Source of the DNA: a virus
Length of the DNA: 64,000 bases
Direction: 5' to 3' (one strand)
Virus record (IMG/VR): IMGVR_UViG_3300017989_000003
Span: 62,001 to 126,000 of that record
Under the pieces are notes generated by a model. It saw only the letters and a program-made list of their open reading frames with translations. It had not been told where the DNA came from and ran no database searches. The position numbers and the translations under genes are program-made. Below are positions 1 through 64,000 of the stretch, one piece after another (position 1 is the first letter of the stretch; every line of letters begins with the position of its first letter).

Positions 1-698
1 AGGTTGAGTTGCGTAATAATCGAATATCGCAAAGTTCTGCGTGGGTTAAGGTACGGAAACACATTAATGACAGTGACAATAGATTTGTGACACTGATTAG
101 CAACGCTGAGTTAAAAATTAAGTCTGCACTGTCCCAAATAGACAAATTGAAGTCTGAGGCAATCGACGTTGAGGAATACCTGTTTGTAGCAGAATATTGG
201 ATGAAGGCGTTTCATTATAATGGTATCCCTTCGTACCTGCTTGATAATTTGTATCCTGTAATAAATAAGTGCGCAGTTAGCCATTCTGAGTTTTTAACAG
301 ATGGTGACCTTAAGATACGCTTTAGGAATGATGACGGTAATTTGGGACTAGATGTCTCTTATAGTGATGGCGGAGATGCTTACGATATTGTGTCTACTGG
401 TGAAAAGACTCGAGTTGACCTAGTTGTGTTATTATCTATTCGTGATGCCATTGAGTTTACGTATAGTAGTTCGTTCTCACAGTTATTCCTAGACGAGATA
501 TTTAACGGTTTAGATGAGTCTGGCGTAGAGTCCGCGATGAATTTACTCCGTAAGAATTTCAAGGATAAACAGGTATTTTTAATAACTCATGAGAGTTCTC
601 TTAAGGATTTGGCTGATAATGTCATTAATGTCGTAAAAACAAATGATGGTTCATTTGTAAGTGACATTTGTCGTCAAGGGGTATTTTGCAACCGGTAA
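1..698 (+). CDS. SbcC/Rad50/gp46-like ATPase, C-terminal part
   Basis: The frame is open to the left edge, so the gene begins upstream of the window and only its C-terminal part is present. A coiled-coil-like stretch is followed by an ABC-type signature (STGEKTR), a Walker B motif ending in LFLDEIFNGLD and a switch histidine in ITHE, in the order seen in SbcC/Rad50 and T4 gp46 recombination ATPases. These act with a nuclease partner on DNA ends. The partner should lie upstream. The last codons and the stop lie inside a repeated ACCGGT element (673-714), so this intergenic signal overlaps the gene end. Confidence 0.75.
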   Translation, partial: VELRNNRISQSSAWVKVRKHINDSDNRFVTLISNAELKIKSALSQIDKLKSEAIDVEEYLFVAEYWMKAFHYNGIPSYLLDNLYPVINKCAVSHSEFLTDGDLKIRFRNDDGNLGLDVSYSDGGDAYDIVSTGEKTRVDLVVLLSIRDAIEFTYSSSFSQLFLDEIFNGLDESGVESAMNLLRKNFKDKQVFLITHESSLKDLADNVINVVKTNDGSFVSDICRQGVFCNR

Positions 699-714
699 CG
701 AATTACCCCTTGAC
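673..714. repeat. 42-bp ACCGGT element, copy 1 (hairpin form)
   Basis: GTCAAGGGGTA (673-683) and TACCCCTTGAC (704-714) form a perfect 11-bp inverted repeat around a loop with ACCGGT. The whole 42 bp recurs, exactly reverse-complemented, at 57576-57617. The 28-bp core is also at 10148, 33477 and 38604. Confidence 0.85.
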
Positions 715-737
715 ATTTTAGGCTATGTGTATACAAT
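710..737 (+). promoter_or_regulatory. Candidate promoter for the zinc protein
   Basis: TTGACA (710-715), 16 bases, then TACAAT (732-737) and an AGTGGAGG ribosome site. The -35 box coincides with the end of the repeated element. In other copies the start codon is too close for the same use, so the promoter call is tentative. Confidence 0.4.
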
Positions 738-754
738 ATATAGTGGAGGTTTTT

Positions 755-1462
755 ATGGGAAGTGACCATTCTTTTGTACCATGTCAGTATTGCGAGGAAG
801 ATACAGAGCCAGACTCTTTGTATACTATATGCAAAGATGGGTTGTTTTTCTCCGTTTGTATGAAGTGTCTGGCAGTTTATAAACCTCAAGAGGTTTTTGC
901 TAAGATGATAGAGGAAGGGGTATCTTCAGTTATTCCAGCTAGTAGCCAAGTTGTGTCTAATAGGTACTTAACGTGTCCGGTGTGTTCGGGTAGTTATGTA
1001 GAGACTGATTTTGTCGTGTTGATATACGACGATGAAACAGTTCCTTATGGAAGTGATGGTATCGTCATATGCAAAGGTTGTTTTAGGAGTAAGTTTGAGG
1101 GAACTTACCTTAAGAATCCTGATAAAACACTAGATAAAATAGCTAGTAAGAATCTTACAGTAGCTGAGATAGTCACGACTAAACAAGTAGAGTCGTTATC
1201 AAAGTTCCATGACATAATAGACAGTAAAGTTCCAAGAGTAGAGACAGAGGGATTTGATTGTGTAATTTGCAAATCTCACTTTTCGTCTAGGGAAATGGCT
1301 TATGTTATTCCTTACGAATGTGACGCTACTCTCGGAGTATACACTCCGAAGTCTGAGAGCAAGGTCTGTGTTGATTGCTATAAGAAGTTATGGATAGTTG
1401 CAGCTCAGAGAGTACCGTCTAATATATACAAAACTGTAATGGAAGCTATGGTTGAGTTATGA
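755..1462 (+). CDS. Triple zinc-ribbon protein, unknown role
   Basis: Start chosen at 755 because GTGGAGG lies just upstream. The upstream in-frame ATG at 725 has none. The protein has three successive pairs of cysteine knuckles (CQYC/CMKC, CPVC/CKGC, CVIC/CVDC) spaced about 70 residues apart, suggesting three repeated zinc-ribbon modules. It ends in an ATGA overlap with the next gene, so it is translated together with the packaging genes. No function is recognised. DNA or RNA binding is a guess from the zinc modules. Confidence 0.7.
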   Translation: MGSDHSFVPCQYCEEDTEPDSLYTICKDGLFFSVCMKCLAVYKPQEVFAKMIEEGVSSVIPASSQVVSNRYLTCPVCSGSYVETDFVVLIYDDETVPYGSDGIVICKGCFRSKFEGTYLKNPDKTLDKIASKNLTVAEIVTTKQVESLSKFHDIIDSKVPRVETEGFDCVICKSHFSSREMAYVIPYECDATLGVYTPKSESKVCVDCYKKLWIVAAQRVPSNIYKTVMEAMVEL

Positions 1463-2238
1463 CACTAGATATACCTCTTACACCTGATGAGATAAAATTG
1501 GCTAAGAAATACGTAGTCCATGGAGAGGCTGCGCTCTTATCTGCTGGTTTAACCCCTAATGAGGTGTCATCATTCCTAAATAGGTATGATATTCAGTATT
1601 TCCTTAAGACTTTATATAAGGATTTCGAATTTAAGGACTCGAGATGGGAAAGGGTACAATTTTATGCGCTTAGCGAGCTAGAGAAGTTAATGGCTCAAGC
1701 TTTGTCAGTTATAGCTAGGTCTTTAATGGGCATAACATCAGACATGACTGATTTACCGCCGTCTGGACAGCAGTATAAGGCTGCTGTAGACTTACTGGAT
1801 AGGTTAGGCGTTAAAGTTAACCAGCAACCTGCTAACAATCAGGAGAATCCAACTATTGCCCTAAACAGTATTAATGTGAATATAAGCGAAGACATAGATT
1901 CAGTGTCTAGAGAGAGAATACTGACGATGGTTGATATGTTCGTCGGTGGGGCAGATAAAGTTGTTAGTACAGACGATGACGTTACGCGTTCGGTAAATGT
2001 AAAAAAGTTACCTATGGTTGATGATTTACCTGAAGCGCGCGATAGATTGAAAGATTTACATGTGAGGAAAAGTTCAAATGGCGGAAAACCAGAAAAAATC
2101 AAAAAAGAAAAAAAGCTCGAAAAACGAAATGTTCGAAAAAGACCCTCTTCTAAAGATAACGAACCTAAAAACGACAAAAAACGTAGGGGAAGTAAACCTA
2201 GCAAAAAAACTATACCAGGAACATCTACACAAAAGTAG
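1459..2238 (+). CDS. Probable terminase small subunit
   Basis: About 259 residues, helical N-terminal half and a very basic lysine-rich tail. It sits directly before the large terminase and overlaps it by about 160 bp. Small terminase subunits recognise phage DNA and feed it to the large subunit, and position plus size are the main argument. No specific sequence motif was recognised. Start is the ATG in the ATGA overlap. Confidence 0.5.
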   Translation: MTLDIPLTPDEIKLAKKYVVHGEAALLSAGLTPNEVSSFLNRYDIQYFLKTLYKDFEFKDSRWERVQFYALSELEKLMAQALSVIARSLMGITSDMTDLPPSGQQYKAAVDLLDRLGVKVNQQPANNQENPTIALNSINVNISEDIDSVSRERILTMVDMFVGGADKVVSTDDDVTRSVNVKKLPMVDDLPEARDRLKDLHVRKSSNGGKPEKIKKEKKLEKRNVRKRPSSKDNEPKNDKKRRGSKPSKKTIPGTSTQK

Positions 2239-5200
2239 GAAGTTCTTTGATTCATTGTCACCTAATGAACAGAAAGTAGCCTTAGAGATATTTAATGAGT
2301 TACGTAGTAATGACGGTGATAGTCCGTTATATGACCATATCTGGGAACTTGATTACATCGAAAAGCCTGTACCCATATGGAAATTTTTAGAAGATGACTT
2401 TTATGCTGGTTGGATAGTTCCTGACTTATACCCTAAATGGCGTGAGATGCTAGAAGAGATATTTGCGCCTGGTTCACAATATTATGAAGTTATTCTAGGT
2501 GGCTCTATTGGTTCTGGAAAGACTACTAGTGCTGCTATTGCATACGTTTATTTACTCTATAGGTTAACCTGCCTTAGAAACCCAGCTAAGTATTATAACC
2601 TTGTGGAACGTTCCAGAATTGTTTTTGGAGTGTACTCAATGACTAAACGTCTTGTAGCTGACGTTGGTTATGGGCGTATAAGGGCTTTTATTGAGAGAAT
2701 GCCATATTTTAGGACTAAATTTCCACATGACCATAGAATACTACAAAAAGTTAATTTCAAGAAAGCTGATGTATCAGTGGTTTATGGTTGTGTATCTGAA
2801 GGCACTAAGATAGCTACACCCTGCGGTGATGTCGCGGTAGAACAACTAGCTAATACGTCCAGTGAGGTACTGACATCATATGGTAGCGACGTTTTCTCGA
2901 GTGAGTATAAAGGCGTTAAGTACTCAGGTGTAAAAAAATGCTTGGAAGTAATAACTGAAACAGGTGACAGCCTTGTTTGTAGTTACGACCATAAATTTAT
3001 AGTAGAGGGTTCAAATGGAAGTTACATTAGAAAAAAAGCAGGCGAACTCAAAGAAGGTGAAGAAGTGTTCGTGCTGCGCGAAATTGATGCCAATAACCGA
3101 GTTCTACATGAATCGCGGAAAACCTTTTTCACAATGCAAGGAATGTGTGAAGAAGAAAAGCAACAAGAGATACCACAATACAAAAAAGTGCAAGGACAAG
3201 AAAGCACACTCGGTAACAGAGGGAACGAAGAAGTGCTCAAAATGCGGTGTGGTAAAACCAGTAAGCGAGTTCGGAACTCGAGTTGTAAAATTAGTGAATT
3301 CAGAAAAAAGATACCTAAGAGGCAATTGCAAAGAGTGCGATGCGGAATTTTCCAGGAAATGGGCGAGCAAGAACAGGGAGAAAAAGAAAAAGAAACGTCA
3401 AACGGAAGAAGGGAGAGAATACGACCGAAAAATCTGTGCGAATTACTACAAGAAGAACCGAGAGAAAATTCTAGCGGAAAAGGCTCGCCCAGAGAACAGG
3501 AAACATATAAATGCCCGGCAGCGAAAATGGAGAGCAAAGAATCCGGAGAAACTCAAGGAATACAGGAAAAAATGGAAGGAAAAGCATCCGGAACGCACGC
3601 AGCGAATTTTAATGTTACGTCACCAACGACGGAAATCACGGAAGAAGAATGTAGAGTTTACCCTAACAGAAAAAGACGTTGCATTTATGATGGGTTATTT
3701 TGGTTATTCTTGTGTTTATTGTGGAAAGGATATAAGCAAGTATTCTACCATAGACCATATTATTCCTGTAGCAAAAGGCGGAGGGACAACTCCTCAAAAC
3801 ATAGTTCCTTGTTGCAGGAAATGCAACAGCAGGAAATATACTCGGAATCTGGAGGAGTTTGTAGAAGATTTTCCGAATGGGAAAAAAATATACCAAAAAA
3901 TTATGAGGTATATAAAACATGTATCAAATCTATAACTGATGTTGGGTATAGAAAAACATATGATGTTGTAGAAGTTCCTAAGACGCATAGCGTTTTTACA
4001 AATAATATATTAACCTCAAATTCCCAGGAATTTCATGTGCTCGGGCAGGACGTTTTTTCCATGTACATGGACGAAGTAAACTTTATGCAAGATAAAGTGA
4101 CTGCGCCAAATAAAGCTGCTAGTATGTCAGAGGAGTTAGGGCAAGCTCAGGAAATTTACAATGCTGCTAGAAGTCGTATTAAATCCAGATACATGCGTCC
4201 AGGGGGTTATGTTCCTGGTATGACCTTTCTACTGTCGTCTAAAACTAGCAAGCACTCATTTCTGGAAAGACATGTTCAAAAAGTTAGACATGAGATAGAA
4301 GAAAAGAAAGTGTTCTTAGCTGAGTATGCATTGTGGGAGGTTAAGCCCCAGTCACTATATGTAAAACCTAAGTTTAGAGTACAGTTAGGAAATGCGCTGC
4401 ATCCTAGTAGGATATTAGAGGAATACGAAACTCACAAAGATGGCACTGAGGTCATTGAAGTACCTGGGGAATTCAAAGAAGATTTTGAGCGAAATACCGA
4501 ACGTGCTCTTAGGGAAATAGCTGGAAGAGCTACTGTAGGAATATCACCACTTTTCCGAATAAAAGAACCGATTATTAAGTGTGTAGATGGGCGTAAACAC
4601 CCATTTACACAGGATATAATTAAAATTTCTATTTATTCTGACATTGAAATAGTGGACTACCTTATGGTAAATGAGCTGTTTCATGTGAAAGACTCTGATT
4701 ATGTTCCACGTTTGAATCCTGGAAGTCCAAGAGTTGTACATTTGGATTTGTCGCGCAAAAAGGATGCTGCTGGATTCTGCATGGGTCATATAGGCGGATT
4801 GCGCGAAGTTAAAAAGATGCGCTATGATAACACATATTATATCGACAAAGAGCCTATGATTGTCATTGACATTATTATGGCTATTAAGTTATTAGGAGAG
4901 GGCGAGATTGACTTCTCTAAAATCAGGGCTTTTATTATAGCACTTAAGGAGTATGGGTATCCAATAACTCATGTGACGGCTGATAAATACCAATCGGCTG
5001 ATACCCTTCAGATATTCTCGAAGTTGGGATACAAGACAGCGTTTTTGTCTGTAGACGAACGCCCTGAGCCATATCATTATACTAGGCAGGCGTTTGTTGA
5101 GGATAGAATACGAATATACGACTATCCATTATTAATAAGGGAACTGATAGACCTTGAGGAGGATTTGGATAGTGGTGTTATAGACCATCCTAACGTAGCA

Positions 5201-5500
5201 AGTGACGGTTCTGTTGGGTCTAAAGATACGTCTGACGCATTAGCAGGAGTTGTGTACACACTCATGAACGAAAAGAGTGTAATGAAGGGGGCAACTGTTA
5301 CTAATTTAACTTCAGTATCTTTAGCAGAATCTACCCCAACGTCTTCTCCTAATAAAACTGATTTGATAACTGTCCGTGGTGAAATGAAAATTTCTTTAGA
5401 CCATATGGCAGATGAAGTGATAAAATACATTAACCTACATAAAAGTTCTAACTCATTATTCGAGGGGTTACAAGATGCCGATGACAACAAAAAAGGCTAG
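2078..5500 (+). CDS. terL: Terminase large subunit interrupted by an intein
   Basis: DNA-packaging motor ATPase and nuclease. Walker A GGSIGSGKT is at residues 141-149. The Walker B region YMDEVN lies soon after the intein, at about residues 660-670. The C-terminal nuclease half shows acidic positions in LDLSRKKDAAGF, TADKYQSAD and SKDTSDALAG. A 411-residue intein (residues 238-648) lies between Walker A and Walker B, leaving a 729-residue spliced protein. The start at 2078 has GAGG upstream and overlaps the preceding gene. A later Met at 2129 is possible. The portal gene overlaps the 3' end. Confidence 0.93.
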   Translation: MAENQKKSKKKKSSKNEMFEKDPLLKITNLKTTKNVGEVNLAKKLYQEHLHKSRKFFDSLSPNEQKVALEIFNELRSNDGDSPLYDHIWELDYIEKPVPIWKFLEDDFYAGWIVPDLYPKWREMLEEIFAPGSQYYEVILGGSIGSGKTTSAAIAYVYLLYRLTCLRNPAKYYNLVERSRIVFGVYSMTKRLVADVGYGRIRAFIERMPYFRTKFPHDHRILQKVNFKKADVSVVYGCVSEGTKIATPCGDVAVEQLANTSSEVLTSYGSDVFSSEYKGVKYSGVKKCLEVITETGDSLVCSYDHKFIVEGSNGSYIRKKAGELKEGEEVFVLREIDANNRVLHESRKTFFTMQGMCEEEKQQEIPQYKKVQGQESTLGNRGNEEVLKMRCGKTSKRVRNSSCKISEFRKKIPKRQLQRVRCGIFQEMGEQEQGEKEKETSNGRRERIRPKNLCELLQEEPRENSSGKGSPREQETYKCPAAKMESKESGETQGIQEKMEGKASGTHAANFNVTSPTTEITEEECRVYPNRKRRCIYDGLFWLFLCLLWKGYKQVFYHRPYYSCSKRRRDNSSKHSSLLQEMQQQEIYSESGGVCRRFSEWEKNIPKNYEVYKTCIKSITDVGYRKTYDVVEVPKTHSVFTNNILTSNSQEFHVLGQDVFSMYMDEVNFMQDKVTAPNKAASMSEELGQAQEIYNAARSRIKSRYMRPGGYVPGMTFLLSSKTSKHSFLERHVQKVRHEIEEKKVFLAEYALWEVKPQSLYVKPKFRVQLGNALHPSRILEEYETHKDGTEVIEVPGEFKEDFERNTERALREIAGRATVGISPLFRIKEPIIKCVDGRKHPFTQDIIKISIYSDIEIVDYLMVNELFHVKDSDYVPRLNPGSPRVVHLDLSRKKDAAGFCMGHIGGLREVKKMRYDNTYYIDKEPMIVIDIIMAIKLLGEGEIDFSKIRAFIIALKEYGYPITHVTADKYQSADTLQIFSKLGYKTAFLSVDERPEPYHYTRQAFVEDRIRIYDYPLLIRELIDLEEDLDSGVIDHPNVASDGSVGSKDTSDALAGVVYTLMNEKSVMKGATVTNLTSVSLAESTPTSSPNKTDLITVRGEMKISLDHMADEVIKYINLHKSSNSLFEGLQDADDNKKG
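2789..4021 (+). other. Intein within TerL
   Basis: The intein begins at a cysteine (codon 2789-2791) in the typical block A context CVSEGTKIATPCGD. It has a block B-like stretch GDSLVCSYDHKFIV and ends with a block F/G-like region (TYDVVEVPKTHSVFTNN) with terminal Asn (4019-4021) followed by Ser as the first C-extein residue. The region between these blocks is not a normal endonuclease domain in this frame. It is arginine-, glutamate- and lysine-rich filler that stays free of stops because it is the shifted reading of a nested HNH gene. Splicing is predicted, not shown. The usual penultimate His is replaced by Ser. Confidence 0.9.
3015..3935 (+). CDS. HNH homing endonuclease nested out of frame in the intein
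   Basis: This 306-residue frame lies entirely inside the TerL intein DNA but is shifted relative to it. It has two N-terminal zinc-finger modules (CSCC/CKEC and CSKCGVVKPVSEF/CKEC), a basic helical region with KNPEK-type repeats, and a C-terminal HNH domain from about residue 233 (CVYCGKD, DHIIPVAKGG, CRKCN). The ATG has an AGAGGG ribosome site. This looks like a complete free-standing homing endonuclease that would cut intein-less terminase alleles. The intein splicing blocks lie just outside it. Confidence 0.9.
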   Translation: MEVTLEKKQANSKKVKKCSCCAKLMPITEFYMNRGKPFSQCKECVKKKSNKRYHNTKKCKDKKAHSVTEGTKKCSKCGVVKPVSEFGTRVVKLVNSEKRYLRGNCKECDAEFSRKWASKNREKKKKKRQTEEGREYDRKICANYYKKNREKILAEKARPENRKHINARQRKWRAKNPEKLKEYRKKWKEKHPERTQRILMLRHQRRKSRKKNVEFTLTEKDVAFMMGYFGYSCVYCGKDISKYSTIDHIIPVAKGGGTTPQNIVPCCRKCNSRKYTRNLEEFVEDFPNGKKIYQKIMRYIKHVSNL

Positions 5501-7130
5501 GCTAGCCGCATTATTTGGAATTGACTCCCATGTTACTAGACCTAAGGAAGAGCGACCAGTTGCTGAGTCTGACGGTGATGACTATGCCTATGGTAGGCTA
5601 AGAGGTGACATTCTCCAGATGATACTTCGAATGCCGCGCAGTAGAACTGACAGGTATGCTTTGTTGGACGACCTGGATGAGGGTATTGCCGCGTCTGTAT
5701 TAGATTTATATACTGAAGAAACAACCCAGCCAATTCGCGAGTCTAAGCCTCAAGTTCCCATAATAATTAAGAGTGAGAACAAAGCTATTGAAAAGGAAGG
5801 AAATGCACTGCTTAATAAACTTGGCATATCCAGTAATCCTCAGCCGTTAATGCGTGTTATATGCAAGTACGGTGATTTGTTTTACAGGTTGTTTTATAGT
5901 GGCGAGAAAGGCATAGAGTACGGATACATTATAAAAAATCCAGGGACAGTAAGTCGGGAGGAAAGTGACCAGAAGGTTCTAACTGGTTTTAAGCAGGTTG
6001 GTGTTCGTTTCGAAAAGGGTAAAGAACAATCAGACCCGTGGGATTATGTCCACTTTGCTAATTTATTGCATCCAGAGAATTTTCCGTATGGTACGGCAAT
6101 CCTTAGTAATTCATATCGTTCTTTGCGGCAGATAATACTATCTGAGGACTCGGTGTTGCTTTACCGTCTTATCCGTCATCCTGACAGATTGTATCATGTT
6201 ATTGATACAGGAGATGCTGACGAAGTTGAACAAAGAAGACAGTTACGTCGGTACGCTTCGGACTTTCGTCGAAGTCAGAATATTAATCCGTCGGTAGGCA
6301 CCATGACGCATAGACATGCGCCTATGACTCCATTGGAAGATATATTTATCGCGATAGGTAACCAGAACGTTAATACGAAAATAGATAAGTTGCCTGGGTC
6401 TAGTAATGCCTTTGAGGTATATGACCTTGATTACTACATTAATAAATTTTTCTCTGAGGTTAGAGTACCAAAAGCGTTTTTAGGCTTTGAAGGTGACATT
6501 AACGCCAGAGCGACATTAACTAGTCAGTCAATTAGATTTGCGAGAGCGGTTATTCACATGCAGTCAGTGTTAAAAAAGGGTATCAAGCGATTGCTTATGA
6601 TACATTATACTCTTTTGACTAAGAGTAATACTGACCAAACGTACAAGACTGACGAAGATGGCTCTAACTTTAATATAGAAATGTGTTATACGTCAGGGCT
6701 AGCTGAGCTTGATTGGATTAGTCTGATGTTACAACGTTCTGAATACGCCCAGACTCTTTATGCGTACGCTGACAATCCATATATCGATAACCATGCTATG
6801 CTGAATTACCTTTTCAGGGATATACTAAAGTTGAAAGAAGATGACATTAGTAAGATTGTGCTGAAATCTCCTGTATACCCAGTGCCGCCTAAAGAACAAT
6901 ATCCTAACATATCTAATATGCGTAAGGCTCGAGTGAAGGGTGTTACACCTCAGGAACAGGAATATGCCAAAGCTATAGTAAAGTCGATTCCATTCAATAG
7001 CTTTGTAGATGAAATACAAGCGTATCTTGAGGACGTAAAACAATTGCATATTGAATCCAATAGACCAGTTACGCCCATTGACCCACGTTCTGCTTTACCT
7101 AATAATAGTGGTAGTAAAAGTGGGCGGTAG
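5475..7130 (+). CDS. Portal protein
   Basis: A 551-residue protein directly after and overlapping the large terminase. Features recall T4 gp20-type portals: a middle region ending VYDLDYYINKFFSEVRVPKAFLGFEGDINARATLTSQS, read here as two motifs (YYINKFFSEVRVPKAFLG and NARATLTSQ), which matches the conserved region of that family. The portal forms the ring through which DNA enters and leaves the capsid. Its last ten bases overlap the tRNA-Ile gene. Confidence 0.85.
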   Translation: MPMTTKKARLAALFGIDSHVTRPKEERPVAESDGDDYAYGRLRGDILQMILRMPRSRTDRYALLDDLDEGIAASVLDLYTEETTQPIRESKPQVPIIIKSENKAIEKEGNALLNKLGISSNPQPLMRVICKYGDLFYRLFYSGEKGIEYGYIIKNPGTVSREESDQKVLTGFKQVGVRFEKGKEQSDPWDYVHFANLLHPENFPYGTAILSNSYRSLRQIILSEDSVLLYRLIRHPDRLYHVIDTGDADEVEQRRQLRRYASDFRRSQNINPSVGTMTHRHAPMTPLEDIFIAIGNQNVNTKIDKLPGSSNAFEVYDLDYYINKFFSEVRVPKAFLGFEGDINARATLTSQSIRFARAVIHMQSVLKKGIKRLLMIHYTLLTKSNTDQTYKTDEDGSNFNIEMCYTSGLAELDWISLMLQRSEYAQTLYAYADNPYIDNHAMLNYLFRDILKLKEDDISKIVLKSPVYPVPPKEQYPNISNMRKARVKGVTPQEQEYAKAIVKSIPFNSFVDEIQAYLEDVKQLHIESNRPVTPIDPRSALPNNSGSKSGR

Positions 7131-7196
7131 CTTAGTCGATGAAAAGCCCAACGTCTGATAAACGTTGAGACTCTGGTGCAAACCCAGACCGCCCAC
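7121..7196 (+). tRNA. tRNA-Ile (anticodon GAT)
   Basis: Cloverleaf fits by eye: acceptor 7121-7127 with 7189-7195 (7 of 7 pairs), T8-A9, D stem GCTT/AAGC (7130-7133, 7144-7147), anticodon stem AACGT/ACGTT with a seven-base loop CTGATAA (anticodon 7157-7159), variable GAGAC, T stem TCTGG/CCAGA with loop TGCAAAC. CCA is not encoded. The 5' end overlaps the portal stop codon, and the 3' end abuts the convergent gene stop at 7197. Confidence 0.82.
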
Positions 7197-7673
7197 TTAC
7201 TTTTTGAAGCCAAACACAATAGCAAGTAGTTTGTCTATTCTCTTTTCTTCACTTATTTTGTTGGATAAGTCTTTTGTGATACCTTTTTTGCTTAGGTGTG
7301 TGTCGGTGCCCATTTTATGCATGTCAGTAACGATATTATCTTTAAGCTTATGATGAATAACCGTACGTACCATGTACTTGTTGTGCCTATAGTTGTAATA
7401 CGGCATTAGAGTTAGAATGTCCCTAAAGTGAGATGGTTTGCATACAATGGTTCGCTTATTTATGACATTTGTGAGGGATAAAATTATTCCAAGAGCTTCC
7501 TCGGGTTTAATGTGTAATTCATCTGCAAGGTCTATAGCCATGTCTACTAGCACGACATTCTCAAAAGTTTTACTTATTTGTACCTGTTTTAATATTTCTA
7601 GAACTCTACTGTCTTTTAATATAAGAGCATCGCGAATTTTTTTCCTATTGACTGATGTTAGTTTCTCAAACAT
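7197..7673 (-). CDS. Unknown protein next to queC
   Basis: 158 residues, mostly helical and basic, with no recognised motif. It overlaps the end of the QueC-like gene by eight bases and so is the second gene of the leftward operon driven by the promoter at 8324-8352. Association with deazaguanine metabolism is suggested by context only. Confidence 0.65.
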   Translation of the reverse strand: MFEKLTSVNRKKIRDALILKDSRVLEILKQVQISKTFENVVLVDMAIDLADELHIKPEEALGIILSLTNVINKRTIVCKPSHFRDILTLMPYYNYRHNKYMVRTVIHHKLKDNIVTDMHKMGTDTHLSKKGITKDLSNKISEEKRIDKLLAIVFGFKK

Positions 7674-8286
7674 TGGATAACTCCCAATCTATCTGACGTG
7701 CTTCACAGTGGATACAGGCTCCACAACCCAGTCCCCAGTCAAATTGTTTTAGAGTGGAGTCCGTAGCATCGTAACATGATGTAGACTCTTTGATAAATTT
7801 CTTATGGTGTTTTTTAACCCATTTGAATATCTGGGCTCTTTTCCAGCCATATACAGGGTTTATTATATTAATACTAAGTTCCTTCCCCATACCTTCGTTA
7901 AGAGCAGTTGTTAGCTTACTTATGAAATTCATGCTGGTATCTGGGTATCCGGATAATGGGTACGAACTATCTGTACCGAGTCCAGTGATTAATATATTTG
8001 TGTCGTAGTCACCCACGGCTATATTTGCGGCGTACGTAAGAAAAAGAGCGTTTCGAAAAGGGAAAAATGGTTCGTTATTTTTGTTGTCCAGTAGCGCTGG
8101 TTTGCACTTTACAATATCGAGTTCTAGGGTAAGAGCCTTAGCCATTCTCTTTACGGTCTTAATTTCTGCTTGTGGACGTCCAGTATCGAAGTATAAGGCT
8201 ATTCCACCAATACTATCGCTCTCGAGATATAGATTTGTTGCTACAAAGCTGTCTAGACCAGACAATAATGTTACGAATTTTGGCAT
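7666..8286 (-). CDS. queC: QueC-like 7-cyano-7-deazaguanine synthase
   Basis: The ATP-pyrophosphatase loop is LSGLDSF (residues 8-14), a shortened form of the usual SGGxDS. It is followed by a PFRNALFL segment and a C-terminal zinc site with SCYD and CGACIHCEAR, all in QueC order. QueC converts carboxy-deazaguanine to preQ0. Start chosen at 8286 (AGAGGTGG upstream) rather than the longer frame. It is transcribed divergently from the DpdA-like gene, so it probably supplies the base that DpdA inserts into DNA. The missing glycine in the loop may alter activity. Confidence 0.8.
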   Translation of the reverse strand: MPKFVTLLSGLDSFVATNLYLESDSIGGIALYFDTGRPQAEIKTVKRMAKALTLELDIVKCKPALLDNKNNEPFFPFRNALFLTYAANIAVGDYDTNILITGLGTDSSYPLSGYPDTSMNFISKLTTALNEGMGKELSINIINPVYGWKRAQIFKWVKKHHKKFIKESTSCYDATDSTLKQFDWGLGCGACIHCEARQIDWELSNV

Positions 8287-8297
8287 GTGACCACCTC

Positions 8298-8325
8298 TTG
8301 ACAAAGTTTTATACAGTGTTATAAT
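8298..8325 (+). promoter_or_regulatory. Rightward promoter of dpdA-like gene
   Basis: TTGACA (8298-8303), 16-base spacer, TATAAT (8320-8325): a near-perfect housekeeping promoter. Its -10 box overlaps that of the leftward promoter. Confidence 0.85.
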
Positions 8326-8352
8326 TATAACATTGTAGCTTTGTGTGGTCAA
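8324..8352 (-). promoter_or_regulatory. Leftward promoter of queC operon
   Basis: On the minus strand TTGACC (8352-8347), 17 bases, TATAAT (8329-8324). The palindrome TATAATTATA is shared by both divergent -10 boxes, so the two promoters exclude each other physically. Confidence 0.82.
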
Positions 8353-8368
8353 GTGTGGAAGGATTTAT

Positions 8369-9325
8369 ATGTTGTATTTTCCATCGATTACTGAGGGGTT
8401 TTCCCCACCATCTTTAGCATCTCTATATTTTGCCGACAGATACCTTGTATCAATATACCCATTCATTACTGAAAAACGTCCTATTAAAGCCATTAAACAT
8501 GCCCTTGAATTATTCCCAGATAAATTTGTCATGATTGACAGTGGTGTGTACAGTCTAGTACACAAGGACAGTGTTATGTCCAATGACGCTCTAGTTGCTT
8601 ATACCCAAAAATACTTGGATATAATAAAAAAGCTTGATTTTAAGGGGTTAATTATCGAAGTTGATTCACAGTATTTGCAGCAAGATTACGGAACGTTGGA
8701 GAAGTTGCGCCGTCTTTATAAATCATATGGTGTTGCTGACCAGGTAATATATGTGTGGCATATGACGGACGGCTTTGATGGTTTTTTTGATATGATGTCC
8801 AAGTATAAAAGGGTGGCTTTCTCTCTCAAAGAAGCTGTAGTACCAATTAAATCAAACGAAAAGAAGCCTAAGAAAAAGCAATATCAGAACTATGTACTGA
8901 CGTTTATTCGAAAAATCAAAAATATAACTAAGAATCACCATATTCATTTACTTGGTACAACTGTAGACTGGTTGGCGCATTTACCGCATAACTGGACATG
9001 TGATTCAGCTACATGGACTTCTGGATTAACGTGGGGATATTACTTCTTGGAGAATCCATTTGGTTTTGACTTTAGGAAAGGGCGCTTTAGTGTATCTCCG
9101 TCCATTGAGGAAAAGGTAGATGCAGCTATACCAGAATTAATGCGTATATATAGAAGTGCCCCACGATTCTCTAGAAGAAGTAAGTCCAGAGTTGATGCTT
9201 TGCGTAAGATGGCAATTATGATGTTGTCCATGATTGAGTGGTGGGAAAGTGAGACACTTAAAAGACTAGGTAACTTTAATAAACCATATGACCCATTAGA
9301 CGAGGTGAACTATGCCAGAAAATGA
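8369..9325 (+). CDS. dpdA: DpdA-like DNA deazaguanine transglycosylase
   Basis: A phage tRNA-guanine transglycosylase paralogue that swaps guanine in DNA for a 7-deazaguanine. Visible family features are IDSGVYSL (about residue 55), an EVDSQY segment (about 97), the HLLG stretch and CDSATWTSG (about 211). Start at 8369 is set by GGAAGGA. The upstream in-frame codons lack a ribosome site. It faces a QueC-like gene across a shared promoter region and overlaps the ParB-like gene by 14 bases. Confidence 0.8.
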   Translation: MLYFPSITEGFSPPSLASLYFADRYLVSIYPFITEKRPIKAIKHALELFPDKFVMIDSGVYSLVHKDSVMSNDALVAYTQKYLDIIKKLDFKGLIIEVDSQYLQQDYGTLEKLRRLYKSYGVADQVIYVWHMTDGFDGFFDMMSKYKRVAFSLKEAVVPIKSNEKKPKKKQYQNYVLTFIRKIKNITKNHHIHLLGTTVDWLAHLPHNWTCDSATWTSGLTWGYYFLENPFGFDFRKGRFSVSPSIEEKVDAAIPELMRIYRSAPRFSRRSKSRVDALRKMAIMMLSMIEWWESETLKRLGNFNKPYDPLDEVNYARK

Positions 9326-10106
9326 GAAGAAGAAAAAGAAGTCTAAGGATTCTGGAAAAGATGGTATAACGACTCTTATCGTGCCCATAGATAAGGTTAG
9401 TTGTAATAGCTTTAATTACAATAGACAGTCGAATTTTATATTCGACAAACAGAAGGAGTCTATCCTGTATTTTGGATTTGTAGAGCCTATTACGTGTAGG
9501 ATAGACCCAGGCTCTGAGAATAGCTGGGAGATAATAAATGGAGAGCACAGATACATAGCTCTGAAAGAGTTATTTGAAGCTGGCGAGACTATTTATTTGG
9601 ACCCCCCAAATGACAACGGTTCAGATAGACGAAAGCTTAAAAAAGACCATATACCAATTAGGAGTATTGGTTCTATATCAGATGCTGAGGCAAAAAAATT
9701 GTGCATTGTATTGAATGAGACAAAGGGTAGACCTAACCAAGATGACCTAGCGGATTTGATAGCAGGTCTTAAATCTGAAGATATAGACCTATTGGTATTA
9801 CCTTACACTGAGGAAGAGTTAGATTCGTATCTGAGGCTTGCATCAGGCAATCTTGAGATAGATGACGACGAAGACGACAGTGACGGAGACGATTTAGATG
9901 ATTCTGACGATGATGTAGGCGGAGATTATAATAACCAAAATGACATCATAGAGCTGTGTGTTACGTTGTTTTCACTTGATTCTATGCCCAGGGAGGTAAT
10001 TGACAAGATTTACCCGATATATACAAAGTTTATAAAAGCTAATAAGATACTCAGAAGTGAGTCATGGAAAGGGCTTGAGGTTCTGTTAGAAAATTGGGAT
10101 GGGTAG
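9312..10106 (+). CDS. ParB/Srx-like domain protein
   Basis: The N-terminal half carries INGEHRYIAL, the GEHR motif of ParB/sulfiredoxin-fold proteins, preceded by a segment about finding an alternative solution typical of the fold. An acidic Asp-rich linker and a short C-terminal domain follow. Such phage proteins can be nucleases, regulators or DNA-modification partners, and the role here is unknown. It is co-transcribed with the DpdA-like gene. The next element downstream is a copy of the 28-bp ACCGGT repeat, so it might bind that site. Confidence 0.72.
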   Translation: MPENEKKKKKSKDSGKDGITTLIVPIDKVSCNSFNYNRQSNFIFDKQKESILYFGFVEPITCRIDPGSENSWEIINGEHRYIALKELFEAGETIYLDPPNDNGSDRRKLKKDHIPIRSIGSISDAEAKKLCIVLNETKGRPNQDDLADLIAGLKSEDIDLLVLPYTEEELDSYLRLASGNLEIDDDEDDSDGDDLDDSDDDVGGDYNNQNDIIELCVTLFSLDSMPREVIDKIYPIYTKFIKANKILRSESWKGLEVLLENWDG

Positions 10107-10117
10107 GTAATATATAG

Positions 10118-10175
10118 TGTAGTAGTATCCAATAAACACTACTACACCGTTACCGGTTGCAAAATACCCCTTGAC
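10118..10175. repeat. ACCGGT element, copy 2, with upstream hairpin
   Basis: An inverted repeat GTGTAGTAGT...ACTACTACAC is followed by the 28-bp core (10148-10175) ending TTGAC. The start codon of the next gene is only 20 bases away, so here the TTGAC cannot be a -35 box for that gene. Confidence 0.8.
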
Positions 10176-10194
10176 GACAATTGTAGGAGGACTC

Positions 10195-11067
10195 ATGAAA
10201 AGGCTGACGTCTTTTCCATATTATGGTGGTAAATTTCATTTAGTACCAGTACTTAGAGCCATGATACCACCGCATAAAACGTACGTTGAAGTTTTCTGCG
10301 GGGCTGCGAACTTCCTGCTAAATAAAGACAGAAGTAATGTTGAGGTTATTAATGACCTAAACTCATTTATTACGACATTTTTTAAGGTGCTAAGAGATGA
10401 AGAAACAAGAGCTATATTTTACGACCGTTTACAGTATGTTCCATTCTCAAGAGAAGTATTTAACGAGGAGAAAAAGAAGTACCTGGAGGGTAAGTTTAAG
10501 GATGATGTAGATAAGGCTATTTGCTGGTTTGTTGGTGTAAGGCAGTCCATGGCTGGAATTCCTTTTAAGTCATGGAAAGTTGGCAAGAGTCCTGTTGTTA
10601 AACTAGCCAATGTGTGGGAAAATTCAAAAGAGTTACTACTCATATTAGCAGCTAGGTTGAAAGGTGTGTCCATCGAAAATTATAGCTTCGAGAAAATATT
10701 AAGCATATATGACTCAGAGTACATATTTACATATTGTGACCCGCCGTATATTGGTGTCCAGCGCATTGAGAAAGATGTTTACGAATTTGAGATGGACGAA
10801 GCCCTACATATAAGATTATTGAAGTTAGCTTTGAAATCTAAAGGCATGTTTTTGATTTCAGGATATGTAAACGATTTATACGAAGATTACCTAAAAGATT
10901 GGGGTAGGATTGATATTAAAAGTAAGAATTGGGCTAAAATTCAAAGTAAAGAGAATTATAAGGATACTGGTAGGGGTTCGAAGGTTGAAACTCTATGGTT
11001 TAATTATATTATTAGCGATAAAAGACTTGTCGCTAAATTTGGAGACACTATAAATATTGTAAGGTAG
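10195..11067 (+). CDS. dam: DNA adenine N6 methyltransferase (Dam/D12 class)
   Basis: The N-terminal SAM-binding motif PYYGGK (residues 7-12), VEVFCGAANF, and catalytic DPPY in the YCDPPYIG context show a D12-class adenine methyltransferase of about 290 residues. It would methylate adenine in a short target such as GATC, protecting phage DNA from restriction or controlling transcription. Start at 10195 follows TAGGAGG. Confidence 0.92.
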   Translation: MKRLTSFPYYGGKFHLVPVLRAMIPPHKTYVEVFCGAANFLLNKDRSNVEVINDLNSFITTFFKVLRDEETRAIFYDRLQYVPFSREVFNEEKKKYLEGKFKDDVDKAICWFVGVRQSMAGIPFKSWKVGKSPVVKLANVWENSKELLLILAARLKGVSIENYSFEKILSIYDSEYIFTYCDPPYIGVQRIEKDVYEFEMDEALHIRLLKLALKSKGMFLISGYVNDLYEDYLKDWGRIDIKSKNWAKIQSKENYKDTGRGSKVETLWFNYIISDKRLVAKFGDTINIVR

Positions 11068-11103
11068 TGTCAAACTGTGGTCTTATTACCGAAAGGGAAC
11101 AAA

Positions 11104-11496
11104 ATGCACGAACAATGTGAGATGGTAGTGGATAGACTTGTTGTTTTGGATGACAAATCATCATGGGGTCTAGCTAGAAAGTGCGATGGAGAGAAAATTA
11201 TATGGATTTGGGTATTGGTGTCCAGTGACGAAATAAGCGAATTACATTATTATGGGAATATAACCCAGATTTTATCTGAAATGTTTGAGGCTGTTCTTGC
11301 CAAAAAGTTATCTGGGAGTAAAATTAGGAAATTTAAGGATTTTGTTAGTTTATTTATAGAGTCCATGAACGTAATAAAAGCTGTGTCCAGCAAGCTTGGC
11401 GAGGAAGAATTTTTTAATAGTTTTTACGGTATATTTCTGGAAAGGGTTGTACCAAAAAATAAACTTAAAGGCTTAATTCCGTCGCTAGAGAATTAG
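11104..11496 (+). CDS. Unknown protein
   Basis: About 130 residues from the ATG at 11104, which follows GAAAGGGA. A longer GTG start at 11077 is less likely. Tryptophan-rich N-terminal half, helical C-terminal half. No family is recognised. It follows the methyltransferase on the same strand. Confidence 0.6.
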   Translation: MHEQCEMVVDRLVVLDDKSSWGLARKCDGEKIIWIWVLVSSDEISELHYYGNITQILSEMFEAVLAKKLSGSKIRKFKDFVSLFIESMNVIKAVSSKLGEEEFFNSFYGIFLERVVPKNKLKGLIPSLEN

Positions 11497-11504
11497 TTCT
11501 TTAC

Positions 11505-11530
11505 AAGTTGCGATTTTTATTATACTATAC
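11505..11530 (+). promoter_or_regulatory. Weak member of the TTTACA promoter family
   Basis: TTTACA, 15 bases, TATACT, upstream of the gene at 11561. Spacing is one base short of the other members. Confidence 0.4.
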
Positions 11531-11560
11531 GAGCATTGGTGGTCTCCTTAGGAGGATATT

Positions 11561-12019
11561 ATGTCAGAGGTTGCGAAAGAAAAAAACAAGAAAACACCGC
11601 GAAAGATTTTTAACCTTGGTTTCATGCCTGTCACGTATGACCATATCGAAACATTGTCTAGAGCTGGTTTTAGGAGCATAGACAGTAGTAAACTCGATAA
11701 TCTTCTTCCAGTTATAAGTGCAAATGAGTCTCCTGAAACTGTTCGCTATATCGTTAATACGACTGTATGTGAACTGAGCATTAACGATGGAGATATATTC
11801 ATTGTTTCTGGAATACCAGATGTAGGTTACTATGTAGTTCAGGCTTTACTTAAGAGGATAGAGGAACTAGAGTTAAATTTTGTTCCATTGATTCTTGTGC
11901 CATTAGGTAGGCACATTGACGGTACATTTCGTGTATCAGGATTCCGACAAGTTATTGTCCCAGGAGTAGGCGAACCTGCGATACATTTTATTTCTAGAAA
12001 GCCCTTGCGAAAAGACTAA
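11561..12019 (+). CDS. Unknown protein
   Basis: 152 residues with a basic start (KEKNKKTPRK) and a Rossmann-like alternation of strands and helices around VSGIPDVGYYVVQALL. The start has GGAGGATATT upstream. No function is recognised. Confidence 0.65.
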   Translation: MSEVAKEKNKKTPRKIFNLGFMPVTYDHIETLSRAGFRSIDSSKLDNLLPVISANESPETVRYIVNTTVCELSINDGDIFIVSGIPDVGYYVVQALLKRIEELELNFVPLILVPLGRHIDGTFRVSGFRQVIVPGVGEPAIHFISRKPLRKD

Positions 12020-12020
12020 C

Positions 12021-12048
12021 TTTACAAGATTTTGAAATTTTATACAAC
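12021..12048 (+). promoter_or_regulatory. Phage promoter, TTTACA-N16-TACAAC
   Basis: Same spacing as five other copies in the window. It would start transcription near 12055, just before the HEWQH gene. Confidence 0.65.
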
Positions 12049-12081
12049 GAATTGAAATTACTTTAATTTGGAGTGTAAAAT

Positions 12082-12534
12082 GTGAATTATGAAGAAGATG
12101 TCTTGTCCAAAATACCTAATTTACCTGCTATTGTAAGTCAGATTGTGGACTTTAGCACCTATAGGGTTCTAAGAAAGAGTCTACAGGTAATCTCTGATAG
12201 AATAGCAGATGCGTTGCTTATACCCAGAGTACGTATTAAATTAACTAATAAAGCTACCCTTAAGGAAGGTAAGGTAGCTAGTGGGAACTTTAGGTTACAA
12301 AGAGGAATTCTATTTAAGTTTTGTACGATTACTATGGCTGTAAAAGACCCCCATGGGGTTAAATACTCTGGGGCAACGATATTTAAGACAGCATGTCACG
12401 AATGGCAACATTGGATTGATGCGTTTAAGCTCAATTATATTAATCTGACACAAAGTGAGTATAGGTTAAGAGCGCATAGCGCATTATTTTATATACGTTG
12501 TCGTCAGCTCGAGATTAAACTTACACAGGATTAA
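12082..12534 (+). CDS. HEWQH zincin-like protein
   Basis: 150 residues with TACHEWQHWIDAF, an HExxH zinc-metallopeptidase signature near residue 110. The start is GTG at 12082 preceded by TTGGAG. The ATG two bases upstream is followed at once by a stop. A small gluzincin-like protease or a structural relative is possible, with substrate unknown. It lies directly downstream of a phage promoter and one gap before the next gene. Confidence 0.6.
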   Translation: MNYEEDVLSKIPNLPAIVSQIVDFSTYRVLRKSLQVISDRIADALLIPRVRIKLTNKATLKEGKVASGNFRLQRGILFKFCTITMAVKDPHGVKYSGATIFKTACHEWQHWIDAFKLNYINLTQSEYRLRAHSALFYIRCRQLEIKLTQD

Positions 12535-12536
12535 AA

Positions 12537-13307
12537 ATGGAAAATTTAGAAGATGTCAAAGAGCGTGTCTTATCAGGTGATATGTCAGTTGATGATGCAC
12601 TTAAGATGGTAAGAAACGAGTCATTATTTGACGCAGATGATTCGTGGGAGTTAGGGTTGTTTATCTATACAAATTTTACACGTAACAGTATGTCCGAAGA
12701 ATCTTATATTTTTGCGTCTAGAGCCAATTACAGAAAGGATTGTGTTGTAGTAATGGCTGATAGTTCCCCAGATAACTACTGGGGTATACAACGTGACGCC
12801 AAATCACAGTTATGGCGTCCATTTTACAAAGGACTGATATCTAAGTTTTATTTTATTCAAAAGAAATTTTCAGGGGTAGGATGGACGTTTGCTTTTCACA
12901 GTATTGGAGATAGGCTGTTATTCGTTGCTAGTTCTATAGTCAATGGTGAAGTAGGATGGTTTTGTTGGGAGTTACGGAATAACATATGGTCTCCAATTAC
13001 AGTGTTAACTAGTCCTGAGGATTGGTTTAGTCCATACAGGGTAGGTAGCTATGTTATTACCGAAATAGAAGGTAAGCCAGACGGAGAAATTTTTAATAAG
13101 TCTATAGGTTTCAAAAAACAGCATGAATTTACAGGAGTAGTGGATACGTATGCTGTTAATGGAGATTATAACAATATTTACGTGGAAGTGCATGATAATG
13201 GAAGTTTTAATCATTATATTGGTTACGGGATTGACCTTAATCCTGGTTGGTATTGTTTCAAGCAAGTACCGCTCAAATCGACACCTAAATACAACAACAC
13301 TAGATAG
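12537..13307 (+). CDS. Unknown aromatic-rich protein
   Basis: 256 residues, rich in Trp, Tyr and Phe, predicted mainly beta. The N-terminal 40 residues look like a short helical domain (VKERVLSGDMSVDDALKMV). Start is two bases after the preceding stop. No family is recognised. Confidence 0.65.
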   Translation: MENLEDVKERVLSGDMSVDDALKMVRNESLFDADDSWELGLFIYTNFTRNSMSEESYIFASRANYRKDCVVVMADSSPDNYWGIQRDAKSQLWRPFYKGLISKFYFIQKKFSGVGWTFAFHSIGDRLLFVASSIVNGEVGWFCWELRNNIWSPITVLTSPEDWFSPYRVGSYVITEIEGKPDGEIFNKSIGFKKQHEFTGVVDTYAVNGDYNNIYVEVHDNGSFNHYIGYGIDLNPGWYCFKQVPLKSTPKYNNTR

Positions 13308-13617
13308 TATTCCGAGTTTTAATTTCTGTGTTGTGGGAACTGTATACAGTGAAATTGAGGACTACGGATTTACAGCCGTTTTTTATCTTGTCGACTTTCC
13401 TGTATTGTTGCATGACGACAAAGTTAATTGGGCACAATGTTACATCGCTGTAGTAGTGGGTAATACAATAAAAGTTCTTCCTGTGTATAAAATGCGTGAG
13501 ATTACTGAGATTCAGGAAATCGAGAATCCAATGCAAATACATGCGCACTTAGATAATTCTGAAATGGACTGTGCTATTGACGATATAAACTTCGGAAAGG
13601 GGTTATTTTATGTCTAG
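13192..13617 (+). CDS. Unknown protein, start uncertain
   Basis: The frame overlaps the preceding gene by more than 100 bases if it begins at the ATG at 13192 (GTGGAAG upstream). A hydrophobic stretch near the N-terminus could be a membrane segment or an artefact of out-of-frame reading. The later part (from about 13300) is a normal-looking acidic domain. It overlaps the HerA-like gene start by eight bases. Confidence 0.45.
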   Translation: MIMEVLIIILVTGLTLILVGIVSSKYRSNRHLNTTTLDSIPSFNFCVVGTVYSEIEDYGFTAVFYLVDFPVLLHDDKVNWAQCYIAVVVGNTIKVLPVYKMREITEIQEIENPMQIHAHLDNSEMDCAIDDINFGKGLFYV

Positions 13618-15430
13618 TAGGATGAAAAATACTGAATGTTTTGATGTGTTTCCTATCGAAGATGATGCAATTCATATAGATGGTGTGGATATTGACGTAT
13701 CGGCGTTCTTACGCCATTGTGCCATACTTGGAGCTTCAGGCTCAGGTAAGACGGTAGCAGCTAAAGTATTATGCGAAGAATTCGCCTTGCGTGGAATACC
13801 AGTTATAGCTGTGGACCCGCAGGGTGACATAGCCTCACTGATGACTATTGGAAATATGGAGGAGGTGTCCAATAAAGGTGGTGATTTAACCGCTTACCGT
13901 CTTTTTAGGGATAAAGTAGATGTTAAGGTGTGGACTCCTGCGTCAAATGCTGGTATTCCCGTATGTGTTAATCCACTGGAACTTGATTTCGATGGAGACA
14001 GTATCCGCAAGATATCAATGGTATCCCAGAATATAGCATCTTTGCTTGGGTATGACCTTAGGAAAGATTCAGGGAAATTTACAGCGGCGTTTTTTGATAT
14101 GGTTTTGTCCTATATTTATAGTAAAAAAATTGACATTAAAGATTTTGCGAAGCTTTCGAAATTTATAGTGAATATCCCAGATGCGCTATTAGATGATGTA
14201 TCTGACGTGCTTAATCCTAACGAAATAAAGGACATAGTTCGTAAAATTAAGCTACTGACTATAGGGTCAAAGAGTTTACTTTTTGGTAATGGTACAGCCT
14301 TGGATATACCGTCGCTTCTTGGTATTGAGTCCAATAAACCTAGAATATCCGTGATATATTTGAATACATTAGCGTCACAGGAGGAAAAGAACTTTTTTGT
14401 ATCACAGCTAGCTCTGACATTATACAGTTGGATGATGGATAATCCAAGCGACGCTATTCAGGCTGTGTTTTATATTGATGAGATTGCACCATTTTTACCG
14501 CCTACATCAAAACCAGCTTCTAAGGATATTTTACGGTTATTGTTTAAGCAAGCTCGAAAGTACGGGATAGGATGTATACTAGCATCACAGAATCCTGGCG
14601 ATGTTGACTACAAGTCTATGGCACAAATATCAACTTACTTTCTTGGAAGGATTATGACTGACCAGGACGTAAAGAAGGTAGACCAAGTAATCAAGGCTCT
14701 AACGCCAGACTATAAAGCTGTAACTAGTAGCCTTCCTAAGCTTAAGGTTGGAAATTTTAAGCTTATATCCCCAGACGTGTCCAGAATTGAGAATGTTAAG
14801 TTTAGATGGCTATATAGTACTCATTCTACATATGACGAGAGTGACTTAGAGGAGTTAGTTAATAAAGAACTCGATATCCCACTGTCTACTAAACCTAAAA
14901 GGATAGCAACGCCTAGAGACTATGAGTTATCACATACTCTACTGCCTGACGATGAAGTTAAATTGTTAATGCCAGTTAAAGAACTTCAGAAAGGTGTTCT
15001 TACTAAGCATTCTCCATTTAATACTGACTATGTAGTTGTTGGAGAGCCGTCCAGTAGTAACATTCATGTTTATATGGTAGTGGTTTTTGACGATATTATG
15101 TATTGTGGGAAATATGGCATTACGTACGTCACAAAGAGAAACAGGTATAAATACTACCCGCTAAGCAAGATAAAGACTCCATTGTTCCTAAGGGTATTTA
15201 TAGACTCTGGGATGTTCATGTGGTACATAAGACCCTCAATGGATTTACCCTCAGTATTTGTGAGTTATTCTGCTGATTCTACATTTTCGTCATTTGATGC
15301 ATTTATAAAGTACGGTATTACTGACAGAGACAAGATTGAGTCTATGGAGGATGGGGATTTTGTAGACTATGAGAACCCAATTTACGTAAATTATATTGAG
15401 AATAGGGATACGAGTAATACCACCTGCTAA
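13610..15430 (+). CDS. HerA/FtsK-type ATPase
   Basis: A 606-residue AAA-type pump or helicase. Walker A GASGSGKT is at residues 41-48, followed by VDPQGDIASLM, and Walker B is in FYIDEIAPFLPP with the SQNPGDVD sensor stretch later, as in HerA and VirB4-like motors. Such proteins translocate DNA or process ends with a nuclease partner. A C-terminal extension of about 150 residues is of unknown role. Possible jobs are DNA transport, recombination or host takeover. Confidence 0.8.
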   Translation: MSSRMKNTECFDVFPIEDDAIHIDGVDIDVSAFLRHCAILGASGSGKTVAAKVLCEEFALRGIPVIAVDPQGDIASLMTIGNMEEVSNKGGDLTAYRLFRDKVDVKVWTPASNAGIPVCVNPLELDFDGDSIRKISMVSQNIASLLGYDLRKDSGKFTAAFFDMVLSYIYSKKIDIKDFAKLSKFIVNIPDALLDDVSDVLNPNEIKDIVRKIKLLTIGSKSLLFGNGTALDIPSLLGIESNKPRISVIYLNTLASQEEKNFFVSQLALTLYSWMMDNPSDAIQAVFYIDEIAPFLPPTSKPASKDILRLLFKQARKYGIGCILASQNPGDVDYKSMAQISTYFLGRIMTDQDVKKVDQVIKALTPDYKAVTSSLPKLKVGNFKLISPDVSRIENVKFRWLYSTHSTYDESDLEELVNKELDIPLSTKPKRIATPRDYELSHTLLPDDEVKLLMPVKELQKGVLTKHSPFNTDYVVVGEPSSSNIHVYMVVVFDDIMYCGKYGITYVTKRNRYKYYPLSKIKTPLFLRVFIDSGMFMWYIRPSMDLPSVFVSYSADSTFSSFDAFIKYGITDRDKIESMEDGDFVDYENPIYVNYIENRDTSNTTC

Positions 15431-15444
15431 CATAATTTGTTAAA

Positions 15445-15472
15445 TTTACGAAATGCACTGATTCTATATAAC
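15445..15472 (+). promoter_or_regulatory. Phage promoter, TTTACG-N16-TATAAC
   Basis: Member of the six-copy promoter family. The predicted start lies at the base of a terminator-like hairpin. Confidence 0.7.
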
Positions 15473-15473
15473 G

Positions 15474-15505
15474 AAAGCACAGGGTTGTTCCTGTGCTTTA
15501 TTTTT
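15474..15505 (+). terminator. Terminator-like hairpin at the 5' end of the transcript
   Basis: AAAGCACAGG/CCTGTGCTTT with a six-base loop and ATTTTT after it. It lies between the promoter and the gene at 15527, so it is either an attenuator or a stabilising 5' stem-loop, or it ends the upstream transcript. Confidence 0.75.
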
Positions 15506-15526
15506 AATTTTAGTAAAGGAGTAAAT

Positions 15527-16198
15527 ATGAGTAATGTATTTGCTGCGAACGTATGGATACTGGCATCTGAGATGCTATCGGGCTACGTCCGACATTGTGT
15601 ACCCTATACTGAGATGGCTATTGTAACGTTTTATGACGAAGACGAACTGCGGAAACTTTATCGAGCTAAGAAATTACTTACTTATCTTAAAGGCGCATCA
15701 ATTACGATAAGTATTAATTGTGCTGTCTTGGATGATATTGATGATATGACGTTGTCTGACGTTAAGTCTACAGTGATGTTTATCTCAGAGTCTGATTTCC
15801 CAGAAACGATGAAGCCAGTAGCTGAAAAGCTAAGTGAAGTACCTGAAAAGTCGTATGTTCCAATAGAAACTGCATTGATTTCCACTATAAGACCCTGTAG
15901 TGTACTTAAGGGTTACCTTTATGCAGTAGTGAGTGAGTATGGTGTTGTATTTGAGTTATTTGATGAGGTTACTACTTCTGAAATAAGTTGGGACGATATA
16001 CCTGAGCCAGAGCCTATTGCTGACGAACAGTCTACGTCGTACGACATGTTTTTAGAGGCTGAACATAAATTTGACGCTAGAGAAACATACAATGACGATG
16101 AGGAGTGGATTGACGAGATGCACTATTCGTTTATGGCTCTAGAAGATAAGTTACTAGCTGAAGAAGAATCAGGAGGTAAAGATGTCAAAGATGAGTAG
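15527..16198 (+). CDS. Unknown acidic protein
   Basis: Start set at 15527 by AAAGGAGTAAAT. The longer frame from 15437 crosses the promoter and hairpin and is rejected. 223 residues, strongly acidic C-terminus (DDEEWIDEMH). It overlaps the next gene by 17 bases. No function is recognised. Confidence 0.75.
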   Translation: MSNVFAANVWILASEMLSGYVRHCVPYTEMAIVTFYDEDELRKLYRAKKLLTYLKGASITISINCAVLDDIDDMTLSDVKSTVMFISESDFPETMKPVAEKLSEVPEKSYVPIETALISTIRPCSVLKGYLYAVVSEYGVVFELFDEVTTSEISWDDIPEPEPIADEQSTSYDMFLEAEHKFDARETYNDDEEWIDEMHYSFMALEDKLLAEEESGGKDVKDE

Positions 16199-16472
16199 AG
16201 CTAAAAAGGACGCACTGATTGAAAGTGGTAGTGCCAAGATGTTTCACCCTAGGTTGCATAACGTAAAAGGCGGTATAAAGTTTAACGCCTATGGTAAGCA
16301 TTGGACGACTGGGGTTGTAACAAAAAAACAAACGGTGGAGAATGTCGGCGAGTACCCTGTTTGTGTTATTTGTGGAGACGTTATGCAGGAAGAAGCTGAG
16401 TATTATTACTGCCCATCGTGCGAGAATATCATTGAATTTTCAGATATTGAAAGTGAGTACATGGAGCTATAG
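16182..16472 (+). CDS. Small zinc-ribbon protein
   Basis: 96 residues with a basic N-terminus and a C-terminal zinc ribbon (CVICGD and CPSCEN). CAGGAGG precedes the start. It may bind nucleic acid, but nothing specific is visible. Confidence 0.7.
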   Translation: MSKMSRAKKDALIESGSAKMFHPRLHNVKGGIKFNAYGKHWTTGVVTKKQTVENVGEYPVCVICGDVMQEEAEYYYCPSCENIIEFSDIESEYMEL

Positions 16473-16481
16473 GAGGTTAAA

Positions 16482-16796
16482 GTGAAAATGGAAATGTTTG
16501 TCTTACATGTTACGTACATAAATGGCACAACGTACGCTTGTGTTTACCATAGTGTAAGCATCGTGTCTGATGTTGTGTTAGAGGTAATCTCAGAGTATGA
16601 CTATGACGATAAAGAGGTTACTTGCGTTATTAACGACGTAACACAACAACTTAGAGATGGGGAGGATATGGTAGAGTTTAGCTTATGCGGTGTTGACTTT
16701 GAGGTACATAGTGTTGCTGAATCTAACATAAAAAATCTCCTACTTGGTTATAATCGTCGGGATTTACTTAATTACGTTAAGAACAATGGAGGTTAA
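16482..16796 (+). CDS. Unknown small protein
   Basis: 104 residues from a GTG start behind AGGAGGTTAAA. Mainly beta, acidic. The same AGGAGGTTAA junction occurs before the next two genes, showing one operon built with a stereotyped spacer. Confidence 0.7.
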   Translation: MKMEMFVLHVTYINGTTYACVYHSVSIVSDVVLEVISEYDYDDKEVTCVINDVTQQLRDGEDMVEFSLCGVDFEVHSVAESNIKNLLLGYNRRDLLNYVKNNGG

Positions 16797-16797
16797 G

Positions 16798-17190
16798 GTG
16801 GGATATGAATATGAAATAAAAACAACTTCGACGTTTAAGAGCGTAAAGACTGCTGATGAGATTCAGGAGTTGGCTGAACGTCGTGGAATTTCAAATTTTA
16901 GATTTTTACTAATACACGTCGAGAATATTGATAATGAAACAGTGTACACAATAGATGTTGAGACACAGATTAGCTACGGAAAATATCCATTTCTTGGTGA
17001 GATAAAACTAGTGTTGCTTATAAAGGACGTGTCGCATAAGTCATCTTATTTTCGCATATTTATGGCTGGTGAATCTGGAGAAAATTGGGGTTACGCTGTC
17101 CAGAATGATTGCATAAATGAGATTGAGATGCGTATGGTAGAAGTATCTGAAGATGTTACTGACAAACTAAAAAATGAAATAGGAGGTTAA
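16798..17190 (+). CDS. Unknown small protein
   Basis: Start chosen as GTG 16798 because GGAGGTTAAG lies just before it. The frame is open further upstream but overlaps the preceding gene. About 130 residues, acidic, no known motif. Confidence 0.65.
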   Translation: MGYEYEIKTTSTFKSVKTADEIQELAERRGISNFRFLLIHVENIDNETVYTIDVETQISYGKYPFLGEIKLVLLIKDVSHKSSYFRIFMAGESGENWGYAVQNDCINEIEMRMVEVSEDVTDKLKNEIGG

Positions 17191-17191
17191 A

Positions 17192-17917
17192 ATGCCAAGA
17201 ATATTGGTGGTACTTATTAAACATAGTGTTGTGCACTCTGTGTTTGAGTTTGACTCTGTTGATGAGGCTGAAAATAAATTTCTGGAGTTATGTAAACAAC
17301 ACGTAAAAAGTAAGTTCGAGGATTGGATGGTACTTGAAGACATCAAGGATATACTAGAAAATGGGTATATTACGTTTGTAGACCCAGAAGATATGTTCGA
17401 ACTATCTGATAACTCCATTTGTATACATCCTGATAACTCTATTTGTATACATCACCTTATGTCACCAGAGGAGAAAAGTAAGAGTACGAGGACAAGGAGG
17501 CGAGTACACGCTTTTGTTGAAGCAAGAATATCTAAGGATGTAGAAGTTGAATTAGCTGAGGATGACGTGTCTACTGCGAAGGCTGCGTTAAATAAGTTCT
17601 GTGACGATGTTGACTATCACACTGAGATTAGACAAGCTGAGTGGACTGAGGACGTTATAGAGTTTTGTGTAGACAAGTTTGATGACAATGGAGTGTACTT
17701 AGACAGTGTATCTTTTGACCTTTACAAGAATGTTAAGCACGAAGGATTTGGGATAGGACAGCTTGTTATCGTAAAAGAACCAAAAGATGATAAGCAGGCA
17801 TGGAAGTGTTGGTTCCCTGGCACAGTTGTCGGTATTAAAGGCAATCTAATATCTATTCGAGATGAAGCTGGGGCTGTTTTTGATGTTGAAAAAACTTATT
17901 TGGAGGAATGTACATAA
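17192..17917 (+). CDS. Unknown acidic protein
   Basis: 241 residues with an internal short tandem repeat (residues 69-86, DNSICIHPDNSICIHH). The C-terminal 60 residues resemble a small beta-barrel (QLVIVKEPKDD...WFPGTVVGI), perhaps an SH3-like domain. Start follows AGGAGGTTAAA. Confidence 0.68.
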   Translation: MPRILVVLIKHSVVHSVFEFDSVDEAENKFLELCKQHVKSKFEDWMVLEDIKDILENGYITFVDPEDMFELSDNSICIHPDNSICIHHLMSPEEKSKSTRTRRRVHAFVEARISKDVEVELAEDDVSTAKAALNKFCDDVDYHTEIRQAEWTEDVIEFCVDKFDDNGVYLDSVSFDLYKNVKHEGFGIGQLVIVKEPKDDKQAWKCWFPGTVVGIKGNLISIRDEAGAVFDVEKTYLEECT

Positions 17918-18528
17918 TGCCACGAAAATACCATAAAGGATTTTGTGGTAAGGTGCAATGCATTTGGGATGGTAATACCTGTAATTGCCCTAGCCCAGAT
18001 AGTCTGTGTCCAATTTCTAATATTGAGAACATTGACGTACCTTACTACTTATGTCATGGCGACGAGTGTAATTCCACTCGAGATTTTGTATGTGTTGCCA
18101 ACGATGCTGGTGATGTTAGAGCAGAGGACTTAGTGTTGGTCTCTGATGATTGTGTTGTATACTACCATGGTCAGAAGATTAATACTGACGAGAATGGGAA
18201 GCTCTTTGTTTACAAAACTAAAACTGACAGTGATTGGATTTTGCTGAAGAAATTTGTGGAAGGACATAAATTATTTTTGAAAAGAGGACATAAAGGAGTA
18301 TATGTCGCAGATAATTCTGGAGATACACCTGATAAAACAGATGACGGCGAGCTAATTATAGATTGGGGTATATTTACCAAGGATAACCTATACGACAGAG
18401 ATTTAAGGTGCTTTTTTATACCGTTAATTGATTCCAATGGGGATAAATCATCAACGGTTGCTTCAGCTGACGAAATAGACTGGATTTACGATAACCTGTA
18501 TCCTAATTGGAGGGAAACATGTTTCTAG
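17917..18528 (+). CDS. Cysteine-rich unknown protein
   Basis: The second ATG (17917) is nine bases from GGAGG and is preferred to 17908. The first 60 residues hold eight cysteines (CGKVQC, CNCPSPDSLCPI, CHGDEC), possibly a metal or disulfide module. The pattern CNC-x(5)-LCPI recurs in the short protein at 19229. Role unknown. Confidence 0.68.
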   Translation: MPRKYHKGFCGKVQCIWDGNTCNCPSPDSLCPISNIENIDVPYYLCHGDECNSTRDFVCVANDAGDVRAEDLVLVSDDCVVYYHGQKINTDENGKLFVYKTKTDSDWILLKKFVEGHKLFLKRGHKGVYVADNSGDTPDKTDDGELIIDWGIFTKDNLYDRDLRCFFIPLIDSNGDKSSTVASADEIDWIYDNLYPNWRETCF

Positions 18529-18962
18529 TACAAACCATTAAAGACAATGTTATCGAAGAAAATTTCGATTTCGAGTATAGAACGCCTGCTCAGGAAAAGT
18601 TTTTTGATTTGGTGCGTCCACACGTTAATGAAAGTATGCTTTCAGAGCTACTTGATTTAGGATACTTTACCATTGGAAACTTTTCTGTGTGTTTTTCTGA
18701 GATTAATAACACTGAACCAAAAGGGGATAAGGAGCTTATTGATAGTGCAAAGATTACTGTGGATTTAGATGATGATGTTACTGACGATGACGATGTATCA
18801 ATGGAAATCTTTATTCACGGTAAGTTTCATTTTTCGATTGGGGAGCATGGATTGACAAAGAATGACGTTGATTTCGCCATCAAAGACGCTCTAGAGGAGT
18901 GCCATAAAAGTATAGGTGACAGATGTGTAGAACTTACAGGAATGGAAGTTGTGGTTTATTGA
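18519..18962 (+). CDS. Unknown acidic protein
   Basis: Start at 18519 behind GGAGGGAAAC, overlapping the preceding gene by ten bases. 147 residues, with an acidic middle (DLDDDVTDDDDVS). It ends in TGA 15 bases before the next start, in the same frame, but a ribosome site lies between them. Confidence 0.68.
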   Translation: MFLVQTIKDNVIEENFDFEYRTPAQEKFFDLVRPHVNESMLSELLDLGYFTIGNFSVCFSEINNTEPKGDKELIDSAKITVDLDDDVTDDDDVSMEIFIHGKFHFSIGEHGLTKNDVDFAIKDALEECHKSIGDRCVELTGMEVVVY

Positions 18963-18977
18963 GGAAAGGATATCAAA

Positions 18978-19217
18978 ATGAACTACTTAAATTGCAAAAA
19001 TATCAGTACTGCTATTCGTAGGGCAAAAACTTTGCTAATTAAACACGCAAAAGCAAAAGGATTATACGAAAATTTTGGACAAAAAGAAGTAAGAGAAATA
19101 GAGGATAAATTTATTCATTCTTCTGATTATTATGCACAAATGAACCTGAACCGCTCTAAACTTAAATCTTTTGTTAATTGGTGCGTTAATTTTGATATTT
19201 CTAAAGTACCAGATTAG
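18978..19217 (+). CDS. Small basic helical protein
   Basis: 79 residues, lysine-rich and helical. GAGGAAAGGATATC precedes the ATG. No family is recognised. Confidence 0.65.
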   Translation: MNYLNCKNISTAIRRAKTLLIKHAKAKGLYENFGQKEVREIEDKFIHSSDYYAQMNLNRSKLKSFVNWCVNFDISKVPD

Positions 19218-19228
19218 AAAGGAATGAC

Positions 19229-19426
19229 ATGAGTAGGTTGTATACTAAGACCGAATGTAATGACGTAGGTTGCATATTTAACAAAAATAAATGTGTGTGT
19301 GCTGATGTCATAGAATTGTGTCCAATTCTTAACATGCACAAATTAGAAACTAAGGCATATAATAAAAAGTTGTTAAAGTTACACCCGAATATAAGGAGTT
19401 CAAAAAATGAAGATTTCTGTAGATGA
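19229..19426 (+). CDS. Small cysteine-containing protein
   Basis: 65 residues with CNDVGC, KCVC and LCPIL, the same cysteine spacing as the N-terminus of the protein at 17917. Both may be one small family. Overlaps the next gene by 20 bases. Confidence 0.6.
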   Translation: MSRLYTKTECNDVGCIFNKNKCVCADVIELCPILNMHKLETKAYNKKLLKLHPNIRSSKNEDFCR

Positions 19427-20063
19427 TATAATAGCGTATTTATCATGTCCAAGATACTACTTGAATAAACAGCTTAATCCCAAGCGTTCGTTCCCATCGG
19501 ACTGGGTTTACAGAAAGAAAATAGTTATTGCACTAGCCACTGACCCTGAGGCTGATGCAAGGAATTTCATGCACGAAAAAATAGATATAGACGTAGCTTC
19601 TGCGTCTGTCTTAAAAGGTGTAGTAGAGAGGCTGGGGTACTCAAAAAAAACATGGGAGGTTAAGCTCGGTAAATTTACGATAACTCATGATGGATTTGTT
19701 AATCAGGAAAATCTGCCAGTTTATATTCACGTCAGTAGCTCTGAATTTAAGTTTACCCCGATTGTTAAGTTTACTGCTATGATTCTCAATGAGCCTGAAT
19801 TTATAATTCATACACACAGGGAGCATAGATTAAGACAGAAGAAAAATGAGAATATAATGACATTTATGAGTAGGTTTATGACATCCATAGCTACTGGAAT
19901 TGATAGGATAAAAGTGACATCACAGGAAATCGAGTCCAATAAACACTGGATTATCAAGACACTGAATAAGATTAAGCGTGGTGATTTCTCTAGCTTTAAT
20001 CCCAAATCTTGTGTTGGAGTTGTTGAGGTGTGTCCATTTTATGGTGTATGCTGGGGGGTGTAA
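19407..20063 (+). CDS. Cas4/RecB-like PD-(D/E)XK fold protein, probably degenerate
   Basis: The N-terminus SVDDIIAYLSCPRYYL and the C-terminus VEVCPFYGVCW match the cysteine-bracketed layout of Cas4/AddB-type RecB nucleases that hold an iron-sulfur cluster. In the expected catalytic region THDGFV is present, but the usual E-x-K is not seen (IHVSS instead), so nuclease activity is doubtful. It could be a DNA-binding relic or a divergent nuclease. Length of 218 residues is normal for the family. Confidence 0.55.
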   Translation: MKISVDDIIAYLSCPRYYLNKQLNPKRSFPSDWVYRKKIVIALATDPEADARNFMHEKIDIDVASASVLKGVVERLGYSKKTWEVKLGKFTITHDGFVNQENLPVYIHVSSSEFKFTPIVKFTAMILNEPEFIIHTHREHRLRQKKNENIMTFMSRFMTSIATGIDRIKVTSQEIESNKHWIIKTLNKIKRGDFSSFNPKSCVGVVEVCPFYGVCWGV

Positions 20064-20064
20064 C

Positions 20065-20559
20065 ATGCGACAGTTAGACTTATTTGATTATAGTGAGTCA
20101 AAGAATAGGGTTATTAAAACATATGCTCAGGCAATTCCATGTATTAGAAGGATTAGTAAGTGTTATGCACTTCAATTAGATGAGGACAGACGTTACATAA
20201 CACCAGGACTGGGTAAGGATATTTTCACTGACTTTAATAACCTAACAAACAAAGAATTTTTATTAAAATGGGAGCGTAGCCTATTCGGTGTTTCGGTAAT
20301 TTCAGACCTTGATTTCCATGACGACGGTACTTACGAAGGCATTGGGATTTCAATGGAGGTGATATATGATGTGTATACCACTGATAGTGGGGTTTTGAGT
20401 ATAATTTTTACTGATATCGCAGGTGTAGGTTATGCTTTTGTTGAGGTTAGTACGAAGTTATCTGAAGAACTAGTAAAAACGTTCGATAGGACGTTGACGC
20501 TCAAAGGTGGGTTTGGTAGCGTCAGACAATTTTTGGAGAGTCAATTCAAATATCAATAA
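20065..20559 (+). CDS. Unknown protein with N-terminal clamp-binding-like motif
   Basis: Start at 20065 after GGGGGGTG, one base past the previous stop. Residues 3-7 are QLDLF, matching the consensus QL(S/D)LF by which proteins dock on the bacterial beta sliding clamp. The remainder is an unknown alpha/beta domain. The next gene starts in the same way. Confidence 0.68.
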   Translation: MRQLDLFDYSESKNRVIKTYAQAIPCIRRISKCYALQLDEDRRYITPGLGKDIFTDFNNLTNKEFLLKWERSLFGVSVISDLDFHDDGTYEGIGISMEVIYDVYTTDSGVLSIIFTDIAGVGYAFVEVSTKLSEELVKTFDRTLTLKGGFGSVRQFLESQFKYQ

Positions 20560-20578
20560 AATGAAAGGAAAACAAGTT

Positions 20579-20938
20579 ATGAAACAATTGTCATTGTTTA
20601 AGTATGTAAGTCCAATAAGTAGGATATCAATAAGTTCCTACGGTAGATACAGTAGTTCAAACTATGGTGTCAGCACTATGATTATCGACCTAGGTTGTAT
20701 CAAATTATATTTTTCGTATAGGACTGTTATAGCGTTTAGAACAGTAGACACTGGGTTGGTCGTTATGAAGAATTATTGGAATTGCACTACAGGTAAGCAC
20801 ATTAATTGGGTCGATGGAGGCTCAAAAGAGGCTAGGAAGCAGCGACTTACTGCCGACGAATTTGAAGATAAGTTATCAAAAGTATTTAAGTCATTTGACA
20901 TGGATGTAAGTCTGAAAGATATCACTAATAGTATGTAG
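20579..20938 (+). CDS. Unknown protein with N-terminal clamp-binding-like motif
   Basis: Start at 20579 (AAAGGAAAACAAG upstream). MKQLSLFKY gives QLSLF at residues 3-7, a consensus beta-clamp motif. The rest is basic with many Ser and Tyr residues. Together with the preceding gene it may form a pair of clamp-targeting proteins. Confidence 0.68.
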   Translation: MKQLSLFKYVSPISRISISSYGRYSSSNYGVSTMIIDLGCIKLYFSYRTVIAFRTVDTGLVVMKNYWNCTTGKHINWVDGGSKEARKQRLTADEFEDKLSKVFKSFDMDVSLKDITNSM

Positions 20939-20947
20939 GGGTTTACG

Positions 20948-21217
20948 ATGAACAGCGAAACGTTTGTCCAGTATGTTAGTAAATTCACAAAGGATTTTAA
21001 TTACCCAGTTCTTGAACCATGTGATGTGGTTATACTTGCTGGAAGTGGCACAGCTAACGACCCATTCGAAGCAAAGGTACACACGAATGTTACATTAGTT
21101 GGGTTTGAGACGAATACTTTTATACTCCGAACGCCAATATTTACATATTATTTAGTGTACGTAGCAGACTCTTTTAAGTACGTATCAAAAATACGAGTAA
21201 ACCACAGCAAAGTCTAA
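20948..21217 (+). CDS. Unknown small protein
   Basis: 89 residues, mostly beta strands. A weak GGGG ribosome site precedes the start. No family is recognised. A phage-type promoter follows the gene. Confidence 0.6.
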   Translation: MNSETFVQYVSKFTKDFNYPVLEPCDVVILAGSGTANDPFEAKVHTNVTLVGFETNTFILRTPIFTYYLVYVADSFKYVSKIRVNHSKV

Positions 21218-21226
21218 GTTCTGAGG

Positions 21227-21254
21227 TTTACAGGGTTATCAAAGCACATATAAC
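21227..21254 (+). promoter_or_regulatory. Phage promoter, TTTACA-N16-TATAAC
   Basis: Same sequence and spacing as the members at 15445, 23746, 32357 and 35664. It drives the genes from 21296. Confidence 0.7.
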
Positions 21255-21295
21255 TTAATACCGAAACTAAAACAAGTTGGAAAGCGAGGTGTAAG

Positions 21296-21490
21296 ATGTT
21301 TAGGCATAAATGTAAAAATTGGCGTTATTGGACATTGACAAATGATACCAGTGTTCTTTTACGGACATGTAAAAAATGTGGAAAAGTCCAACAATGGAAA
21401 TATGTCATGTCTCAATATGCGTGGGTTACACAGATTGAATATAAAGAAAATTATGTCATACAATCCCTAATAAACGAAAGCGAGGTGTAA
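21296..21490 (+). CDS. Small zinc-binding-like protein
   Basis: 64 residues with HKC and CKKCGK, probably one zinc site. Start follows GCGAGGTGTAAG, a junction repeated before the next gene. Confidence 0.6.
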   Translation: MFRHKCKNWRYWTLTNDTSVLLRTCKKCGKVQQWKYVMSQYAWVTQIEYKENYVIQSLINESEV

Positions 21491-21491
21491 A

Positions 21492-21734
21492 GTGAATATA
21501 ACCGAATTTCATAAACTAAGGGATAAAATTAACAATGAGGAAATACCATATTTCCCTAATACAATTCAGGGCTATTGTGACGAAAAGGAATTTTTCGCTG
21601 TACAAAGAGCAAAGTTAAATTTAATGGAAGAAGTATTAAAAATAGCTGGAAAATGGCTTGATAGAGAGTTAGAAACAGCAGAAAAACATAGTGCAGGATT
21701 ATTAAAACTTGCATTACATGTAAAACAAGACTAA
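21492..21734 (+). CDS. Small helical protein
   Basis: 80 residues from a GTG start behind GCGAGGTGTAAA. Helical, slightly acidic. No function is recognised. Confidence 0.6.
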   Translation: MNITEFHKLRDKINNEEIPYFPNTIQGYCDEKEFFAVQRAKLNLMEEVLKIAGKWLDRELETAEKHSAGLLKLALHVKQD

Positions 21735-21746
21735 AAGGAGGTGTAA

Positions 21747-21917
21747 ATGACTTTTTGCATAAATTGTGATTCTGAATTTGAAGATGTGTACGAAAAGGGG
21801 CTTCAACCGTGTCCTTACTGTGGTGCCCTAAATAAGCCATGCGATACTTGTCCAATAATACTAAACCGTGGTTCCTGCTTAGACTGTGAAATAGGAGAAA
21901 CAAACTATGAACAATAA
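21747..21917 (+). CDS. 56-residue zinc-ribbon protein
   Basis: A short frame with AGGAGGTGTAA before the ATG. It has eight cysteines in four pairs (CINC, CPYCG, CDTC, CLDC), a compact two-site zinc protein. It overlaps the next start by eleven bases, consistent with a real operon gene. Confidence 0.65.
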   Translation: MTFCINCDSEFEDVYEKGLQPCPYCGALNKPCDTCPIILNRGSCLDCEIGETNYEQ

Positions 21918-22311
21918 CGAAAAAATAGCATCTGATATAATTCACAAGTTTGAGGAACTTCTTGCTGAGAATGGAATAAAGATTCCAAATTCAGAGCGCA
22001 CTGGTGATGAAACCGAAGCGTGTATATTCGGGACTGACTATTATGCTCTTGAGTCAGCAATCGCCGACATTCTCTGTATCCGTACTGTATGTACATCATA
22101 CAAGATAGTTATTGTCCAATCTATTACAGGAGATTCCTTGGATGAACAAGAACCTTTTATTGTTCTAGAGAGCGAAGCTGAGAAAATACGTGATTATATT
22201 ATTGAACAGTCTGACGGACGAAATACGTTGGTGGCAATAGCTGAGTTTCAGATGGATAACTGTAGTAACATACGGTGTCTTCACACATACTGTAATCCTC
22301 AAGAAACATAG
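21907..22311 (+). CDS. Unknown acidic phage protein
   Basis: 134 residues. The stretch GIKIPNSERTGDETEA followed by YYALE looks conserved-type and resembles small proteins seen in other Bacillota phages, without a known role. A GGAGAAACAAACT ribosome site precedes the start. Confidence 0.65.
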   Translation: MNNNEKIASDIIHKFEELLAENGIKIPNSERTGDETEACIFGTDYYALESAIADILCIRTVCTSYKIVIVQSITGDSLDEQEPFIVLESEAEKIRDYIIEQSDGRNTLVAIAEFQMDNCSNIRCLHTYCNPQET

Positions 22312-22321
22312 AAAGGATACT

Positions 22322-22633
22322 ATGCGTCATTTCTACTATAAAATAAGTAAACGGGCAGTAGGTAGACTAAAAAGGTACTTGATGATTATTGCTGTACGTG
22401 TCCATATAAAACAGGGTGGTGAGGCACCACTAACTTATTTACATGAACAGCTAAGTTACGCACTAGAACATTCCCTTGGTTTTGCAATAAGCAAATCAGA
22501 CATTGATAAGTACTTCGCATCAAAGCTTACACTAAAGAATAAGCTTGCGACCTATAGGCATCTAAAAGAATTGGTACAAGAGTATCTAGTAGCTCAGGAA
22601 ATCATACCAGAAGATTCAGTTATGTTCGATTAA
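22322..22633 (+). CDS. Small basic helical protein
   Basis: 103 residues, basic N-terminus and amphipathic helices. GAAAGGATACT precedes the ATG. No family is recognised. Confidence 0.62.
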   Translation: MRHFYYKISKRAVGRLKRYLMIIAVRVHIKQGGEAPLTYLHEQLSYALEHSLGFAISKSDIDKYFASKLTLKNKLATYRHLKELVQEYLVAQEIIPEDSVMFD

Positions 22634-22654
22634 CAATAACATTAAGGGGTTGAT

Positions 22655-22906
22655 ATGGAATACGAAGTAGTAAAAACTATGATGGTTCAACTAACCGCTA
22701 GTGAGCTAGATAAAGTAGCGAACGAACGCTTAAATTTTGAGGTTAATGATGTTGGCAAGGTTATTTTAGACACTGATGTACTTACAGAAAATTATGAGGA
22801 TATAACCGTGTGGTTTGAGAGGATGATTGCAGAAATAGAGGGTAAGCTACTAAAAGAGTACTGCCAGAACCTTTCTGACATGGAATATTTGTGGTTTTAC
22901 GTATAG
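22655..22906 (+). CDS. Small acidic protein
   Basis: 83 residues, start behind AAGGGGTTGAT. No function is recognised. Confidence 0.62.
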   Translation: MEYEVVKTMMVQLTASELDKVANERLNFEVNDVGKVILDTDVLTENYEDITVWFERMIAEIEGKLLKEYCQNLSDMEYLWFYV

Positions 22907-22934
22907 TACTATGTCCAGTATTAAGGGGAAGATA

Positions 22935-23186
22935 ATGAAAATAATTTGGGAAAACAAAAATTGGGTTATCTTCAAAGATTGTTTCGATACGCATAAGACG
23001 ATTAATGTCCAAAATAAGAGAACTTTTGAGGTTCAGACTCCGATTTTACATGAGAATTCTTATCCTGTTTACTATAGAGTATTATGGGATTTTCCTGAAA
23101 GAATACCAAAGTACATTAAAGAAAAGGTTAAAATGTACTTCAGACGCTGTTCTTTTATGAAAGATAGAGGGTATTATGTCCAGTAA
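22935..23186 (+). CDS. Small basic protein
   Basis: Start at 22935 after AAGGGGAAGATA. The longer frame from 22911 lacks a ribosome site. 83 residues, tryptophan- and lysine-rich. Overlaps the next gene by eleven bases. Confidence 0.6.
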   Translation: MKIIWENKNWVIFKDCFDTHKTINVQNKRTFEVQTPILHENSYPVYYRVLWDFPERIPKYIKEKVKMYFRRCSFMKDRGYYVQ

Positions 23187-23706
23187 CATTACTGAGAATG
23201 GCGCAATTACTCTTGCTGATTTTATTGTTAGCCTTAAGAGTGAATATATTCAACTAGAGCTTTTCCCTGATTGTATAGATATTGATAATATCGAGTTCAT
23301 GTTCTATGTTTCTCTTAACATGGTATTCTTCTTTGACTCAGACCGTGAAGTGCCATCATACGCATCTGACGTGTTGGGAAGTATAACTAAAAAGCTATTG
23401 CTTTCTGAATATGAGATTGAGGACGATGAGTACTTTAGGGAGAATGAGTATTATCATAGTGTGACGTTTGATGGTGTATTGTCCAGTAGTGACTTTAAGG
23501 TTATGCTTGAACGCACTGGAATTAGACCACAATGGTCACGCAATGGCGGTATTCTAACTGAAATTGGTATTATTCCTGCCATTAGTTTTGAAGATAGTGA
23601 CGACAGCGAAGTTAAATTTAATGCCTATGTAACACCATTATGCACTGAGAGACGTAGGCTGAATTGGGATATTGTCCGAAAACATTTTATTGAGAAGTAC
23701 GAGTAA
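23176..23706 (+). CDS. Acidic protein with internal clamp-like motif
   Basis: 176 residues, acidic. Residues 26-30 are QLELF, close to the beta-clamp consensus, preceded by SEYI. GAGGGTATT precedes the start. Otherwise unknown. Confidence 0.65.
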   Translation: MSSNITENGAITLADFIVSLKSEYIQLELFPDCIDIDNIEFMFYVSLNMVFFFDSDREVPSYASDVLGSITKKLLLSEYEIEDDEYFRENEYYHSVTFDGVLSSSDFKVMLERTGIRPQWSRNGGILTEIGIIPAISFEDSDDSEVKFNAYVTPLCTERRRLNWDIVRKHFIEKYE

Positions 23707-23745
23707 AATACTTGTTGTTGTACTTAATTTTCAAAACTGTGCAAG

Positions 23746-23773
23746 TTTACAAGATTTCTAAAATTTATATAAC
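23746..23773 (+). promoter_or_regulatory. Phage promoter, TTTACA-N16-TATAAC
   Basis: Strong member of the family, 29 bases before the start of the gene at 23802. It may also feed later genes including the ubiquitin-like operon. Confidence 0.75.
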
Positions 23774-23801
23774 TAAGCAACAAGATTAACGGGAGGACAA
23801 A

Positions 23802-24350
23802 ATGAATATTTTGGATGTGGACGTAAAACTGAACATTTCTAGAAAATCGGGGGATTTCGTTGTCCCCATAGAGCTTACTTTACCTAAGGATACCGAGATA
23901 GCAGAGCGTATCGTGAAAGACAACTTGCTTGTGGACAGTATGTCACCACGGTTCACGGGGTTAAGGTTTAGGAACTATATTATGTATAGCCTAAGTTTAG
24001 ATAGCTTAACTAAAATGAGTAAAAAAATATCCGATGCTATTAATGAGGATGAACACGGGTATCACAAATTGGTATTTATGTCTAAGACATTCAATGTGAA
24101 TCCGATTAACGCATTGAAGTTTATGGATAACATCGTGTTCCATGATGGAAAGACTGCTGGTGCAGTACTGAAAGAGAAGTGGGTAGATGGAGAAATAACT
24201 GATGAGGAAATTGAGGATTACATTGATTTTGAAAGAATGGCAGACGAGTCCGACGATTACACAGAAACTCCTGATGGGGTTTTTGAGTTTTGGGATATTT
24301 CGCCTGATGAGGATGATAACCGACTCCTTAGTGACAACGATTTCCAATAA
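23802..24350 (+). CDS. Unknown acidic protein
   Basis: 182 residues, acidic C-terminal third. GGGAGGACAAA before the ATG is the same leader as used before the ubiquitin-like and E2-like genes further on. No function is recognised. Confidence 0.66.
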   Translation: MNILDVDVKLNISRKSGDFVVPIELTLPKDTEIAERIVKDNLLVDSMSPRFTGLRFRNYIMYSLSLDSLTKMSKKISDAINEDEHGYHKLVFMSKTFNVNPINALKFMDNIVFHDGKTAGAVLKEKWVDGEITDEEIEDYIDFERMADESDDYTETPDGVFEFWDISPDEDDNRLLSDNDFQ

Positions 24351-24364
24351 ACGAGTAAACAGTA

Positions 24365-24383
24365 AGCAGGCACGTTGCCTGCT
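24365..24383 (+). other. Short hairpin between genes
   Basis: AGCAGGCA-cgt-TGCCTGCT, without a U tract. It could pause polymerase or protect an mRNA end. Confidence 0.4.
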
Positions 24384-24403
24384 GAATAACATAGGAGGAT
24401 GCG

Positions 24404-24838
24404 ATGGTTGAGATTTTCACTAGCATCATGGAGCTGATAACAGAGTTCCTGACGAGCCTAGGAGTAAGCGAGAACGCTGCTCCAATTGTAAAGATTCTTG
24501 TATGCGCTGTTTCAGTTTTCAGCGTGGTAAGCTCTGTGTATGTTATCACGGTTAAATTCAGGCTTATCAAGCTGATTCTGACACTCCTGCGGTTGAACAA
24601 AGAGCAGCGCATTAGAAGAAAGGAGCGCAGGAGTGCTAAGCGGGCAGAACGGGAGAGGATGCTCCTCTCAGCAGAGAGACGACGAAAGGCGATAGAAAGT
24701 ATGCCCGATGACATAGCTGAGTTAAAAGAGAAAGTTAGGCTTTTGAAAGTTGATGTAGACGGCATTAAATATGCTAAGACGTCTAATGCTAAGCCTAAAG
24801 AGCATCAGGGAGAACCACAGCATTGGGATATATGCTGA
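24404..24838 (+). CDS. Membrane protein with coiled-coil tail
   Basis: 144 residues. A hydrophobic segment (about residues 28-48) is followed by a long basic heptad-rich region (RIRRKERRSAKRAERER) and a short acidic coiled coil. Likely a single-span membrane protein with a cytoplasmic tail. GGAGGATGCG precedes the start. A spanin or a superinfection protein is possible, but nothing decides. Confidence 0.65.
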   Translation: MVEIFTSIMELITEFLTSLGVSENAAPIVKILVCAVSVFSVVSSVYVITVKFRLIKLILTLLRLNKEQRIRRKERRSAKRAERERMLLSAERRRKAIESMPDDIAELKEKVRLLKVDVDGIKYAKTSNAKPKEHQGEPQHWDIC

Positions 24839-24872
24839 GGTTTGAAATAAAGCTCAAAAAATATCGCAAAAA

Positions 24873-24899
24873 AAGCGGTTCCCGTAGTCGGAACCGCTT
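24873..24899. terminator. Hairpin, possible bidirectional terminator
   Basis: AAGCGGTTCC/GGAACCGCTT with a seven-base loop. The run of A on the left gives a good U tract only for leftward transcription, and the rightward side is weak. Confidence 0.5.
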
Positions 24900-24976
24900 A
24901 CGTCGTTTCAAGTTTAAGCGGAGGAATAATAACAAACTACCCTATTGGTTTGTTAAACTAATAGATGGGGGGTAGT

Positions 24977-25279
24977 ATGAGATATGCAATCGAAATTGAT
25001 AACTCTGTAAAGGAGTTCACAAGTCTGGTTACGCTTGCTGGATTCCTTAGAGATAACGGTATATATGAAGTTAAGTATGTGTCTAATGACACGTACAAGT
25101 GCAGGTGTCGGCGCAACAGGTGGAAAGTACTCATTAATATCTGGAGAGAATATGAACTTTCTGGCGAAACAGAGTACTTTACACGAAATGACGAAACTGA
25201 GCTTAATTTACTTCTTGTACTACTACCAAGTATGTACCGTACAATGCGTAAAGTGACCAAAACAAAAGGGGCGACGTAA
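24977..25279 (+). CDS. Small basic protein
   Basis: Start at 24977 after GGGGGGTAGT. About 100 residues with CRCRRNRW. Unknown role. It precedes the ubiquitin-like operon by 55 bases. Confidence 0.6.
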   Translation: MRYAIEIDNSVKEFTSLVTLAGFLRDNGIYEVKYVSNDTYKCRCRRNRWKVLINIWREYELSGETEYFTRNDETELNLLLVLLPSMYRTMRKVTKTKGAT

Positions 25280-25333
25280 GTAACGTTGCTATTTAATTTA
25301 CAGATTTCTTTATTGTTCAATGGAGGACAAAAA

Positions 25334-25813
25334 ATGGAAAATGCATGGGAAACAGACAGTAACGAAACCAACGAAACCGAAACCAACGAAACCGAAACCA
25401 ATGTGATTTTAACGGTTTCTGGCGGCTCATTTTCGGAACAGGTTCCAGCCCACGAGGCAACTGACGCAATCGAGCGCATCGCATCACGACTCAATCTTGT
25501 TGATTATATAGTCAAGATTGACGGCGAAGAGAAAGATGTTGATGAAATTGACTTCGAGTCACTTACCAATGGCACGACCATCTCAGTTGAGGCAGACCAG
25601 ATTCCAAAAGCGACTTTAAAGGTAGCGGGTGAAGAACCCCGACGTATGCCAGTTGAAGAATTGACCGCCGACTTCGTAAAGTCTGAAGCTCGCAGAAAAG
25701 AGTGGAAACACGCAACAATAAAAAAGAACGGCGTAGTCATTAATAGCCCAAATGACTTCGTTGTTGCGGCAAATGATACTGTAAGCATTGAAGCTTACGT
25801 CAAGTGGGGCTAA
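25334..25813 (+). CDS. Ubiquitin-like modifier, two beta-grasp domains
   Basis: 159 residues. An Asn-Glu-Thr tandem repeat (residues 10-22) is followed by two tandem domains with the strand pattern and SLxxGTTISV / DTVSIEAYV endings typical of ThiS/ubiquitin-like beta-grasp folds. The chain ends in Trp-Gly, so it has the free C-terminal glycine needed for activation by an E1. Start at 25334 is set by GGAGGACAAAA. E1-like, E2-like and JAMM genes follow, so it is most likely the conjugated modifier. A strong terminator follows the gene. Confidence 0.78.
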   Translation: MENAWETDSNETNETETNETETNVILTVSGGSFSEQVPAHEATDAIERIASRLNLVDYIVKIDGEEKDVDEIDFESLTNGTTISVEADQIPKATLKVAGEEPRRMPVEELTADFVKSEARRKEWKHATIKKNGVVINSPNDFVVAANDTVSIEAYVKWG

Positions 25814-25825
25814 ACATTTTAATCT

Positions 25826-25859
25826 GGCAGGTAGTTACTACACTACCTGCCATTTTTTT
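25826..25859 (+). terminator. Intrinsic terminator after the modifier gene
   Basis: Perfect stem GGCAGGTAGT/ACTACCTGCC with a six-base loop followed by ATTTTTTT. It would make the modifier more abundant than the downstream enzymes. Confidence 0.88.
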
Positions 25860-25878
25860 ATTTGGGGGAACAAATGTT

Positions 25879-26505
25879 ATGTTGTGGTACATAATAAATA
25901 TCGAAAATCCAATCCTGCCAGGTACCAAGAAACTAAATCAAAAAGAAGTATTGGACTATCTGGTAAGAAGCACTGACCAAATTAAAGTGCAGTGTAAATT
26001 CCCATCTACATCTACTATAAACCTACCAGATGATATTGAGAGCATCAGACGGTTTATGGAACTATCTGACGAAGATAAGCATAAATACGCTTATCTCTCT
26101 ACGTATAGCTCCATTGATACAGACGAGAAGTTTGACACGATAGAGTCTATTGAGATGCTGTCATATTGTACGTCTTTCGGCGAATTTGGGAGGGACATTG
26201 TACAAAAAATGATAGATGATGGGGAACTTCCGTCATATCTTGCGAGTGTTGTCAATGTAGTAGATTTAGTTATAGATAATTTTGATTGCACATCGTCTCC
26301 ATTTGGAATATTCGACGTGTCGAATATTAGCCTTAATGACGACGAAGATGAAGATGAAGATGAAGAATATGAGGAGGATTATGCCGAGGATTACGATGAG
26401 TATGATGATGAACCAGAAGAAGATGAACCAGAAGATGACGATGAAGAAGATGAACCAGAAGATGAACCAGAATTAGCCCCAAATGAAGGTTTTTGGGAAG
26501 TTTAA
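25879..26505 (+). CDS. Acidic protein of the ubiquitin-like operon
   Basis: 208 residues from the ATG at 25879 (GGGGGAAC upstream). An ordered N-terminal part of about 150 residues is followed by a tail made almost wholly of Asp, Glu and Pro repeats. The tail may be a protein-interaction surface or a nucleic-acid mimic. No family is recognised. Its place between modifier and E2-like genes suggests an adaptor or target. Confidence 0.7.
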   Translation: MLWYIINIENPILPGTKKLNQKEVLDYLVRSTDQIKVQCKFPSTSTINLPDDIESIRRFMELSDEDKHKYAYLSTYSSIDTDEKFDTIESIEMLSYCTSFGEFGRDIVQKMIDDGELPSYLASVVNVVDLVIDNFDCTSSPFGIFDVSNISLNDDEDEDEDEEYEEDYAEDYDEYDDEPEEDEPEDDDEEDEPEDEPELAPNEGFWEV

Positions 26506-26519
26506 CGGGAGGACAAAAA

Positions 26520-27104
26520 ATGGAAAAAGAAGAAATCAAAGAACTTATAAGTGACCAGTTGAGGCAGTGGGAACATTGTGATAACTCTGATGTGGCTCAT
26601 TGGATGGAAAAAGCCGCAACACTTCAATGTCCGATGTTGCATATATACAACTTATGGACATTGCTGTTCCATCACCACTACCGACCAAAATTTGCTACTG
26701 AAAAACACGGTACGAGCATGTGGGACATATCAAAGTTCTTCCCTACTGGGATTGATATCCTTATAGGCGTACGTTTCACACAAAAAGGTTACTTTGATAG
26801 TGTGTTCTGTTTTCTACCAGACGGAACAAGGTTTCACCACTACCATGGCGGCAGTGGTGACAGCGGGGACTGTATAGGTTCGGTGAAAGTCAATGACATT
26901 CCTCAGTTTACAATGGCTGATGTTGAACTGTTAAAAAATGCGCTGGACGTTGTAGTTGTAAACTCTGTCACTGACGGGTCACCGTCAAACAGAAGTATTG
27001 GTGAGCCATTCCATAACCTACCCAGTGTAGGTCGTTTTGTGGAAATTAGGGATGATGGTGGTGACCCACCTCGCACAATTAGCGCATGGGAGGTGGCATC
27101 ATGA
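26520..27104 (+). CDS. E2-like conjugating enzyme
   Basis: 194 residues. The stretch from FHHYH (about residues 105-109) to GDCIG (Cys118) resembles the histidine-then-catalytic-cysteine arrangement of prokaryotic E2/UBC-fold proteins that accompany E1 and JAMM partners. Cys118 would carry the activated modifier as a thioester. Start follows GGAGGACAAAAA. It overlaps the E1 gene by four bases (ATGA). The E2 assignment rests on this motif and the neighbours. Confidence 0.6.
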   Translation: MEKEEIKELISDQLRQWEHCDNSDVAHWMEKAATLQCPMLHIYNLWTLLFHHHYRPKFATEKHGTSMWDISKFFPTGIDILIGVRFTQKGYFDSVFCFLPDGTRFHHYHGGSGDSGDCIGSVKVNDIPQFTMADVELLKNALDVVVVNSVTDGSPSNRSIGEPFHNLPSVGRFVEIRDDGGDPPRTISAWEVAS

Positions 27105-28093
27105 GCACATTAAATCCATTACCCGAATGGTATAATTTTGAGTTTCTCAAAAAGTACCCATATCCTTTATTGCCCTATAACAAACGTTACTTCGCGATGA
27201 TTCTCCCAAATGGGAAAGTAACGTTCGACGTTAATCAAAACATCGTCAACATAGAGGGAGAGATTCCTGAAGGAATCAATTTGCGAGATTACTCAAGACA
27301 ATTTGATATGTTCAAGAGAATTCCTGAGAATTTCCTTGTTATTGGCGCTGGTGGAGTTGGTGCGTGGTTTGTTATAACGCTATTGCAAGCGGCGAAGTAT
27401 GCCAAGGTCATAGTGTTCGACCATGACGCCATAGAGGAGTCAAATCTTGAACGACTCCCGTATCCGAAGTCATTCGTTGGAGATAACAAAGCGAATTCTC
27501 TCAAAAAATGGGTATGGAACATACTTACTGCAAATATAGTGGCAGTAGATGATATGTTTTACCCAGAGTACTTAGATGATGATACTATGGGCATAACCCC
27601 AGATATAGTCATCGATTGCTCAGACGATTTTGAGACACAGTTAAGTGTCTACGAGCATTGCTTGAATAACAATATAAGGTTCTTCAAGATAGGTACATTT
27701 AGAAATTTCGTAGCTATCTCGAGAACTGTTGGGGGCTGGGATTCAGGATTTGACGTTGAAGGAACTTGCGGAAATGGAGTTCCGCAATGGCAAGCTACTC
27801 AGATGCTAGCAGCTGCCCAGCTAGTGTCGTATTTGCTGCGTGACGAGTTTATTCAAACGCAGCTATTCGACGCCGAGATTAAGGATACAAGCCTATTTGA
27901 TAAACATTATAACCAAATTCTTAGGCTTACAAAGATAACATCAGCTATGCGTACAGCAGAGATGCTGGCAGAAAAGCTAGCTGATATAGGTATTGCAAAT
28001 GAAGAACTCTGTGCAGTGCGGAGTTTATTGTCTAATACATTGACCGAGATGGAGAACAAAAATGAACTGGAAGAAACATCAACCCGTACTTAA
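27101..28093 (+). CDS. E1/ThiF-like modifier-activating enzyme
   Basis: 330 residues with a Rossmann nucleotide loop GAGGVG at residues 82-87, then VFDHDAIEESNLER, the acidic and arginine residues that bind ATP and the modifier C-terminus in the ThiF/E1 family, and VIDCSDDF. A likely catalytic cysteine is Cys223 in GTCGNGVP. It would adenylate the C-terminal glycine of the modifier. An N-terminal extension of about 75 residues is unusual. The 3' end overlaps the JAMM gene. Confidence 0.86.
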   Translation: MSTLNPLPEWYNFEFLKKYPYPLLPYNKRYFAMILPNGKVTFDVNQNIVNIEGEIPEGINLRDYSRQFDMFKRIPENFLVIGAGGVGAWFVITLLQAAKYAKVIVFDHDAIEESNLERLPYPKSFVGDNKANSLKKWVWNILTANIVAVDDMFYPEYLDDDTMGITPDIVIDCSDDFETQLSVYEHCLNNNIRFFKIGTFRNFVAISRTVGGWDSGFDVEGTCGNGVPQWQATQMLAAAQLVSYLLRDEFIQTQLFDAEIKDTSLFDKHYNQILRLTKITSAMRTAEMLAEKLADIGIANEELCAVRSLLSNTLTEMENKNELEETSTRT

Positions 28094-29159
28094 TGGTGAT
28101 GGGTCTTGGGATACAGGACTCACCGAAGAAAGCCCAGAGGTTAAAGAGTGCGGACACGCAAAGTGTCCAGACGTGAATATAGGTATAACCGTCTTGCGTA
28201 AGATGGACTTGTTAATGGAAAAATACAAGTCTGACGAATGGGCGGCGGACTTAATCGGGTTCTTTGACCCAGATGATAATGAGTACTGGGTTTTAGACTT
28301 ACGTCTATTCGAACAAGAGGTTACTGCCTCTAGCGTCGAAAGAAAAGAGCCCGAAGGTGATAGTGTAATTGGCGTAACACACTCCCATCACACAATGGGT
28401 GCGTTTATGTCAGGGACTGACGACGAATACCCGAACAGCAACTACAACCTTTCTGGCGTGGTTTCTAGAAAGACCGACGGACACCACAAGTTAGCGATGA
28501 AATTCTCTATTAGAGTCAAAACTCCTTGTGGATGCTACAGGTACTTTGAGGTCGAAAAGTGGTACATGGCATACCACTACGAGGATTTCGATGTTAAGGA
28601 GTTTTTAGCTCTAGCAGACAAAAAGATTAACAAAAAGACTTACGTTACCAATTTCAATCAATTTAACTATCTTAATCAAATCGGCACGTCATTTAATGTT
28701 AAGGCAAACAATGTGCAACCTGTGTCACCAGTGCAATCACCTGCTTTTGAAGATTATTACGATGAGTGTGACAACTATGACAACTACGGATATTTCGGGC
28801 AGAGTCAAAGCTCTGATGAAGTGTCATGGGACTTAGAGAGCGATGACGACGATGACGATGACGACATAATTGTCGACGATGACGACATACTAGACATAGA
28901 GATTTCGGATACTGTAAGTGACCGAAAAGTTTACTTCCACTTAAAAGACAAAAGACCAATGCTGGTTTATACTCTTATTGAGGATGAATCAGAGGTTGTT
29001 GTCAGAGAAGAAATCAAGTCTATCAATCAATTTGAGGACTTGATTGACTCATTCGCAAGTCGTACGGTTGCCTTCAATGACTTGGAATTAGAGGCTGCTA
29101 TCGAGGACTTTTACATGGCGTGTGGAAGTAATACTAGAAATCCTCTTTACGATAAGTAA
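28062..29159 (+). CDS. JAMM (MPN/JAB) metalloprotease with acidic linker
   Basis: 365 residues. His107-x-His109 followed after seven residues by Ser117-x-x-Asp120 is a complete JAMM zinc signature, the active site of deubiquitinases of the MPN/JAB family. It probably trims the modifier or removes it from targets. A middle part with many Tyr, Asn and Ser residues and a run of aspartates link it to a C-terminal domain of about 80 residues. The start has GGAGAACAAAA and overlaps the E1 gene by 32 bases, so they are translated together. Confidence 0.85.
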   Translation: MNWKKHQPVLNGDGSWDTGLTEESPEVKECGHAKCPDVNIGITVLRKMDLLMEKYKSDEWAADLIGFFDPDDNEYWVLDLRLFEQEVTASSVERKEPEGDSVIGVTHSHHTMGAFMSGTDDEYPNSNYNLSGVVSRKTDGHHKLAMKFSIRVKTPCGCYRYFEVEKWYMAYHYEDFDVKEFLALADKKINKKTYVTNFNQFNYLNQIGTSFNVKANNVQPVSPVQSPAFEDYYDECDNYDNYGYFGQSQSSDEVSWDLESDDDDDDDDIIVDDDDILDIEISDTVSDRKVYFHLKDKRPMLVYTLIEDESEVVVREEIKSINQFEDLIDSFASRTVAFNDLELEAAIEDFYMACGSNTRNPLYDK

Positions 29160-29168
29160 ATAGTTTAT

Positions 29169-29197
29169 TTGTTCTCCCAAAGGGGCTAGTCTATAAT
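29169..29197 (+). promoter_or_regulatory. Promoter after the ubiquitin-like operon
   Basis: TTGTTC (29169-29174), 17 bases, TATAAT (29192-29197), inside a short direct repeat GGGCTAGTC. It would drive the gene at 29229. Confidence 0.6.
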
Positions 29198-29228
29198 GGG
29201 CTAGTCCCTAATCTATTATGAGGTGGTT

Positions 29229-29516
29229 ATGCTAAGAATATTTAGTTCAAAGTATGTCTATTCCGCACTTTTTAACAATATTTCTGAAATTGTAGACTGG
29301 CTAATAACCAGAAATACAGTTGAAGTCATTGCATTAAATGAGTCTATTTTCATTACCAAAGATAAGTACGGTAATGAAATGACTTTCGGAATAGCTAGTG
29401 AAGTGGGTTACTTTACAGGGAGCGTAATGTCTCCTATCAGTTATTTTGTTGTTAATCTATTTAACAGGAGGGCTAGACATGTATCTAGGAGCTTATGCGA
29501 AAGTAGTAGTCGGTGA
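29229..29516 (+). CDS. Unknown small protein
   Basis: 95 residues, start at 29229 after GAGGTGGTT. Contains a hydrophobic stretch near residues 56-74 that may be a membrane segment. Its last part overlaps the next gene. Confidence 0.6.
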   Translation: MLRIFSSKYVYSALFNNISEIVDWLITRNTVEVIALNESIFITKDKYGNEMTFGIASEVGYFTGSVMSPISYFVVNLFNRRARHVSRSLCESSSR

Positions 29517-29946
29517 TAAAAACACACTAGACACGATTATAAAATCGTGTAACAGCTGTGACTACACAAGTGAAGATAAACTTCACATATATTGTCCAAA
29601 GTGCGGGGACAAGCTGGTGAAAGATGTACGTAGTACTCCGTTAGACGTAATGGAATTTATAGAAAGCATTGATATAAACGACGTCACAGAGAAAAACGTA
29701 TATTTCTTATTTTATGGCGATTCAAACGATGAATACGATGAGGTGTTTTATATCATCAATGATGACGAATCAACTGGTGATGATATGGATACCACAGATA
29801 CGTACGAAATAACGCAAGAATTCATGAACATTAAAATGGAAAGATTCAAAGAAATCTATAACAAGTACCTGAAGGATAAGTTAAAGAGATTCTCCGTGGA
29901 ATTCAAGTTTGGATTTGTAAATACCATAAATGGTGGTATTTCGTAA
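29479..29946 (+). CDS. Zinc-ribbon protein
   Basis: Start at 29479 after CAGGAGGGCTAGAC. 155 residues, with an N-terminal zinc ribbon CNSC...CPKCG at about residues 24-44 and an acidic C-terminal part. Role unknown. Confidence 0.68.
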   Translation: MYLGAYAKVVVGDKNTLDTIIKSCNSCDYTSEDKLHIYCPKCGDKLVKDVRSTPLDVMEFIESIDINDVTEKNVYFLFYGDSNDEYDEVFYIINDDESTGDDMDTTDTYEITQEFMNIKMERFKEIYNKYLKDKLKRFSVEFKFGFVNTINGGIS

Positions 29947-29966
29947 TTTTAATATGGAGGTGTCTT

Positions 29967-30452
29967 ATGAAAATTGCTGTGGTTTTAGAATTTAGTGACT
30001 TAACTCCTGAAAAAAAAGAGGAGGTCATACAGAGAGTCACTAATGAAATGGTATGTGCTGAGCTTGATATACTTTTCGAGTCAGTTAGGGCAGGCGAAAT
30101 TTCTGAGGATGAAGCCTACGAGACAATCGGCTGTTCGAAGGAGTATGCTTCTTCTACTCCTTGGTTTGTTCCCAGCGTATACTATGAGAACAACAAGGAA
30201 AAAGTCGACAAGGCTGTTAATGGGTTTATTAACAGCCGTGTTTTCGACAAAAACGGAGAGGCTATTGCTGTAGATTTGAACGATGATTCCATAGTAGATA
30301 TCTGGGAATCATTGTGCACAGTAGTGTCTAATTTAGACCCAGCTGTATATCACGACAAAGGGATGAGAGAGACTATAAAGAAAGACCTAGAGAACGTACT
30401 GAGGATATTAAATAAAGAGTTTAATATACCTGAGGTGCCAGATGGAAATTAA
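29967..30452 (+). CDS. Unknown acidic helical protein
   Basis: 161 residues, start after ATGGAGGTGTCTT. Helical and acidic. Overlaps the next gene by eleven bases. Confidence 0.65.
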   Translation: MKIAVVLEFSDLTPEKKEEVIQRVTNEMVCAELDILFESVRAGEISEDEAYETIGCSKEYASSTPWFVPSVYYENNKEKVDKAVNGFINSRVFDKNGEAIAVDLNDDSIVDIWESLCTVVSNLDPAVYHDKGMRETIKKDLENVLRILNKEFNIPEVPDGN

Positions 30453-30744
30453 GCAGCTCTCATTCCCTTTTGGTTTAAGGGAAAGTCTCAGTAATAGACT
30501 AATAGGACACTACCCGATAATATCAAAAACCAAACTGTTCGAAGAAATACGGGGTCTGGTTAGGAACTTTTATAAGTTTGGTGGTGCCTACTATTCACTC
30601 CATGCTGCATCTGAGGCGATAGAAGCATATATAGATTACAAAAATGTAAGCGCTCCTTTTGAAGTTGATATGTTGGATGCAGACGACGTGCTGTACAACA
30701 TAATACTCAAGAGAGTCAGGGCATGGAGAGGTAATCCTAAATGA
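30442..30744 (+). CDS. Small protein with clamp-like motif variant
   Basis: 100 residues. The N-terminus MEIKQLSFPF resembles the six-residue form of beta-clamp binding motifs (Q5). Basic C-terminus. The next gene begins with a comparable motif, so they may be paralogues. Confidence 0.6.
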   Translation: MEIKQLSFPFGLRESLSNRLIGHYPIISKTKLFEEIRGLVRNFYKFGGAYYSLHAASEAIEAYIDYKNVSAPFEVDMLDADDVLYNIILKRVRAWRGNPK

Positions 30745-30755
30745 GGGGGTTTGTG

Positions 30756-31088
30756 ATGAAACAACTAGAATTTAAGTTTGTACAGACAGGTATGTACAGA
30801 GTCGTCTACGAACTCTGTAAAGAGTGGATAGACGGTACGCTATCCTTTCATACAGAGTCGTTTCGATGCCGTATTAAACGTATTATTCGTAAGTACTATA
30901 TAGTTACAAAGTCACAGGAGGAAGCTCTTATTACAATAAGTAAGAGTATCATGAATAGACTAATGAGTTCTAAAGATTTTGTGACTAACAACATAAGAAA
31001 AGTAACTTCAGTTACGGTTGAAACTATAGAGCTATTTGTCACGTTTCAAAAGACAGGAACAACAAATGAAATCAAAAATAAATATTAA
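30756..31088 (+). CDS. Small basic protein with clamp-like motif variant
   Basis: Start at 30756 behind GAGGGGG. The N-terminus MKQLEFKF is similar to that of the preceding gene. 110 residues, basic. Its end overlaps the start of the next gene. Confidence 0.6.
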   Translation: MKQLEFKFVQTGMYRVVYELCKEWIDGTLSFHTESFRCRIKRIIRKYYIVTKSQEEALITISKSIMNRLMSSKDFVTNNIRKVTSVTVETIELFVTFQKTGTTNEIKNKY

Positions 31089-31341
31089 TATATGTAAAGT
31101 CTGTGGTATGCCGTGTTGTAAATTCGATAAGGACAGGACGCGTACGGATTTTATACTGTTGACGCAGAATGAATGTGAAGCGTTGCGACCTGAGCATAAA
31201 ACAACAAGGTTTGGTGTTATAGTCAACAGGTGCGGATTCAGGGTGCGTTTACGGATAGTAAACGATGATGGGGATAAGCAATGTCCCTATTTGTCAGACA
31301 CAGGTACATGTATGATAGCCTACGCACTTCCTAGTACATGA
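31066..31341 (+). CDS. Cysteine-cluster protein, UGA-interrupted
   Basis: 91 residues to the UGA at 31339, starting after AGGAACAACAA. CKVCGMPCCKF plus CPYLSDTGTC match the layout of YkgJ-like zinc or iron-sulfur proteins and are paralogous to the protein at 33965. Homology continues past the UGA in the same frame (VDFIENC against LEFIRSC) to a second stop near 31424. The UGA falls where the paralogue has a conserved cysteine. Either a nonsense mutation shortened it, or the codon is decoded. Confidence 0.7.
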   Translation: MKSKININICKVCGMPCCKFDKDRTRTDFILLTQNECEALRPEHKTTRFGVIVNRCGFRVRLRIVNDDGDKQCPYLSDTGTCMIAYALPST

Positions 31342-31426
31342 GTGGATTTTATAGAAAACTGTAGTAAGTACTTGCAGTTAAGTAAGGAATCAAAAGTAAC
31401 CCCGTTATTCTTTTGGAGGAGATGAG

Positions 31427-31699
31427 ATGAATTTATTCATAAATACAAAGTACGTATGGAAAAATGGGTTTAATAAAACCAAGTCGGGTGTGATGGTTAA
31501 TCCTAGGTTATTCTACTTACTATTGGATTACGTCAGGTATATAATTAATGTTGATATTAGTCATTTAGTGACGTCAGTTGTTTACCGTTTTTACAGTGAT
31601 GAGATGAGTTGTCCATCACAGAACTACGTATCATTCCTCAATAGGATTGAGAACATGATTACCAGTATTAAGTACACGACGGGGGTATGCTATGGCTAA
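31427..31699 (+). CDS. Unknown small protein
   Basis: 90 residues, tyrosine-rich, start after TGGAGGAGATGAG. Overlaps the next gene by eight bases. No function is recognised. Confidence 0.6.
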   Translation: MNLFINTKYVWKNGFNKTKSGVMVNPRLFYLLLDYVRYIINVDISHLVTSVVYRFYSDEMSCPSQNYVSFLNRIENMITSIKYTTGVCYG

Positions 31700-31958
31700 G
31701 ATTTCGCAGAAACGAGTAAAGGAGCTACAAGACAAAGAAAATAAAGCAGAAGAAAGGAAACAAACATTTCTAGCGTACTCTAATAAGTTAGAACGTGAGG
31801 GTATAAATATAAAAAATTCACTGCATTTATACTCTGAGGACTTTCCAGAGTCAATAGAAGCGTACGTTAAGATGTTGATTAGTAAAAAAGTAGCTGAACG
31901 TATAATACAGGTAGCTAGGGATATTAGCGCCATTGCCTGTGACATTCCGTTAGAATGA
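31692..31958 (+). CDS. Unknown small helical protein
   Basis: 88 residues, highly charged N-terminal helix (KRVKELQDKENKAEER), probably coiled coil. No family is recognised. Confidence 0.62.
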   Translation: MAKISQKRVKELQDKENKAEERKQTFLAYSNKLEREGINIKNSLHLYSEDFPESIEAYVKMLISKKVAERIIQVARDISAIACDIPLE

Positions 31959-31961
31959 TAA

Positions 31962-31992
31962 AATGGTGTCCAGTCAGGTATAAGACACCATT
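31962..31992 (+). repeat. GTCCAGTCAGG hairpin 1
   Basis: AATGGTGTC/GACACCATT stem enclosing CAGTCAGGTATAA. Confidence 0.7.
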
Positions 31993-32022
31993 AATTAATT
32001 AACTGTATAGACACCTCATAAA

Positions 32023-32094
32023 GCAAAAAATGCGTGTCCAGTCAGGTATATAGGATTAATTCTATGTATTTGGTAAAAGGATACGCATTTTTGC
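32023..32094 (+). repeat. GTCCAGTCAGG hairpin 2
   Basis: GCAAAAAATGCGT and ACGCATTTTTGC enclose a 47-base loop that starts with GTCCAGTCAGGTATA. Confidence 0.65.
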
Positions 32095-32356
32095 GTTACA
32101 TGCGGGCGGGCGCATTAGGTGCATGTGTGAAACAATTATTTGAACACGCAAGAGTACTCACGTATGTACGTGTGAAACAGTTATTTGATTTCAGGTACAT
32201 ACGCAGGAAAGCTACGAGTAATTCAAGCTGTTGTTTTCAAACATAATCTCCTTTTAGCATATAGCTATTTGCTCCATATTTCACGCAGGAACCATTTTAT
32301 GGCATTAATCCATATGAAAGTATGCTTTTTGACGAAAAAGCTAAAATAATGGCAAA

Positions 32357-32384
32357 TTTACAAGATTTACATTTTCTATATAAC
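32357..32384 (+). promoter_or_regulatory. Phage promoter, TTTACA-N16-TATAAC
   Basis: Family member. A small stem AGCGA/TCGCT follows at the predicted transcript start. Confidence 0.75.
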
Positions 32385-32444
32385 TATGTAGAGCGATAAG
32401 GAAGTCGCTTAAATTTCTAAAACTTTTTTCAAAAGAGGTGTACT

Positions 32445-32648
32445 ATGTCAGAAATCATCATCGGTAAGAACGTAAAAGCAAAAATCGAAAAAAACATTCT
32501 TACCATCAAAGTTGATTTATCTCAGGATTTCGGTGACACGAAATCAGGTAAGTCGATTTCGATTGGCACTACTGGTGCCCCAGCTACAATCGATAACAAT
32601 GGAGAGCAGATTTCGGTCGGACTCAATGTCTACAAGCCGAAAAGCTAA
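32445..32648 (+). CDS. Small conserved-type protein
   Basis: 67 residues. The stretch FGDTKSGKSISIGTTG is like a family of small proteins found in many phages and mobile elements, role unknown. AGAGGTGTACT precedes the ATG. Flanked by promoter and terminator, so it is a one-gene unit. Confidence 0.72.
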   Translation: MSEIIIGKNVKAKIEKNILTIKVDLSQDFGDTKSGKSISIGTTGAPATIDNNGEQISVGLNVYKPKS

Positions 32649-32673
32649 ACGAGTAAACTGAACTGCTGAACAA

Positions 32674-32712
32674 GAGTAGCACGAAGCTGTTTTCGTGCTA
32701 CTCACTTTTTTT
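32674..32712 (+). terminator. Intrinsic terminator
   Basis: GAGTAGCACGAA/TTCGTGCTACTC stem, six-base loop, followed by ACTTTTTTT. Confidence 0.9.
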
Positions 32713-32734
32713 GAAATTCTTACATAGGTGTATC

Positions 32735-33103
32735 ATGAAAGAATTAACTTTAACTGAACTATTGGATAAAGAGACAGAATTGATAGTGTACTTCAGGAAG
32801 CACATGCTGGTTCTGATTTCTGAGAATAAGAAGAAAAAATCTCAGAATAACAGAACGACCAGAACTGTGAAAACTAGTTCTGGTAAACTGAGAAGGTACA
32901 GAGTTTTCTTCGGGGCGAACCGTCGACCTGATTTCGATGTTTCAAACCCGACAGAAAAAGACTTTAGATTCAAAACAGTAAATAGCAGTTCCAGATTATT
33001 TAGCTCAAAAGAGCTAACTGAGGAACTGATAAGAATTCTTACTTACCATTCAACAGAGGTGTATTATGTTAGCATTAAACATATCACAGCACGAGCCAAC
33101 TGA
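32735..33103 (+). CDS. Unknown basic protein
   Basis: Start at 32735 after ATAGGTGTATC. About 122 residues, very basic middle (KKKKSQNNRTTRT). Possibly nucleic-acid binding. Its end overlaps the next gene. Confidence 0.6.
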   Translation: MKELTLTELLDKETELIVYFRKHMLVLISENKKKKSQNNRTTRTVKTSSGKLRRYRVFFGANRRPDFDVSNPTEKDFRFKTVNSSSRLFSSKELTEELIRILTYHSTEVYYVSIKHITARAN

Positions 33104-33434
33104 GTTACAGGTGCTCAGTGGCTTAATGGAGCTGAATAAGAGCGACGTCACAAGTATGAAGAAGCTTCTGACGTTTGACGAGGCTCCAGATATTTCAGAA
33201 ATGAAAAATCGTGCAGAACAGCTTGTAAAAATTTGCGCCAACAACTACAACTTGAAAGTAGTTATGCTGGCACCAGCCCCGTTCTTCACATCAATTCTCG
33301 AGAATACTTTCAAAGAAAATGGGTACAAAGTTGTGTATTCGTTTTCTCAGCGAAAGTCCGTCGAGAAAAAAATGCCTGATGGAACCGTCAAAAAAGTAAA
33401 TGTTTTCGAATTTCAAGATTTCATAGAGGTATAG
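33066..33434 (+). CDS. Unknown protein
   Basis: 122 residues, start after CAGAGGTGTATT. Contains KVVMLAPAPFFTSILENTFKENGYKVVYSFSQ, read as an alpha/beta unit around MLAPAPFF. No function is recognised. Confidence 0.65.
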   Translation: MLALNISQHEPTELQVLSGLMELNKSDVTSMKKLLTFDEAPDISEMKNRAEQLVKICANNYNLKVVMLAPAPFFTSILENTFKENGYKVVYSFSQRKSVEKKMPDGTVKKVNVFEFQDFIEV

Positions 33435-33449
33435 TACAACATGTTGTGG

Positions 33450-33504
33450 TGTGTAGTATACAAAATACTACTACACCGTTACTGGTTGCAAAATACCCCT
33501 TGAC
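33450..33504. repeat. ACCGGT element, copy 3 (ACTGGT variant) with hairpin
   Basis: GTAGTAT/ATACTAC stem then the core (33477-33504) with one substitution in ACCGGT. It lies just before the gene at 33531. Confidence 0.78.
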
Positions 33505-33530
33505 AAAATTGACAAATGGAGGGAAAAACA

Positions 33531-33887
33531 ATGGACTTTAACGAGATTTCTGAAAACAATGAACTTGCTCAGAATCACATAAACGAGCAAAGTTCCACTG
33601 AAATAAATGATTTCGTAGATTTCTTGGAAGCTGTTGAGAAAATCATCGAAGGTGAATCTCACAGCTCATTCGTTTTACGAATTCCACTGGATGACATTAG
33701 ATTAAAAAAACTCGAACAGGCACTGAAAGATGTTGATTTGGCGATAAACGCCAATCAACTCTACTGCCACAAAGGATGTGGCAGTAGAATCCTCTGGTTC
33801 GGCACCGCTGTCGGTGCCGAAACGTTTACCTGCGGTAAATGCACCGCCAGAGTAAATGTAAACCCCCCGTTGAGAAGAAAAAATTAA
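33531..33887 (+). CDS. Zinc-ribbon protein
   Basis: Start at 33531 after TGGAGGGAAAAAC. 118 residues, acidic N-terminal helices and a C-terminal zinc site CHKGC...CGKC. Role unknown. It is bracketed by the repeated element and a terminator. Confidence 0.7.
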   Translation: MDFNEISENNELAQNHINEQSSTEINDFVDFLEAVEKIIEGESHSSFVLRIPLDDIRLKKLEQALKDVDLAINANQLYCHKGCGSRILWFGTAVGAETFTCGKCTARVNVNPPLRRKN

Positions 33888-33913
33888 CATGCAATTGGCA
33901 TGATACACCTAGT

Positions 33914-33942
33914 GAGAGTCTAGCCCTAGTGGCTAGACTCTC
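33914..33942 (+). terminator. Intrinsic terminator
   Basis: GAGAGTCTAGCC/GGCTAGACTCTC with a five-base loop followed by TTGTTGTATTT. Confidence 0.88.
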
Positions 33943-33964
33943 TTGTTGTATTTAAGGAGGAACT

Positions 33965-34312
33965 ATGGATGATATGGATATATGCGAAGTTTGCGGCATG
34001 GAATGCTGTAGATTTAAGGATAGAACCAGAAAGGGGTTCATACACATCCACGGTGAAGTGTATGAGAAGCTACTCCCTGAGCATCAAGGCGAATACTATG
34101 GAGAAACTCGGGACCATGGTTTCAGGGTATTTCTAATAGAAAAGGGCGACTTGTTGGTTTGCCCATATCTATCTGATGATATGAAATCTTGTAAAATCAG
34201 TTATTGTCCTCCACGGACATGTTTGGAGTTCATAAGGAGCTGCGGGAAAGCTAAGCAGATAGTCGCTGAGTTACCGTTATTTATTAAACTGAAAGGAAAA
34301 AATGAAAAATAG
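33965..34312 (+). CDS. YkgJ-like cysteine-cluster protein
   Basis: 115 residues with CEVCGMECCRF, CPYLSDDMKSC, CPPRTC and FIRSC: the spaced cysteines of YkgJ-type proteins thought to bind zinc or an iron-sulfur centre. Paralogue of the UGA-interrupted gene at 31066. AAGGAGGAACT precedes the start. Substrate or role unknown. Confidence 0.72.
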   Translation: MDDMDICEVCGMECCRFKDRTRKGFIHIHGEVYEKLLPEHQGEYYGETRDHGFRVFLIEKGDLLVCPYLSDDMKSCKISYCPPRTCLEFIRSCGKAKQIVAELPLFIKLKGKNEK

Positions 34313-34529
34313 CCTAATCGTCGTCAACTTCAACGGTAGGAACCGCATTTTAGAAATCCTCCGTGATATATTCCATCAGGTCGTTTTCGATTATGTATCA
34401 GACTACAGAGGTGAACGAGCAAAGTTCACTATATTCTGTGTCGGCGAACCAGCTGAAATCGGGCTGTTAAAATCATATTGTCATACTCTAGCCAGATATG
34501 ACAATGACGTATTGGAGTATGTGGCATAA
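34302..34529 (+). CDS. Unknown small protein
   Basis: 75 residues, start after GAAAGGAAAAA and overlapping the preceding gene by eleven bases. No family is recognised. Confidence 0.6.
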   Translation: MKNSLIVVNFNGRNRILEILRDIFHQVVFDYVSDYRGERAKFTIFCVGEPAEIGLLKSYCHTLARYDNDVLEYVA

Positions 34530-34567
34530 CATTGTCCAATCGGGTATATAACATTGTGAGGTTACAA

Positions 34568-34963
34568 ATGACAGAAAAACATAATGAAGTGAATATGGCG
34601 TTGTATCATCTGGCAAAATTGATGCAATACTGCCAGACAACTAAAATAGAGGAAGTACCCTCTGTTTCAGACACTCCATTAAATATAAGTATTCACTTAA
34701 TCAGATGGATAGAGCTATTATTTATTGGAATAAGCTATGAACTGGCTTTTCCAGAACAGGTTAAGAAAAGGAACGGGGGATTATTAGTACATCTGAAAGA
34801 TTTGCCGAATATTGAAAAATTTAGAGGGAAAAAGAAAGTCGAAAAGGCAATCTGGATTTATAAGAAGTATAATAATCCCAAACACCCAATAGCAGTGGAT
34901 TTATATTATATGGATTGCATCCCTGAGATAAGGGATTTTGAAAAAGAGTATTTCGGTAAATAA
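34568..34963 (+). CDS. Unknown helical protein
   Basis: Start at 34568 after GTGAGGTTACA. 131 residues, helical, basic in the second half. GTCCAATCGGGTATA precedes it. No function is recognised. Confidence 0.6.
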   Translation: MTEKHNEVNMALYHLAKLMQYCQTTKIEEVPSVSDTPLNISIHLIRWIELLFIGISYELAFPEQVKKRNGGLLVHLKDLPNIEKFRGKKKVEKAIWIYKKYNNPKHPIAVDLYYMDCIPEIRDFEKEYFGK

Positions 34964-34998
34964 ATACTGTCCAATCGCAAACCTATGGAGGTGGTTAT

Positions 34999-35253
34999 AT
35001 GAGAATAACTAGACACAAACCTAGCAACTTATATCCTAGAGGTTGCATTACAAAGCGAAATACAATTGTAGTTCGTTCTATGGATGAACTCTATAAGATA
35101 CTAATAGGTATCTTTCAAGTTCCAACAATCGCAGTAGATACTTTAGTTCATAAATTAGAAAAGATTGGGATTGTAGAAATACATCATTATAATCACAATA
35201 TGAATACGTGGTTTGATTATATGTTTATCAAATCACATAACTTCAGATACTAA
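34999..35253 (+). CDS. Small basic protein
   Basis: 84 residues, start after TGGAGGTGGTTAT. Basic N-terminus, no recognised family. Confidence 0.58.
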   Translation: MRITRHKPSNLYPRGCITKRNTIVVRSMDELYKILIGIFQVPTIAVDTLVHKLEKIGIVEIHHYNHNMNTWFDYMFIKSHNFRY

Positions 35254-35308
35254 TAGTGTCCAGTCGGATACATAATGAAATATAATATACTGTCCAGTCG
35301 GACATAAT

Positions 35309-35348
35309 GGGTATAAAGTAGTGTCCAGTCAGGCATTGCTTTATACCC
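35309..35348 (+). repeat. GTCCAGTCAGG hairpin 3
   Basis: GGGTATAAAG/CTTTATACCC stem with GTGTCCAGTCAGGCATTG in the loop and GTTTTG after it. It may also terminate transcription. Confidence 0.7.
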
Positions 35349-35663
35349 GTTTTGTATATATACACACATGCGTACGTACGTATGTGAAGAATATAGGTAA
35401 AGGGAATCGAACTACGAGCATAGAGAATAGAATTAGTTATTAATCGGATTAGATTATTATTAACTTGCGATATGTATTGGTTTTTACTAATCTGATAAAA
35501 TGAGTATTTTATCAAATACTGGTACGAGTATAGAGTTGTCTGCGCCTATCTCGCAAGGGTTTATTGCCAGTTGTAAAGCAAAAAAAAACTAGTGGAATTT
35601 GTCAAAAAAATACGATTTTTACTTGAATTTTGATTAGTTTTTTACTAATATATTATTAGCTAA

Positions 35664-35691
35664 TTTACATGATTTGAAATTTCTATATAAC
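35664..35691 (+). promoter_or_regulatory. Phage promoter of the sigma gene
   Basis: TTTACA-N16-TATAAC, 43 bases before the start of the sigma-factor gene. Confidence 0.75.
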
Positions 35692-35733
35692 TATATAACA
35701 AAAAAGATTTCTTTTAATTAAAAGAGTAAAAAC

Positions 35734-36324
35734 ATGCAAAAAAAGAAATACACTAATAATTATGAAGTATCACTAAAAAACTATGACTTGATTTTTAGTG
35801 AAAACAAAAATCAAGTGTACAAAGTGATAATAGCTAAATCTAGATTATTCGGATTTAGTTATTTTGAGGATTTTTTACAATTGACTAGAATTGCTTTATT
35901 TGAAGCAATCGAAACATACGATGAAACTAGGTCTGCTTTTAATACTTGGTTTTACATTGTACAATCAAAGCATATTGAAATATATATCCGTACATTTATT
36001 AAGCGAGAGAAATCATTTTCTAATACTATTAATGATAATAATGAAAGTGATAACGAAAATCCAAGTCAATTTCAAATACCAGTTTTTGATTTTGATTTAG
36101 CGGATTTAGAATATAGGAATTTAAGAATATTAAAGTTTAAGAAATTGTTAAAAGCATCGACCACGCCGTACGAGCGTCGATTGCTTTATATGAATATTGT
36201 CGATGAGTTAAACCAACAAGAGATTGCTAATTCATTAAATGTTTCAAGGCAAACCATTTCAATAAGGATACAACGGGCGATAGCCAAGATACGAGAGTCC
36301 GCTTGGTTATATGATTTAAGATAG
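35734..36324 (+). CDS. RNA polymerase sigma factor, sigma-70 family
   Basis: 196 residues. Region 2-like EDFLQLTRIALFEAIETYD (with FNTWFYI) is at about residues 48-80, and a region 4 helix-turn-helix (NQQEIANSLNVSRQTIS) is at about 155-185. It has the length and layout of alternative or ECF-type factors and lacks region 1. It would redirect host RNA polymerase to phage promoters. Its own promoter belongs to the TTTACA/TATAAC family, suggesting autoregulation, though whether this factor reads that family is untested. Confidence 0.85.
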   Translation: MQKKKYTNNYEVSLKNYDLIFSENKNQVYKVIIAKSRLFGFSYFEDFLQLTRIALFEAIETYDETRSAFNTWFYIVQSKHIEIYIRTFIKREKSFSNTINDNNESDNENPSQFQIPVFDFDLADLEYRNLRILKFKKLLKASTTPYERRLLYMNIVDELNQQEIANSLNVSRQTISIRIQRAIAKIRESAWLYDLR

Positions 36325-36437
36325 TGATTCTCAATTTTACAGTAAAGGTTTTTGTTTTTTAAGATTTAAGATTTCTAAATTTAACTTTTGACAATTGACC
36401 ATCTGTACAGTTGTCAATACAAAAATGAGGTGTTATC

Positions 36438-37832
36438 ATGCGAAAAAATTCCAAAACCAATTCCAAAACCAATTCCAAAACCAATTCCAAAACCAATTCC
36501 AAAACCAAAACTGACAAACCGAAAACCGAAATCAAAACCGAAAAAACTGAAACAAATGAAATTCAAGTCTTTGAAAACATGATTTCAGATTTTCGAAAAT
36601 CTGAAAAGAAAGTGGAAATTGTAAATTTACCGATTACAATTTTTGAGAAAATATCGGGGTTAAAGCCCGATAGTCAATTGTCAAGGTTTGATAGTTTGAA
36701 GAAAAATTCAAAGAAAAAAGACGACTTGAGCCAGTGTACGAGCTCAAGCCAATTGCCTGCAATAACAATTCAAATTTCACAGAATGATGTGAAATTGACA
36801 GATGGCAATCGTCGGGTTAAATTTTGCTTAAGCAATAAGCAAAATTCTGCTTTTTCACAAATAAAAGCTAGATTAGAAAAGGTAGAGATATCTGACAGTT
36901 GTCTACTTCAGGATTCTAATCTTACTTTTGATTTTCAATCTTTCTTGTACAACTATCTTCTTGCTAGTGAAGAAGATAAAAAATTGCCAATAGTCAAAAA
37001 GCGGATTATTGACATATCTTCCTTTTTAGTCGCTTTTGGATTTATCGAAAGCGTAAAAGACATTGAATCTATGGATTTGCAAAAAGTCAAATCATTGCCG
37101 AAAATCTCAAAATCTTTTCTAGCATTAATGCTGGAAAAGAACTACGAGATAGACGGCAATAAAAAATCTTCCTTAGATTTAATATGTCGAGTATCGAACG
37201 AAAAGAAAACTACAATTCTTAATAGTCTAAAAAAATCAATCAATAAAAAAGACTATTTGTACAGAATTTCATTGCTGTACAATGAATTAAAAGAAAAATC
37301 GGAAAGTGGTAAAACTGATAAGGAAGATAAAAAATCGGAAAATGGTAAAACTGATAAGGAAGATAAAAAATCAAATAAAAAGAAAGCTCCTGCCACGAGC
37401 AAGAAAGAGTCGAATTACACAAATATCAATAATGATAACTGTGTAACTAATGCTTTGATGCACTCGACTGATACACATATAATATTTCTGATACTAACGC
37501 AATTCGTATTTTGCGAATTGTTCAGAAATAAATATCCTATCCGTACAATTTCAGAAGCAGACATAAGCAACGAGAAAAACATTTTTGATGATTGTACTGA
37601 TATAATTAGTGACTATACTGTCACTAATTATAAAGCTGCAATTAAATCATCTAAAAAGAATCTAACTAATATTCGACAGCAATTAATCACATGCCAAAAA
37701 AATATAGTCGCTAAACAAGATTTAGCGAAAATAGGGTATATTATCAATTATCTAGATGCTTTTATGGAAATAACGACCTTAGATGATATTTATGAGTTAT
37801 TAGGGGTAAAAGAATTAATTTCTAATGAATAA
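36438..37832 (+). CDS. Unknown protein with N-terminal NSKT repeats
   Basis: 464 residues. The start is a run of five NSKT units encoded by five exact 12-bp repeats (36449-36508), and a second duplicated block (SGKTDKEDKK and NGKTDKEDKK) lies near residues 290-310. The rest is lysine-rich and helical, with no recognised domain. The gene follows the sigma factor and ends before two strong terminators. The lysine-rich repeats may bind nucleic acid. Confidence 0.75.
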   Translation: MRKNSKTNSKTNSKTNSKTNSKTKTDKPKTEIKTEKTETNEIQVFENMISDFRKSEKKVEIVNLPITIFEKISGLKPDSQLSRFDSLKKNSKKKDDLSQCTSSSQLPAITIQISQNDVKLTDGNRRVKFCLSNKQNSAFSQIKARLEKVEISDSCLLQDSNLTFDFQSFLYNYLLASEEDKKLPIVKKRIIDISSFLVAFGFIESVKDIESMDLQKVKSLPKISKSFLALMLEKNYEIDGNKKSSLDLICRVSNEKKTTILNSLKKSINKKDYLYRISLLYNELKEKSESGKTDKEDKKSENGKTDKEDKKSNKKKAPATSKKESNYTNINNDNCVTNALMHSTDTHIIFLILTQFVFCELFRNKYPIRTISEADISNEKNIFDDCTDIISDYTVTNYKAAIKSSKKNLTNIRQQLITCQKNIVAKQDLAKIGYIINYLDAFMEITTLDDIYELLGVKELISNE

Positions 37833-37873
37833 TAATAATTTAATGTACAATCGTTAAATTATTTCTCAAAAAT

Positions 37874-37915
37874 AAAAAGCGCTAGAATCACAAAAAAGAT
37901 TCTAGCGCTTTTTTT
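37874..37915. terminator. Strong intrinsic terminator
   Basis: AAAAGCGCTAGAATC/GATTCTAGCGCTTTT with U tract on both strands. It ends the rightward operon. Confidence 0.92.
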
Positions 37916-37963
37916 GTATTTTCACTTTTTGCATTAATCAATCATATATACAATTGATTATAT

Positions 37964-38010
37964 AAAGCTTGTATTTGCTTAGTCTATACTTTGCAAATAC
38001 AAGCTTTTTT
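37964..38010. terminator. Second strong intrinsic terminator
   Basis: AAAGCTTGTATTTGC/GCAAATACAAGCTTT followed by TTTTATT. Confidence 0.9.
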
Positions 38011-38603
38011 TATTGCTTTCATACTTTAATACTAATAGCATATCTAATAAATTCTAGCGCTAATACAATTAAAATAAAAGTATGTTGATAAATGAAAAAT
38101 AAACAATTGTAAATAATTGTATTAGCAAATCTAATGCCAAATATCATATACAATAATACCTAGTCAACTAGTGGATTATCAGCTAATCGTATAAATTCAC
38201 TTGTACAATACAGTATATATTATGATTATGATTTCAACCGATTAGTTAATTATATGATTAGCATTATTGCTTTTTATCAGTATTGACAAATGTATGCGCA
38301 ATGACAAAATAGAAAATAGTAAAATTTCAAATTGACAAAAAGCAATACCGAACCTAAGGCTTAATTGCCAACTGTCAGAGCCACCCATACATTTGTCAAT
38401 TTTGACGGGTGGCGCCCAAGAATGACCACCCCCTCAAGATTTACTGAAAATTCGAATGTCAAGCACTCCACGGTCAAAAATCAGGCTCACGTCAACCACC
38501 TCTCAACACCCGTCCCACAAAGCAGTCACAACAGCCACCATTGCCAAAACAGCCACCCAGGTACTATGGTGAGTAAAAAAATTTTTGGAAAAAATCTAGG
38601 TGT

Positions 38604-38632
38604 GTCAAGGGGTTTTTTGCAACCGGTAACGG
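38604..38632 (-). repeat. ACCGGT element, copy 5
   Basis: Core in reverse orientation with one base change (AAAAAACCCC). A related upstream sequence (GTACTACCCCCAAAACC on the minus strand) and ACCACAACAT match copy 3. Confidence 0.78.
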
Positions 38633-38829
38633 CGTAGTATGGTTTTGGGGGTAGTACACCACAACATATAGTCTCGATGGAAACAGCCGTTTCAGGCGTT
38701 ATTTATCGACTGGACGCCCATTGTACCTGGGTTTATCGTCTCGATGTCATTATTTACTTTTTGGTTCTCATACAAAAATGCTGGAGTTATCATTTGTTCT
38801 AATTCGTAAATCACTTAGTCCATAAACAA

Positions 38830-38861
38830 GTGAACTACCCTCGCCTAAAGGCGAGAGCTTC
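38830..38861 (-). mobile_element. Right end of TnpB element 1
   Basis: This 32-bp sequence with hairpin CTCGCC/GGCGAG is identical to that at 54644-54675. It overlaps the 3' end of tnpB and would be the scaffold end of its guide RNA. Confidence 0.85.
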
Positions 38862-39956
38862 CTGTAAAGTTACAGAACACTCTCTTTCGAGAATGGCTTG
38901 TCCCAAGCAAAATATGTTTTTAGCTGCGTTCACGTCTCTATCTTCTTCATAACTACAAGAACACTTATATCGTCGCTTATGCAATGGCATGTCTTGTTTC
39001 TGACCACAATTGTTACAAGTCTTTGAAGTATCTTGTGGATTGATTTTTACAAGCGTTTTAGTTTTGTAAGAAAGATAGGATATGAATTTCGCTAATTGAG
39101 AATTTCTTAATTCTCTGTTTAATCCTCTTATTTCAGATTCAGACATTTTCTTCAAAGCAAGGTCTTCGCAAATAATTGTATCGTATTTGGAGGATAGGTT
39201 TTTTGAAACCTTATGCAAAAAATCATTAATTTTACGATTCTTTACATCATACAATCTTTGAATAACCTCGCTCAAAAATCTAAAATATCTTGACCCCTTT
39301 TTACATTGCGTATCCCTCCTTGATTTAAGTTTATTGATTTTCTTATCAAAATATTTTGCGTGTGTTTTATTTTTGATAATTTTACTCTCTGATGTTGCTA
39401 CAAGATTTGTTATACCGACATCTATCCCAATAATGCCGTTACCTAATTTCTCTTTTTCGTAGTCGGTTGTTATACAAAGAAACCATTTATTATTTTCACA
39501 CTTAATAGTTACTGTTTTGATGTTTCCTTGAATATCCCTGTGTCTATTGAATTTCACATCTCCATAAATTTTTGTATGGAAAATATTACCTTGAATCGAA
39601 TAACCCGATTGAGGATAAATTATACTGAAGAAATTACGACAACTTCTAAATTTAGGAAACCCTGCTTTTTTACCGCACTTAACCCTACGGAAAAAATTTT
39701 TATATGAAATATCTAATCTGTAGGTTACCTGTTGGACAACCTGACTGTGAATTTCAGCTAAAACGGGGTCTTTAGATTTCAATTCAGGTATTTGCTTTTG
39801 CAAATCATATCTTGATAAACTCGTTTTGTCTTTTTTATATGCTTCGATTTTTTGATTTAGAAAATAATTATACAACCAATTGAGCTTATTGGCATGAAAC
39901 CACAACTGGCTTTGCTGTTCTTTTGAAGGATGCAACCTAAACTTATAAGTTATCAT
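38835..39956 (-). CDS. tnpB: TnpB RNA-guided nuclease, element 1
   Basis: 373 residues, normal for IS200/IS605 TnpB. RuvC-like residues are seen in [14 protein letters not shown] and [10 protein letters not shown], with a zinc finger CNNCG/CSC between the last two. TnpB cuts DNA next to a short motif using a guide RNA transcribed from the element right end. The C-terminal ALAFRRG codons lie inside the right-end hairpin, as in other members. Its ATG overlaps the stop of a truncated tnpA. Confidence 0.92.
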
Positions 39957-40089
39957 TCTTGCAAACTCCTTTGGTTTTCAATATATTCTTTCAAAACATC
40001 AATAGTTACGTTTCCAGTCGTCGCCAAAAAATAAGAAGGCGACCAAAACGAATCCCCCCATAATTTATCTGATATTTCATACCAGTTTG
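39953..40089 (-). pseudogene. tnpA: tnpA remnant (Y1 transposase C-terminus)
   Basis: Minus-strand translation reads [18 protein letters not shown] then [14 protein letters not shown], the typical C-terminus of IS200/IS605 TnpA, with an ATGA overlap with tnpB. The frame is cut at a stop near 40090, where an unrelated gene begins, so the HUH motif and N-terminus are missing. The element can no longer move by itself. Confidence 0.85.
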
Positions 40090-40287
40090 TCAATCAACTG
40101 ATGGGTTGGACTCCCCAAGAGCGATTATTTTGACTGTCCCACATTCAGGACAGGCATACAAATTGGTTTTTAAGCTTCTATCCATCATTTTACCGCCAAA
40201 CACAACACCCTCAATCGGGTCTCCAATAATGAAGAACTTAATTTGGTCTGGGTCTTGGTCGTCATAGCCGCATGCTTTACATTTCAT
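40090..40287 (-). CDS. Small zinc-ribbon protein
   Basis: 65 residues with CKACG and CPECG, start after GAAAGGATTACC. It ends exactly where the tnpA remnant begins, so the insertion may have replaced its original end. Role unknown. Confidence 0.65.
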
Positions 40288-40350
40288 GGTAATCCTTTCA
40301 GTTTGTTGTTGTTGTATTACTTCTATTCCCTGTCTTTTTACCTCTTTGGG

Positions 40351-40623
40351 TCAATCACAAAATTCTCTGTCTGCTTCCAATTGCTTCGCAGTTTCATCAA
40401 TAGCGTCAAATAGCCCTTCATCTTCGTTTTTACAATATAGTTCTTTCATATAATTGATGATATTTGTGTAGTTAATAGCCTTGGCGTCCATATCTATGAA
40501 CGCCGAGTGAATCACGCTTAACCTTTTGCATAAAATCTCGTAGAAAAACTTATAATCAATCGTTTTGTCATAATTCAGGCAGTACTCAGTAATATAAAAT
40601 CTATTATTAGAGTACTCTATCAA
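40351..40623 (-). CDS. Unknown small protein, TTG start
   Basis: 90 residues, beginning with TTG overlapping the stop of the preceding gene. Helical, acidic at the end. No function is recognised. Confidence 0.55.
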   Translation of the reverse strand: MIEYSNNRFYITEYCLNYDKTIDYKFFYEILCKRLSVIHSAFIDMDAKAINYTNIINYMKELYCKNEDEGLFDAIDETAKQLEADREFCD

Positions 40624-40949
40624 TCCCCAGCCATCAGGTATTTCAGAAGGTTTAGAAGGTTCTTTGGTGTCACAAAATATCTTATAGCATTAACAGTGCA
40701 TAATTTCTTTTTCTTCTGGTTAAAGAAATCTGCTCTACTAATTTTTATTTCAATTAACATAGGCAAACTGATGTAATAACACTTTGGAAAAGCCAGTATA
40801 TCAATTTTTTCGTTGAACTTTCTTGGTTTATGTAATTGGACTTCAGTAAAAACCATCGAGCAATTTAGTCGTCTAGGCATACCACTTTTAGGTTTTAACA
40901 GCCAAGCTATAGTTCTATCAGTTAGTTCTTTGGTTTTTATATCAGCCAT
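40620..40949 (-). CDS. PD-(D/E)XK nuclease-like protein
   Basis: 109 residues. EKIDILAF followed by MLIEIKISRADFF gives the D...E-x-K pattern of PD-(D/E)XK nucleases, and the downstream RYFVTPKNLL is like MmcB-type proteins. Probably cuts or binds DNA during repair or host attack. Start follows AAGGAGCAA. Confidence 0.6.
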   Translation of the reverse strand: MADIKTKELTDRTIAWLLKPKSGMPRRLNCSMVFTEVQLHKPRKFNEKIDILAFPKCYYISLPMLIEIKISRADFFNQKKKKLCTVNAIRYFVTPKNLLNLLKYLMAGD

Positions 40950-41100
40950 TTGCTCCTTCTGTTCCTTTTGTTGCTTTATTTACTTCCGAATAATCTTTTG
41001 CGCTTTTTTCGTTCGCCTCTTTTATTATTTTATCAATATCTTTTTTATTAATTAATTTACGGGCTTTTTTAAGCATTTTTTCCATATCTTTCGCTTTCAT
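40942..41100 (-). CDS. 52-residue lysine-rich protein
   Basis: Reads MKAKDMEKMLKKARK and continues charged and helical to a TGA. It overlaps the next gene start. AAGGAGTAAGCG before the ATG is the same leader as at 41383. Confidence 0.6.
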   Translation of the reverse strand: MKAKDMEKMLKKARKLINKKDIDKIIKEANEKSAKDYSEVNKATKGTEGANG

Positions 41101-41110
41101 CGCTTACTCC

Positions 41111-41383
41111 TTATTTATTAAATTTTAATAACTTCCAACTAATAGTTAAAAAATCACCATCCTCATAAATTTTATATCCTTTTTCTTCATAATGCTTGAC
41201 AATTTGTTTTCTTAAATATTTCAGAGTGATTGATAACTCAATCTCATATAAGCCTCATATTGTATAACTTAGAATGATTTTGTCAATTTTCTCTATCGCT
41301 TCTTCAATAGTATATTCAAAAGAAATTGACAGATAATTAACTCTGTTATTGTCCGATAATTTATAAGCTTCTTCCGCTTTCAT
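41111..41383 (-). pseudogene. Small phage protein interrupted by in-frame UGA
   Basis: A start with AAGGAGTAAGCG opens 42 residues (MKAEEAYKLSDNNRVNYL...) to TGA at 41255-41257. The same frame goes on for 47 more codons (GLYEIELSITLKYLRK, HYEEKGYKIYEDGD, ISW) to TAA. The joined protein looks like a typical small phage protein with a GY-type C-terminal strand. Called broken unless the UGA is read through. Confidence 0.6.
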
Positions 41384-41386
41384 CGC

Positions 41387-41737
41387 TTACTCCTTATTTA
41401 GTTCGGTATTTTCCACAGCTTTATCTACACTATCCCAATTAATTGTACTTTCTATGTATTCAGTTTCAGAAAGAGAAAACCATTTTTCCCCCCATGGCAA
41501 TTTGTTCTCACAAGATTTACAAATAAACTTCTCCCTAAACCTCTTAACCAGCAATTTCAGATTTTTGTTTACAGAGGCGTTCACTTCGTCTCTTGACTTT
41601 GGTAAACCTTGAGAATTCTTATTCCATGGATTAACTGTTTGCATTGAAACAATGGTTCTCTGTCTATTTTTTCCGCATTTTTCGCAAACACCTTTGATAA
41701 CTGTTTTTGATACCACTGTTTGAAAATCTGTTTTCAT
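41387..41737 (-). CDS. Zinc-binding protein
   Basis: 116 residues with CEKCGK and CKSCE knuckles. Start after GAGGGAAA in an ATGA overlap. It ends in KE-stop formed by the ribosome site of the next gene. Role unknown. Confidence 0.65.
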   Translation of the reverse strand: MKTDFQTVVSKTVIKGVCEKCGKNRQRTIVSMQTVNPWNKNSQGLPKSRDEVNASVNKNLKLLVKRFREKFICKSCENKLPWGEKWFSLSETEYIESTINWDSVDKAVENTELNKE

Positions 41738-41946
41738 TTTCCCTCACTTTTCTTTGTTCTAAATTCATAAAAATTGTATCCACTTTTATCGTCATATTCT
41801 GGTACATCTAGTAATTCGGCTAAAATTCTTTCGTGCTCTCTATGAGCATCAACATCTTCTCAGCAGCTACACCCTTCAGAGTGCATATAATTTGCAACCG
41901 CTTCTCTTATTTTTTCTAATAATTCTTGTTTTTCCGTTTTACCCAT
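41734..41946 (-). pseudogene. Small phage protein interrupted by in-frame UGA
   Basis: MGKTEKQELLEKIREAVANY, then SEGCSC, then TGA at 41860-41862, then EDVDAHREHERILAELLDV and YDDKSGYNFYEF in the same frame. The motif GCSC followed by a conserved H and YDDGSGYxF C-terminus is typical of a known small phage family, usually with another Cys where the UGA lies (recalled, not searched). Overlaps both neighbours, so it belongs to an intact operon. Confidence 0.68.
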
Positions 41947-42371
41947 TAATACTCCTCTATAAGTTCAGGGTTATCGTGAACATTGCCGATAATTTCTTTG
42001 AACGCTATACACAAAGAATTTATTGGCTCAATTCTGGAATCGTCTAAATACATTATGTACCATCCGTTGCCCTCAATGATGTATTCATCGGTTTTTTCAT
42101 ATTCGCCGAATTTTACTATCATTAATTCATCATTATAGTCGGCAATAATATCATCTTCGTAAATTTCCTTGCCGTTTTCACCGTCTTTTGACCCTGTGTA
42201 TTGCCCCACAGTTTTAGGGTCAATAGGAACTTGAACATACGATACACCGCTGTTATCATCAATCTTTACAAGCATCGAATTATTGACTGACAACAACCCA
42301 TAAACCCAGTCACCTTTATCTATTGTATGTATCTGGTCTGTAGCAATTGCTCTAAATTTTATTTCTCGCAT
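41946..42371 (-). CDS. YopX-family protein
   Basis: 141 residues starting MREIKFRAIATDQ with QYTGSKDGENGKEIYEDDII and a C-terminal IGNVHDNPEL, the hallmarks of the YopX family common in Bacillota phages, role unknown. A decayed copy lies at 44076-44197. Start has AAGGAGTAGTC. Confidence 0.85.
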   Translation of the reverse strand: MREIKFRAIATDQIHTIDKGDWVYGLLSVNNSMLVKIDDNSGVSYVQVPIDPKTVGQYTGSKDGENGKEIYEDDIIADYNDELMIVKFGEYEKTDEYIIEGNGWYIMYLDDSRIEPINSLCIAFKEIIGNVHDNPELIEEY

Positions 42372-42380
42372 GACTACTCC

Positions 42381-42653
42381 TTATTTAATTTCGTCTTCCC
42401 AAAACACCATATCTTTAAGTCGCATAATTTGGTTTTCCAGCGACAAAATCTTACTATCACGCAATTCCGTAGCTCTTTTTACCGCCTGTTTTTTACTCGC
42501 GAAAGCACTGAGTCCTATTTTGAACACCCCATAACTTAGTCCTATTCTTTTTCGTTCTTCTTCAGAGATATGGTAATAATTATCATCAACAGGCTTTGCT
42601 TCTGCCGTAATAATACCTCTTGTCAGCGCTTTGTCTGTAATATAGATTTTCAT
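42381..42653 (-). CDS. Unknown small protein
   Basis: 90 residues, mixed alpha/beta with a C-terminal coiled coil. Preceded by AAGGAGTAGTC, a junction used at least four times in this block. Confidence 0.62.
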   Translation of the reverse strand: MKIYITDKALTRGIITAEAKPVDDNYYHISEEERKRIGLSYGVFKIGLSAFASKKQAVKRATELRDSKILSLENQIMRLKDMVFWEDEIK

Positions 42654-42655
42654 GA

Positions 42656-42964
42656 CTACTCCTTAATTAATTCTTTTAATCTTTTATTTTCATCTTCTGC
42701 ATTACATAATTTAGAAACTATGCTATCAATAATTTTATCTTTTTCTTTTATTATTTCTTCATAGGTTTTACATTCAAATTTCGGACAATCATTTTCATTT
42801 CCATCATCCCAATCACCGTCTATCTTACAACCATCTATTTCTCCTTCTCCATATCCGCAACCTACAATTATTGCGTGTTTACAAGCATAAACTTGTAAAT
42901 CTTCCCCTGTATAACAATTACCCTCGGCATAAGGTTTGTTATTTACATGCTCTTTTTTGTCCAT
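42656..42964 (-). CDS. Cysteine-rich phage protein
   Basis: 102 residues with six cysteines around an acidic Gly-Asp-rich region (GCGYGEGEIDGCKIDGDWDD) and a coiled C-terminus. Unknown role. Ends in KE-TAG formed by the next ribosome site. Confidence 0.65.
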   Translation of the reverse strand: MDKKEHVNNKPYAEGNCYTGEDLQVYACKHAIIVGCGYGEGEIDGCKIDGDWDDGNENDCPKFECKTYEEIIKEKDKIIDSIVSKLCNAEDENKRLKELIKE

Positions 42965-42966
42965 GA

Positions 42967-43926
42967 CTACTCCTTAAAGTTTTTGTGTCTATTATTATAA
43001 TCTATACATACGTCTAAACAATTATTTCTACATATTTCATCTTTGTAACAATTATGTTTTATATAGTAATCAAATCTTTGCGCTCGCATAAAACATCCTA
43101 CCTCGCCTATAGGTTCACAACCTTCTCGCATTTTGATTATGCAAGGATAATGATAATTTCCTCGAATAGCCATATCATCAAGTATTAACGGGCATTTATG
43201 ATTATCTGTTTTTTGAATGCCTCGAACGTTCCGACCGTTTTTATAATTATTTACTCGATATTTTAATATTGGATGGCTGTTCAATATTTCGTCAGGTATT
43301 TTTTCGCAAAATTCTAACATTTCATTCGATTGTGCAGAACTTATTATTCTTATATCTGCCACACCTAATTTGTGTGCAAGTTCAATTGTTTCTAAAGATT
43401 GTTGAATATTGTTTTTATCAAATACACAGCCAACCGTAACATAAGTTAATCTTGATAATATCTGAATGTTATTAATGATTTGTTGAAAATATCCTGATGT
43501 CCCCGACATTTTATCCGCGAAAGATTCACAACAAGCATCTAAAGATATAGAGAAATCGTTAACACCTAATTTTTTTAATTTAATGTAATAAGAAGTTTTT
43601 TGCGAACCATTAGTTGATATTGCAATTCTTTCTATCGAAGGTTTGTTTTTTGTATATTTTATTAATTCAGGTAACCATTTTACAAGAGTTGGTTCTCCTC
43701 CACTAAATCTTATGTTTTTTAATCCTTCATTACACCACAAATCAACAATATATTTTGCATGTTCGTAGGTAATATTTGCATCTTCCTGTGTTCCACGGCA
43801 ATATTTGCAATTAAAATTGCATCTATTAGTCAATAATAACTCACATCTCCACAAAGGGCTGTTTATACCTGAATTTTCTGCTCTTTCGTCAGATAATGTA
43901 TAAAATCCTATATCTTCCAGTTTCAT
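42967..43926 (-). CDS. Radical SAM protein with SPASM-like C-terminus
   Basis: Start at 43926 after AAGGAGTATT (the in-frame ATG further upstream lies in the tRNA-like sequence). CNFNCKYC is the 4Fe-4S radical SAM motif, followed by FSGGEPTL. Additional C-terminal cysteines (about C275, C293 and a cluster at the end) fit a SPASM-like auxiliary cluster. About 319 residues. It may modify a peptide or nucleoside. It need not be the queuosine enzyme QueE. Confidence 0.82.
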   Translation of the reverse strand: MKLEDIGFYTLSDERAENSGINSPLWRCELLLTNRCNFNCKYCRGTQEDANITYEHAKYIVDLWCNEGLKNIRFSGGEPTLVKWLPELIKYTKNKPSIERIAISTNGSQKTSYYIKLKKLGVNDFSISLDACCESFADKMSGTSGYFQQIINNIQILSRLTYVTVGCVFDKNNIQQSLETIELAHKLGVADIRIISSAQSNEMLEFCEKIPDEILNSHPILKYRVNNYKNGRNVRGIQKTDNHKCPLILDDMAIRGNYHYPCIIKMREGCEPIGEVGCFMRAQRFDYYIKHNCYKDEICRNNCLDVCIDYNNRHKNFKE

Positions 43927-43941
43927 AATACTCCTTAAAGT

Positions 43942-44062
43942 TGGTGGGGCGGGCAAGGTTCGATACTTGCACGACAGGTTTACAGCAACCTTCTTTTACA
44001 CCTGTCTTACTGCTGTTAGTATTTGCCACAGACTATTAGCGTCTAACTTTCGCCACCGCCCC
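43942..44062 (-). ncRNA. tRNA-like sequence with encoded CCA
   Basis: On the minus strand a 7-bp acceptor GGGGCGG/CCGCCCC, a D-arm-like GCG/CGC, a T-arm-like GCAAG/CTTGC with an eight-base loop, and ACCA at the end. An internal stem GACAGGT/ACCTGTC precedes the T arm. At 121 nt it is far longer than a tRNA, and no clean anticodon arm was found. It could be an aberrant or inserted tRNA, a tmRNA-like domain, or a relic. It lies 16 bases before the radical SAM gene. Confidence 0.45.
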
Positions 44063-44075
44063 AATAATTTTTATG

Positions 44076-44197
44076 TTACTCTTTGGCTAAGTTTGGGTTA
44101 CAGTGAATGTTGTCGATAATTTCAAATGAGAAATCCATCATCATTGCAAATCTAACAGTTGTTAGGTCATAAATGCTCTAAATTTTATTTCTTGCAT
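44076..44197 (-). pseudogene. YopX remnant with internal deletion
   Basis: Begins MQEIKFRAFMT and stops at once, while downstream in another frame MDFSFEIIDNIHCNPNLAKE copies the C-terminus of the intact YopX gene (IAFKEIIGNVHDNPELIEE). About 80 residues are missing. Confidence 0.75.
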
Positions 44198-44394
44198 GTT
44201 TTCTCTTTCGTATCCTTATACGTTTGTGTCTGTGTTTGCTGCTCTAACAATTCAATGATTTTTTTGTTTTGCTGTTCGATTGGTGATAAAAAACCGTACA
44301 TAAGTATTGCATAACATATCAATATTAGTGCTGTTAATAAATAATGATTAACCATTAAATCAGAACGCAACTTTTCATAATCACTTTTGTTCAT
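44185..44394 (-). CDS. Small membrane protein with coiled tail
   Basis: 69 residues: one hydrophobic segment (about 17-36) and a Gln/Lys-rich tail (QQNKKIIELLEQQTQTQ). AGAGGTGAGTA precedes the start. A spanin- or holin-like function is only a guess. Confidence 0.6.
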   Translation of the reverse strand: MNKSDYEKLRSDLMVNHYLLTALILICYAILMYGFLSPIEQQNKKIIELLEQQTQTQTYKDTKEKTCKK

Positions 44395-44416
44395 TACTCA
44401 CCTCTTCAAATAATAT

Positions 44417-44602
44417 TTAATACCCCTCTCCCCAAACAATATGACCAATATCGCTTGTAGAATTTTTATCAAAAGAATAAATAGTACTTATCCCGTTATT
44501 GCAAGCAGGACATACTTCTGGTCATGTACTATCTATTGGAATATAAATAACATTATCACAAATTCCACAATGACATATTTTGACAGTGCTTTCTTCCATC
44601 AT
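44417..44602 (-). pseudogene. Small zinc protein interrupted by in-frame UGA
   Basis: MMEESTVKICHCGICDN then IYIPIDST, then TGA at 44522-44524, then PEVCPACNNG and GHIVWGEGY in the same frame. The two cysteine pairs needed for a zinc ribbon are split by the UGA, so the protein only makes sense if the frame is continued. It overlaps the preceding gene stop. Confidence 0.65.
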
Positions 44603-45180
44603 TCACCTTCTTTCATGCCGTCAGAATCAGCACACCTGAAGTCATCAATAACGGATTGATTATCATTAATAAAATCTTTATCTTGCATCGCTTGTTTAAG
44701 ATTCTCCAATTTTTCTTCTTTTGATTGTGTTTTAAGTCTTTTTCGTGTTTTAAGTCTTTTTCTTTGTTTTGTTCGAACTATTCCATCTTCTAATTTATCC
44801 ATTCTTGCTTTACGTTCATCCTCTATTTTTTCGTTATGCTTAAGAACTTCTTCATAAAGCTCAAGGTCACTAAAAAATTGATGATTATAATCAGGAATAT
44901 CCCTTTGCATAATTTCATCTCCACCCATTCTAAAAGTGTCTAATATGACAACTTCATAACCTTTTTGTTTTAATAATTCAATAAGTTCGTTGTATACATC
45001 TCTATGACCAATAAAATCGTCAGCTATCTTTCCTGACTCTAAAGAATTTTTCTGTGCTTTTGGCAATAATTCTTGGCATAAATCATGCCAATCAATCTCA
45101 TCACCGTAAAATATTATTTTATCATATTCATCAAACCACTGATATTCAAGTAAATAATATTCTTTCGGACTTAAGCGCAT
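44599..45180 (-). CDS. Unknown protein, paralogue of gene at 47212
   Basis: 193 residues. A segment starting DWHDLCQELLPKA and continuing to ELLKQKGYEVVILDTF matches NWKKYCQRLVPKA...GYKVIELEEF in the 47212-47655 gene. A tandem KRLKTRKRLKTQ lies in the charged C-terminal part. Role unknown. Confidence 0.7.
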   Translation of the reverse strand: MRLSPKEYYLLEYQWFDEYDKIIFYGDEIDWHDLCQELLPKAQKNSLESGKIADDFIGHRDVYNELIELLKQKGYEVVILDTFRMGGDEIMQRDIPDYNHQFFSDLELYEEVLKHNEKIEDERKARMDKLEDGIVRTKQRKRLKTRKRLKTQSKEEKLENLKQAMQDKDFINDNQSVIDDFRCADSDGMKEGE

Positions 45181-45182
45181 GA

Positions 45183-46427
45183 CTACTCCTTAATTACATC
45201 TGATTTATTGCAAACTTCAATTAGCTCGATAACTACTTCGAGACGTGTTTTTCCTGTTTGCTCTGCGACATATTCAATATCACCTTGGATATTTATCGAA
45301 TTAAATGTTGGATTGTAGTAGTCTGTGCTGACTAAATAGTTTGTCTCATCGTTAATGCAATACATTTCGAATTTTGTCTGATTCCTGATATCGAAAAGCA
45401 ACTCAATCAGTTGGTCGAATTTATACTTATAGTATTCCTCGCTGGTTTCGTAATGTTTTATGATTTTTTCATAAACTTCTACCTGTGAACATTCCCAATA
45501 CTTACAATACTCTTCTAATTGAATAATTCGTGAACCGTCTAACAACATGTCGTGAATACTAAAATTATCTTTTAGATACCATTCAGCTTTTTCTCTTAGT
45601 TTTTCTCGGCGTTTTACTTCTGTTTGGCAAGCATCATATCCTCTGTTGTCGTCACATGTTTCACATTCTTTGTGAGGATATTCTCCGAAATTCTCACATT
45701 CTTTCTTGCTTTTTTGCTCTTTCAGTTTCTCAAATTGCTGTTTTGCTGATTCTATTTCTTCAGTGTTTAAGTCGCTAAAACCTTTATATATTGTAAATTT
45801 TTCTGTAACAGCACTAATATATTTTCCATCTACATAAAAGTGGTATGGAAAATTTTCGTTTTTCTCAGGTTCATACTTGACCTCGATTTTGCGAGCTTTA
45901 GGCTTTGCCCCATACTCCAGTTTCTCGCAGTTTTCTATTTCTTTTTCTCTATCCTCGACTTCTTCAAGTACTTCAGCCTCTCGCGTCTTCTCTATCACAG
46001 TTTGCTCTTCCTCAACCACTTCCTTTACAGCAATTATCGATATACGCGCTTCAAGGTTTTTAATGCGCTGCGCAAGCGCATCTGTTTGCGTAGCAAGCGC
46101 CTTAACGTGCTCCTCTATTGGCGCGACTTTTAGAGCACAGGGACAGTTTGTCAGGGCGTCAACTATTAAATTTTTGACATGTTTTTCGTCAATTGGCACT
46201 ATTACATCGTCAGGACGAAGTTCGTGTGTTTTTGTACACCAATGTTCTGTGTTTACTATTTTTTCAGCTTGCTCAATCGTTATATCTTTGCCGAAATGCT
46301 TTGCTACTCCTTGAAGTACTTCTGCCGCTGTTTTGGTGCCTCTTTTCGGCATAGAGCTATCATCCTCAATTTCTTTGTTTTCGTTAACAGAATTTTCCAT
46401 TTTTTCCTCCATATCTGGGTAACTCAT
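45183..46427 (-). CDS. Unknown charged protein with coiled coil
   Basis: 414 residues. An N-terminal domain of about 110 residues, a long Glu/Lys coiled coil (about 120-185), a cysteine cluster (CETCDD, YDACQTE) near 255-275 and a C-terminal helical part. No family is recognised. Start after AAAGGAGTAACGT. Confidence 0.65.
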   Translation of the reverse strand: MSYPDMEEKMENSVNENKEIEDDSSMPKRGTKTAAEVLQGVAKHFGKDITIEQAEKIVNTEHWCTKTHELRPDDVIVPIDEKHVKNLIVDALTNCPCALKVAPIEEHVKALATQTDALAQRIKNLEARISIIAVKEVVEEEQTVIEKTREAEVLEEVEDREKEIENCEKLEYGAKPKARKIEVKYEPEKNENFPYHFYVDGKYISAVTEKFTIYKGFSDLNTEEIESAKQQFEKLKEQKSKKECENFGEYPHKECETCDDNRGYDACQTEVKRREKLREKAEWYLKDNFSIHDMLLDGSRIIQLEEYCKYWECSQVEVYEKIIKHYETSEEYYKYKFDQLIELLFDIRNQTKFEMYCINDETNYLVSTDYYNPTFNSINIQGDIEYVAEQTGKTRLEVVIELIEVCNKSDVIKE

Positions 46428-46430
46428 ACG

Positions 46431-46664
46431 TTACTCCTTTATTGGTTTATAGTTTTCTTTATCTTGAGCCTGCGCTAGTGCAATGTCAATTTGCTTCTGT
46501 ATACACGTAGGGCTTCTTCGTACCCTTCCTGTATTAGTTGTTAATAACAACTCGTTGTACACCATACAATAGTAACTACCGTGAATAGGTTTATAGTACA
46601 ACCTACAATTTCCACAAGTTATTTTCCCTACTTCCTGAATAGTTCGAATTTCAATTTTGTGCAC
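46431..46664 (-). CDS. Small zinc-binding protein, GTG start
   Basis: The ribosome site GGAGGAACCA points to GTG at 46664 rather than the longer TTG frame. 77 residues with CGNCRLYY and later cysteines, likely one metal site. Role unknown. Confidence 0.6.
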   Translation of the reverse strand: MHKIEIRTIQEVGKITCGNCRLYYKPIHGSYYCMVYNELLLTTNTGRVRRSPTCIQKQIDIALAQAQDKENYKPIKE

Positions 46665-46712
46665 TGGTTCCTCCAATTTTAGTATTTAATAAAACAAACC
46701 AAACCAACAATC

Positions 46713-47180
46713 CTAACCATAAAGCGCACTAAGCAGCCATGTTGGTTGTTTTTTTATTTTATATTTTTTCAGAAACTCTCTGAATTTTTCTTTGGCTTGG
46801 TTACTAACTTTGATTTTTGATATGTTTAATTTCTCGCAGCCGTCAGCACATATAATACTCGAAGGAACACATAGAATAAAGTTGTCGGTATTATCATAGC
46901 TCCAAAAATATAATAATTCGAAAGGCATCGGATATCTTTTGTCCCACTGATGAATATAATCGTAATACCTTTCTTCATCTTCATCAGTAATACCGGGTTT
47001 TTTATTATCAGCATCTTCCCATATTTCATAAGGATTTTTGTAGCCGTTTATTTCACGCCACCAATCTTCCTCGCTTTCGTAGATATTTTCACCAGTTTCT
47101 GGGTCGTATTTTTTCCAAGGCAAATCTCCAGAATCGACAACGACTCCAAAACATATTGTTGCATCAACACTAATTCCCAT
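46713..47180 (-). CDS. Phage protein, conserved type
   Basis: 155 residues starting MGISVDATICFGVVV, a beginning seen in a common group of phage hypothetical proteins (recalled). Acidic middle with a WWREINGYKNP segment. Start after TGGAGGTGAAAA. Role unknown. Confidence 0.7.
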   Translation of the reverse strand: MGISVDATICFGVVVDSGDLPWKKYDPETGENIYESEEDWWREINGYKNPYEIWEDADNKKPGITDEDEERYYDYIHQWDKRYPMPFELLYFWSYDNTDNFILCVPSSIICADGCEKLNISKIKVSNQAKEKFREFLKKYKIKKQPTWLLSALYG

Positions 47181-47211
47181 TTTTCACCTCCATTAACAAA
47201 AACTACACTTA

Positions 47212-47655
47212 CTACGGCTCGTCTAGCGAGTCAGCAACAGTATTATGTTCCATTAGATTGCACACGGCTTCTTCGTGTGCTCGGATTTCGTCCGCATTAA
47301 GGGATTCTATCAACTCTGGCGTTACAATCACACTCCAGCTGCTATTGCGCAGCTCCCTGTCTAACAAGCTAAACTCTTCTAGCTCGATTACTTTGTACCC
47401 TTCAAGTACTAGTACTTCGATGAGTCCCGTGATAACGTCGTCTGTACCTATATAGTACTCTTTGCCGATACGCTCTAGTAAGTGTTTAACAGCTTTCGGA
47501 ACTAATCTTTGACAGTACTTTTTCCAATTTTCTCTTTGCTTACCGTACACAATTACAGGACTATACGATTCGTTGTCATACGTAGACACGTAATAATACG
47601 CATTGTCTCCAATTGCACCTATCTTACCTGGATTAAACTGACAATTTTTACACAT
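47212..47655 (-). CDS. Unknown protein, paralogue of gene at 44599
   Basis: Start at 47655 is set by GAAAGGAATGTGATT, avoiding overlap with the preceding gene. 147 residues with CKNC at the N-terminus and a domain similar to the 44599 gene (see there). Confidence 0.68.
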   Translation of the reverse strand: MCKNCQFNPGKIGAIGDNAYYYVSTYDNESYSPVIVYGKQRENWKKYCQRLVPKAVKHLLERIGKEYYIGTDDVITGLIEVLVLEGYKVIELEEFSLLDRELRNSSWSVIVTPELIESLNADEIRAHEEAVCNLMEHNTVADSLDEP

Positions 47656-47657
47656 AA

Positions 47658-47918
47658 TCACATTCCTTTCAGTACGTAAGAAAATGCCAATAATAGCATA
47701 GAGATAGCAAAGGATATAATGATAATCCATACAATTGTGGACTTGCTACATGTTTGCTTTTCTTCAAGTAACTTCTTAATTTTAGGATTAGTGAATAATT
47801 CATCGTAACTTTCATTTCGATGTTCAGGGATACTTTGGATTGTTACGTCCCTAATCATATTGAATAGTAATGATAGTACTCTTTTATCAATGTTATCTTT
47901 GTTACTTTTATTCTTCAT
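47658..47918 (-). CDS. Small membrane protein
   Basis: 86 residues from the ATG at 47918 (GGAGTGGCAAA upstream). Basic N-terminal half and a C-terminal membrane segment (about 62-82, IVWIIIISFAISMLLLAF). Tail-anchored topology likely. Confidence 0.62.
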   Translation of the reverse strand: MKNKSNKDNIDKRVLSLLFNMIRDVTIQSIPEHRNESYDELFTNPKIKKLLEEKQTCSKSTIVWIIIISFAISMLLLAFSYVLKGM

Positions 47919-48426
47919 TTTGCCACTCCACATCAAGTAGGTTATCCACTGGTATATCAAATGCACTAGCTATCGATTTTAATTCACCAAACGTTAAAAA
48001 CGCAGAGTCGCGAGTAACATGCCAGTATTTACCTGAATTTATCCCACATTTTTCACAGAACTTCTTTGGCAGCAATCCTGAGGAAGCGCGAAGTTCCTTA
48101 ACATTAAAAGTTACCCCACTATGTCTAACTTCTTCGTCATCACTGTAATATTCTTTTAGAACATCTTCAGTTTCGGCATCTTCAGTTTCGGCAGTGTTTT
48201 CAAGTACTGTAATATCACCATCTGCGTTACGAACATACTCTGAAGCGTCATTCGGTAGCTTTACAGAATATACCAATGTTGCTATAAAACTTTCATTTAC
48301 TTTGGATACATTGTGTGATATGTATTTAGAACACGGTATTCCTGCGTTTTCTAACCATACCTCCATGTTTTTATCAAGGTCACTAAGTGTTTCCCCCCAA
48401 AATAGTTTTACACGTAGTGCGTCCAT
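47908..48426 (-). CDS. DNA-binding-like protein with C-terminal helix-turn-helix
   Basis: About 172 residues from 48426 (GAGAGGAAAATTA). The C-terminal 70 residues (VKELRASSGLLPKKFCEK...LTFGELKSIASAFDIPVDNLL) look like a Cro/XRE helix-turn-helix. An acidic linker precedes it. Possibly a phage regulator. Confidence 0.55.
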   Translation of the reverse strand: MDALRVKLFWGETLSDLDKNMEVWLENAGIPCSKYISHNVSKVNESFIATLVYSVKLPNDASEYVRNADGDITVLENTAETEDAETEDVLKEYYSDDEEVRHSGVTFNVKELRASSGLLPKKFCEKCGINSGKYWHVTRDSAFLTFGELKSIASAFDIPVDNLLDVEWQNEE

Positions 48427-48450
48427 TAATTTTCCTCTCATTGTTGGATG

Positions 48451-48486
48451 AAAAGGTGACCCCTTGGCTCAAGGGTCACCTCTTTT
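48451..48486 (-). terminator. Intrinsic terminator
   Basis: AGGTGACCC/GGGTCACCT stem with T run on both sides. It ends the histone-like gene transcript. Confidence 0.85.
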
Positions 48487-48493
48487 GTAGTAG

Positions 48494-48727
48494 TTACTCC
48501 TTGACGGTATTTCTAATTTCTAATACCGTCTTTCGGATTCCATCCGCTTTTTTCTTTACGTCCATCATAGCGCTTCGTACCCGTGTTCCTGCTGCTTTGT
48601 TTCCATTGTCGGTTTTTGTTACATCATCCTCGAGAGCAACAAGTTGTTCCATCATTTCATTGTAGAGTACGGAAATTGACAGTTGCGCTTTTTTTACTGT
48701 CTTCTTTTTCTTCGAGCTTTTAGCCAT
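48494..48727 (-). CDS. Histone H1-like (Hc1-type) DNA-binding protein
   Basis: 77 residues from 48727 (AAGGAGTAATGTCT). A lysine-rich start (KSSKKKKTVKK) is followed by helices ending GNKAAGTRVRSAMMDVKKKAD, matching the GNKAAGTRAR motif of bacterial histone H1-like Hc1 proteins. It would compact DNA or bind nucleic acid during infection. Unusual in a phage. Confidence 0.72.
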   Translation of the reverse strand: MAKSSKKKKTVKKAQLSISVLYNEMMEQLVALEDDVTKTDNGNKAAGTRVRSAMMDVKKKADGIRKTVLEIRNTVKE

Positions 48728-48786
48728 AGACATTACTCCTTTCATAAAGTAGTTATTGGCTAAACCTGACTCTCAGGTTTATAAAA

Positions 48787-49071
48787 TCAAAAAATACCAC
48801 CAAACATATTGTTATTTTTGTCAGTATCGACACTTTTGGATTTTTTATTTGTAGTTCTATTATTTTCAGAATCTATTAGTTTACTAAGTATCAAATATGT
48901 TACGAATAATACTACAGTAAAGGGGGATATAACTATTAGCAGTATAATGGTACATATAGTGCTAATTTCCCACTCTCTCGGATGCCCAGGTGGATTATGT
49001 AGTAAAACCATTGTTATCCCACCAACGACAAGACCATACGAAAATGTCAAGAAGATTATTGTAAGTATCAT
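48787..49071 (-). CDS. Two-span membrane protein
   Basis: 94 residues with hydrophobic segments at about 2-22 and 40-62 separated by a short charged loop with HPREWEI, and a basic C-terminus. GGGGGATAAT precedes the start. Holin-like features, but no proof. Confidence 0.6.
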   Translation of the reverse strand: MILTIIFLTFSYGLVVGGITMVLLHNPPGHPREWEISTICTIILLIVISPFTVVLFVTYLILSKLIDSENNRTTNKKSKSVDTDKNNNMFGGIF

Positions 49072-49090
49072 ATTATCCCCCAGAGTGTAA

Positions 49091-49228
49091 ACATGGGGGT
49101 GTTTTACCCGTTGATAAAGAGCACAATAAGAAAAAGTTCCTTATAATCAGGAGTTGGGCTATTTTAGTATTGAATGCTCATCTTTCAGTTCCCTAAAACG
49201 GGTATCTATAAGGGTAAAACACCTATGT
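49091..49228. ncRNA. Highly structured element, candidate RNA
   Basis: Nested pairing: ACAT/ATGT and GGTGTTTTACCC/GGGTAAAACACC (49098-49109 with 49212-49223), CCCGTT/AACGGG, GAGCA/TGCTC with CAATA/TATTG, and a TCCT/AGGA hairpin at the centre. No gene occupies this gap. It may be a small RNA, leader element or DNA site. Strand not decided. Confidence 0.55.
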
Positions 49229-49249
49229 TAAGCTACTGCTTAGCCATGT

Positions 49250-49855
49250 TTACAATTTTATATTTTCAAATAACAAAGCTGTATTTCTAAAAATACACGT
49301 AATATCTTCTGAGATATTGAACCGGGTTTTATTATGCTCTATGGACTTCATAATATCCCCATCTGCATGTCTTCTGGTGGCGGCTACCCAGTCACAGAAC
49401 ATCTCAACAATATCTACTATAGTCATACTTCGGAGCGTAAATCGTTTCACAATAATTCCATCGCATACTTTACTATTATCAAAATTTTTACCAATGTGTG
49501 TAAGCACCAATCTTTGGCATTTTTCTCCATCTGTAAATAGTTCAACCTCTCGTCCGCATTTATCACACACTCCTACACAATTTTCGTAGTATTCTGGATG
49601 ATGTCTATTGTGTGAATAATGGTGGCTTAGGGCTTCCTGCATATTACCCAGACATTCTTTGTATTCGTCACTTCCATAAGTAAGGGTTTTTAGTTTCGGA
49701 GTATACTCTGCGAAGACAGATAATTCGGGTTCTTCTAGTTTACTAGAATCATGGTATTCCCCACGTAATTCTAGCATTTTTATTACCTGTGATAGAAGCT
49801 GCTTAACCGCTTCTATGTGTTTTTTAGTCTCTTGGATTGTCTCATTCTTGTCCAT
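49250..49855 (-). CDS. DUF5662-like (HD-type) protein
   Basis: 201 residues with GEYHDSSKLEEPE and ALSHHYSHNRHHPEYY, then VDIVEMFCDWVAATRRHADGD, the conserved His/Asp pattern of the DUF5662 group, related to HD phosphohydrolases. A CDKCG/EKCQR insert may bind zinc. Substrate unknown. Confidence 0.75.
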   Translation of the reverse strand: MDKNETIQETKKHIEAVKQLLSQVIKMLELRGEYHDSSKLEEPELSVFAEYTPKLKTLTYGSDEYKECLGNMQEALSHHYSHNRHHPEYYENCVGVCDKCGREVELFTDGEKCQRLVLTHIGKNFDNSKVCDGIIVKRFTLRSMTIVDIVEMFCDWVAATRRHADGDIMKSIEHNKTRFNISEDITCIFRNTALLFENIKL

Positions 49856-49916
49856 TTTATTCCTTAGTTAAGGTTTACTTACCCATGTAAACTTTTGTCT
49901 TTGCTTCACAAATCCA

Positions 49917-50324
49917 TTAAAGCCATCTGCGACAGCATCTGGAACCTCCTTCTGTCTTTGATTTAATGTTACCGCAGTATGAAAGCTCTTTCCAGTCGCT
50001 TTTCGATATATGGAAAAGTGGGGTAGTTTGCTCTGGTGAGTCTTCGAATGTAAAACACCAGCAACTTAAGATACTATCCCATACTATGTAAGCTCCAGAT
50101 TCGTTAATTATATCTCCATCAAATATTTCGTCTCCATTATCATAAAACTTATTGATGCCTATAGCTACAGGGACGTTAAAGTTGTAGTCGTCAGAAAGAA
50201 CGTTATTTTCGACAAACAACGTACGTGTTGTATCGTTACGACTTAACAAGTCTTTTAGTGTTACGAGGTGCCATCGGTTCTCAATAAATACTTTGAACCT
50301 AAAGTTAAAGATTCTGGGAGTCAT
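49917..50324 (-). CDS. Divergent YopX-like protein
   Basis: 135 residues with KFYDNGDEIFDGDII and a final SYCGNIKSKTEG, a variant of the YopX pattern. It overlaps the methyltransferase stop by one codon. The C-terminus has two cysteines and basic residues. Confidence 0.62.
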   Translation of the reverse strand: MTPRIFNFRFKVFIENRWHLVTLKDLLSRNDTTRTLFVENNVLSDDYNFNVPVAIGINKFYDNGDEIFDGDIINESGAYIVWDSILSCWCFTFEDSPEQTTPLFHISKSDWKELSYCGNIKSKTEGGSRCCRRWL

Positions 50325-51232
50325 TACTTGCTACTCCTTTTTATAGATTTGTAGTCTACATACTCTGGGCTTACAGGTAGTTCAAAATATTGTTTCAGGT
50401 TATTCCAATCCATGTCCCTGATAGTATATATTTTACTTGCGTTAAAGCTGGCGTATGAATTTCCTATTTTTGATACTCCTCTTTGCTCAGCACGAAGTTT
50501 ATTTAGTGTGATGTCAATGTATTTCTCACTAATGTCGATTCCTATATAGTTGCGGTTAAGTCGTTTTGCGGCTATAACTGACGTGCCCGTTCCAACAAAT
50601 GGGTCTAACACTATGTCATTTTCGTCTGATGTTAGTAGGATAATCCTTTCTAGCAAATGCAACGGAAGTTGACAAGGGTGTTTATCGCGGTATTTATTAT
50701 GTTTTATTCTATGAATGTCAGTCCATACATCTGAAATAAGGGGTCCAAAAGGATGTATTGTATCCTTTTTTCCGCCATAGTCTTTTAGGAGATAATGACA
50801 CTTACGACATCTCTTGTGCGGGTGTCTTAGTTCGTATAATTTCTGGTTATGAGGCTCTTTAGCGTATAGCAGAATGCCATAGTGGGCAGGTTGTAGGGTT
50901 TTACCCATTGGTCTTGTTGGTGCATCCCAAGAAATCCAGTTTCTGAATGTTGCGTGCTTATTAAGATACCGAGTGTAAAAAGTAAGCCACTTTGGGATAT
51001 TATGTACAATTATAGACCCTGTTGGCTTAGTAACTCGAACCATTTCCATAATCCATTTTTTACACCAACGCATATATCTGTCGAAGTCTTTACAATCTTT
51101 GTACGTATCGTACTTCTTTTGTAAATTAAATGGCGGGTCTGCGAATGAGACGTCAATACAGTTATCTGGCAATTCTTTAAGCGCCATTAAACAATCCCCG
51201 GTTATAAGTGTATTAATAATACTATTATCCAT
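50324..51232 (-). CDS. DNA methyltransferase, beta class (N6A/N4C)
   Basis: 302 residues. The catalytic motif DPPF comes first (FADPPFNL), then target domain with CRKCHYLL zinc-like pair, then the SAM motif DPFVGTGTSVIAAKRLNRNYIGIDIS, the order of beta-class enzymes. Modifies adenine or cytosine in phage DNA. Its neighbour upstream has a clamp-like motif. Confidence 0.9.
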   Translation of the reverse strand: MDNSIINTLITGDCLMALKELPDNCIDVSFADPPFNLQKKYDTYKDCKDFDRYMRWCKKWIMEMVRVTKPTGSIIVHNIPKWLTFYTRYLNKHATFRNWISWDAPTRPMGKTLQPAHYGILLYAKEPHNQKLYELRHPHKRCRKCHYLLKDYGGKKDTIHPFGPLISDVWTDIHRIKHNKYRDKHPCQLPLHLLERIILLTSDENDIVLDPFVGTGTSVIAAKRLNRNYIGIDISEKYIDITLNKLRAEQRGVSKIGNSYASFNASKIYTIRDMDWNNLKQYFELPVSPEYVDYKSIKRSSK

Positions 51233-51428
51233 AACTGTAAGTATAGCTGTTGTCTTCGTACATTATTACTCTTGATGAACATACTGTAACGTCGTCACTC
51301 GTTGAGTAAAACGTTACGTATGAACTAACCATTGGAATTGCAAACTTACGTTTGTTGTTCTCGAATGGTAGTTCCAGCTGCTTTACGTTGAAGTTTTTTA
51401 TACTATCATGGTTTGTTTTATTTCCCAT
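51225..51428 (-). CDS. Small protein with QLELPF motif
   Basis: 67 residues. Residues 17-22 are QLELPF, near the hexapeptide form of beta-clamp motifs. Start after AGGTGTATAA. It overlaps the methyltransferase gene. Confidence 0.6.
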   Translation of the reverse strand: MGNKTNHDSIKNFNVKQLELPFENNKRKFAIPMVSSYVTFYSTSDDVTVCSSRVIMYEDNSYTYSYG

Positions 51429-52022
51429 TTATACACCTAAGTATTTCGCTAAAGATTCACTTATGATACGACCTATGTCACTCATAAGTCGTTTGTATTC
51501 GTCGTCATTTCTGTCTTTGGATATTATACAGCATAATGACGCAATATTACGGTTTAGTAAAATTTCTCTTATAGTATACGACGCAAACTCACTCCCTAAA
51601 TGGGCTTCAATGAAAGTAATTCTATTATCGCAGTCAACTGTTTTGGGTATAGTATCGTGAAAACAGAATAATAGTTTGGATTCTCCTATTTTGTGCATGA
51701 TGCTGTGTACATAAATCATGGTGTTAACGTATATTACACTCAGTAACATTTTAAGTGCTATTGTATCGTGTTTATACTGTGTAATTTCCTTGAATCTCAA
51801 CAAATAAGTCTCTCTTATGTTAATATCCTCTGAGTTAATGATGTTATTACAAATCCATTTAGCTATTGAAAGCTCAAGGTGTTCTGTAATATCATTAATA
51901 ATTTCTTCTAAATCAGAGAGTATACCGTCAATTGGCATGGTTGTTTTGAACAAAATGGGTATAGAGGCGTACACTCCATCTTTTGCGTTATTATTCTTCT
52001 TGTTATCTGGTATATCAGACAT
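51429..52022 (-). CDS. Unknown helical protein, paralogue pair member
   Basis: 197 residues, helical. Parallels the following gene: IAKWICNNII against IARFACDKII, then TYLLRFKEIT against TLLLRYVECT. Both have disordered N-termini. Tandem duplication is likely. Role unknown, perhaps virion-associated because they precede the tail genes. Confidence 0.7.
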   Translation of the reverse strand: MSDIPDNKKNNNAKDGVYASIPILFKTTMPIDGILSDLEEIINDITEHLELSIAKWICNNIINSEDINIRETYLLRFKEITQYKHDTIALKMLLSVIYVNTMIYVHSIMHKIGESKLLFCFHDTIPKTVDCDNRITFIEAHLGSEFASYTIREILLNRNIASLCCIISKDRNDDEYKRLMSDIGRIISESLAKYLGV

Positions 52023-52037
52023 ATTGTATTATCCTGA

Positions 52038-52751
52038 TTAGACAAAAAATTCTAAAATAAGTCTCTTTATGGTAGACAAAATCCCTGAAACTTTTCTATT
52101 TTTTTGTTCTTGCACGAATAGTTCACATAACTCGGCAATGCTGTGTTCAATTAGAATATTCCGTAGCGTGTTTAGGGCTACAACACCTCCGACAGTAACT
52201 GTAAGTGCATTCATATACATATCTTCATCATTTTTTAGTGCATCAGGAATACTACTAATGCTGCCATATTTTTTTATGAAGTTGTCTTTACCTTCTATTC
52301 GAGTGATGTTCTTGCACATAAGTACACTATTTAGTAGTAACGTTTCAATAATGGCTCCCATAATAACTTGGTTGTATTGCTGTCTAGTACATTCTACGTA
52401 ACGTAGAAGTAATGTATCTATATCAACAGAGTTTTTATCTTGTATGATTTTGTCACAAGCAAATCTAGCAATGTGTAGAGCCAATGTAGTAAATATCGAC
52501 ACTGCTATTTCAGTACAATCGTTGTGTAATTCTGTAAGGTCATCGTGTTGGAATAAAGACGGTATCCCTATGATATTTTCTACATCGTCCTCATTACTCC
52601 TATTATAGTCACTAGTAACATCGTTCATAGATTGTGTGTGCTCTACGTGTTCGACTTTACCCTCGAACCCCTCGAACATACTAAAATCGATATTTTTTCG
52701 AGGTTCGTCATTATCACCAAATTTTTGTTTATCAGTTTCGTTGTTAGGCAT
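52038..52751 (-). CDS. Unknown helical protein, paralogue pair member
   Basis: 237 residues, acidic disordered N-terminal 70 residues then helices similar to the preceding gene. Start after AAAGGAATAAAAT. First gene of the leftward block, driven by the divergent region. Confidence 0.7.
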   Translation of the reverse strand: MPNNETDKQKFGDNDEPRKNIDFSMFEGFEGKVEHVEHTQSMNDVTSDYNRSNEDDVENIIGIPSLFQHDDLTELHNDCTEIAVSIFTTLALHIARFACDKIIQDKNSVDIDTLLLRYVECTRQQYNQVIMGAIIETLLLNSVLMCKNITRIEGKDNFIKKYGSISSIPDALKNDEDMYMNALTVTVGGVVALNTLRNILIEHSIAELCELFVQEQKNRKVSGILSTIKRLILEFFV

Positions 52752-52804
52752 ATTTTATTCCTTTGTGGGTTGTTTGTGTATATAGTAGTTTAATCAATTT
52801 TTTT

Positions 52805-52832
52805 AGTTTGTCAAGTACTTTTTACCAAAAAA
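52805..52832. promoter_or_regulatory. 28-bp shared divergent operator/promoter, copy 1
   Basis: The same 28 bp (AGTTTGTCAAGTACTTTTTA and ACCAAAAAA) are at 57889-57916. On the minus strand it supplies TTGACA for the leftward gene, with a weak -10 TAAACT 16 bases on. The two copies each lie between diverging genes. Confidence 0.72.
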
Positions 52833-52919
52833 GTACAAAATATTTAATTTTTACCTTTTATCAATTGTGTTAATATATACATAGGACTTACCTCCTTTCT
52901 AGGGTTGTTGTGGTCTGAG

Positions 52920-52962
52920 GTACGACGTGTGGGTGGTGTTTTCGGTTAGACGCCACCCTACA
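52920..52962 (+). other. Hairpin in the leader of the tail gene
   Basis: GGGTGGTG...CGCCACCC pairs in the leader before the start at 52992. Confidence 0.5.
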
Positions 52963-52991
52963 ATTAACTTCAAAGGAAACTTAGGGGATAA

Positions 52992-54647
52992 ATGGCGCAA
53001 TTACTTCTTATCTACAAAGCTTTAACCATTACATATTGCGATAAGTGTGGAATGGAATTACCGTCAGAATATACCCAAATTGAGCCAGACACTAAAAGAG
53101 TCCATAAATTTCTTACTTTGAGTGTAAGGTGTAGTATATGTGGTTCGTTTACAGATGTAAAATGTAAAAATGTTTATAATGAAGTATACGCACCACCTGT
53201 TCCACCCACTACTGAAAATCTTAGTATTTGGGATTTTAACGAAATAATCGGAACTAATGTTCCTGACTCTAGTGTTAACCCCGATAAATTTGGAAATGGC
53301 ACTATTAATAATGGCGCATTTACGTTGTGGAATCCAGTTTATAATGGTGATACTGCTTTGTTTACGTTTGGTGTCTTGCCTGGTCAACAGTATCTCCCCT
53401 ACATTGATTTTCCTCAACTTTCGACAGGGCTAAATTGGATTGGGTTTACAATGTGCGGGTGGCTATATAACTATAGTGTTCCTGCCGACGATATGTACTG
53501 TATGTGGAATATGGCATTTGCAGGAAAAACTGAGATTCTTGTAGCTTCAGGAACCAACGTAGCAGGGGATTTGACACTTCGCATACACATTGGCTCAAAA
53601 ACGTTAGAAGTTATAATTCCAGCAGCTGAACTAGCTTTTGATTTTAGCCTTGTATTCTGGCAAATAACGGTGGATGCCTTAGGTAACGCGACGTTAAAAG
53701 CTAGAACAAAAGACACTAATCCTACTCATACTGACACTGACGTCGGTGTGCCATTGCCAGATAATGTAAAATACTACCTTAGAGCATGGGAACAACGACC
53801 CGAGTCATCGTTTGCGTATCTCCCAGGTGGTGGTATTTTAGGCAGGCATAAAATATATAACGGGGCACTTGACGCAGTTGATTTGGACGCCATATATGCT
53901 AGCGAGTATGATTACTACTATTCTGTAGTACCTCCTATACCAGACCAACAAGGATTATGGGAGATTAATGAGGGTATAGACGTAATTATTAATAATACAA
54001 GTATTACTCCACCTCCTAAATTTAATGATGGTATTATTGTTCCAGCTGGCATATTTAATTGGACACAAGTTAACCCCCCAATACTGCCTCGAAACGTACT
54101 TGATATATCAGGTGGTTCGTTTATAGATTTTAGCGGTACTACCCCTAATTTTGATTTTTCGTTAGGATTTACGATAACTGGATGGATAGCTACTAAGAAA
54201 CTAGCATGGATGCCTGACCAAGTTATATTAAGCATTACTAACCCTATGACAGCATTAGAAATATACACATCGATGGTATGGGTAAATCCACCAGGTGAAT
54301 GGCGGTGTTCAATAGCTGTTTTTGACGGAGTACTTGATATTAACTTACCTGAGCATAATCTTACTGATGATTTTGTTTTTTATGCTTATACTCAGGGAGC
54401 TTTGGGTTTATCGTCGTTTTACGTATTCACTAGTACTGTAGTAAGTTATGGCGGGTTTGCCATGTTAACACCGTTAGTTCCATTAACTGACTACGATATG
54501 TACTTAGGCGCTCCTACTCCGAATTCAATGCTACCGTTCCCACTTGATGGCAGAGCTGGAAAACACACATTTTATGTTGGCGGAGAGTTGTCTTACCCAC
54601 AAATCGAACAGATAGTTTTGGATGAAGCAAGTAACTACTGGGTGTGA
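52992..54647 (+). CDS. Tail or receptor-binding protein with LamG-like domains
   Basis: 551 residues. An N-terminal zinc-ribbon module (CDKCGM, CSICGS) similar to the protein at 55909 is followed by two repeats of about 220 residues resembling concanavalin A/LamG-like jelly rolls (GFTMCGWLYN and GFTITGWIAT starts). Likely a sugar- or surface-binding virion part. The stop codon lies in the right end of the TnpB element 2, so the gene may have been trimmed there. Confidence 0.68.
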   Translation: MAQLLLIYKALTITYCDKCGMELPSEYTQIEPDTKRVHKFLTLSVRCSICGSFTDVKCKNVYNEVYAPPVPPTTENLSIWDFNEIIGTNVPDSSVNPDKFGNGTINNGAFTLWNPVYNGDTALFTFGVLPGQQYLPYIDFPQLSTGLNWIGFTMCGWLYNYSVPADDMYCMWNMAFAGKTEILVASGTNVAGDLTLRIHIGSKTLEVIIPAAELAFDFSLVFWQITVDALGNATLKARTKDTNPTHTDTDVGVPLPDNVKYYLRAWEQRPESSFAYLPGGGILGRHKIYNGALDAVDLDAIYASEYDYYYSVVPPIPDQQGLWEINEGIDVIINNTSITPPPKFNDGIIVPAGIFNWTQVNPPILPRNVLDISGGSFIDFSGTTPNFDFSLGFTITGWIATKKLAWMPDQVILSITNPMTALEIYTSMVWVNPPGEWRCSIAVFDGVLDINLPEHNLTDDFVFYAYTQGALGLSSFYVFTSTVVSYGGFAMLTPLVPLTDYDMYLGAPTPNSMLPFPLDGRAGKHTFYVGGELSYPQIEQIVLDEASNYWV

Positions 54648-54675
54648 ACTACCCTCGCCTAAAGGCGAGAGCTTC
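54644..54675 (-). mobile_element. Right end of TnpB element 2
   Basis: 32-bp hairpin sequence identical to the right end of element 1 (38830-38861). Stop codon of the tail gene lies within its first bases. Confidence 0.85.
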
Positions 54676-55786
54676 TCGGAATAGTTAGTGAGAGTTTCCG
54701 AAGGGCTGTACCAGCCCTGAGTATATTTAGAGCAGCATTTTCGTCTCTGTCTAGAACTAAACCACAGAAAGGACAATCGTGGACACGGACAGACAAATCT
54801 TTTTTGACAATCTCACCACATTGAGCACACATTTGAGAAGTGTTCTTGGGATTTACTTTGATTATCTCTCGACCAGCTTCTGCCGCTTTGTTTTTGAGAA
54901 TGTCAAAGAATTGAAACCAAGACACATCTCTCATAGATTTGTTCAGAGACCGAAAACTATTCCAGTTTTTCATATCTTCGTGAATTATTATTCCGTAATT
55001 ATCAACATAGTGCTTTGCAACTCTATATTGAAAGTCTTTACGTTGATTAGCAACTTTTTCGTGTGCTTTAGCAAGTCTTTGTTTAGTCTTTTTTCTGCGG
55101 TTAGAACCTTTGACTTGTTTAGACAACCTTTGTTGTATTTTAGCAATTTTATCTTGCGACCGTTTCATATATCGAGGATTCTCAACTTTAAGCCCGTTAG
55201 AGTCAGTCAAAAAGGATTCGCAACCAACATCAAGTCCGATTGCTTCGTTGTTTTTAGGCAGGATATTTGGAGTAATATTATCACAACTGAAAGACACAAA
55301 CCACTTTTTAGTAAGAGTTCTGCGGATAGTAACCATTTTGATTTTAGCTTCATTAGGAATGTCTCGATGAAATTTGACCTTGAAACGACCAAATTTCTTA
55401 ATGATAAGATAACTTCCTTCAATCTTCCAGCCAGCTTGAGTCAGAGTAATGGAATCGTAACGACCGTAACCACGAAATCTCGGAAAGCCATTGCTTTTGC
55501 CAGCTTTCAGGCGTCTAAAGAAATTTTTGAATGCTCTGTCAACTCTTTGGCAAACATCCTGCAAAGATTGAGAAGGCACTTGATTGTATTCTGGAAATTC
55601 TTTTTTGAGTTCTGGAAGCTGGTTTTGTTGGTCATAAAAAGAAAGCGAAACTTTGCGTTGCCTATAAGCATAAATTCTTTGTTCGAGAGCAAGATTATAT
55701 ACTTGCCTGCAAAGCTCCAAAGCAATAAGAGTTTTGTTAGCTGTGTCTTTTTTAGGATATATGCGATATTGGTATGTTCTTTTCAT
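54659..55786 (-). CDS. tnpB: TnpB RNA-guided nuclease, element 2
   Basis: 375 residues. RuvC-like residues in GLDVG, HEDMKNWNSF and LDRDENAALN, with zinc finger CAQCG/CPFCG. Only about 30 percent like element 1 in the parts read by eye, so the two are separate lineages despite identical right ends. No tnpA is next to it. It cuts DNA guided by a right-end RNA. GTTTTCTCACT-rich leader, start after a weak AT-rich promoter TATAAT. Confidence 0.9.
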   Translation of the reverse strand: MKRTYQYRIYPKKDTANKTLIALELCRQVYNLALEQRIYAYRQRKVSLSFYDQQNQLPELKKEFPEYNQVPSQSLQDVCQRVDRAFKNFFRRLKAGKSNGFPRFRGYGRYDSITLTQAGWKIEGSYLIIKKFGRFKVKFHRDIPNEAKIKMVTIRRTLTKKWFVSFSCDNITPNILPKNNEAIGLDVGCESFLTDSNGLKVENPRYMKRSQDKIAKIQQRLSKQVKGSNRRKKTKQRLAKAHEKVANQRKDFQYRVAKHYVDNYGIIIHEDMKNWNSFRSLNKSMRDVSWFQFFDILKNKAAEAGREIIKVNPKNTSQMCAQCGEIVKKDLSVRVHDCPFCGLVLDRDENAALNILRAGTALRKLSLTIPRSSRL

Positions 55787-55840
55787 TATTTGTTCTCACT
55801 AACTTATTATATTATACACAAAATTTTAGGGGAGGGTTCA

Positions 55841-55884
55841 CTTTTTTATTTTTTACCCCCAGCTAAAGCAGGGGGATTTCTTTT
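55841..55884 (+). terminator. CCCCC/GGGGG hairpin with T tract
   Basis: CCCCC-AGCTAAAGCA-GGGGG followed by ATTTCTTTTT. Either the original terminator of the split tail gene or part of the element left end. The left end of element 2 is placed at about 55841 (GGGTTCAC). Confidence 0.6.
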
Positions 55885-55908
55885 TCAGGTTAACGAAAGG
55901 GATATGTG

Positions 55909-56136
55909 ATGTTAGAGATAATGACTTTATACCGTACTGTTTCAAAAAAACCGCAATGTAAAAATGGACACACGCTTAAAACTAAGTATTATATTAAATT
56001 TGTCTACGGAAACCCACCAGAACAAAATAAAATTATTAGCGTAGAGTGCCAAGAATGCCATGAAGTAGTGGAACTTCAATGTTATAGGACTAATGTTAAT
56101 ACACAGGTAAGACGTAAGAGATGGTTTCCAGCTTAA
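55909..56136 (+). CDS. Small zinc-ribbon virion-like protein
   Basis: 75 residues from 55909 (AAAGGGATATGTG). CKNGH and CQECHEVVELQC resemble the N-terminal module of the 52992 gene (SVECQECHEVVELQC against SVRCSICGSFTDVKC). Perhaps an independent copy of the same anchor module. Confidence 0.65.
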   Translation: MLEIMTLYRTVSKKPQCKNGHTLKTKYYIKFVYGNPPEQNKIISVECQECHEVVELQCYRTNVNTQVRRKRWFPA

Positions 56137-56783
56137 CGTTTTTTACGTTTTTGTGGACTCATCGCCCTTATTACGGCATCTGTGCTTTTACCAAGATTTT
56201 TAGCTACGCTAATAGCTACATCTAATTTTCTAGCAATTGTACCAGCAGCTTTAGCTCTTTTGCCGCCTTTTGCAGATAGCGCTGCATTCTTTTTATAGGC
56301 ACTATCTAAGTCGATAAGGTTTTTAGCTTTTACGCCTATTTTATTAGCATACTTTAGTAGCACTTTACCTCGAGGATGTGTTACAGCTTTATTTTTCTCT
56401 ATTTTCACAAAATGTTTCATTAAGTCTACTTTTTCAGGGTCATTTAGAAATTTTCCTAGTTTCTTTCTTTTGCGGGGTTTACCTGACTTTGCGGCTAAAA
56501 ATGCGTCGGCAGCTTTGCTGACTTCGTCTGACACATACTTGTCGATATAGGCATCCACTTCTGAACCAAATCCTGTCTTTCCAACACTCTTCATTAGTTC
56601 TTCATCTTGCGCAAGCTTGGTCATATCCTTAAAGATACTCACTATCTCTTTACCCATATTCTTAAACTCTTTTATTGCAGTACGCGTTGGCGTTTTCGCG
56701 GCGTCTTTTACGATGTCGTCAAACTTATTCCATACCACGTCTCTAGTTGCATAGGATACGGACTCGCCGATTTTATTTGTCAT
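56133..56783 (-). CDS. Basic lysine-rich protein
   Basis: 216 residues, helical and basic (GKPRKRKKLGKF, AKGGKRAKAAGT, QKRKKR end), suited to nucleic-acid binding or to a virion interior protein. GAAAGGTAACTAAC precedes the start. Role unknown. Confidence 0.65.
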   Translation of the reverse strand: MTNKIGESVSYATRDVVWNKFDDIVKDAAKTPTRTAIKEFKNMGKEIVSIFKDMTKLAQDEELMKSVGKTGFGSEVDAYIDKYVSDEVSKAADAFLAAKSGKPRKRKKLGKFLNDPEKVDLMKHFVKIEKNKAVTHPRGKVLLKYANKIGVKAKNLIDLDSAYKKNAALSAKGGKRAKAAGTIARKLDVAISVAKNLGKSTDAVIRAMSPQKRKKR

Positions 56784-56788
56784 GTTAG

Positions 56789-57124
56789 TTACCTTTCGGC
56801 TATAGTTGTTTCGTTAATGTTTTTAATTATACCAAACATGTCAATAATTTCGAATAATGAATAGTACTTCCCATTTATCTCTTTGGTCATGACGTACTCT
56901 ACTTGAATCAAGTTATTGGATTCGAGCATAACATCCTCTTTTACTTGTTTAACATTTACGTTTATACCTAAAGCCATATAGCGCTTAGTTGTGTTTTTGT
57001 ACTTATCGGTGCTTTTAGACAGTATTTGTATGTTACCTGATGTTAGGTCAACAATCTTAAAATCAAGTATTTTGGAGTCTACATAATCCAACACATAAAA
57101 TTTTATGAGTTTATTAAGTACCAT
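56789..57124 (-). CDS. Unknown small protein
   Basis: 111 residues, start after AAAGGTGTTAC, overlapping the preceding gene by eleven bases. No motif is recognised. Confidence 0.6.
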   Translation of the reverse strand: MVLNKLIKFYVLDYVDSKILDFKIVDLTSGNIQILSKSTDKYKNTTKRYMALGINVNVKQVKEDVMLESNNLIQVEYVMTKEINGKYYSLFEIIDMFGIIKNINETTIAER

Positions 57125-57545
57125 GTAACACCTTTTGTATTGCTTTTTTAATATTTATTACAGCTTTCTCTTGCTTAGCTGTGTATGTTTGGTTTCTTTG
57201 GGTATAGTCTTTTATTCCTAATAGAATTTTAACATTATTTTCTGCAAAGTCCGCCATATTTTTTGGGATTCTATCGACGTCAGATATAGTCTCATCAATA
57301 GTATCGATGAATTCTGGTATTCCTAGTTTTTGATACACTTTCTTGTCTACTGTACTCTCTTGGATACACTCTTCGTAAAAATGCAAAACTGTGTTATAGG
57401 ACAAGCCTGTGCTCCATCCACACTCACAAGTCGTTCTGTATCTTGTTGTTTTTTGCGGTCTAACAACTTTACCATTTTTATTCTTTGTGGCTTCTACAAT
57501 ATCAATTACCTCACCACATTTTGGGCATTTGAAGTACCTTTCCAT
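57114..57545 (-). CDS. Zinc-ribbon protein
   Basis: 143 residues with CPKCGEV at the start and TTCECGWS, one zinc site. Start after AGAGGAAAA. The ACCGGT element copy 4 lies immediately upstream. Confidence 0.68.
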   Translation of the reverse strand: MERYFKCPKCGEVIDIVEATKNKNGKVVRPQKTTRYRTTCECGWSTGLSYNTVLHFYEECIQESTVDKKVYQKLGIPEFIDTIDETISDVDRIPKNMADFAENNVKILLGIKDYTQRNQTYTAKQEKAVINIKKAIQKVLHGT

Positions 57546-57575
57546 TTTTCCTCTTGTTGTTTAATGACAGTTGTC

Positions 57576-57617
57576 GTCAAGGGGTAATTCGTTACCGGTT
57601 GCAAAATACCCCTTGAC
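57576..57617. repeat. 42-bp ACCGGT element, copy 4
   Basis: Exact reverse complement of 673-714. As read with the leftward genes it has the same orientation as copy 1 has with the rightward gene. Confidence 0.88.
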
Positions 57618-57625
57618 AAAATTGA

Positions 57626-57838
57626 CTAGCGTCTATTCTTTTTTCTTGACGCTTTTTGGGACTTTCGTGTGTTCTTTCTCCTGGTATTATACTTTGGAGA
57701 TACTATCCTACCTTTTTTGTGTTTACTCTGTTTAGCCATAGGAGGTGATTTAGGTAAAGAAATAATCTTCACACCAGAATTTTGTTTCTTATGGTCTGTA
57801 AGTTCTTCTTTGTTTTCTTCTTTGTTTTCTTCGTCCAT
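57626..57838 (-). CDS. Small lysine-arginine protein
   Basis: 70 residues from 57838 (GAAAGGTAGCACT). Acidic EENKEENKEE repeat then a strongly basic tail (RRKNTRKSQKASRKKNRR). Likely binds nucleic acid. Confidence 0.6.
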   Translation of the reverse strand: MDEENKEENKEELTDHKKQNSGVKIISLPKSPPMAKQSKHKKGRIVSPKYNTRRKNTRKSQKASRKKNRR

Positions 57839-57870
57839 AGTGCTACCTTTCAACTTTTACTTATTTTAAT

Positions 57871-57898
57871 ATTATAGACATTAATTTGAGTTTGTCAA
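57871..57898 (-). promoter_or_regulatory. Consensus leftward promoter
   Basis: Minus strand TTGACA (57898-57893), 16 bases, TATAAT (57876-57871). The -35 lies in the shared 28-bp motif. Confidence 0.85.
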
Positions 57899-57916
57899 GT
57901 ACTTTTTACCAAAAAA
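57889..57916. promoter_or_regulatory. 28-bp shared divergent operator/promoter, copy 2
   Basis: Identical to 52805-52832. Both copies sit between diverging gene pairs. Confidence 0.75.
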
Positions 57917-57941
57917 TTCCAAAATTATCTGCATGTTTTTA

Positions 57942-57950
57942 TGATATAAT
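57942..57950 (+). promoter_or_regulatory. Extended -10 promoter
   Basis: TGATATAAT before the gene at 57978, with no clear -35. The TG extension can replace it. Confidence 0.6.
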
Positions 57951-57977
57951 TAGTTTAACAGCTTCGAGGAACTTACT

Positions 57978-58367
57978 ATGATGCTATTCATTATGACTGA
58001 AAGTATTAGTATTACGCTTATAGCGCCAGTTCTAAGTGCGCTAGTTCTAGCTGTTGGTATTCTTTTTAGACAGTTGTTAAAAGAACGAAAAGAAAAAAGT
58101 AAGTTGGAAAAAGAATTTCGAGGTAAACAGCATGAGCTAGACAAGACATTTACAAAGACTATTCATGAGATGGAGGAAGAGTTTAGAAAAGAAATAAAAA
58201 AACTATTGGAAGAAAACTACAAAAATGACGTTAAAATTGTGGAAGCTCTCACTAGAATAAACGAAAATAATACGTATGTAATCAAAGAAATCAGTGAGCT
58301 ACGTGTAGCTCTTAACGATATTTACATTAACAATAGTACAAACCGTTCTCGTAAAACGACTAAATAG
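57978..58367 (+). CDS. Membrane protein with long coiled coil
   Basis: 129 residues, a single hydrophobic segment (about 8-30) followed by a charged coiled coil to the end. Spanin- or stator-like layout. GGAACTTACT precedes the start. First of five genes leading to tail proteins. Confidence 0.68.
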   Translation: MMLFIMTESISITLIAPVLSALVLAVGILFRQLLKERKEKSKLEKEFRGKQHELDKTFTKTIHEMEEEFRKEIKKLLEENYKNDVKIVEALTRINENNTYVIKEISELRVALNDIYINNSTNRSRKTTK

Positions 58368-58374
58368 GTGGAAC

Positions 58375-58803
58375 ATGGAAAGAAAGTTTATTGATGACAC
58401 AGACTGGACTAAGTTTAGTCAAGTATCCGAAGAAATAAGTGATATAGTCAGTAATCTTAGGATACAGCATGTTACCAACCCTGACTATATATTTTTAGTC
58501 GGTATTGATGAGTGTACTAACGACGATGACTCTAAGTTTCTGGATGTAGAAGGCGTAGATATCATAGGGCATAAAGAGGGTACTGTAATACTCGAATTAA
58601 TGTCGAAAATTAAGGGTAATATCTTGGGTATAATTGTCGGAAGCTCAATATCTGATATGACGATTAGTCAGTTTGTTAAAAAAGCTGGGGGAGTGTTATC
58701 ACGTAAGTTTATTTATATCCAAAAATCAAACACAACTACAGCTAAGTTATTACGTGATATAATACCTAAAAAGAATAGCACGGGGGAAAACAATGCCCAA
58801 TGA
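58375..58803 (+). CDS. Unknown tail-region protein
   Basis: 142 residues, alpha/beta (LVGIDECTNDDDSKF, ILGIIVGSSISD). Start after AGGTGGAAC. Possibly a virion or assembly protein by position. Confidence 0.62.
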   Translation: MERKFIDDTDWTKFSQVSEEISDIVSNLRIQHVTNPDYIFLVGIDECTNDDDSKFLDVEGVDIIGHKEGTVILELMSKIKGNILGIIVGSSISDMTISQFVKKAGGVLSRKFIYIQKSNTTTAKLLRDIIPKKNSTGENNAQ

Positions 58804-59302
58804 ACGTACACAGTTTCATAATAACTATGTGGTTTACACTAAAGTGACTAGAGATGGTATTTACTCATTTCCAGAAAATGCCATAAAAGTTTGGAATCCA
58901 GTTACGGAAAATGAGATTCTAATTGTGCATGACATTGCAGTTCCAGTAGGTGACTTAAACCTAAAACAAGTTCTGGCGTTCATGAACAAAATCGAAATGC
59001 TTCCTGTATACAGGAATACATTTGATGATGTCCTTAACGCTACAATCATAGGAGCTAAAAATTTAATTGTAGAGCTATCTAAAGATTTTGCTGTAATAGT
59101 AAAAGATGGCTCAGATGAACTGTTTACAGGGTCTAGAAACAAAGAAACTGGAATGTACGACGTAAATTTGTTTTCAAAAGAGTCTCATATAGAAATCGTA
59201 GCTGAGAATGTGTATTTCAAATTGTTGTCAATAATAATACGCGTGTGGTCAGAAAGTAAATTACGTATAAACCACAAACGACGGAAAAGATATGCCAACT
59301 AG
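58793..59302 (+). CDS. Unknown tail-region protein
   Basis: 169 residues, overlap of eleven bases with the preceding gene, start after GGGGGAAAACA. Beta-rich, basic end (RINHKRRKRYAN). No family is recognised. Confidence 0.62.
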   Translation: MPNERTQFHNNYVVYTKVTRDGIYSFPENAIKVWNPVTENEILIVHDIAVPVGDLNLKQVLAFMNKIEMLPVYRNTFDDVLNATIIGAKNLIVELSKDFAVIVKDGSDELFTGSRNKETGMYDVNLFSKESHIEIVAENVYFKLLSIIIRVWSESKLRINHKRRKRYAN

Positions 59303-59636
59303 ACCATTAGAAGTAACATATATTCCCGCTGAAATCATAGGTTTACCATTTATGGTTAACATTGCTGCAAATGTAGTAACACCAGTAGGTGGTATCGAAT
59401 TTGATGATGCTGTAGGAATATGGGTTGTTAGTAATAAAGCGTTTTATTTTACTTTTGCTGATAATGACATAGATGCTACTGCACAACTGAACAACGATGC
59501 GACTAGAGGTTGGAGAGGTGCAGGGTCGTGGTCTTTTACGTATTATGCGGAGGAACGTAAGTTATACTGCAAGAGTATCGATAACGGTACAATAATATCG
59601 TTTGAGAGGCTTAAAGCTTTCTCCCCAATCGAGTAA
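59292..59636 (+). CDS. Unknown tail-region protein
   Basis: 114 residues, beta-rich. Overlaps the preceding gene by eleven bases. Role unknown. Confidence 0.6.
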   Translation: MPTRPLEVTYIPAEIIGLPFMVNIAANVVTPVGGIEFDDAVGIWVVSNKAFYFTFADNDIDATAQLNNDATRGWRGAGSWSFTYYAEERKLYCKSIDNGTIISFERLKAFSPIE

Positions 59637-59676
59637 TTTACGTAATTTTTGTTACTGACAGCGAAACAGGTGATAT

Positions 59677-61935
59677 ATGACAGATTTTGGTTGGAATCCA
59701 GGATACCCATTAGGTGATGGTGGTGGCGGTGGCACTGGAAGTTTTGTAATAAAGGGCACCATTGATTGCTCATTAAATCCGAATTATCCACCTGCTGTAC
59801 AATGGGACACATACGTTGTTAGTGTAGCTGGTAAGATAGGCGGTATTGCAGGAAAACCAGTTGAAGCTGGAGATTGGATTGTGGCATTAGCTGCTAATCC
59901 AGGAGGTACAGAAGCTGCTGTAGGTACTATGTGGACTGTGATACAAGTAAACGTGTACCAAGCTACTGAGACATCTATGGGAATAGCTGAGCTAGCTACT
60001 AACGCTGAGGCGTTAGCTGGTGGTGACGATGAAAGAATTGTCACTCCTGCTAAACTTAAAAATTCTTTTGATTCAGCTATAACAACAGTTGTATTTGTGG
60101 ATGGTAACAGGGTAGATGCATATCCTGAAAGTGGTTCATGGTTACATCCGTATAAAACAATTCAGGCAGCTTTTAACGCTGTTGGAAATGGCACTAAAAT
60201 AAGTATTAAACCCAAGTCTACGATATATAATGAGGATTTAGTCCTAGTAGACAAAACAGATATATTGATGGAAGGGCAAGAGACAAAGACAGGAGATGTC
60301 GTTCGAGTTAAATCTGTTACTATTAACCAAACTACTACGACTAAAGTTTATCTTAAAGACATTAAGATAGAAACTGACGACATTACTGTAACTGGCTTAA
60401 CTTACAATGATGGTACAGACTGTTTGTTTGAAAATGTGGTGTTTAGAAATCACTCCGGTGGCGGCGGAGTTGTTCCTGTTGTAAATATTGCTGGAAGTAC
60501 TGACTATCCACCATTATTCCATAAGTGCACTATATTTAATGATGGTTCTGGTGTTGTAGTAGGTGGTACTAGTTCTAACGGTTGGGTGAAGTTTATTAGC
60601 TGTTTAGACGGTGCTGATTTTGTAATGAACGGCTTGTACAATGTTCTCATTGATAAATCTACTGGATGGAAAACTATTACGCATCACGCCGGTATACTAC
60701 ACTTTCTTACGTCACAGGCAGACGATATAGTATCTGATGCGCCAGATGTTCCCACAAACTATCTGTATTGTGATAATTTCTCTCTTCGTAGAGCAAATAT
60801 GTCACAAGGCGGTTTTAATAAAACGGGTTTATGCCAGCATATTATTGGATTTGGGGATTATGATACAACAGCTGGCGCGATTAATGGCGTACGTCAGGAC
60901 TACACTAGAAATTTTGTTGATTTGTTTATACCAGCTTCGAAAGTATTATGGGTAGACCAAAGCCGAACAGACTTGTATCATGAGGATGGTACAATAGCTC
61001 GACCTTACCGTTCACTAACCGCTGCTAATGCAGTCGCGGCTGCTGGTGATACGATATTTTTGTATGCTAATACGTTTAACGAAAACATCACGATGGTTCC
61101 AGGAGTTGAATACACAAGTTTTGACCGCGAGAATACCATTATTACAAGTAACCAGGATACACTAGTTGTGCCTGCTGCTGGTGATGTAACTTTGAGGAAC
61201 ATAACTGTGGCGACTATTGGCGCTGGTAAAGCTGCCATTAAAGCTACAACTGTGGTCGGAAATTACATAAAAATGGAAAATGTAATAGTTGAATCATCTA
61301 GTCCAGACTATACATTTTACTTTAATGATGTAACTGCTGATATATCACTCATAAACGTTGATAGTCGAGACGGGCAATCGTACTTCGAGAAGACCTCTCA
61401 ACTTACAGGTGAGAACTTTAATGGGTTTACTACATCAAATATTGTTCCTTTATATCTTAAAGATTGTGATAAACCGATGCCTGCTCTAGATTGCGGCGTA
61501 AGACTTATAGACTGTGGATTTTTGAATATGGACAATATCGTAGGAGATAATGCTGTTATATTCGATGATTCTGATGTAATGGTACATGCTTGTCTTTTTA
61601 AGAGCTTATTGGATGACGCTCTTGTCGTTTCAAACAATTCGTATGTTAACCTAATAAGTGTTTTACTACAAGCTGACAATGCCGCGAAATACGACGTAAA
61701 TTTGGATTCTACGTCAACACTGATACTAAGTGGCGTAGACTTTACAAAATGGTTATTTGCTGGGGGTTGTACTGTAATTTTCAAAATTGACCCTGTGACA
61801 GTTAAACACGCAGGTAATCCTAATTCTGCGCCAGCATTGAAGGGGCTATTCTCCCAGGAATGCTTTGATACAGTTGCGTCTGTGTGGTACAAGTGTATTG
61901 GTGACCCAGATGGAACTAGTTGGGTAGTCATTTAA
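59677..61935 (+). CDS. Parallel beta-helix tail protein
   Basis: 752 residues. Glycine-rich N-terminus (GDGGGGGTG), then two beta-helix modules starting VFVDGNRVDAYPESGSW and LWVDQSRTDLYHEDG, each followed by PYKTIQAAFNAV and PYRSLTAANAV segments typical of pectate-lyase-like tailspikes. Likely a receptor-binding or sugar-degrading tail component, with no catalytic residues assigned. Start after AGGTGATAT. Confidence 0.8.
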   Translation: MTDFGWNPGYPLGDGGGGGTGSFVIKGTIDCSLNPNYPPAVQWDTYVVSVAGKIGGIAGKPVEAGDWIVALAANPGGTEAAVGTMWTVIQVNVYQATETSMGIAELATNAEALAGGDDERIVTPAKLKNSFDSAITTVVFVDGNRVDAYPESGSWLHPYKTIQAAFNAVGNGTKISIKPKSTIYNEDLVLVDKTDILMEGQETKTGDVVRVKSVTINQTTTTKVYLKDIKIETDDITVTGLTYNDGTDCLFENVVFRNHSGGGGVVPVVNIAGSTDYPPLFHKCTIFNDGSGVVVGGTSSNGWVKFISCLDGADFVMNGLYNVLIDKSTGWKTITHHAGILHFLTSQADDIVSDAPDVPTNYLYCDNFSLRRANMSQGGFNKTGLCQHIIGFGDYDTTAGAINGVRQDYTRNFVDLFIPASKVLWVDQSRTDLYHEDGTIARPYRSLTAANAVAAAGDTIFLYANTFNENITMVPGVEYTSFDRENTIITSNQDTLVVPAAGDVTLRNITVATIGAGKAAIKATTVVGNYIKMENVIVESSSPDYTFYFNDVTADISLINVDSRDGQSYFEKTSQLTGENFNGFTTSNIVPLYLKDCDKPMPALDCGVRLIDCGFLNMDNIVGDNAVIFDDSDVMVHACLFKSLLDDALVVSNNSYVNLISVLLQADNAAKYDVNLDSTSTLILSGVDFTKWLFAGGCTVIFKIDPVTVKHAGNPNSAPALKGLFSQECFDTVASVWYKCIGDPDGTSWVVI

Positions 61936-62006
61936 TAGTTTTGAATGGTGGTCAATTACTTAAAGTATAATTTTATTTTACTATGTAACTACTTGGAGAT
62001 TACAAA

Positions 62007-63659
62007 ATGGCTTGGACTAAACCTTACCAATACGCGCACTATATGGGAGAACATGCTAATGACTCTACAGCTTTAGCTTTCATTCAGGCGCTAAAATGGG
62101 ATTCTGACGGAGATGGAACTGGTGACCCTCAAGAGGGTATGGTGTATCAAGATAGCACGCTTCATATTATGAAAGTGTACAATGGTACTTCATGGACAGC
62201 TATTGGCGCTGACCAGAATTTGTGGGAAACAATCTCGTCAGATTCAGGAAGCACATCGGCTGATAGCCCAACTGACACTCTTACAATCGCTGGTGGAGAA
62301 GGTATTGACACGTCTATCACAGACGATACGCTTACAATCGCTGGTGAAAATGCTGATGACGCTGGAAACAAAGGTATTGCATCATTTGCGTCTGACGACT
62401 TCGACGTGACAGACGGAGATGTGGCTCTTGAAGATACTGTCGTAAAAACTGTAGCTAGTGACAGTGGTTCTGCAACACCATCTACTCATGGATTTGGTAT
62501 TAAGGGCGGGGAAGGTATCGACACATCAGGTGCTGGTACAGATATTACAATTGCTGGTGAAAATGCAACTGACACCAACAAAGGTATTGCATCTTTTGAT
62601 GCAACGGACTTCACTGTTACAGATGGAGATGTAACAATCAATGATGGTGGTATTGACCATGGTAATTTGGAAGCAACTTCACTGTTAGACGATGACCATA
62701 CGCAGTATATTCTTGTTACAGGTGGTCGTGCATTTACTGGAAACCAGGCAATGGGTGGAAACAAAATCACTGGTCTTGGAACGCCAACAGCCAATGCTGA
62801 TGCAGCTACAAAAGAATACGTTGACCAACACCGTGATTGGCAAACTTCTGTTAAAGATAAAGACCTTGCTGTTCCACCAGTTGGACCCAGTGAAGGTGAC
62901 AGATATATTGTCGGTAAACACTCATATGCAATTGTAGCTGTTGACACAGGAAATGAAACTTTCTCAATTGCTGGTGACCATTCTTCTGAATTGAGTGCAA
63001 CTGAGAAGTTTGATGTTGTTGGCTCTACTGGTAATGACGGACAGTGGACTGTGCAATCTATCGTGTACAGTGACCCAAATACTGTAATTACAGTAACTGG
63101 TGATATCACAGACGCTACAGTTGACGGTGACATCGAATTTGCAGAAGACGCTTGGAACACACACGAAAATGATATCGCAGAGTGGGACGGCGTATCTGCG
63201 TGGGATATGTATGAGCCAGACGAAGGTTGTACAACTCGTGTTGAGGACGAGGATAAATTTTATGTCTTTGATGGAACAAATTGGGGTAGTTGGGATGCGG
63301 CAACTGACCATGGGTTACTCCTGGGTTTAGAAGACGATGACCACGAACAATACCACAATGATACCAGAGGTGACGCTCGTTATTACACGCAAACACAGAT
63401 TGGTGGAACCGGTGCTGGGACTGAAGGAGCATTACTTGTCGGAACGGACAGTAAGGGCAATCTTGGTTCTTCAACTACAGTCGAAGCATGCCTGGAAAAT
63501 TTGAACACGAAGAACCCCCCAAAACGTGCGTCTAATGCAGGGAATCCAAATGCAGGCGCTGGAATAGCTGGTGCAGTTGGGGACATTATTGTCGATACAG
63601 ACAATGATGTGCCATACATGAATATAGATGGCACCGCCACTGGTTGGATTGTTATATAA
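62007..63659 (+). CDS. Tail fibre with DUF2793-like domain
   Basis: 550 residues. An N-terminal MAWTKPYQYAHYMGEHAND module is shared with the partial gene at 63727. A beta-solenoid-like middle with repeated GIASFD and TVTDGDV units follows, then DDDHTQYILVTGGRAFTG (fibre repeat) and a DUF2793-like part (GDRYIVGKHSY, AEWDGVSAWD, YVFDGTNWG). A trimeric tail fibre. GGAGATTACAAA precedes the start. Confidence 0.82.
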   Translation: MAWTKPYQYAHYMGEHANDSTALAFIQALKWDSDGDGTGDPQEGMVYQDSTLHIMKVYNGTSWTAIGADQNLWETISSDSGSTSADSPTDTLTIAGGEGIDTSITDDTLTIAGENADDAGNKGIASFASDDFDVTDGDVALEDTVVKTVASDSGSATPSTHGFGIKGGEGIDTSGAGTDITIAGENATDTNKGIASFDATDFTVTDGDVTINDGGIDHGNLEATSLLDDDHTQYILVTGGRAFTGNQAMGGNKITGLGTPTANADAATKEYVDQHRDWQTSVKDKDLAVPPVGPSEGDRYIVGKHSYAIVAVDTGNETFSIAGDHSSELSATEKFDVVGSTGNDGQWTVQSIVYSDPNTVITVTGDITDATVDGDIEFAEDAWNTHENDIAEWDGVSAWDMYEPDEGCTTRVEDEDKFYVFDGTNWGSWDAATDHGLLLGLEDDDHEQYHNDTRGDARYYTQTQIGGTGAGTEGALLVGTDSKGNLGSSTTVEACLENLNTKNPPKRASNAGNPNAGAGIAGAVGDIIVDTDNDVPYMNIDGTATGWIVI

Positions 63660-63669
63660 TTGATATTAC

Positions 63670-63704
63670 AAGGGGCTGGTATTTACGTAATACCGCCCCT
63701 TTTA
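63670..63704 (+). terminator. Intrinsic terminator
   Basis: AAGGGGC/GCCCCTT with inner GGTATT/AATACC, followed by TTTACT. Confidence 0.8.
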
Positions 63705-63726
63705 CTAATTTTAATCGAGGCGTGGA

Positions 63727-64000
63727 ATGGCTTGGACTAAACCTTATCAATATGCAAACTATGTGGGTGAACATGCTGATGATGCTACGGCGCTAGCTTT
63801 TATTAAATCTATAAAGTGGGATTCAAATGGCGATGGAACAGGAAATGCGCAAGCAGGCATGTTGTACTATAACACTACTTCCAATAGGGTTAGGTGGTAT
63901 AATGGCTCAGGCTGGGTAGAAATAGTTCCAGGTGGCTACACTGGAGTTCAAGTTTACTTTTTCGGAAAACACGGGGACGACGCAAATGATGGAAAGAGCC
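63727..64000 (+). CDS. Second tail fibre, partial
   Basis: Runs off the right edge. The first 45 residues (MAWTKPYQYANYVGEHADD...WDSNGDGTG) are nearly those of the preceding fibre, so both carry the same attachment module. The later residues QVYFFGKHGDDAND differ. Start after GAGGCGTGGA. Confidence 0.85.
   Translation, partial: MAWTKPYQYANYVGEHADDATALAFIKSIKWDSNGDGTGNAQAGMLYYNTTSNRVRWYNGSGWVEIVPGGYTGVQVYFFGKHGDDANDGKS

Follow-up and report, generated by a model that had tools for sequence, protein, structure and literature searches.

The terminase gene and its intein

The window, that is, the whole stretch of DNA analysed here, comprises 64,000 nucleotides of a viral sequence (positions 62,001 to 126,000 of the IMG/VR record IMGVR_UViG_3300017989_000003), and all coordinates below are counted from its first letter unless otherwise stated. 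It contains a terminase large subunit gene (TerL) that forms a single unbroken frame of 1140 aa, open from 2066/2078 to 5500, and this frame includes an intein of 411 codons at 2789-4021. The parts of the TerL frame are the following:

2078-2788, + strand: TerL N-extein, with the Walker A motif GGSIGSGKTT; aligns with intein-free TerLs
2789-3103, + strand: intein N-half (residues ~1-105), with blocks A and B, Cys1 and SYDH; Pfam Intein_splicing, Pab PolII alignment, confident Hint strands
3113-3865, + strand: intein-frame linker, residues 109-359, predicted to be disordered (AlphaFold)
3896-4021, + strand: intein C-half, with blocks F and G, the His of KTH and Asn411; sequence, alignment and AlphaFold
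4022-5500, + strand: TerL C-extein, with Ser+1 and the Walker B motif FSMYMDEVNF; aligned to intein-free TerLs

The insert starts with CVSEGTKI and ends with NNILTSN before a Ser, and it has the features of class 1 inteins, namely Cys1, Asn411 and Ser+1 together with blocks A, B (SYDH), F (KTH) and G and a predicted Hint fold, according to Pfam, alignment, AlphaFold and Foldseek. The Pfam Intein_splicing model matched this frame at both ends, spanning the region in between (4e-9), and the Pab PolII intein, whose structure has been solved, aligns to residues 52-100, although with a weak sequence match (E 0.13). In an AlphaFold prediction, for which the intein was supplied with other phage inteins, residues 1-105 and 370-411 adopted a confident Hint fold (pLDDT mostly 80-97) and these ends form by themselves a complete mini-intein, while nearly all of the ~250 residues from 109 to 359 were disordered (pLDDT mostly below 50). 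The leading Foldseek matches in the PDB were intein and Hedgehog Hint domains, with the Mtu RecA, Ssp DnaB and Npu DnaB inteins at the top. A previous reading made from the sequence alone had proposed splicing blocks at both ends of the insert, with Cys1, the terminal Asn and Ser+1, and its coordinates proved to be exact. The penultimate residue of block G is Ser410 (...LTSN) in place of His, which may make Asn cyclisation slower; this His does not define inteins, since some functional ones lack it. A group I or group II intron was rejected, as Rfam gave no match at E<=1. Motifs and predicted structure support a cis-splicing TerL intein of the common type with Cys1, Asn and Ser+1, from which we infer splicing itself.

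When the intein was removed in silico, a TerL of 729 aa was obtained, and its junction aligned without insertion to intein-free homologues. The insertion site is a conserved Gly-Ser located just before Walker B, and at this site the gap is 0 in the three nearest IMG/VR relatives (L010, L011 and L117) against 1233 nt here.

An HNH gene nested in the intein

A second ORF lies inside the intein, in the +1 frame relative to TerL, starting with the ATG at 3015, ending with the TAA at 3935 and encoding 306 aa. The overlap with the TerL/intein frame on the same strand amounts to 921 nt and includes the first ~40 nt of the intein C-half. The features of this second frame are:

3004-3009, + strand: ribosome-binding site (AGAGGG) for the nested gene, 5 nt upstream of its ATG; the same motif is found upstream of a phage gene at 23176
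3015-3935, + strand: nested HNH endonuclease gene, 306 aa; ORF, Pfam HNH_5/HNH, PHROG endonuclease VII/HNH, AlphaFold, Foldseek
3062-3085, + strand: dual-coded segment, encoding a Hint strand (EEVFVLRE, intein residues 92-99) and K17-C18-S-C-C21-A-K of zinc finger 1; sequence, AlphaFold of both frames
3066-3146, + strand: HNH zinc finger 1, CSCC...CKEC; sequence, AlphaFold
3234-3338, + strand: HNH zinc finger 2, CSKC...CKEC, common to the homologues; alignment, AlphaFold
3702-3839, + strand: HNH catalytic core, CVYCG...TIDHIIP...N...CRKCNSRK; Pfam, alignment

The protein consists of two Cys4 fingers, a lysine-rich helical stretch (made in part of repeated modules whose spacing is a multiple of three bases) and the HNH core. 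Pfam recognised HNH_5 (2e-14) and HNH (2e-13), 24 PHROG families were matched, endonuclease VII and HNH among them, and the AlphaFold model (mean pLDDT 76) contained the zinc fingers, the helices and the HNH core, its best Foldseek match being the Gme HNH nicking endonuclease 4h9d. Sequence and predicted structure thus combine an HNH core with DNA-binding fingers, as in HNH homing endonucleases. A TAG at 3003-3005 closes the HNH frame upstream, which is open only from 3006. All this bears out the sequence-only reading, which had described a complete 306-residue HNH protein with two zinc fingers, out of frame and with its own AGAGGG ribosome site.

Most of the aligned HNH homologues have one finger, and several are present in a 450-aa relative (L094). 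The homologues that were scored are free-standing genes, each of whose other frames contains 4-38 stops. In the 14 viral and 2 genomic loci recovered by a search with the HNH alignment A3, the HNH gene was never nested. A scan of the collected loci for ORFs nested on the same strand turned up other nestings due to chance, for the most part in high-GC loci, and the present gene was the sole nested HNH, with identities judged from the starts of the sequences because a strict motif regex missed even this one.

Constraint on both frames

Each intein-frame codon is composed of position 3 of an HNH codon plus positions 1-2 of the next one and, because of this offset, a stop can arise in the intein frame only where an HNH codon ending in T precedes AA, AG or GA. 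At these stop-making sites none of the 77 codons of the HNH gene for which a final T is available ends in T, against 62 of 127 elsewhere in the gene (Fisher 7e-17); the corresponding figures in control genes of the phage were 48% and 45%. When the HNH gene was recoded synonymously with the phage codon usage, the intein frame acquired a mean of 33.8 stops (minimum 18), and when its own synonymous codons were shuffled the mean was 18.2, with none of 20,000 sequences open in either case. The third frame has 26 actual stops over the HNH gene. The intein frame is open beyond chance, and the earlier suggestion that both frames are constrained holds.

The intein-frame peptide also differed from stop-free recodings in charge, having fewer K/R (55 vs 74 expected) and more D/E (40 vs 29). 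This shift comes from the use of G, not A, at the third position before AA and GA codons, the reverse of the habit of the phage, and the third-position effect is seen before GA codons as well (13:13, vs 0.29 in controls). The charge effect is only suggestive of a second constraint, as avoidance of poly-A could account for part of it.

As for how a second frame without stops could have originated, it is possible that the gene grew by duplication of modules that were already stop-free, or that it descends from an element that was already living out of frame. Scans of viral contigs with the single sequence and with the TerL alignment recovered no diverged copies of the intein, only a second IMG/VR contig that is 100% identical over 10.5 kb and may not be an independent sample.

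Comparison with known systems

The sequence-only reading had also proposed a comparison with terminase inteins of related phages. Related TerLs are empty at this site, and the TerL inteins found at other sites have an in-frame nuclease domain, none, or are split, the domain names in these comparators having been read by eye from the translations and not scanned against a library. LAGLIDADG-type domains are in frame in L027, L083 and the first intein of L035, and the second intein of L035 carries an in-frame HNH. The intein of L010, the nearest TerL relative, has no recognisable nuclease and occupies another conserved site (L010:1459-2040; GG|C...VHN|SKDV). The present element shares with class 1 inteins that have an in-frame endonuclease (PI-PfuI and the L027, L035 and L083 TerL inteins) the Hint domain, Cys1, blocks B and F, the Asn and the +1 nucleophile, and also the location of the nuclease between the N and C halves. 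Unlike in them, the nuclease occupies a different frame, has a start and a stop of its own and lies outside the spliced chain, the middle of the intein frame being disordered.

In the Listeria phage LIS04 (L003) and in the SP15-like L086, TerL is broken up into several ORFs that carry the halves of split inteins, and the nucleases have ORFs of their own. Such fractured genes, reportedly described by Dassa et al. in 2009, contain a split intein whose halves flank a free nuclease gene. They resemble our case in having a self-standing nuclease gene within an intein-bearing TerL, but in them the host gene is divided among separate ORFs whereas TerL here is one frame, open at 2078-5500. Group I introns with internal HNH ORFs are also similar, in that the nuclease ORF is independent of the host frame; in contrast, no intron was found here with Rfam and splicing is predicted at the protein level.

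The nearest publication describes the ShiLan domain, an HNH that lies out of frame in a phage methylase and is not accompanied by splicing domains (PMC11855218). There, and in the Pacc40 gp60 insertion, an HNH is hidden out of frame while the host frame remains open, and the HNH of ShiLan has zinc fingers, as here (PMC11855218). However, neither has splicing domains or a detected ribosome site, whereas the present element has a Hint splicing domain, and their frame relation is the opposite of ours. Applied to the GC-rich ShiLan, our stop test gave 2.7 expected stops and P(open)=0.035, vs ~34 expected here. A literature search, with most subscription papers outside its scope, turned up no splicing intein with an out-of-frame nuclease.

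The ribonucleotide reductase of this phage (L091; minus strand, around 140884-141006 of G000:C1) is interrupted by another two inteins; in one of them no nuclease is recognisable, and the other bears an in-frame endonuclease-type domain.

Discussion

The arrangement could be an artefact if an originally in-frame HNH had been shifted by two compensating sequencing or assembly indels, for instance in the A7 runs located close to the two ends of the HNH ORF (near 3031 and 3884). However, bases 3062-3085 encode both the Hint strand at residues 92-99 and the first cysteines of the zinc finger (CSCC); a single indel point cannot give both and, therefore, a simple indel error would not explain the layout. 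Codon choice, moreover, strips stops specifically from the intein frame, and the two contigs concur, though perhaps not independently, so that we give this explanation very little credit. Alternatively, the HNH might be expressed out of the TerL frame, as an N-TerL/intein/HNH fusion, through a frameshift or slippage of the transcript, for example at the A7 run shortly after the HNH start (3031-3037). This is very unlikely, as the last Hint strand of the N-half would then be lost and the ORF starts with an ATG and a good ribosome site, similar to those of other genes of the phage.

That the HNH homologues examined are free-standing genes and that the two ends of the intein suffice for a complete mini-intein would both fit a recent insertion of a free-standing HNH into a mini-intein, with a second frame open by luck. 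Such luck is hardly credible when ~34 stops are expected and 0 are present, no recoding out of 20,000 is open and the homologues carry 4-38 stops in their other frames. The nested protein might also be a DNA-packaging partner of TerL and not a homing enzyme: it is co-encoded with TerL, and in HK97 the terminase-adjacent HNH (gp74) acts with the terminase in cos cleavage (PMC10448857). We consider this role unlikely, because the HNH is missing at this site in the three closest TerL relatives and its architecture, with several fingers and long helices, is like that of free-standing phage HNH enzymes.

The best reading, and in our opinion a quite probable one, is that of a TerL intein carrying a separately translated, out-of-frame HNH homing nuclease. 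The HNH gene would occupy the usual position of the endonuclease domain, unfused and in the +1 frame. Ribosomes coming from the TerL start would read the intein frame and convert the HNH segment into an unstructured linker of ~250 residues between the Hint halves, which could still fold together and splice to release the 411-aa intein and the 729-aa TerL. Ribosomes initiating at the internal AGAGGG-ATG would produce the 306-aa HNH protein, and this nuclease presumably cuts intein-free terL alleles, leading to the copying of the whole element into them.

The mobility enzyme of an intein has been regarded either as a fused domain or as a gene between split halves (fractured genes), and a nuclease in another frame of the same DNA would represent a third intein architecture. 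We think it probable, with somewhat more reserve, that this is the first intein to have its homing nuclease translated on its own from an overlapping gene, an arrangement in which the codon choice of the nuclease keeps the splicing frame open, and its peptide apparently less basic, and splicing and mobility are uncoupled at the protein level on shared DNA. The long overlap joins two proteins of clear and unrelated identity. It becomes possible to test by what routes mobile inteins acquire nucleases or lose them, whether splicing and cutting restrict one another and how a second frame comes to be free of dozens of stops, and the test of T-ending codons can be applied to all intein databases in search of further hidden nucleases.

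Other features of the window

The end of TerL overlaps by 26 nt with a portal gene, T4-like gp20, at 5475-7130. An interspersed conserved element, GTTACCGGTTGCAAAATACCCCTTGAC, is found at 673-714, 10148-10175, 33477-33504, 38604-38631 and 57576-57617, mostly in intergenic positions. It contains a TTGACA-like hexamer, is palindromic at 673-714 and 57576-57617, and is possibly a repeated operator or promoter.
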